This document shows, piece by piece, positions 1-21,417 of a stretch of 21,417 bases of DNA (position 1 is its first letter; each line of letters begins with the position of its first letter). The notes under the pieces are model-generated. The model did no database searches. It was given only the letters and a program-made list of their open reading frames with translations, and was not told the DNA's origin. Origin of the DNA: Candidatus Pacearchaeota archaeon (GTDB lineage: Archaea; Nanobdellota; Nanobdellia; Pacearchaeales; GW2011-AR1); assembly GCA_016234025.1 (NCBI GenBank), contig JACQLL010000037.1, positions 1 through 21,417 on the forward strand, written 5' to 3'. Position numbers and translations under genes: made by a program.

Positions 1-22
1 AGTGTTTTCTCAAGAGTATAGG

Positions 23-445
23 ATGGGCTTGTTAAATGCGAGAAAAATTGCAAAGCGAAGGAAGAGACATAGGTGGAGTGATCCTGTTTATGTCGCGAAG
101 ATGAAGAATCTTAAGATTAAGTCGGATCCACTTGGTCGTTCCTCTCAAGCAAAGGGAATCGTTATCGAGAAGTTTCAGAAGGAAGCGGCGCAACCGAACT
201 CTGCGATGAGAAAGTGCTGTAAAGTGCAGTTGATTAAAAACGGGATTCAAATTGGTGCTTTCATTCCGGGGAACCTCGCGCAAAAATTCATCGACGAGCA
301 CGATGAAGTTATAATCGAGAGAATCGGCGGAAAGAAAGGAAGGTCAAAGGGCGACATAAGAGGAATCAGATTCCAGGTAATTAAAGTAAACGATCAGCCG
401 TTGCAAAGATTGGTTCAGGGCAAGATTGAGAAGGGTAGACGATGA
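23..445 (+). CDS. rps12: 30S ribosomal protein uS12, archaeal type
   Basis: Small-subunit protein of the decoding centre. The sequence carries the family hallmarks: an N-terminal GLLNARK stretch matching the archaeal GLFAARK opening, SDPL, SQAKGIV, the conserved QPNSAMRKC loop that faces the A site, the KNG turn, and the IGGKKGRSKGD segment near the C-terminus. I chose the ATG at 23 because it gives 140 residues and the usual archaeal N-terminus; an in-frame GTG at position 2 would add seven unconserved residues, and the frame may stay open before the window. The stop overlaps the next start (ATGA at 442-445), so the downstream gene is translationally coupled. In most archaea uS7 follows directly; here three unknown genes come between. 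The promoter lies outside the window. Confidence 0.96.
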   Translation: MGLLNARKIAKRRKRHRWSDPVYVAKMKNLKIKSDPLGRSSQAKGIVIEKFQKEAAQPNSAMRKCCKVQLIKNGIQIGAFIPGNLAQKFIDEHDEVIIERIGGKKGRSKGDIRGIRFQVIKVNDQPLQRLVQGKIEKGRR

Positions 446-885
446 TAGTTAAAGCAAAAGAAAATATTTTGATTGAAGACGATAATATTAAAGTTGTCTA
501 CAATGTCGTGCTAACTTTAAAAAATCATTTGGGAGAAAACACACCCATCACAGCGTTAAACTCATTTTCAGAAAGGGAGACTAAAGTTCAAGGTATTCAC
601 GCTATAAAAAAGAATGGACATGATTACATACAGCAGACCAACAAAGTCTTTCGGTTTTTTGTTGCTCCGCTGTCTAGTAAACCAACCGAAGAATTAAGTT
701 GGTTTACTATAGTTGTATCCGAGTGGTATAGATCCCCTCATAAAGATAGAGGACATTTTTTCATAGCAGAAGTTTATGACGTCAATCCTGGCAATGGCAG
801 CGACCCTGACCTTGTTGTTAGAGATTTACAAAACATTATTGACGGAGTTGTTTTAAAGCACAAAAAATTAGAGGTGATAAGGTAA
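442..885 (+). CDS. unknown protein between uS12 and uS7 (first of three)
   Basis: Unrecognised 147-residue soluble protein with no signal peptide or membrane segment. It reads as mixed alpha/beta: a first half rich in beta-like stretches (IKVVYNVVLTLK), a central strand-like segment (WFTIVVSEWYRS), and a C-terminal helix ending in a basic KHKKLEVIR. The start codon overlaps the uS12 stop (ATGA) and the stop overlaps the next ATG by one base (TAATG), so it is firmly inside the ribosomal transcription unit. Codon use is more AT-rich than in the flanking ribosomal genes. Its position suggests co-expression with the small subunit, but no function can be assigned. Homology searches of DPANN genomes for the same gene next to rps12 would test whether the association is conserved. 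Confidence 0.8.
   Translation: MIVKAKENILIEDDNIKVVYNVVLTLKNHLGENTPITALNSFSERETKVQGIHAIKKNGHDYIQQTNKVFRFFVAPLSSKPTEELSWFTIVVSEWYRSPHKDRGHFFIAEVYDVNPGNGSDPDLVVRDLQNIIDGVVLKHKKLEVIR
871..877 (+). promoter_or_regulatory. ribosome binding site
   Basis: GAGGTGA matches the anti-Shine-Dalgarno complement and lies 7 bases before the ATG at 885, supporting that start for the second inserted gene. Confidence 0.7.
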
Positions 886-1310
886 TGACAGAAAGAATTT
901 ACGCGAGTGAGGCGGAGGGCTTGTTGAGGGATTCTGTTAGGTTAGGAAAAATCAGAATTATTTTCCCAAGTGATTTTTACAATCAAGCTGAAAAACTTTG
1001 TGAAGATGGTTTAGTGACGATTGAAAGACAGAAAAAAATTGCCACGCTGCGACCGACTGATAAAGGCAGAGAATATTTTTCTTCGAAAGAATCCGGAAAA
1101 ACTTTCCCGTCACGAATTGGTTACAATCCGGAGACAACCTTGTTAAGAATGTGCCGAGAAAACGGAGGAAAATTGGAGATACACACTGGAGAACAATGGG
1201 GCGCGGCTCAACTATTGGCTAAGGATGGAGTTTTAGAATTAGGAAAAGAAGGCGGAAAACGATTTGCCTATTTGCCCAATGAAGAAGATAGGGGAGGAGC
1301 GAGGGTTTAA
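885..1310 (+). CDS. unknown protein, probable tandem winged-helix-like modules
   Basis: Unrecognised 141-residue protein. It seems to be built from two similar units. The first (about residues 12-62) runs LLRDSVRLGK, then AEKLCEDGLVTIE, then LRPTDKG. The second (about 84-133) runs LLRMCRENGGK, then AQLLAKDGVLELG, then FAYLP. In each, a helix ends in a DG turn followed by a hairpin of charged strands, the pattern expected of a winged-helix recognition helix and wing, so nucleic-acid binding is possible. This is inference from pattern only. The start overlaps the preceding stop by one base and has a good ribosome binding site; a GGAGG-rich stretch inside its 3' end serves the next gene. No membrane segments. 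Confidence 0.78.
   Translation: MTERIYASEAEGLLRDSVRLGKIRIIFPSDFYNQAEKLCEDGLVTIERQKKIATLRPTDKGREYFSSKESGKTFPSRIGYNPETTLLRMCRENGGKLEIHTGEQWGAAQLLAKDGVLELGKEGGKRFAYLPNEEDRGGARV
1293..1304 (+). promoter_or_regulatory. ribosome binding site for the third inserted gene
   Basis: A GGAGGAGCGAGG stretch ends 7 bases before the ATG at 1312. It favours that start over an in-frame ATG at 1264, which lies inside the preceding gene. Confidence 0.65.
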
Positions 1311-1311
1311 G

Positions 1312-1662
1312 ATGACATGGTATAAATATCAATTTTATGTGGAATTGCAAGATGCTGATGAAGCATGGTTTATTAAAAGAGATTTAATTAGCGGCAGGGA
1401 AGTAAAATTTGTTAATAATCATAACGGATACGTAGGAGATATTAGTAACACTTATTTTTTATCCAATTCGGACACTAATTATATTTTAGAGCTTGATAGA
1501 TATTTGAGTGAAGATTTTAATTCTATACAGATTAGAGTATTCGCTTCTGAAAGAGCAGTTGTTGAACGAGAAATGCTAAGAGCTCGGTCAATTGTGGACA
1601 ATATAACCAGAATACGAAGAGAAAGAATAAAGAGGGCTGAAGAGGAGGCAATAGCAAGATGA
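1312..1662 (+). CDS. unknown protein with basic helical tail
   Basis: Unrecognised protein of 116 residues from the ATG at 1312, which sits one base after the preceding stop and is preceded by a strong ribosome binding site. The N-terminal two thirds look beta-rich (WYKYQFYVELQ, AWFIKRDL, REVKFVNN, YILELDRYL, IQIRVFAS). The last 40 residues form a charged amphipathic helix (EREMLRARSIVDN, then RIRRERIKRAEEEA) that may bind RNA or form a coiled coil. The stop overlaps the uS7 ATG (ATGA at 1659-1662), so uS7 translation is coupled to this gene. Function unknown; with the two genes before it, it forms a compact insert in the ribosomal operon. Confidence 0.78.
   Translation: MTWYKYQFYVELQDADEAWFIKRDLISGREVKFVNNHNGYVGDISNTYFLSNSDTNYILELDRYLSEDFNSIQIRVFASERAVVEREMLRARSIVDNITRIRRERIKRAEEEAIAR
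1642..1648 (+). promoter_or_regulatory. ribosome binding site of uS7
   Basis: GAGGAGG ends 10 bases before the ATG at 1659. Confidence 0.7.
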
Positions 1663-2273
1663 CAAAACAAAACCAGGAAGAAAAGATGAAGCTGTTTGAC
1701 ATTTACGACGTTTCGAACATTGAGATAAAAGACCCTGCGTTGAAGCCATACCTAAATGTTGAACCGAAGCTGTTGTTAAAGTCGCACGGAAGAAATCTTG
1801 AGAAGTTCGGCAAGACAAAGGTTAATATTCTCGAGAGGATTGCGAACAGGATTGCGACGCCGGGGCATATGGGGAAGAAACATAAGATAATAACGTCGTG
1901 GAGTTCCGGAAAGTATAACAAGAACATGGGCACTGTCTTGGAGACGTTGAAGATAATTGAAGAGAAGACGAAGAAGAATCCGATTCAGGTTCTTGTGACT
2001 GCGATAGAGAATGGCTCGCCGCGTGATGAGATAACAGTTATCGAACACGCCGGTGCAAGGTATCCGCAGGCGGTTGATGTCAGCCCGCTTAGAAGAATTG
2101 ATTTGGCCGTGAGGTGGATGGTTCAGGGGGCGTATCACAGATGTTTCGGCAAAAAAAAGAAGATGGCTCAATCGCTTGCCGAGGAAATAATCAAGGCGTC
2201 TGAAAAAAATATGGAGAGCCACACAATGTCGAAGAAAAACGAGGCCGAGAAACAGGCGGATTCTGCTCGGTAA
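1659..2273 (+). CDS. rps7: 30S ribosomal protein uS7, archaeal type
   Basis: Head protein of the small subunit that binds the 3' major domain of 16S rRNA. At 204 residues it has the archaeal length, longer than the bacterial protein of about 156. Recognisable segments are KLFDIYDVSNIEIKDPALK, the R-rich KVNILERIANRI, NPIQVLVTAIENGSPRDE, the AGARYPQAVDVSPLRRIDLA hallmark, and the helix LAEEIIKA. The poorly conserved tail (from about residue 185) is charged and Lys-rich rather than ending in the usual short arginine tail. It overlaps the preceding gene by ATGA. The unit ends here: the next gene is convergent with no gap, so the EF-2 and EF-1A genes that often follow uS7 are absent. Confidence 0.96.
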   Translation: MTKQNQEEKMKLFDIYDVSNIEIKDPALKPYLNVEPKLLLKSHGRNLEKFGKTKVNILERIANRIATPGHMGKKHKIITSWSSGKYNKNMGTVLETLKIIEEKTKKNPIQVLVTAIENGSPRDEITVIEHAGARYPQAVDVSPLRRIDLAVRWMVQGAYHRCFGKKKKMAQSLAEEIIKASEKNMESHTMSKKNEAEKQADSAR

Positions 2274-3143
2274 TCACGCCAATCCCAAATCGGGTCGTGT
2301 CTTCAAATCCTGATGCGCTGCTTCGATTTGGTTGATAAGTTTTGTCTCGCTTCTATGTGTTAGCATCGCCCTGTGTGATCTCATATAAATAATCATGCCG
2401 GAGTTTTCTTCGTATAATCCTATTCTTTGCAACATTACATCGAGGTAATTTTCTTCCTCTTCAAATGAAATCTTTCTATAACTCTGCTTGTCTCTTCCCG
2501 CGTCTTTGATTAACTTCTTTCTATTTTTCATCGGTATTTTTTTCAACAAATAAACTGCTCTCTTTCCTATCAAGTCGCTCTCTCTCAAAAGTTTCTCCGC
2601 CTCTCTTGAGACATACCTTATTTTTCTTTCGTTATCAATATAAACAACTCCGTAAGTTTTATTTTTTCTGTCGTCAGCGTTTTGTATAAATCTAAGCAGG
2701 GCGGAAGTAAATCTTGAGTTTTGGATATTTAGTGAATCCTTTAATTCTGCGCATTCGTGTTCTAACGAAGAGACCCTTTCTCTTAATTCGGCGCATTCAA
2801 TTCCTCTTTCTCTTGCAAGTTCTGCCGCGGCTTCCGGACAATTAAAACTTGACGCGTCCTCGCCTCTGCCGATACGAACTTTCGCCAACTCCAAAACTTT
2901 TCCCCGGTATCTCGACTGTAATTCTTCGTATTGTCTTCTCTGCTCGTTCAGAGATTTGTGCGCTCTTTCTAATTTGCTTCTTGCCTTGCTTTCTGATTGT
3001 GATATAGTTTCGAATTTTCTCTCCAGTTTTTCATAAGCAGGATGTTTTGCAATTAGTTCTCCTGGGATTTTATTTATCAGGTAGCTGATTCCGATTCCAT
3101 CTAAAAAAGAGATTATTCTGTTTCTTGGTGATTTTCTTTCCAT
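2274..3143 (-). CDS. coiled-coil protein with a PAS-like domain
   Basis: A 289-residue cytoplasmic protein. Residues about 36-145 are a long heptad-like charged coiled coil (for example SKLERAHKSLNEQRRQYEEL and CAELRERVSSLEHECAELKD). Residues about 162-256 resemble a PAS fold: YGVVYIDNERKIRYVSREAE is the classic opening with strand, turn and helix, LIGKRAVYLL follows, and the closing strands are YLDVMLQRIGLYEENSGMIIYM. PAS domains sense small ligands, redox state or light, or mediate dimerisation. No kinase, cyclase or DNA-binding output domain is visible, so the coiled coil may be the output or a scaffold. It has its own promoter and converges on uS7 with no gap. Partner and ligand are unknown. 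Confidence 0.85.
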   Translation of the reverse strand: MERKSPRNRIISFLDGIGISYLINKIPGELIAKHPAYEKLERKFETISQSESKARSKLERAHKSLNEQRRQYEELQSRYRGKVLELAKVRIGRGEDASSFNCPEAAAELARERGIECAELRERVSSLEHECAELKDSLNIQNSRFTSALLRFIQNADDRKNKTYGVVYIDNERKIRYVSREAEKLLRESDLIGKRAVYLLKKIPMKNRKKLIKDAGRDKQSYRKISFEEEENYLDVMLQRIGLYEENSGMIIYMRSHRAMLTHRSETKLINQIEAAHQDLKTRPDLGLA

Positions 3144-3163
3144 TGAAAAACCAAAATCAAGGA

Positions 3164-3173
3164 ATATTAAAAT
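3164..3173 (-). promoter_or_regulatory. TATA box of the PAS protein gene
   Basis: ATTTTAATAT-type box on the minus strand, centred about 25 bases before the ATG at 3143, which places the transcript start at or next to the start codon. It overlaps the stop of the nuclease remnant. Confidence 0.5.
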
Positions 3174-3459
3174 GTTTTGTTTTTGTATTTTGCAGTTATT
3201 AAACTCGCAACTTCGCCAGCGACTTTCTTCGTATCAAATGTATTACCACCTTTAATCTCAATAAGTTTAATCTTTCCGTCTTTTTCTACGACGCAGTCAA
3301 TAATTATATCGTGTCCGTCCTTTATCCCCTTGAAGACTCTGTTTTCCTTGTTTATTTTTGTATTGAAATTCCTTTAGTATCTTTTATTTCATTTGCTAAC
3401 ATTTTTTCTAACTCATTGCCAGTTGAAATCACAGCAGACTGAACTTTGCTTATTAACAT
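3167..3459 (-). pseudogene. frameshifted PD-(D/E)XK nuclease-like remnant
   Basis: Two minus-strand frames join into one plausible small protein if a single A is restored in the five-A run at about 3355-3359. The first frame reads MLISKVQSAVISTGNELEKM and ends at the stop at 3352-3354. The second continues with KENRVFKGIKDGHDIIIDC, a short turn, then IKLIEIKGGNTFD and a helix (KKVAGEVASLITA) to the stop at 3167. The D(~15)EIK spacing with a hydrophobic strand before it is the PD-(D/E)XK nuclease signature, and an N-terminal QSA...GNELE helix is common in type II restriction enzymes of this fold. At about 97 residues it is shorter than most such enzymes, so it is probably also truncated. A hairpin-rich element abuts its 5' end. 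No methyltransferase is nearby. It could instead be intact if the missing A is a sequencing error. Confidence 0.55.
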
Positions 3460-3461
3460 CT

Positions 3462-3564
3462 GGCTTAAACAACCCGAATGGCTCGAGTGGAACGAAGTGA
3501 CCTCGAGAGTTTTTTCTGAAAGAAAAAATTTGGGAAAATCCTGCAAGAATTTTCTGTTTAAGCC
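3462..3564. repeat. hairpin-rich intergenic element closed by a 10-bp inverted repeat
   Basis: GGCTTAAACA at 3462-3471 is perfectly complementary to TGTTTAAGCC at 3555-3564. Inside, CCCGAA (3473-3478) can pair with TTTGGG (3530-3535), and this encloses a hairpin with CTCGAG on both sides (3482-3507 region, apex GAACGAAGT) and a TTTTTTC/GAAAAAA hairpin with a TGAAA loop. A further stem pairs GAAAAT with ATTTTC (about 3535-3554). Nested, branched pairing of this kind suggests a structured RNA or a small repeat. The rest of the gap up to 3649 holds a GACT/AGTC hairpin at 3611-3629 and no convincing gene. Confidence 0.5.
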
Positions 3565-3649
3565 CTGTTATCTGTCCTGAGCCAAAGGCGAAAGTCTGCA
3601 AGGCGTGGCGCGACTGAAAGGAGCGAGTCAAGATAGTGCGTGAGAAATA

Positions 3650-4069
3650 TTAATCTGAAAAAATTTTAAGCATTTTGTCTAATTCTTCTGAAGATAAATC
3701 TTCGAAGACTTTATCTTGAAATTTGCCATATTGTTCATAAATTTCATCTTTAAAATTTCTTGGAATAAGATGAAAGTGCAAATGATTTACTTTAAGTCTT
3801 CCTTGAGGAATAAAAGGTCTATAATTCTGTCTGACATCACATCCAGAAGAAACTTTACTCAAAATTTTTTCCTGAAATTCTATAAGTGTTTCAAATAGTT
3901 CTTTTTGTTCTTCTTCATTCAATTCAGAAGTTTTTTCAACATGCCTTTTAGAAACAACTAAAAGATGTCCTGGCGTTAAACGAGGATTACTAAAAATTAC
4001 TCTAATAAATTCTTTATCTTTTGCAATCCGATTTTTTTCTGAATTGATTTTGCAAAAAGGACACTCCAT
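3650..4069 (-). CDS. HIT family nucleotide hydrolase/transferase
   Basis: Histidine-triad protein of 139 residues, in the size range of small HIT enzymes that hydrolyse nucleoside phosphoramidates, dinucleoside polyphosphates or related nucleotides. The catalytic triad motif is explicit: HLHFHLIPR, with His 96, 98 and 100 of the chosen protein. The N-terminal CPFC (residues 3-6) matches HIT proteins that carry a structural zinc. RLTPGHLLVVSKRH is the typical phosphate-loop/strand region. I chose the internal ATG at 4069 over a GTG at 4087 because the product then begins MECPFC and the TATA box lies 26 bases upstream. It is transcribed divergently from the superoxide dismutase gene. The exact substrate cannot be told from sequence. 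Confidence 0.9.
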   Translation of the reverse strand: MECPFCKINSEKNRIAKDKEFIRVIFSNPRLTPGHLLVVSKRHVEKTSELNEEEQKELFETLIEFQEKILSKVSSGCDVRQNYRPFIPQGRLKVNHLHFHLIPRNFKDEIYEQYGKFQDKVFEDLSSEELDKMLKIFSD

Positions 4070-4090
4070 AAGATTATAGAATTTCACTAT

Positions 4091-4100
4091 TATTTAAAAG
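4091..4100 (-). promoter_or_regulatory. TATA box of the HIT gene
   Basis: Minus-strand CTTTTAAATA is centred about 26 bases before the ATG at 4069. It supports a leaderless transcript starting at that ATG rather than at the upstream GTG at 4087. Confidence 0.6.
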
Positions 4101-4118
4101 GTTTTGTCTCTTGACAGA

Positions 4119-4130
4119 AAAATTTATATT
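4119..4130 (+). promoter_or_regulatory. TATA box of the superoxide dismutase gene
   Basis: AAATTTATATT is centred about 26 bases before the ATG at 4152; divergent with the HIT promoter. Confidence 0.6.
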
Positions 4131-4151
4131 GCGTTGTTTTCATATTAAACG

Positions 4152-4769
4152 ATGGTGCATGAACTTCCTGAACTGCCTTATGCGTTTGATGCTTTAGAGC
4201 CGCTCATAGATGCGAAGACGATGGAGATTCATCACGACAAGCATCACGCCGGTTATGTGAATAAGTTGAACGCAGCGTTGGAAAAGTATCCTAAATTACA
4301 TACGAAAAGCGTTGAGGAGTTGCTCGCGAATAATCTAAAGATTGTGCCTGAAGACATCAAGGCGGCTGTCCGGAATAATGGAGGAGGACACGCAAATCAT
4401 AGTTTGTTTTGGGAGATAATGCTGCCTGAAGGTGATGGAGGCGAGGTTTCTGAAAAATTGTTGAGCGCAATGAAGAAAACGTTTGGTTCTGAACAAGGTT
4501 GCCGTGATAGTTTTGTTGATGCTGCGACGAAGTTATTCGGAAGCGGATGGGCTTGGCTCGTTGTTTCAAAAGGAAAACTGGAAATTATTACGACTCAGAA
4601 TCAGGATTCGCCTTTGATGCAGGGAAAAATTCCAATATTGGGAATAGACTGCTGGGAGCATGCATATTATTTGAAGTATCAAAACAAGAGGCCTGATTAT
4701 ATTGATGCGTTTGTTAAAATTATCAACTGGAGTAGAGTTAGCGAGTTGTATGAGGAGGCGTTGAGGTAA
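4152..4769 (+). CDS. sodA: superoxide dismutase, Mn-type of the Fe/Mn family
   Basis: Converts superoxide to oxygen and hydrogen peroxide in the cytoplasm (no signal peptide). At 205 residues it has the normal family length. The four metal ligands are visible: His27 (MEIHHDKHH), His83 ([11 protein letters not shown]), Asp166 and His170 ([17 protein letters not shown]; family consensus DVWEHAYY, here with Cys after the Asp). GGGHANHS and the outer-sphere Gln151 in QNQDSPL are typical of manganese rather than iron enzymes, though cambialistic behaviour cannot be excluded. Its stop overlaps the next ATG by one base, so it is cotranscribed with the following unknown gene. It indicates exposure to oxygen at least some of the time. 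Confidence 0.96.
4752..4758 (+). promoter_or_regulatory. ribosome binding site of the gene after sodA
   Basis: GAGGAGG inside the end of sodA ends 10 bases before the ATG at 4769. Confidence 0.6.
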
Positions 4770-5236
4770 TGGTTTATAGATTTAGAAATATGAGTAGTGT
4801 AGGGTCTGAAATGTACGTTTACCATGGAGAGGACAGCCAGCTTATGATTGAAGATTCAGATATGGGTTTCAAGTTCCACATGGATAGAGGGAAAAAACAT
4901 TTATATATATGTACCTACACAGATGAAATAATCGTATCTTGCTCAAAATCTTTCTCCGAGCTTAATAGTTTTATGGACGCAATTAATTGCTATCTCTCTA
5001 ATACAGAAAGAAAAGTTCCTATGAAATTTTTTAAGGCATTCAGAACGACACGCGAGAAAATCCAAAGAAATGAATTTTTATATCTCAAAGAGAAGAAAAA
5101 TAAAGAACTCCAAGAGAGGAGTTATCTACGCAGAGAAGCAGATGTCAAGGAATTTGAAGCAGAAAGAAAAGTAAGATTCGGTGGCGGATTGTCTGAAGGA
5201 TTGGACGCGCTTGCTTTTCCGGACGAAGTTGATTGA
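4769..5236 (+). CDS. unknown protein coupled to superoxide dismutase
   Basis: Unrecognised 155-residue soluble protein. The first 75 residues look like a compact beta-rich fold (MYVYHGEDSQLMIE, FKFHMDRGKKHLYICTY, EIIVSC) followed by a helix (FSELNSFMDAINCYL). Residues about 85-135 form a long, highly charged helix (REKIQRNEFLYLKEKKNKEL and onward). The stop/start overlap with sodA (TAATG) and the internal ribosome binding site show it is expressed with sodA, so a role in oxidative stress is possible but not shown by the sequence. It shows no cofactor-binding motif. Confidence 0.75.
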   Translation: MVYRFRNMSSVGSEMYVYHGEDSQLMIEDSDMGFKFHMDRGKKHLYICTYTDEIIVSCSKSFSELNSFMDAINCYLSNTERKVPMKFFKAFRTTREKIQRNEFLYLKEKKNKELQERSYLRREADVKEFEAERKVRFGGGLSEGLDALAFPDEVD

Positions 5237-5276
5237 GAAATTTGTTGTTTCTTTTAAATAGTTACAAATTAGTAAA

Positions 5277-5286
5277 GTTTATAAAG
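5277..5286 (+). promoter_or_regulatory. TATA box of the metallopeptidase gene
   Basis: GTTTATAAAG is centred about 25 bases before the ATG at 5307. It argues that this ATG, which now leads into a short frame, was the original start. Confidence 0.6.
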
Positions 5287-5306
5287 TATTTACTCTAAGT
5301 TTTTTT

Positions 5307-6556
5307 ATGAGTAAAGAAAGAAATTCCCAAAATTCAGAAGGTGGCTTAAAAGGGCAGGATTAGCTGCGCTCCTGGCTCCCGTAGGTTTTCAAGCAATTAG
5401 TTGTGCCAATGGAGTTTATAACAACTTGTTTCCTTCGAAAGAAAGGGAGGCTTTTAGGCAAGAGTTTGGATTTCCTATTAGAGGTTGGGAGTCAGATATT
5501 GTAGGAGAAGACAAAAGAGGTTTCTCCAATTTCGTGCAGGTCGTTCATAAAGAAAGAATGGAAAAACCATTCGATATCACCTCATTGACTATTGAACCGA
5601 AAGAGTTTTATAAAAAATCAGGATTTCAACAGATTCTTCAGACATTTAGTTCTGGTTATTCCGGCAATTATTTTCTTGATAAAATAGGAGTTGTTGGAAA
5701 GATTGAACCTCTTACCTCGACGGCAACGCTGCACCACGAATGCAAGCACGCTAAGACGAGCGAAATTTTAAGAGAACATCCGGAGTTCAGAGAAAGGTGG
5801 GAAGAACTTGCAAAAGACAAGAATGGAAAGAGTTTATATTACACTAATTTCGAATATGTTTGCTCACGCTTTGCAGGACTGGATACCCTTGTCGAAGCAA
5901 AAAAGAAAAATAATGAAGAAGATGATAAAGAAGGATTTGTCAGCAATTATGCGAGAACCAGTTTTGCAGAAGATGTCGCCGAGCTTGGCGAGGAAGCAGA
6001 GGTGAATCCTTGGCGTTTTTATCACTGGCTCTTCGGCGACTCTGCAAATCCCACGATTAAAGGAAAAGTCGAACTTGCTCAAGAGTTTGGAATAATTCCA
6101 AGGGAATTCTCGGAGTTTGTCCGTCTTCAAAGAATAATGTCTCAAGATATTAATTATGGCCCTGAAACTTACACGGTTAACGCAAATAAAGCGAAGAAGT
6201 TCATGGAAGAAAGCGAGGTTTTTTTGAGTAAAAACGTAAAGAGTATTTACGAGGGAGAGGTTAGAGTAGATCGAGGGTATATAATGATGAAATGTTTAGG
6301 AGAAAACCATTATACTAATGAGGAAGTTGCCGAGGAGTATAAGAAAGTTTTGACTTCTGAATTTAAGTCGTTTGAATACGCCAATGCTTTGAGTAACTTA
6401 GCAGAAGTCTACAGCTACCAAAGAGAAGAAGAGAAAGCGAAGATATATTATGAAGCTCGGGCAGAATATTTTAAAAGATTCTATGCGGGCGACGTTGCGC
6501 TTGCCAGAGTCGGAGTGAACGACTTCCTTGAAAGCAGAGGAGAAAAATTTGATTAG
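5307..6556 (+). CDS. exported zinc metallopeptidase, frameshifted in its signal peptide
   Basis: The mature part has a gluzincin-like active site. HECKH (5735-5749) is an HExxH zinc motif, and NYARTSFAEDVAE about 70 residues later matches the NYAxTxxxEDxAE third-ligand motif, with the Glu before the Asp as likely ligand. The C-terminal 70 residues look like a TPR-type helical hairpin (SNLAEVYSYQREEEKAKIYY). The only standard start codon in the main frame is a TTG at 5426, but the frame is open back to 5315 and encodes FRRWLKRAGLAALLAPVGFQ then AISC, a twin-arginine-like, lipobox-like export signal. The ATG at 5307 (MSKER...) has a well-placed TATA box but is one base out of frame; one extra A near 5318-5323 would give MSKERKFPKFRRWLKRAGL. 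So the gene carries a -1 deletion, a sequencing error, or recoding. The substrate is unknown; it probably acts at the cell surface. Confidence 0.82.
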
Positions 6557-6557
6557 A

Positions 6558-7715
6558 CTATTTACTCAAAAAGTCAATTTCCTCGTCGCTAAGTTTTAGT
6601 TTCTTCTGGACGGATTCCTGTTTTAGTATTGGTTTCAAAAGAGGGAAGTCGCACATTGCCCTTTTTGTAGAACAGTGAACGAATGAAGCGTATTTTTTTG
6701 CGATTGTTTTTTTCTTGGCGATTTTCTGATTGTTTAGCCAGATTTTTAAAATTCTTCTTGGACGTTCGTAGCGAGTGAAGCCGTCTGATTTAGAGTTTTT
6801 TGCAAACGATATTCCTGCGCTTTGGAATATATTTTGATAAATAAGAAAACGCCATGATTGGTTTCTGTAGATTCTTCCTCTGAAAAGATCGGCGTTTCCG
6901 AGGGAGCGGTATGCTTTTGCCAATGCGACATTTTTGTATTCTTTTGGTATGTTTTCTTCTATCCAAAGGAGTATTTCGTCGAGGGAAAGAGAAGTGCTGT
7001 CGAACAAGTCGAGGAATTCGTTTCTTTCTTTGAATAGTCGTCTTAGAATGTTGAAGATGTTTTCTTCCACGCTGCGTTTTTCAGAGAGGTCAATTGTCAT
7101 GTCATTTGTCTGGGAGTATGATTCGAGGTCGTTGATTGCGGCTCTTAAGTCGCCTTGTGATTTGATTGCAATTTGTTTAAGAAATATGTCGGGTTTGTCG
7201 AATGATTCTTTTTGCGAGATGGCTGAAATAACATATGTTATTGTTTCCATATTTAGCGGTTTCATTTCGACGAGTTTTGACTTTGCCCTGACCGGAGACA
7301 ATTTTGACTGCCAGACGTCGTTGCATGTCATTATTATCGGGAAGTTTGTTGTATTGATTAGTTTAACGAGTTCAGGTATTCCTCCGACGTCTGTTCCTGT
7401 CACGCCGTCGACTTCGTCCATTAGGATTATTTTTCCTTTCTTGAAAAGAGGCGATTGTTGTGTTGCAGGTTTTAGCGTTTCTTCGAGTTTTGCCCTGTTT
7501 CTTAAGTCCGAGGAGTTTAGTTCGAGAACTTCAAGGTTGTTTTCTTTTGCCGCTGCCAGAGCGAGGGATGTTTTGCCTGTGCCGGCCGGTCCGTATAAAA
7601 CAAGTGCTTTCTTTTTTGGAAAATTTTTAAGAAATGATTTGACTTCTTCAACTGCTTTGTTCTGTCCTACGATGTCCGAGAATTTGATGGCGCGGTATTT
7701 TTCTGCGAGAGACAT
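6558..7715 (-). CDS. rfcL: replication factor C large subunit
   Basis: Clamp-loader subunit that, with the small RFC subunits, uses ATP to open the PCNA ring and load it on primed DNA. It has an AAA+ core: Walker A GPAGTGKT (residues 42-49), Walker B ILMDEVDG (97-104), sensor 1 MTCND (129-133) and sensor 2 GDLRAAIND (188-196, Arg191). MSLAEKYRAIKFSDIVGQ is the usual RFC-L opening. At 385 residues it is shorter than many archaeal RFC-L proteins, mainly through a short C-terminal tail; I see no obvious PCNA-interacting QxxLxxFF box at its end. The small subunit is not in this window. It is convergent with the metallopeptidase gene, one base apart. Confidence 0.95.
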   Translation of the reverse strand: MSLAEKYRAIKFSDIVGQNKAVEEVKSFLKNFPKKKALVLYGPAGTGKTSLALAAAKENNLEVLELNSSDLRNRAKLEETLKPATQQSPLFKKGKIILMDEVDGVTGTDVGGIPELVKLINTTNFPIIMTCNDVWQSKLSPVRAKSKLVEMKPLNMETITYVISAISQKESFDKPDIFLKQIAIKSQGDLRAAINDLESYSQTNDMTIDLSEKRSVEENIFNILRRLFKERNEFLDLFDSTSLSLDEILLWIEENIPKEYKNVALAKAYRSLGNADLFRGRIYRNQSWRFLIYQNIFQSAGISFAKNSKSDGFTRYERPRRILKIWLNNQKIAKKKTIAKKYASFVHCSTKRAMCDFPLLKPILKQESVQKKLKLSDEEIDFLSK

Positions 7716-7738
7716 TAAATTCCTTATATTTAGAGGTA

Positions 7739-7750
7739 GATAAATATTTG
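7739..7750 (-). promoter_or_regulatory. TATA box of rfcL
   Basis: Minus-strand CAAATATTTATC is centred about 30 bases before the ATG at 7715, implying a leader of only a few bases. Confidence 0.5.
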
Positions 7751-7762
7751 TGTCTGGAAATG

Positions 7763-7964
7763 TTATAGTGAACCAACTAAGTCTCTCGGTGTTGGTTCCC
7801 TAACACCAAGAATTCTGAAAGTTGAATTCTTGGATGCGCTCAAGAACCCGAAATCTTTGAGGGTTCTTGACGTAGTCTACCAATAAATAAAGAGAACGAA
7901 GTTCTCTAATCTTCGCTTCTCACGAAGCTTCAGAAAACCGAAAGATTAAATTGGTGGACTATAA
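7763..7964. repeat. structured intergenic element, copy 1
   Basis: A 200-base gene-free stretch dense in stems. The ends can pair: TTATAGT (7763-7769) with ACTATAA (7958-7964), and ACCAA with TTGGT inside. Stem A is GAACCAAC (7770-7777) with GTTGGTTC (7791-7798). Stem B is CCAAGAATTC (7806-7815) with GAATTCTTGG (7824-7833), loop TGAAAGTT. Stem C is TCAAGAACCC (7840-7849) with GGGTTCTTGA (7861-7870). TAGTCTACCAAT (7873-7884) can pair over 12 bases with ATTGGTGGACTA (7950-7961), enclosing AGAGAAC-GAA-GTTCTCT (7891-7907) and an AATCTT/AAGATT stem. Stems B and C recur near 21331-21397 with compensatory changes, so the fold, not just the sequence, appears conserved. It could be a non-coding RNA or a small palindromic mobile repeat; strand is unknown. 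Confidence 0.65.
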
Positions 7965-7973
7965 AACCAAAAT

Positions 7974-7983
7974 GTATTTAAAC
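7974..7983 (+). promoter_or_regulatory. TATA box before a 25-codon frame
   Basis: GTATTTAAAC is centred about 25 bases before the ATG at 8004, the spacing seen at other leaderless starts here. It probably also drives the zinc-ribbon gene at 8112. Confidence 0.45.
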
Positions 7984-8003
7984 GTTGATATCTTTTATTT
8001 AGC

Positions 8004-8081
8004 ATGGATATTACTCCAGAATATTTTGGTCTTTGCAGTTCTATATTAGCTAAGATTATTTCTATTAAAATTAAATTCTAA
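8004..8081 (+). CDS. possible 25-residue leader peptide
   Basis: A short frame, MDITPEYFGLCSSILAK followed by a hydrophobic/basic tail (IISIKIKF), whose ATG sits exactly where the TATA box at 7974-7983 would start a leaderless message. It ends 30 bases before the zinc-ribbon gene and is in the same frame, separated by one TAA, so it could be a small protein, a leader peptide, or the former N-terminus of the next gene. There is no homology evidence either way. Confidence 0.3.
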   Translation: MDITPEYFGLCSSILAKIISIKIKF

Positions 8082-8111
8082 GCGGGCGAAGTTTTTCGTT
8101 CTTGCATTAAC

Positions 8112-8486
8112 ATGGTTTTAAAAAAATTCAAAACAGGGCGCGGGCACACGGTTTCCTTAGAAAGAAGGTTTTATAATTATCTTTATCTGACGAGGTCTAT
8201 TGGAGGGGACTTGAGTAAAATTGAAAATGTCCCTGAAAAATTGTTGATTGAAATGGAGAATTTCATTAAGAGGAATTCTTTAATCAATCCTGCTTCCTTT
8301 ATTGACGGAAGTCCTGTATACTACTGCTGTCCGAAATGCCTGAAGGCATACTCATTGCAAACTATAAAGAAAATGAGTCTGGGCAAGGAAGTAAAAGAAT
8401 TAATTAAAGAGTTATTGATATGCGAGAGCGGGCATAATAATTATTTTATCGATGATGGCAACTTAAGATTTTTATTTGTTTCTTGA
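8112..8486 (+). CDS. small zinc-ribbon-like protein of unknown function
   Basis: A 124-residue protein with a likely metal site: CCPKC (Cys73 and Cys76, or Cys72) and CESGH (Cys104 and His108) form a Cys-x2-Cys ... Cys-x3-His pair 28 residues apart, with a helix between them (TIKKMSLGKEVKELIKELL). The N-terminal 60 residues are basic and helical (KKFKTGRGHTVSLERRFYNY). Such ribbons occur in DNA/RNA-binding or regulatory proteins, but the family is not recognised. The immediate upstream region has no TATA box at the usual distance; transcription from 7974-7983 is the best candidate. Its 3' end overlaps the convergent membrane-protein gene by 15 bases. Confidence 0.75.
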   Translation: MVLKKFKTGRGHTVSLERRFYNYLYLTRSIGGDLSKIENVPEKLLIEMENFIKRNSLINPASFIDGSPVYYCCPKCLKAYSLQTIKKMSLGKEVKELIKELLICESGHNNYFIDDGNLRFLFVS

Positions 8487-10412
8487 AGAGAAATTTCTTA
8501 TGAAGTCAGAGTGCTCGGAGCGGTCTGTGATTCTGTCCAAGACCCAGATGTTCTCTTCTTTCGGATGTTTTATTGATTTCACTTTTCCGGTTGTTTTTCT
8601 ATGGATTGTTTCTGAAAGGAAGACCTTTTCGTCTGCCTTGGATGACATTCTTTTTGCCGACGAGATTGTGTTGCCGGTCGAGACAAATCTGAATTTGCCT
8701 GCTTTTGATTCGACAATCAGGTTGCCTTCGTTAACACCTATTCCAAAATTAATTATTTTCTTTGAGCGTTTATTGTGTGTTTTCAACATTCTTTCTATTC
8801 CCTGTGCTATTGTTAATCCTTTCACAAGATTTTCTTTTTCTTTTGTCAGAAGTTGAGAGAGGACAATTATTCTGTAGTCGCCGTCGGAATAAATCTTTGC
8901 TCCTGCTTCTTTTGCCTTCCAAAGCGCTCTATCTAGTGACTCCGCTACTTCAGAATTGGTCAGAGTTTCCGGATTCTTCAAGTTCAATGAGATTATCACT
9001 GCTTCTTGTTTTTCTCCTTTGTCAATAAGATTTTTTGATTTTTCCGTACTTTCCTTGATAGTTTGAAAAGAACTTCTTCGCGAGATTATCTGCTTGCGCC
9101 GGAACAATCTTCTGAAAATGAATAAAGCCAGTGCGGCGATTATTAGGATTATAATTATCCATAAGAGAGTTGCGAAATTGCCGCCGAAGATTGATGAACG
9201 CAGGTCTTCAACAGATATAGCATTTCCTGTCAGGAAAATAGTTCCTAAAGTTTCTTTTTCTACGCCGTAGTTTGCTTCGATGTCATATTCTCCGTCGGGA
9301 GCAGACAGGGAAAATTTCTTTGTTTCACCGACGGGGATGTCTATTTCTTTTATGTCTTTTATCCCGCCAATTGAGACCTCGAGAGGCCCGGTGTATCTGA
9401 CATTGCCTATATTAAATATGACTAATGTTCTGTTTTCTAATTTGAAAGTTAGTTTTCGAAGTTCTTCGACAAGAAATGTCTTACTGCTTTGTATGTCCTG
9501 AAATTTAGTTTCGATTTCCCAGTAGCCCGGAGTGTAATTTAATTCTGTTTTAAAAGAATCTTTTTCCTCTGTTCTTGTCAATTTTTTCGAGAATTCTGTG
9601 CGGTCCGGAGTGTAGATAGTCAAGCTGACGTCTGCCTCTGCTGATTCCTTTGCCTGATCGTATACGATTATTTTGTAAGTCAGCTCTTCTCCCGGCGTGA
9701 TTGTCTGAGCGTCTACTGCAATGCTGATTCCTTTTATTATTTGCTTTATTCTTAATACATCAGCTGAACTGCCTTCGTTAAGCAGGACGTCGTTGTTGTC
9801 TTTTTCGTATGTTCTTGCTTTTATTTCGTAGCTTCCGGAGAATGCGTTGTCGGGGAGCGTGAAGTTTGTGTCGAATTTTCCTTCGGTGACCTCGCCTGTG
9901 AAAGAGAAATTTATGTTTTGGACGGAGATTTCAACGAAGCCATTTAATTGTTCTCCGTTCTTTTTTATCGCAGTGCCGAAGATGTTTACTTTGTCTCCGG
10001 GATTGAAGGCGGCTCCTTCGATGTTCAGAGAAAGGTCTATGCCTCTCGTTAATTCAAACAATTGGCTTGTTGCTTCTTCGTTGTTGTATTCTGTTTTTAT
10101 GAAACATTGTCCTGATAGGTTACCGACGATGAAATTTCCGAGAGAAGTAGACAGCGTTACCACCTGTTCTGCGTCTTTGTCAATTACATAAGGATTCTTG
10201 TAGATTTCGATTTCGCCGTTTTCACATCTTAAATCACCGACGAGGAAACCGCTTGAGTCCTTTTGCGGTCTAAGGGTTATTGTAATTGAGAAGTCGTCGC
10301 CGACGTTGTATATTGTTTCTGTCTGACCTAAAAGTATTTCTGCGGAAACTAATGAAGAAAGGAAAATTGTTAGAGCTATAAGGATAACTGCCTCTTTTGT
10401 CTTGATTTTCAT
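8472..10412 (-). CDS. membrane protein: extracellular beta domains plus degenerate class III nucleotidyl cyclase domain
   Basis: A 646-residue protein. Residues 1-24 are a signal peptide. About 25-400 is a string of beta-sandwich, Ig/CARDB-like segments (for example FNPGDKVNIFGTAIKKNGEQ and ITPGEELTYKIIVYDQ). About 413-434 is one membrane span (LLWIIIILIIAALALFIF) followed by the positive RRLFRRK, putting the C-terminus inside. About 468-605 follows the class III cyclase pattern: AVIISLNLKN (first metal-binding strand), KIYSDGDYRIIVL (second, Asp512 kept), FGIGVNEGNLIVES, and STGNTISSAKRMSSKADEKVFLSE. The first metal Asp is replaced by Asn (residue 477), and the transition-state Asn by Ser, so it is probably not an active cyclase and may be a regulatory or binding domain. 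The TATA box is shared in the divergent spacer with the HAD gene. No close family is recognised. Confidence 0.82.
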   Translation of the reverse strand: MKIKTKEAVILIALTIFLSSLVSAEILLGQTETIYNVGDDFSITITLRPQKDSSGFLVGDLRCENGEIEIYKNPYVIDKDAEQVVTLSTSLGNFIVGNLSGQCFIKTEYNNEEATSQLFELTRGIDLSLNIEGAAFNPGDKVNIFGTAIKKNGEQLNGFVEISVQNINFSFTGEVTEGKFDTNFTLPDNAFSGSYEIKARTYEKDNNDVLLNEGSSADVLRIKQIIKGISIAVDAQTITPGEELTYKIIVYDQAKESAEADVSLTIYTPDRTEFSKKLTRTEEKDSFKTELNYTPGYWEIETKFQDIQSSKTFLVEELRKLTFKLENRTLVIFNIGNVRYTGPLEVSIGGIKDIKEIDIPVGETKKFSLSAPDGEYDIEANYGVEKETLGTIFLTGNAISVEDLRSSIFGGNFATLLWIIIILIIAALALFIFRRLFRRKQIISRRSSFQTIKESTEKSKNLIDKGEKQEAVIISLNLKNPETLTNSEVAESLDRALWKAKEAGAKIYSDGDYRIIVLSQLLTKEKENLVKGLTIAQGIERMLKTHNKRSKKIINFGIGVNEGNLIVESKAGKFRFVSTGNTISSAKRMSSKADEKVFLSETIHRKTTGKVKSIKHPKEENIWVLDRITDRSEHSDFIRNFSSRNK

Positions 10413-10430
10413 GTTGTTAAGAGTTAAGTT

Positions 10431-10442
10431 TTATATTTAAAG
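10431..10442 (-). promoter_or_regulatory. TATA box of the cyclase-like membrane protein gene
   Basis: Minus-strand CTTTAAATATAA is centred about 25 bases before the ATG at 10412. Confidence 0.6.
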
Positions 10443-10462
10443 ATTACTTTGGCATACAAATC

Positions 10463-10471
10463 ATTTTAAAT
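10463..10471 (+). promoter_or_regulatory. TATA box of the first HAD gene
   Basis: ATTTTAAAT is centred about 24 bases before the ATG at 10491. It overlaps the alternative ATG at 10470, which therefore should not be in the message. Confidence 0.6.
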
Positions 10472-10490
10472 GTCCTTGAGATTTAGTTTT

Positions 10491-11057
10491 ATGAGGATTG
10501 GGCTTGACTTTGACGGCGTGATTAGTGATTGCGGGAGGTTGAAGAGCGAAGGAGCTAAACTACTTTATGGAATTGAAATTCCTCCTGAAAGATTTAAGAG
10601 AGAATTTGTTGTCGGAGAAATTTTAACTTCTGATGAATATACACGTCTACAGAATTATATTTACGATGATAGAGAGATTGGCTTGAAGATAATGTTGCCA
10701 GTTGATGGTGCTATTGAATATATTGGCAAGTTAAGAAAGGAGGGGCATGAATTGCTCGTGGTTAGCTCTCGAGGAGTTGGGAAGAAGTTAGACGCCGTTA
10801 GAGAATGGATGGAATTGAAAGGATTATATTTGAATATTGTTGGAGTTGGTGGCGGGAGCAAAGCAGATGCCTGCAGAGGATTAGATGTCTATATTGACGA
10901 CGATTTGGACAAACTCGAGCCGCTTGTCGACGTTGTGCCGAACAGATATTTATTCTCGTGGGGATACAACGAACATATCGAAGTTCCTGAAGGTGTTGCA
11001 AAGCGCGTTAGCTCGTGGAAAGATTTTTATGAGGAAGTTGAGAGGTTGAAAAGCTAA
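10491..11057 (+). CDS. HAD-superfamily phosphatase
   Basis: A 188-residue haloacid-dehalogenase-like hydrolase. All four motifs are present: I, LDFDGV with nucleophile Asp6 and acid Asp8; II, VVSSRG with Ser92; III, Lys124 in GGGSKADAC; IV, the DVYIDDD acidic pair (Asp136/Asp137) that holds magnesium. Between motifs I and II is a helical C1-type cap (residues about 17-70), so the substrate is probably a small phosphorylated metabolite or nucleotide. The start at 10491 gives the usual MRIGLDFDG opening and fits the TATA spacing. It is followed 40 bases later by trpS, which has its own promoter. A second, different HAD protein is encoded at 19538. Confidence 0.88.
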   Translation: MRIGLDFDGVISDCGRLKSEGAKLLYGIEIPPERFKREFVVGEILTSDEYTRLQNYIYDDREIGLKIMLPVDGAIEYIGKLRKEGHELLVVSSRGVGKKLDAVREWMELKGLYLNIVGVGGGSKADACRGLDVYIDDDLDKLEPLVDVVPNRYLFSWGYNEHIEVPEGVAKRVSSWKDFYEEVERLKS

Positions 11058-11066
11058 CGCTGCCAA

Positions 11067-11077
11067 AATTTATAAAC
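11067..11077 (+). promoter_or_regulatory. TATA box of trpS
   Basis: AATTTATAAAC is centred about 26 bases before the ATG at 11098, supporting that start over an upstream TTG at 11083. Confidence 0.6.
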
Positions 11078-11097
11078 ATGTTTTGCGGTTTATCGAT

Positions 11098-12222
11098 ATG
11101 AAAAGTTCTCGGTTCAAGGTTACGCCGTGGGAAGTTGAAGGAGAGGTCGATTATGGGAAGTTGATTCGGGATTTTGGTGTTTCTAAACTTGATGAGAAAA
11201 TTTTGAAGAGAATTGAAAAACATGCAAAAGAACTTCATCTTATGCTAAGGCGGGGAATTTTCTTTGCTCATAGAGATTTGGACTGGCTTCTTGATGAATA
11301 CGAAAAGGGAAACAAGTTTTTTCTTTATACCGGCTGCGGACCTTCCGGACCGATTCACCTCGGACATTTAGGAACTTGGTTGTTTACAAAATGGCTTCAG
11401 GACAAATTCGATGTTGAGCTTTGGTTTCAGTTTACAGACGATGAGAAGTTTTTGTTCAAAGATAAATCTTATGAAGAGATACAGAAGTGGACGTATGAGA
11501 ACATGCTGGATGTTGCCGCGCTTGGCTTCAAGAAAGGCAAGACGCATTTTTTAGTTGACACGAAGCACGCTAACCTTCTCTATCCTATTGCCGTGCGGAT
11601 TGCAAAGAAGATAACTTTCTCGACGCTGAAGGCATCTTTTGGAATGACTAACGAAGATAATATCGGCAAGATTTTTTACACTTCGATGCAGGCGGCGCCG
11701 GCGGTTGTGCCTTCTGTTTTGGCGAAGAGAAATATTCCCTGCCTGATTCCTTTGGCGATTGACCAGGACCCGCATTTTAGAGTTGCGAGAGATGTTTATC
11801 CAAAACTTGGTTATTACAAACCTTCGGTGATTCACTCTGTTTTTATGCCTGCGATGTCGGGACCAAAGGGAAAGATGTCTTCAAGCGAAGTCAACTCTGC
11901 TATTTTAACAACAGACAGCGCGAAGGAGGTAGAAAACAAAATAAAGAAATATGCTTTTTCAGGCGGGAGAGACACGATTGAAGAACACAGAAAACTTGGC
12001 GGCAATCCGGATGTTGATGTTTCGTTCCAGTATTTGAGATTTTTATTTGAAGAAGACGATAAAAAGTTAGAAAGAATCGAGAAGGATTATAGAAGCGGGA
12101 AAATGCTGACTTCGGAGCTGAAGAAGATTACGATTGAGAGGATAAATGCGTTTTTGAAAGAGCATCAAAAGAAAAGAGAGAAAGCGAGAAAGGAAGTTGA
12201 AAAGTTTTTGTGGAAGGGGTAG
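11098..12222 (+). CDS. trpS: tryptophan--tRNA ligase, archaeal/eukaryotic type
   Basis: Charges tRNA-Trp with tryptophan. It is a class I synthetase of 374 residues. The HIGH motif appears as PIHLGHLG (residues 85-92) after YTGCGPSG, and the KMSKS motif as GKMSSSE (258-264). IDQDPHFRVARDV (221-233) is the segment that distinguishes the archaeal/eukaryotic TrpRS from the shorter bacterial enzyme, as does the N-terminal extension FKVTPWEVEGEVDY. The C-terminal helix (KEHQKKREKARKEVEKFLW) is the expected anticodon-binding end. No sign of truncation. It stands alone with its own promoter and is convergent with the bPH-domain gene about 70 bases downstream. Confidence 0.97.
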   Translation: MKSSRFKVTPWEVEGEVDYGKLIRDFGVSKLDEKILKRIEKHAKELHLMLRRGIFFAHRDLDWLLDEYEKGNKFFLYTGCGPSGPIHLGHLGTWLFTKWLQDKFDVELWFQFTDDEKFLFKDKSYEEIQKWTYENMLDVAALGFKKGKTHFLVDTKHANLLYPIAVRIAKKITFSTLKASFGMTNEDNIGKIFYTSMQAAPAVVPSVLAKRNIPCLIPLAIDQDPHFRVARDVYPKLGYYKPSVIHSVFMPAMSGPKGKMSSSEVNSAILTTDSAKEVENKIKKYAFSGGRDTIEEHRKLGGNPDVDVSFQYLRFLFEEDDKKLERIEKDYRSGKMLTSELKKITIERINAFLKEHQKKREKARKEVEKFLWKG

Positions 12223-12290
12223 TCTTATAGAAAAATCTCCTGAAGTTTTTTGTTTATTTCCTCTTTTATCTTAAAGTTTGCGCGGAACTT

Positions 12291-12902
12291 TTATTTGTCG
12301 GGATTGTAATCTGTTCCGTATCCCGGATTTGTTTTTGGTCTATATTTATTCGGATATTGGATATCGGTTTTAACTGCGTGTGAAACTTTTTTGAAAAATT
12401 TAAATACATCATAAGGATTTTCTATGTTACTAATAGTGTAAGGTTTTTGTACGGCTCCTCTTCTTCTTGTGTAAGTAAAACTGCCTGCGGTAGAGATTAG
12501 TATGCTCCCAGAACCTCCTCCAAAAAGTTTATCCAAAATACCAACATTTACTTCAGCGTTAGTTATCTGGTCAAAATCGACCATCTCAAAATCTCTGCCG
12601 ATTAAGCCTTTTTGGAGAAGAACTCTTTTGTTTGTTATCCCATAATATGTATGTTTGTAAACCAAAGCTTTGTATATTGGAACTCCAAAAACAAACCCGA
12701 CACCAATCCAAAAATGTGGAAGAAGAATAAAGAAGTAATTGCCATTTGCAATTCCCTGAACAACAAAAATTCCACCTATGACCAGAAAAAATATTCCGAA
12801 TATCGCACCTGCAAATCCTCCTAGGAAAAATGGCCAGAATTTTGGCTTTCCCTCCCAAAACACTTTTTCATTTTGGTCTAATATTTTGTCTAATTCTCTC
12901 AT
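12291..12902 (-). CDS. membrane protein with a bacterial-type PH (bPH_2) domain
   Basis: A 203-residue protein from the internal ATG at 12902, which begins MRELDKILDQNEKVFWEGKP, the typical opening of this family (the EKVFWEGKP strand precedes the first span). Two membrane spans follow (about residues 24-50 and 57-80; FWPFFLGGFAGAIFGIFF and FFILLPHFWIGVGFVFG). The PH-like module comes next: YYGITNKRVLLQKGLIGRD, MVDFDQITNAEVNVGILDKL, GGGSGSILISTAG. These proteins are widespread and poorly characterised; roles in membrane stress or lipid-associated assembly have been proposed. The C-terminal 35 residues are polar and Pro/Tyr-rich. A longer frame to 12962 exists but would run across the TATA box. 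Confidence 0.85.
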   Translation of the reverse strand: MRELDKILDQNEKVFWEGKPKFWPFFLGGFAGAIFGIFFLVIGGIFVVQGIANGNYFFILLPHFWIGVGFVFGVPIYKALVYKHTYYGITNKRVLLQKGLIGRDFEMVDFDQITNAEVNVGILDKLFGGGSGSILISTAGSFTYTRRRGAVQKPYTISNIENPYDVFKFFKKVSHAVKTDIQYPNKYRPKTNPGYGTDYNPDK

Positions 12903-12928
12903 ATTTGATAAGGTAAGATATTTCACAA

Positions 12929-12939
12929 ACTTATAAACT
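12929..12939 (-). promoter_or_regulatory. TATA box of the bPH-domain gene
   Basis: Minus-strand AAGTTTATAAG is centred about 31 bases before the ATG at 12902, giving a leader of roughly six bases. Confidence 0.5.
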
Positions 12940-12959
12940 TTTTGTGCTTGGTTTGAAAA

Positions 12960-12971
12960 CATTTAAATAAG
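12960..12971 (+). promoter_or_regulatory. TATA box of the LamG protein gene
   Basis: CATTTAAATAAG is centred about 26 bases before the ATG at 12991; divergent with the bPH-domain promoter. Confidence 0.6.
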
Positions 12972-12990
12972 AAATTGATTAGAGAAAGAG

Positions 12991-14385
12991 ATGAAAAGAG
13001 GGGTGTTGATTGCCGTCGTTGTTTTAATTGTTGCGTGGGCTGTGAGCGGTCTTTATTTAAATCCTGAAATTATCTATGGAGGCGATGCTCAACTTGCGCC
13101 GAGGCAAGTTAAACTTGATCTTATTGATTGTCCTGGTGAGGGGCCATGTCCTAAAAATCTAAATCCGACTAGGCAATGCAGTGATGGAAGGGATAATGAC
13201 AACGACGGAAAAATAGATTATCCAAATGATCCTGGGTGTAGTTTTCCGAGCGATAATGATGAATATAATTCTGTTTGCACTGTTCTTGATGGAATGGTGA
13301 GCTGGTGGCCGGGCGAGACGATGTCTGAAAGTGAGAATCTTTTCTTGACTAATACTAATCCTAGCGAAGATGTAATTTTATTAGGAGATAGTTATACGAT
13401 TGAGTTGGTTGCTGCATCCGATTCTGCCGCTGCAATTCAGGTAATAAATAGCGCAGGTGTTTCGCAGAGCAGAGAAATTAATGAAGGAGATAGTAAGAGT
13501 ATACTTGATGTGTTGGTGTATATTGCAAACGCTGAAGAAAGTAATGTTTCAATATCGGCGGACTTAAAAGTCCAAAAAGGAATTGCGAAAGATACCTTGG
13601 ACGACAACGACGGAACTTTGTTGGAAGAGACGACAAATATTCCTGATGGAATAGTCGGTGAGGCGTTTAGTTTTGACGGCGTTGACGATTATATTCAAGT
13701 TCCTGATGCGGACAATTTGGACGTTGATTCGATAACGATTGAGGGGTGGATTAAACCTGACAGAGTTGGAGAGGATTTTTATAGGATTGTTTCTAAAGAT
13801 ATAACTGGAATGGATATAGAAACCTTTGATATGTTCTTAGGTATTGATGGCAATTTGCAGTGCATATTTAGATTCGTAGGTAATTACACAGGTTTTTCTG
13901 TAATATCAAGTCAGCAAATTCCTTCGCAGGTTTGGAGTCATGTGGCGTGCACATATGATGAGTTAACTGGTAATTTAAGATATTATTTTAATGGTTATTT
14001 AAATCAAATCGATAATCCTTCAGAGATAGAGGGTCCCTTAATCAAAAGTGAAGAGGATTTGTTTATTGGAGCAGATAATACTAATCAAGGAAATAAAAAT
14101 TACTTCGACGGCATAATCGACGAACTCTCAATTTATAATCGTGCGTTGACAGATGAAGAGATATTATCGATTTATGAAGCAGGGAGTGTTGGAAAATGTA
14201 CTGAAACTGGTCCAATATGCGGGAATGGGATATGTGAAGATGGGGAAAATATCCAAAGCTGTTATGGCGATTGTTGTCCAAACTGTGGTCCTCCTCCAAC
14301 ATGTGGGAATGGTATATGCTCACAATACGAATGCGAGTTTTGTGCCGGGCAAGACACCTCTGATTGCATTTGCCAGGGTGGCTAA
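12991..14385 (+). CDS. cell-surface LamG/concanavalin-like protein with Cys-rich repeats
   Basis: A 464-residue protein anchored or exported by an N-terminal hydrophobic segment (residues 5-22). Residues about 62-92 contain CSDGRDNDNDGKIDYPNDPG, a calcium-type Asp-rich loop. Residues 96-109 (VCTVLDGMVSWWPGE) start a LamG/concanavalin-A-like domain that resumes at about 200 (DTLDDNDGTL, FSFDGVDDYIQVPD, SITIEGWIKPD, WSHVACTYD, LRYYFNGYL, FDGIIDELSIYNRALTDEEI) and ends near 400. A different module (about 111-199; ILLGDSYTIELVAASDSAAA, INEGDSKSI) is inserted between these parts and resembles S-layer-like beta domains. The C-terminus has two CGNGxC Cys-rich repeats (410-464). LamG domains bind carbohydrate or protein, so adhesion to a host or matrix is a reasonable inference. 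Confidence 0.88.
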   Translation: MKRGVLIAVVVLIVAWAVSGLYLNPEIIYGGDAQLAPRQVKLDLIDCPGEGPCPKNLNPTRQCSDGRDNDNDGKIDYPNDPGCSFPSDNDEYNSVCTVLDGMVSWWPGETMSESENLFLTNTNPSEDVILLGDSYTIELVAASDSAAAIQVINSAGVSQSREINEGDSKSILDVLVYIANAEESNVSISADLKVQKGIAKDTLDDNDGTLLEETTNIPDGIVGEAFSFDGVDDYIQVPDADNLDVDSITIEGWIKPDRVGEDFYRIVSKDITGMDIETFDMFLGIDGNLQCIFRFVGNYTGFSVISSQQIPSQVWSHVACTYDELTGNLRYYFNGYLNQIDNPSEIEGPLIKSEEDLFIGADNTNQGNKNYFDGIIDELSIYNRALTDEEILSIYEAGSVGKCTETGPICGNGICEDGENIQSCYGDCCPNCGPPPTCGNGICSQYECEFCAGQDTSDCICQGG

Positions 14386-15134
14386 ATATTCCTATCCAAC
14401 TCTTTTCTAACCCTTAAAACATCTGCCTTGTATCGAGGATTGTTTGCTCCGTTGTGAAATGGGAAAGTCCTATTGAAGTCATTAAATCCTGAAATGAAAG
14501 TTTCTCTTCTTGCCTTCTTATACTTTATTTTTTGTCCGATTTGTAATCTTCTTGGTTTGAGGTTTGGATTGTATTTTCTTAGTGTTGAAATTGTTGTTCC
14601 GAGGTTTGGAGCTATCTTAGAAAATGAATCGCATTCTTTTATTTCGTATTCTAATAACATCGGCTCTTCTATTGTCCTCGTCCGATAGTCGGCTGCTTTG
14701 TGATAGAGCCAGCCGATTCCGCCGAAGATTCCGAGTTCTGCGTTCATTCCTGTTCCTGTGTAGTCCCATTTTCCGTTTCTTGGAACCGCGTTTTTAGTTC
14801 TTTCTAAACAGGAGAAATCTCCTATTAGCTCTGTGTTTTCTTTTTTGTTTGCTAATAGTTCTCTTGCGTTTCCGTCGCTGGCGATTTGCATTGGGTCGTA
14901 ACGAAAAGCGGTTTGCCTGTGTTGAGGCGCGCCGGATTCGACTGCAATCATCGCCTTGATAAGATTTTTTTCCGGAGATAGATTATGAAGTCCAGAAAAA
15001 TAAGACAATGTTCTATCTATTTGAGAGTCATAGACGTCGAGATAATCAAGTTCGCTTGGGGAATCTGCAAACAGAATTTTTGGTGCGGCTAAGATAATTA
15101 GTCCTGACTTCAGTATTTCTCGTCTTGTTATCAT
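14382..15134 (-). CDS. Tat-exported lysozyme-like transglycosylase with LysM domain
   Basis: A 250-residue secreted protein. The N-terminus, TRREILKSGLIILAAP, is a near-perfect twin-arginine signal. Residues about 50-160 look like a soluble lytic transglycosylase/lysozyme fold: AMIAVESGAP with catalytic-type Glu66 followed by Ser, DPMQIASDGN matching the GLMQI motif, and a later helix FGGIGWLYHKAADY matching the N-(I)-xxGxxYL motif. Residues about 166-210 are a LysM domain (YEIKECDSFSKIAP, TTISTLRKYNPNLK, LQIGQKIKYK), which binds N-acetylglucosamine polymers. Such enzymes cleave peptidoglycan, which archaea lack, so the target is probably a bacterial wall or another GlcNAc polymer (inference). 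Its start overlaps the preceding gene's stop (ATGA), so both are cotranscribed. No immunity protein is recognisable. Confidence 0.85.
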   Translation of the reverse strand: MITRREILKSGLIILAAPKILFADSPSELDYLDVYDSQIDRTLSYFSGLHNLSPEKNLIKAMIAVESGAPQHRQTAFRYDPMQIASDGNARELLANKKENTELIGDFSCLERTKNAVPRNGKWDYTGTGMNAELGIFGGIGWLYHKAADYRTRTIEEPMLLEYEIKECDSFSKIAPNLGTTISTLRKYNPNLKPRRLQIGQKIKYKKARRETFISGFNDFNRTFPFHNGANNPRYKADVLRVRKELDRNI

Positions 15135-15715
15135 CTTAGCAACTCCATTGCAATTTGTGGTCGCCTGTATTCTCCGACGATAGATTCTAATTTTTCTAAT
15201 CCTCGTTTGATGCAGTTTTTCCTTGGGGGCAGATAATCGGTTCGCATGATGTAGTGAGAGGAGCTTCTTAACAAGTGACCTGTTGCTGTCAAAGTTCCTG
15301 TGATACTCTCATCTATACCTAATGCTCCCTTTTCGTTGGAGAAAATGTCTCTGGATAGCAGGGAGATTAAAACAAGAAATAAGGGACCGCATGTTTTGTG
15401 GATATCTTTCTCTTTCTCCACGAAAAAATCCTTTGCTCCTTTCTCTGTTGCAGAGATTTCTCTTTCTTCCATTCTTTTGTTTCCTATTTGAAAAAGATGA
15501 GAGGCATAAAGATAGCCAGTGGTTAAGACCACTCCCGTGCCAATGTTCAAGTTAAAATAATGGGCTGACTCTAAAATCGGCGCAACGGTTAGTAGTTTGT
15601 TTGCGAGCTCTGACTTTGTTTCGCCGGTCGTCCAGTTCCATGCCTGCGCCGCTTTGCTTGCACAATGCATCAATGCGTCGTCGAATGTTGCGTATGCTCT
15701 TATTATTGGATTCAT
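15131..15715 (-). CDS. unknown membrane protein coupled to the transglycosylase
   Basis: Unrecognised 194-residue protein with one clear hydrophobic segment at about 55-75 (NIGTGVVLTTGYLYASHLF) and a second at about 109-122 (CGPLFLVLISLLS), hence a likely integral membrane protein with a charged loop between. It has its own TATA box and is the first gene of the unit; its last codons overlap the ATG of the LysM transglycosylase. The pair could act together in export, activation or self-protection, but this is guesswork from position. The tail (KRGLEKLESIVGEYRRPQ) is amphipathic. No enzyme motif is seen. Confidence 0.75.
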   Translation of the reverse strand: MNPIIRAYATFDDALMHCASKAAQAWNWTTGETKSELANKLLTVAPILESAHYFNLNIGTGVVLTTGYLYASHLFQIGNKRMEEREISATEKGAKDFFVEKEKDIHKTCGPLFLVLISLLSRDIFSNEKGALGIDESITGTLTATGHLLRSSSHYIMRTDYLPPRKNCIKRGLEKLESIVGEYRRPQIAMELLR

Positions 15716-15733
15716 TAAGTGTTTGAAAAATTA

Positions 15734-15745
15734 GTTTATTTAAAG
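15734..15745 (-). promoter_or_regulatory. TATA box of the membrane protein/transglycosylase operon
   Basis: Minus-strand CTTTAAATAAAC is centred about 25 bases before the ATG at 15715. Confidence 0.6.
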
Positions 15746-15774
15746 GTTTGTTTTGTTTCTTAAAAAAATAGCAG

Positions 15775-16101
15775 CTAAATCTGCGGTTCAATCAGCTCTT
15801 TAATTCTTATCCTTTGCGGGCGCCCCATCTCGAGATATTCCTGAAAGGTGAATCGCTCTCTTTTCATCACCGTTCCTTCGCCTTCTTTATACTCCCCCGT
15901 ATACAAAATATGAGTAATTCTGGCGTGAACTTCTTCTTCAAGCAAGTTATCTCGATAATTAAATTCTCCTCTTTCATTGTGCTTTGCCAAAAATTCTGTT
16001 GCCTTTTCACCAGCAGTCCCGTCTTCTTCATTATCATCCAGGTCTAAAAATTCAATGGAGTCAATCGTTAATTCGTAATATCGCTGTCTAAGAACTACCA
16101 T
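15775..16101 (-). CDS. unknown small acidic protein downstream of eL43
   Basis: Unrecognised 108-residue soluble protein with an acidic middle (IEFLDLDDNEEDG). It reads as alternating strands and charged loops (RQRYYELTIDSIEFLDL, EVHARITHILYTGEY). It begins directly after the eL43 stop (TAA then ATG) with a GGAGG ribosome binding site inside eL43 (minus strand, 16113-16117), so it is the second gene of that unit. In many archaea other ribosomal or RNA-polymerase-subunit genes follow eL43; this protein shows none of their motifs. Function unknown. Confidence 0.72.
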   Translation of the reverse strand: MVVLRQRYYELTIDSIEFLDLDDNEEDGTAGEKATEFLAKHNERGEFNYRDNLLEEEVHARITHILYTGEYKEGEGTVMKRERFTFQEYLEMGRPQRIRIKELIEPQI

Positions 16102-16329
16102 TTATTTCGCTTCCTCCAAGTAGTATGCGTGTCCTGCAAATACTTTTCCGGTTTTAAGGCATCGCCAGATTCCTGCGGCGATGCGTTTTGCTCTGCCTGT
16201 CGGGTGGAATGGAGAAGGTTGAGTTTTTCTTTGGAGTGATTCGATAGCGTTGAATCTATTTCTGACGTTTCTTCCATAGCCGGCACCGAATTTCCCGGCG
16301 GCTTTTATTTTTTTTCTTTTGCGTGCCAT
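16102..16329 (-). CDS. rpl37ae: 50S ribosomal protein eL43 (L37Ae) with lost zinc cysteines
   Basis: Large-subunit protein of 75 residues. The family pattern is clear: KIKAAGKFGAGYGRNVRNR, then GRAKRIAAGIWRC, then GKVFAGHAY. The canonical zinc finger is C-P-x-C ... C-x-x-C; here the first pair reads SPFH (residues 39-42) and the second CLKT (57-60), so only Cys57 and possibly His42 could still bind metal. It is therefore a largely zinc-less variant, a kind of change known for several ribosomal proteins in reduced genomes. Its own TATA box lies 26 bases before the ATG, and it is cotranscribed with the unknown gene at 15775. Confidence 0.92.
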   Translation of the reverse strand: MARKRKKIKAAGKFGAGYGRNVRNRFNAIESLQRKTQPSPFHPTGRAKRIAAGIWRCLKTGKVFAGHAYYLEEAK

Positions 16330-16350
16330 TACTAAAATGAAGAAGAAGAG

Positions 16351-16359
16351 TTTTTAAGG
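16351..16359 (-). promoter_or_regulatory. TATA box of the eL43 operon
   Basis: Minus-strand CCTTAAAAA is centred about 26 bases before the ATG at 16329. Confidence 0.55.
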
Positions 16360-16390
16360 TTTGCTGTTCGTCTCAAGATTTTTCAGATAG

Positions 16391-16663
16391 TTATTTTCCA
16401 GAAAAATAATCAATAATTGGTTTCCCGTCGACTTCTGAATAGAACGCCACTCCATCATGCATAATAAAAATTTCAGGTTCGGTGGCGTTGCCGAGAACAT
16501 CTTTATCCTGAATCACTATTTGATATGGTTTGTTATCTTCTAATTGCTGGTCGCGGGCAACGCTTGCGTTTTGCACTTCCGGTTGTGACAAATATTTATT
16601 CGCGGCTTGGATTCCTTTAATGGAACAGTATCCTATTGCCAAACAAAGAGCCCCTTTAGCCAA
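16391..16663 (-). CDS. unknown small protein with N-terminal hydrophobic segment
   Basis: Unrecognised protein of about 90 residues read from a TTG at 16663; no ATG is available and the frame stays open further upstream (encoding KFLKDTGFFLN), so the start is uncertain. Residues 1-20 (AKGALCLAIGYCSIKGIQAA) are hydrophobic and could be a membrane anchor or signal. The rest (YQIVIQDKDVLGNATEPEIF, IMHDGVAFYSEVDGKPIIDY) looks like a small beta-rich exported domain. A TATA box lies at 16699-16710, about 40 bases before the TTG. Function unknown; transcribed in the same direction as eL43. Confidence 0.55.
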   Translation of the reverse strand: MAKGALCLAIGYCSIKGIQAANKYLSQPEVQNASVARDQQLEDNKPYQIVIQDKDVLGNATEPEIFIMHDGVAFYSEVDGKPIIDYFSGK

Positions 16664-16698
16664 GTTTAGAAAAAATCCAGTATCTTTTAGAAACTTTT

Positions 16699-16710
16699 TT
16701 ATAAATTTAT
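16699..16710 (-). promoter_or_regulatory. TATA box before the small anchored protein gene
   Basis: Minus-strand ATAAATTTATAA would start transcription near 16680, about 17 bases before the TTG at 16663. Confidence 0.45.
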
Positions 16711-16755
16711 CTTTCTATCGGTTAGTAGTAATTAGCTCGCGATTTCTCGACACCG

Positions 16756-16769
16756 AATGGGGCTGCCCG
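16756..16769. repeat. direct repeat of the tRNA-Pro 3' end (possible att site)
   Basis: AATGGGGCTGCCCG is an exact 14-base copy of 16952-16965, which covers the discriminator, the acceptor 3' strand and the start of the T arm of tRNA-Pro. The copies are 196 bases apart in the same orientation, as left by site-specific integration into a tRNA 3' end. The next bases (GCCACAG) also resemble the tRNA's CCACAGC, so a deleted tRNA copy is the alternative. Confidence 0.5.
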
Positions 16770-16951
16770 TGCCACAGCGCTTCGCGCCGTGGACAACTTC
16801 AACTCTCACGAGTTGAAGTGATTTGAAATACGACTTTCTTAGAAAGAAAGTTGTATGCATCAAAGAACTATTTTTGGATTTGCTTTGCAAATCTTGTTTT
16901 CCGCAGGAACGAAGGGCTGCGTCATTGATGTTTCATTTCACTCAACATCAA
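16770..16951. repeat. hairpin array between tRNA-Pro and its duplicated end
   Basis: About 180 gene-free bases hold six stems in a row: CCACAGCGC/GCGCCGTGG (16772-16792), ACTTCAACTC/GAGTTGAAGT (16796-16819), ATAC-G-ACTTTCTT with AAGAAAGT-T-GTAT (16828-16856), GATTTGC/GCAAATC (16877-16893), CGCAG/CTGCG (16902-16921, apex GAACGAAG) and TTGATGTT/AACATCAA (16925-16951). Four are perfect. Mismatches do not consistently favour one strand as the RNA. It could be a tiny integrated element, a structured RNA processed off the tRNA transcript, or stacked terminators. Confidence 0.5.
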
Positions 16952-16953
16952 AA

Positions 16954-17027
16954 TGGGGCTGCCCGGATTTGAACCGGGGTCACGAGGTCCCAAACCTCGG
17001 ATCTTAACCAAGCTGGACCACAGCCCC
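16954..17027 (-). tRNA. tRNA-Pro (anticodon TGG)
   Basis: A full cloverleaf on the minus strand. The acceptor stem pairs GGGGCTG with CAGCCCC; the anticodon arm is CGAGG, loop TTTGGGA, CCTCG, giving anticodon TGG (reads CCA and by wobble other Pro codons); the T arm is CCCGG, TTCAAAT, CCGGG. The variable loop is short, the discriminator is A, CCA is not encoded, and there is no intron. It is divergent from the acyltransferase gene. Confidence 0.95.
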
Positions 17028-17050
17028 TTGTGAAAGAAGAGAAGAAAGAC

Positions 17051-17060
17051 ATTTTAAAGC
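17051..17060 (-). promoter_or_regulatory. TATA box of tRNA-Pro
   Basis: Minus-strand GCTTTAAAAT is centred about 28 bases before the first base of the tRNA at 17027. Confidence 0.55.
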
Positions 17061-17072
17061 TTTTCTAAGTAA

Positions 17073-17084
17073 AATTTATATATC
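17073..17084 (+). promoter_or_regulatory. TATA box of the acyltransferase gene
   Basis: AATTTATATATC is centred about 25 bases before the ATG at 17104. Confidence 0.6.
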
Positions 17085-17103
17085 TCCTTTTTTCATTCTT
17101 TTA

Positions 17104-17790
17104 ATGAGTGTTAAGAGTGAATGGAAGTTTAGAAAAAGCGTAATGAGAAGAGCTTACGCATTGGTTGAGCATGGTCTTTCTTTTTTTGCCGATAATTTTT
17201 ATGATTTTACCGTTGAGGGAATTGAGAACGTTCCACGAGTAGGACCTTGCATTATTTTGCCGAGGCATCAAAGATATGCAGACCCTTTGTTTGTCGGTTT
17301 GGCTTTGAGAGAGATTCCTGAAATTTATCCGACGTACGTTATGAGACCAGTGAAACTACTTGGCTCTGAATTGCCGACGAAACTCCTGAAGTATCTTGGC
17401 GCACTGCCAGTCTATCGCCCTGAAGAGTTAAGAAAATTTGATAGAAAGAAAAGAACAGAATTAACGGAAAAAATCAGGAAGAAAAACGACTTATCGATGG
17501 CACAATTTGAAGAAGAGTTATCTAATGGAGGACATGTTATTGTTTTTCCAGAGGGAAGGAGAAATGGAGAGATGGGAAATTTGAAAGATAAGTTTTTTAA
17601 GTGGGCTGTCGAACATGAGAGAGTTAATTCGCATAAAGTAAGTTTTGTTCCTGTCGGGATTAGTTATTCTCGAGATGGAGAAAGAGTTGATATTAGATTT
17701 GGAGAAAGGGTTTATCACGACGGAGAAAAAGGAGTTGAGTCATTGGTTGAAAAGTGTTACGAAAAAATTAGAGAACTGTCAGTTAGGTAA
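17104..17790 (+). CDS. PlsC-like lysophospholipid acyltransferase family protein
   Basis: A 228-residue member of the LPLAT/PlsC superfamily, which moves acyl groups onto lysophosphatidate-type or related acceptors at the membrane. The HX4D catalytic motif is HQRYAD (His55, Asp60), preceded by the strand VGPCIILPR, and the acceptor-binding motif is FPEGRR (148-153) in HVIVFPEGRRNGEMG. KFFKWAVEHERVNSHKVSFVPVGISYS is the usual following region. There is no strong transmembrane helix. Typical archaeal lipids are ether-linked, so an acyltransferase is unexpected, although PlsC-like genes are known in some archaea; the physiological substrate may not be a bacterial-type glycerolipid. Its end overlaps convergent secE by 8 bases. 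Confidence 0.9.
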   Translation: MSVKSEWKFRKSVMRRAYALVEHGLSFFADNFYDFTVEGIENVPRVGPCIILPRHQRYADPLFVGLALREIPEIYPTYVMRPVKLLGSELPTKLLKYLGALPVYRPEELRKFDRKKRTELTEKIRKKNDLSMAQFEEELSNGGHVIVFPEGRRNGEMGNLKDKFFKWAVEHERVNSHKVSFVPVGISYSRDGERVDIRFGERVYHDGEKGVESLVEKCYEKIRELSVR

Positions 17791-17971
17791 GTAAATTTGT
17801 GATTATCCTTATAGTGTCGGCAATTACGAAACCGACTGCGCCCATTATTGCAATTCCTATCGCAGAGACCTTTGAAATCGTCTTGAACTCGAGAGAGCTC
17901 GGCCTCTTCAAAATTAACCAAACTCGTTTCGACTGCGTTACAAACGACTTTAGTTGTACTATGATGCCCAT
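17783..17971 (-). CDS. secE: SecE/Sss1 subunit of the protein translocase
   Basis: The small clamp subunit of the SecYE-beta channel. Its 62 residues match the archaeal SecE/Sec61-gamma plan: an amphipathic N-terminal helix (KSFVTQSKRVWLILKRPSS), the conserved hinge LEFKTISKVSAIG, and a single membrane span (IAIMGAVGFVIADTIRIITN, about 38-58) near the C-terminus. The start fits a TATA box 26 bases upstream. In many archaea secE sits between ftsZ and nusG; here nusG does not follow, and ftsZ lies about 2 kb upstream on the same strand with two unrelated genes between them. Confidence 0.93.
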   Translation of the reverse strand: MGIIVQLKSFVTQSKRVWLILKRPSSLEFKTISKVSAIGIAIMGAVGFVIADTIRIITNLLT

Positions 17972-17992
17972 TTTTTAATTAGAGGTTTTAGG

Positions 17993-18001
17993 TTTTTAAT
18001 T
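17993..18001 (-). promoter_or_regulatory. TATA box of secE
   Basis: Minus-strand AATTAAAAA is centred about 26 bases before the ATG at 17971. Confidence 0.5.
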
Positions 18002-18072
18002 GTTTTGATGTGCCTACATTGAATGGGTGTTACGAAATTATTTAATTTCTCAAAAACCTAAAGAGACAGGAG

Positions 18073-19356
18073 TCAAGTTTGTAATAATTCTGCTTCATCA
18101 ATCTTGTCTCTATTAATTTGTTTCATCCTATAGTCTAAACTAGATGAACTGAAGCTATATCCTGTTCCTTTTAGTAATTCGTTATATAGTTTATATGAAA
18201 TTGGCTTCTCTCCCGAGCATCTAGCTTGAGGTAAGGATACCCTTAGAGACTCATATTCGTTCCACTGCTCTTCGGATACATCTTTGAACTCATTTCTCTC
18301 CAGCTGACTTAATTCTTTTCCTAATTTGTCCAATTGTTCAATAATTTTTGCATCAGCAGGATTGTAAACCATTACGTTGCCATACTGTATAGGCGTTGCC
18401 TTATAATCAGGATTAGATGGGCGCGGAAATGGTATTGGCTTTACATCAACAGGACACCGCATCATATCTCTAAAATTAGGAACATCCTCTCTCTTTCCAT
18501 CCCACAATGCAAACTCAACGTCGGATACGTCTAAATCTACTGATTTGGCATAAACATTCTGTTTAAATTCCATAAAACTTACTAACCCCTCGCCCTCAAC
18601 TAATCTATCATATGGCTCTTCTTTCCGTCTTTCAACAGATTTTATATACTTGTAGTCATTGGCGTCAAAATAAATAAATCCTGTTTCTTTACCATGTTTC
18701 CAATATATTTCGATAACTTCTCTACCATCGAGTGTGAGTTTTTTTCTAACTCTTGGATTTAATTCTTTAAACTCTTTCAAATCACTAATAATCTTGGCCT
18801 TGGATAGAATATTTGTTAAGCAAATATCTTGATGTTCACTAACATCTAATTCTAAGATTATATTTGGATAATCTCCGTCATATGCATATGCTTTATTCTC
18901 GTCACAGAAAAAGAAAGTATTGTGGTCAAATTCTGTGTATTTATAATTGTCTCTTTGGAGATATGATAAGAAATTATTAGGTTTATCAAAAGCTATTATT
19001 CCTCCAAAGTTTTCATATATTGGAAGAGCATCATAATCGATATTTACTTCTCTTTCAATACAGGGACCACCAGAAGCCTCTTCTTTATCAATAGAAGTGA
19101 GTCTCTCACAAATTCTGAACAATTTTCTAGTAGTTTCGGCTTGTATATTTATCTTGGCGGAGTCCTCATTATCAAGGGTGTTCGCTTCAACTATTTTTCT
19201 TATCAAATCGTCATCAAGTCTAAGAATTTGCTTCACTTTAAGAACAACTTTGCTTAAGAATCTAGGCTGTTCGGCGATTGTGCTTTCGGCGGTTGCAAAG
19301 GAAAGTGCATTAATAAATAAAAGAGAACAAAGTAGCCAAACTATTACACCTCTCAT
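18073..19356 (-). CDS. secreted protein of unknown function
   Basis: A 427-residue protein with a clear Sec signal peptide (GVIVWLLCSLLFINALSFAT, cleavage likely after ATA at about residue 23) and no later membrane span, so exported. The mature part is mixed: helices at about 30-95, then a long beta-rich region (for example GGIIAFDKPNNFLSYL, YNVMV-like and TGFIYFDANDYKYIKSVERR segments), a Pro-rich stretch (VDVKPIPFPRPSNPDYK, about 311-327) and a charged helical end (LDKLGKELSQLERNEF). Six or more Cys residues in the mature part could form disulfides. The middle, where a predicted strand pair YIYFDAND-like surrounds K/Y residues, resembles outer-surface lipoprotein-type repeats only vaguely. 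I recognise no family. Confidence 0.8.
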   Translation of the reverse strand: MRGVIVWLLCSLLFINALSFATAESTIAEQPRFLSKVVLKVKQILRLDDDLIRKIVEANTLDNEDSAKINIQAETTRKLFRICERLTSIDKEEASGGPCIEREVNIDYDALPIYENFGGIIAFDKPNNFLSYLQRDNYKYTEFDHNTFFFCDENKAYAYDGDYPNIILELDVSEHQDICLTNILSKAKIISDLKEFKELNPRVRKKLTLDGREVIEIYWKHGKETGFIYFDANDYKYIKSVERRKEEPYDRLVEGEGLVSFMEFKQNVYAKSVDLDVSDVEFALWDGKREDVPNFRDMMRCPVDVKPIPFPRPSNPDYKATPIQYGNVMVYNPADAKIIEQLDKLGKELSQLERNEFKDVSEEQWNEYESLRVSLPQARCSGEKPISYKLYNELLKGTGYSFSSSSLDYRMKQINRDKIDEAELLQT

Positions 19357-19379
19357 AATATTAAATCGTGTTCTTTTCT

Positions 19380-19389
19380 CTTTATATAC
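19380..19389 (-). promoter_or_regulatory. TATA box of the secreted protein gene
   Basis: Minus-strand GTATATAAAG is centred about 29 bases before the ATG at 19356. Confidence 0.55.
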
Positions 19390-19432
19390 CTTCTGAATCT
19401 ACGGCCTTAACCTTACAGCTCTGTTACACAAA

Positions 19433-19443
19433 TGCTTATAAAT
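19433..19443 (+). promoter_or_regulatory. TATA box and leader of the second HAD gene
   Basis: GCTTATAAATT would start transcription near 19463, giving an unusually long leader of about 75 bases before the ATG at 19538. The leader holds a seven-codon frame (MEDAHGH, 19471-19494) and a small hairpin, CATCAA/TTGATG, at about 19510-19524. Confidence 0.45.
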
Positions 19444-19537
19444 TGTTTCTGTCAAGAACTTTCGATTAAAATGGAGGATGCGCATGGTCACTAAGATTTG
19501 TGCCTGCTTCATCAAGTCTTGATGTACTAAGAAGAAA

Positions 19538-20116
19538 ATGAAAATAGCAGTGGATGTGGATGAGGTTTTAGCGTCGCTGATTGATGCCGTCTTAAAATAT
19601 TATAACAATCTTAACGGCACTTGTTTTGCGAGAGAAGATTTTAAAAGTTATAATTGGTGGGATGTATTAGGCAGAGAAAAAGAGGAGGTTGTCTCGATGT
19701 ATTATGATTTTTGGAAGAGTCCTTACTCCGAGGACATCAATCCTGTCAGAGGTTCTTTGTTCGGAATTGATTCCCTATCGCGGAAGAACAAGATTATTTC
19801 CGTGACTTCGCGCCAGTTTGATTTTATCACGCAGACAAAAAGATGGATTGAACAGCACTACTATAATAAAATTCAAGAAGTTTATTTTACCAATGAGCTT
19901 TCTAATAACAAGAGTGGAAGTTTTACGAAATCAGAGATTTGTCTTCGGGAAGGTGTTGATTTGCTGATTGATGATCATGTCAGACACGCCGTTGATTGCG
20001 CGGAACATGGAATTGATGTCCTCATTATGAACTCTCCATGGAATCGGAATTTTGAAGATACGGATAAAATAAAAAGAGTTTATTTATGGGAGGATGTTGT
20101 TAGTCGGATTTGTTGA
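19538..20116 (+). CDS. HAD phosphatase, 5'(3')-deoxyribonucleotidase (NT5C) type
   Basis: A 192-residue phosphatase most like the NT5C family that dephosphorylates (deoxy)nucleoside monophosphates. Motif I is VDVDEVLAS (Asp6, Asp8); the helical cap contains the aromatic stretch YNWWDVLG; motif II is SVTSR (Thr90/Ser91); motif III uses Lys131 in FTKSEIC; motif IV is LLIDDHVRHA (Asp145/Asp146). The closing IMNSPWNR is typical of this family, where it precedes a conserved Asn/Arg pair near the active site. It is distinct from the HAD protein at 10491, which lacks these family features. It is monocistronic with a longer leader than other genes here and converges on ftsZ. Confidence 0.9.
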   Translation: MKIAVDVDEVLASLIDAVLKYYNNLNGTCFAREDFKSYNWWDVLGREKEEVVSMYYDFWKSPYSEDINPVRGSLFGIDSLSRKNKIISVTSRQFDFITQTKRWIEQHYYNKIQEVYFTNELSNNKSGSFTKSEICLREGVDLLIDDHVRHAVDCAEHGIDVLIMNSPWNRNFEDTDKIKRVYLWEDVVSRIC

Positions 20117-20136
20117 CTCCGTTTTTTCTATAACGC

Positions 20137-21228
20137 CTATTGATCATCCTCGAGAAAGTCAATTCCGAGTTCGGATTCGAGGTCGCCTCTTGGGTTTGTT
20201 GCGAAGTCGGTTGAGCCGAGAATTTGCGAGCTTTTGACACCTGTTACGATGATCAAGACCTTTATTGTTTTTTCCATGTCAGGCGAAATTTGCGCTCCGG
20301 AGATTATTTTTGCGTCGGGAGATATTTTGTCGCCGAGGATTTCCATTACTTTTTTGTATTCTTCCAAGGACATGTCGTTGCCTCCTATTATGTTTACAAG
20401 AGCTCCTGTTGCGTTTTCTATCTTGACGTCGAGGAGAGGATTGTTTATTGCCCTTTCGACTGCTTCTCTTGCGCGGTCTTTTGAGTCGGATTCTCCTATT
20501 CCAATCAAAGAAACGCCTCCGTTGTTCATGACGGCTTTTACGTCTGCGAAATCGAGATTGACGAGTCCTGATTTCGTTATCAGCTCTGTGATTCCTTTTA
20601 CTGAATTTGTTAAGATTTCATCTGCGACTTTAAATGCGGTGTGGATTGGGAGCTCTGGAGCTATTTCGATTAGCTTGTCGTTGGGTATTACGATTAGAGT
20701 GTCGGTTATTGAGGCGAGTTTTTCAAGACCTCTTTGTGCGTTTTCTATTCTCTTTTGTCCTTCGACGGTAAATGGCAGAGTCACGACGCCGATCGTTAAT
20801 GCTCCTGATTTTTTTGCGATGTCTGCGACGATTGGGGATGCTCCTGTTCCTGTTCCTCCGCCTAGACCGCAGGTAATGAATACCATGTCTGCGTTGCTTA
20901 GTTTTTTCTTTATCTCCTGTTCTGATTCTTTTGCCGCCTGCTCGCCTACTTTTGGATTGCTTCCAGCGCCTAAACCTCTCGTTAGTTCTCTTCCTATGAG
21001 GATTTTTGTGTCGACGTTTGTGTAAAGAAGGTCCTGCGCGTCTGTGTTTATTGCTATAATTTCACATCCTTTTATTCCGATTTCTTTCATTCGTGAAACA
21101 GAGTTTCCGCCGCCTCCGCCGCATCCAATCACCTTCACTCTTGTTGCATGTTCCTGAAGAAGAGATTCTAATTCCTCGTCAATAGATTGAGTTTTTTGGG
21201 AGTCCTTTTCGACATATATATCTGGCAT
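20137..21228 (-). CDS. ftsZ: cell division protein FtsZ
   Basis: Tubulin-like GTPase that forms the division ring. Its 363 residues contain the nucleotide-binding glycine loop VIGCGGGGGNSVSRM (33-47), NTDAQDL (61-67), the tubulin signature GGGTGTG (123-129) and the T7-loop residues NLDFADVKAVM (224-234), whose Asp pair contacts the next subunit's GTP. After the globular core (to about 335) is a short tail ending LESELGIDFLEDD, a likely peptide for membrane-anchor proteins. It has the N-terminal extension IDEELESLLQEHATRVKV common in archaeal FtsZ. Only one ftsZ is in the window, and I do not assign FtsZ1 versus FtsZ2. Its own TATA box lies 26 bases before the ATG. Confidence 0.96.
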   Translation of the reverse strand: MPDIYVEKDSQKTQSIDEELESLLQEHATRVKVIGCGGGGGNSVSRMKEIGIKGCEIIAINTDAQDLLYTNVDTKILIGRELTRGLGAGSNPKVGEQAAKESEQEIKKKLSNADMVFITCGLGGGTGTGASPIVADIAKKSGALTIGVVTLPFTVEGQKRIENAQRGLEKLASITDTLIVIPNDKLIEIAPELPIHTAFKVADEILTNSVKGITELITKSGLVNLDFADVKAVMNNGGVSLIGIGESDSKDRAREAVERAINNPLLDVKIENATGALVNIIGGNDMSLEEYKKVMEILGDKISPDAKIISGAQISPDMEKTIKVLIIVTGVKSSQILGSTDFATNPRGDLESELGIDFLEDDQ

Positions 21229-21248
21229 AATAAAGACAAGAGGTAGAT

Positions 21249-21258
21249 GTTTTTAAGG
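21249..21258 (-). promoter_or_regulatory. TATA box of ftsZ
   Basis: Minus-strand CCTTAAAAAC is centred about 26 bases before the ATG at 21228. Confidence 0.55.
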
Positions 21259-21277
21259 ATTGTTATTGTATTTTGTG

Positions 21278-21417
21278 CTATAACGAGAGACCAAAATATT
21301 TCTCCATTGTTTTTTGTTCTCTCGAATACCTCAAGAATGCTGACAGTTGCATTCTTGACGGCCCCGAGAACCTGCGCAAAGCAGAAAAGGTTCTCGGTGT
21401 AGCAACTGACAATTTGG
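21278..21417. repeat. structured intergenic element, copy 2 (cut by window end)
   Basis: Homologous to copy 1 at 7763-7964. Stem A is CGAGAGA (21284-21290) with TCTCTCG (21318-21324). Stem B is TCAAGAATGC (21331-21340) with GCATTCTTGA (21349-21358), loop TGACAGTT. Stem C is CCGAGAACCT (21364-21373) with AGGTTCTCGG (21388-21397). GTAG and CAAT follow as in copy 1 (21399-21412). CAGTTGC (21344-21350) could alternatively pair with GCAACTG (21402-21408). The right half, where copy 1 has a 12-bp stem, lies beyond the window. Confidence 0.65.

Follow-up and report, generated by a model that had tools for sequence, protein, structure and literature searches.

A twin-hairpin repeat of Pacearchaeota-like archaea, probably a non-autonomous mobile DNA family with stem arms kept matched at the DNA level

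The window analysed here, the whole stretch of 21,417 nucleotides of contig JACQLL010000037.1 (assembly GCA_016234025.1, Candidatus Pacearchaeota archaeon), contains two homologous structured elements, each with two tandem hairpins whose stems can be read off the sequence. The second of them (copy 2) starts about 50 bases upstream of the start of an FtsZ gene (20137-21228, minus strand; the interval is window 21228-21279). The window also encodes, at 8472-10412, a protein that has an MG2 domain and weakly matches an adenylate/guanylate cyclase catalytic domain. The features of the two elements are as follows:

7764..7963, + strand: composite element copy 1, a TATA-ended palindromic element with a twin-hairpin module; full or partial copies in the genome have conserved TATA...TATA ends and different flanks
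7764..7802, + strand: left hairpin of copy 1's TATA-ended element, TATAGTGAACCAAC...GTTGGTTCCCTA, which occurs with and without the module
7804..7872, + strand: twin-hairpin module of copy 1, the inserted unit, 69 nt; match to covariance model R1 at 69.5 bits, and eight copies without the module
7806..7833, + strand: hairpin B of copy 1, 10 bp, loop TGAAAGTT; stem read off the window
7834..7839, + strand: spacer between the hairpins of copy 1, ATGCGC, from the listing of family twins
7840..7870, + strand: hairpin C of copy 1, 10 bp; stem read off the window
7873..7963, + strand: right part of the TATA-ended element with its terminal inverted repeat, TAGTCYACCAAT...ATTGGTGGACTATA; also found alone, without left part and module, e.g. 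at C2:65-164 and C13:153-244
21279..21417, + strand: composite element copy 2, in a different TATA-ended backbone and cut by the contig end; 26 matched pieces, and the backbone without the module at C81:5194, C69:6235 and C19:8637
21329..21399, + strand: twin-hairpin module of copy 2, 71 nt; insertion comparison, model match at 48.8 bits
21331..21358, + strand: hairpin B of copy 2; stem read off the window
21364..21397, + strand: hairpin C of copy 2; stem read off the window

Stems B and C have 10 pairs each in both copies, and five of the 20 pairs differ between copy 1 and copy 2 (B1 CG/TA, B9 TA/GC, C1 TA/CG, C3 AT/GC and C10 CG/TA), all of them on both arms and with no pair broken, just as a previous sequence-only reading of this DNA had described. 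Two other elements of that reading had to be reassigned. The GTAG...CAAT that it listed after stem C as a shared part of the structure opens the arm that belongs to the flanking element (copy 1, TAGTCTACCAAT; copy 2, TAGCAACTGACAAT) and lies outside the module, GTAG being found within 8 nt on the 3' side of stem C in just 7 of 99 twins. The supposed competing 12-bp stem (7873-7884 with 7950-7961) is the terminal inverted repeat of copy 1's flanking element, in which copy 1 carries T where most other copies carry C. The two-hairpin module itself, here called the twin, follows the consensus YCAAGAA...TTCTTGR, about 6 nt, YCAAGAA...TTCTTGR, i.e., two near-perfect hairpins in tandem over 69-71 nt, separated by a spacer that is usually 5-6 nt long and often NNGYNN (CGGCC in copy 2). 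The outer arms CAAGAA/TTCTTG are nearly constant, the inner arms covary, and the loop lengths vary widely.

Copy 1 is a mosaic: a left palindrome, then the 69 nt two-hairpin insert, then a right part that bears a terminal inverted repeat. In eight copies (C76, C51, C6, C13, C4, two in C26, and C88) the left and right parts are directly joined and the 69 nt are absent, with no duplicated bases at the module-less junctions, and three copy 2-type backbones likewise do not contain the 71 nt insert. The absence of the module, as a clean block, from these eight and three backbone copies indicates that the twin has been inserted into two distinct backbones, and the comparison of loci with and without it revealed no target duplication in either. 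Twins are also positioned centrally in other palindromes more often than by chance: a strong enclosing inverted repeat (score >=12) was found in 18 of 93 twins (six of the 99 were left out for short flanks), versus 4.9 % of 553 mismatched flank pairings. TATA-ended two-hairpin elements of the forms TATAGTGA-stem...stem-TCCCTA and TAG-stem...stem-CTATA have very different but self-matching stems, and a twin lies at the centre of such elements in two species (copies in the own genome, G000, and L235, L236 and L071 of G006). A longer composite, TTAATCCTTAGGAC-[twin]-GTTAAGTAATCG, is common to several genera at the sequence level (L240 1427-1480, L221, L224-L226 and L072).

Further copies are plentiful in the own genome and its relatives, and their similarity is far beyond chance. 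With copy 1 as the query, the own genome, which comprises 97 contigs with 0.66 Mb in total and is 75 % complete, yielded at least 56 matched pieces at about 40 places; not all of the pieces matched by copy 1 or copy 2 contain the module. Many contigs of this genome start or end in these repeats, by which the draft assembly was probably broken. BLAST against 93 genomes gave matches in seven, the own genome counted; the matches of the relatives G001, G006, G009, G017 and G037 include the module, and that of G046 lies in another part. A covariance model was built from nine sequences, excluding the first alignments A1 and A2, which had misplaced loops. At E <=0.001, it matched 40 of 181 genomes of the same archaeal family, in 25 of 87 genera, with four or more matches in 27 of the 181 genomes; 43 of 200 genomes had a match at the order level (family included), and 44 of 371 in a phylum sample, the matches being counted on both strands of a place. 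Presence is patchy even in the own genus, where four of ten genomes have twin matches. Of the genomes in the phylum sample with matches, 29 fall outside the order and 22 of these have one weak match each, which may be background, and such genomes are not counted as carriers. A narrow pattern search of named genome records returned 16 stretches in four MAGs, all named as Pacearchaeota or Nanoarchaeota, and plasmid records contained no match to copy 1. Carriage by viruses was rejected, since none of the three pattern matches in viral contigs was confirmed by the covariance model. No description of a twin-like repeat in Pacearchaeota or DPANN was found in the titles and abstract beginnings of the open-licence papers that the searches listed, and the family is apparently large and undescribed, residing in small uncultured archaea.

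Near-identical units occur in different flanks in G006, G210, G035 and G000. In 35 of 38 context rows (one of which repeats another's place) the twin lies outside predicted ORFs of at least 70 aa, and the neighbouring genes run in either direction relative to it. An array of about four hairpins, including twin-type ones, lies inside the Y1 transposase gene L114 (G000:C61, about 700-910); no other Y1 gene was found in this genome. The Y1 homologues in relatives read through as far as a stop and the usual kind of right end, and the own locus has such a right end beyond the array; the idea that the twin forms the right end of this genome's Y1 element was rejected, because the array is inside the gene and the relative-like right end lies further on. 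In G035 a twin sits in a 423 nt insert within the 23S rRNA gene (L211/L311). This insert also matches a group I intron, though weakly (20.5 bits against a curated cut-off of 50, E 0.06). A near-identical twin of the same genome (L210) lies between the 16S gene and a tRNA gene. The 23S gene is uninterrupted at the insert point in 5 of 11 relatives' loci under a strict pattern that the remaining loci did not match. Taken together, the dispersed copies with different flanks, the insertion states with and without the module, the nesting in other elements, the array within a transposase gene and the wide but patchy presence in relatives support a mobile repeat.

The pairing of the stems was assessed with 81 of 198 model matches (the better strand per place, repeated loci dropped), corresponding to 79 distinct twins, in which 158 two-sided stem changes stand against 8 one-sided changes. 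Watson-Crick pairs fill 1319 of 1330 cells, versus at most 0.835 in partner shuffles, a share inflated both by the preference of the set for high-scoring matches and by the choice of the fold with most pairs by the parser. G.T pairs are nearly absent (3/1330), as compared with 41/490 in 23 distinct tRNAs from the fetched loci. In 20 lower-ranked loci, 325 of 337 cells are Watson-Crick, with 2 A.C, 5 other and 5 G.T, two of the last coming from the misparsed row L260; hence neither sample has the wobble tolerance of RNA stems. Among the 27 own-genome copies near copy 1 there are 8 non-pairing or wobble cells, three of them from the badly gapped row L237, and 3 two-sided differences in 378 cells, and the corresponding numbers for the 19 copies near copy 2 are 3 and 1 in 317. 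In near-identical copies decay mostly affects one side at a time, and two-sided differences separate subfamilies.

The loops add a second line of evidence. L212 and L213 of G035, in the same orientation, hardly differ over a stretch of more than 80 nt except in the loops, which for both hairpins are mutual reverse complements. The loop of hairpin C is inverted between matching flanks in L193/L263 (G046) and in both L203 and L207 as compared with L208 (G210), and also across genomes in L191/L226. The argument from loop inversion rests on these five clean cases with matching flanks. Among 965 pairs of equal length that differ, 18 exact inversions were counted, whereas shuffled loops would give 1.3; four of these 18 involve L084 as read on its opposite strand, and some others have no homologous flanks. 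Overall, 303 loop pairs were direct, 27 inverted (>=85 %) and 170 other, most pairs being counted once per strand, with the L234 pair dropped for representing one place on both strands. Template switching in replication has been proposed to produce instantaneous two-sided stem changes and loop inversions, and complete loop inversions in RNA genes are reported to be found but very rare, according to the accessible part of PMC8794818.

From these comparisons of sequences, the twins are probably a non-autonomous family of mobile DNA repeats whose unit is the pair of tandem hairpins and whose arms are kept matched by copying at the DNA level. The arms would stay complementary because one arm is copied from the other during DNA copying: with the repeat single-stranded or extruded as a cruciform, a polymerase or a strand-transfer intermediate could switch templates and copy one arm from the other, and a single such step would change both sides of a stem or invert a loop. 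Lineages whose palindromes are intact would keep spreading, and resident copies would decay one side at a time. The spreading itself could depend on an enzyme that recognises single-strand hairpins and acts in trans, for which Y1 is a candidate.

The alternatives differ mainly in what maintains the fold and what moves the unit. The sequence-only reading had offered either a not yet described family of non-coding RNAs or a structured repeat that is mobile, and had taken the five double changes as a sign of selection on the fold; the dominance of two-sided changes is borne out in the larger set and the mobile repeat is supported, but selection on the fold is weakened by the few wobbles, the one-sided drift and the loop inversions. 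As a non-coding or cis-regulatory RNA family, the twins would be transcribed, selection would keep the fold and mobility would be secondary. The strong covariation would agree with this, as would the G035 twins in the 23S insert with its weak intron match and between the 16S and tRNA genes. In G142 (L241 and L268), three twins lie directly upstream of ribosome-binding sites, those of genes resembling FtsZ, Spt5 and L11 (names from reading the translations; the middle one of these twins was recognised by eye and stands outside the model's list), a fourth precedes another start codon and a fifth follows an Sm-like gene. The position just before ribosome-binding sites would fit a regulatory RNA there, and these leader twins may reflect domestication. 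However, changes in RNA stems commonly pass through G.U, which is nearly absent here; the model matches both strands at many sites, the near-identical own copies drift mostly one-sidedly, loops are inverted, and the adjoining genes lie in either direction. Rfam offers no family either: at gathering scores the window yields tRNA only, and at E <=1 none of the matches in seven other loci (L203, L210, L211, L214, L216, L239 and L240: two tRNA, two rRNA and three sub-threshold matches) overlaps a twin. An RNA family is thus unlikely to be the general explanation, and the wobble-free covariation together with the loop inversions argues for palindrome arms rewritten at the DNA level by template switching rather than for RNA selection, the covariation being best explained at the DNA level. 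A binding site for a dimeric transcription factor or for chromosome organisation could account for the nearly constant outer arms, but a fixed dyad needs neither widely varying loop lengths nor covarying inner arms, and such a site is extremely improbable.

As to the mobiliser, a Y1 (HUH, IS200-like) transposase acting in trans is the best candidate, one that we hold as a real possibility short of an expectation. Y1 was found in 18 of 28 carriers tested (of the 40 carriers) and in 26 of 56 genomes chosen regardless of the repeat, so no clear enrichment of Y1 is seen; the 10 carriers without a Y1 match are incomplete genomes and include G047, which is 90 % complete and has 20 twin matches. The model scan of 71 Y1 loci, some genes being present twice and some cut by contig ends, gave one strong match, in the interrupted L114, and three weak ones, and no twin at the end of a Y1 element. 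The arrays also hold hairpins with CTTTAG/CTAAAG loops that resemble those at the right ends of local Y1 elements, which keeps the Y1 idea alive. These hairpins, the palindromes, the absence of target duplication and the 18 Y1-bearing carriers would equally suit an IS200/IS605-derived palindrome-associated transposable element (PATE), with a Y1 element's left and right ends joined to give the hairpin pair. This derivation seems doubtful, as no twin lies at the Y1 ends of the scanned loci, the Y1 right ends examined look unlike twins, 10 of the 28 carriers have no Y1, and TnpB (PF07282) gave no match in G000, G001, G006 and G009, the four carriers of the own genus. The same result for TnpB led to the rejection of an omega RNA of TnpB as the identity of the twin. 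A REP/REPIN-type repeat of a RAYT (TnpA-REP) would share the hairpin pairs, high copy number and intergenic position, and REPs that are perfect palindromes do exist according to the available text of PMC8266576. Nevertheless, GTAG is as scarce after the twin as given above, GTAG or CTAC occurs on the 5' side in 8 of 99, and an identity based on this tag was rejected; Y1 genes were missing from those 10 carriers, and none of the 71 Y1 loci is a RAYT flanked by twins, the sole strong match (L114) being inside the gene. A REP/REPIN identity is therefore very unlikely.

Returning to the non-autonomous repeat preferred here, a bolder version can be proposed, which we regard as speculative and rather less likely than not to hold. 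The DNA would spread as a single-stranded or cruciform twin hairpin and rewrite itself in each round through loop flipping, arm-onto-arm copying and self-perfecting of its palindromes. The loop flipping would resemble the flip and flop known from genomes with hairpin ends. If this is true, 'covariation' would arise without RNA selection. Covariation is commonly taken as proof of selection on an RNA fold, and for RNA discovery pipelines the twin could be both a warning and a case to test against. For genome reconstruction, it represents a dispersed repeat of uncultured Pacearchaeota-like archaea that stands at many contig ends of this assembly.

Several known systems resemble the twin in part. 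The template-switch evolution of hairpins shares with it the two-sided changes and loop inversions from one DNA event, and is described, in the portion of PMC8794818 available, for RNA genes such as rRNA and microRNA, whereas the twin is a mobile DNA repeat. The REP/REPIN/BIME sequences with TnpA-REP are likewise short intergenic paired hairpins of high copy number and a possible single-stranded substrate of a transposase (PMC8266576, accessible part), but most twins have no GTAG tag, no linked RAYT was found among the Y1 loci, and the twin is archaeal. MITEs have terminal inverted repeats related to a known transposon and often a target duplication. The TATA-ended backbones are MITE-like in being short, multi-copy and bounded by terminal inverted repeats (with TATAG ends), while the twin has no shared terminal repeat of its own and no parent transposon or transposase was found for backbones or twin. 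PATEs are non-coding, palindromic and free of target duplication, as the twin is in its two backbones; their near-terminal palindromes match the ends of a host transposon of the IS605 type, and twins were not found at local Y1 ends (compared with the PATE description in the accessible text of PMC3119063). The SMR-A repeat of Haloquadratum, about 110 bp long and with its mobiliser given as unknown, also has inverted repeats, no target duplication and insertion into palindromes of other mobile elements, as far as PMC3119063 is available; the last trait is seen in the twins within TATA-ended halves and in the 18 of 93 with enclosing repeats. SMR-A is described there from one haloarchaeal species with highly similar copies, which sets the twin apart. 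Prominent terminal inverted repeats and members commonly >95 % identical mark SMR-A, whereas the twin is a unit of two separate hairpins whose structure is conserved over many genera and whose stems drift and vary between subfamilies. By the tests made, the twin is a member of none of the REP/REPIN, PATE and SMR-A repeats but akin to all three, and it is another instance of the 'who moves it' problem that the SMR repeats pose.
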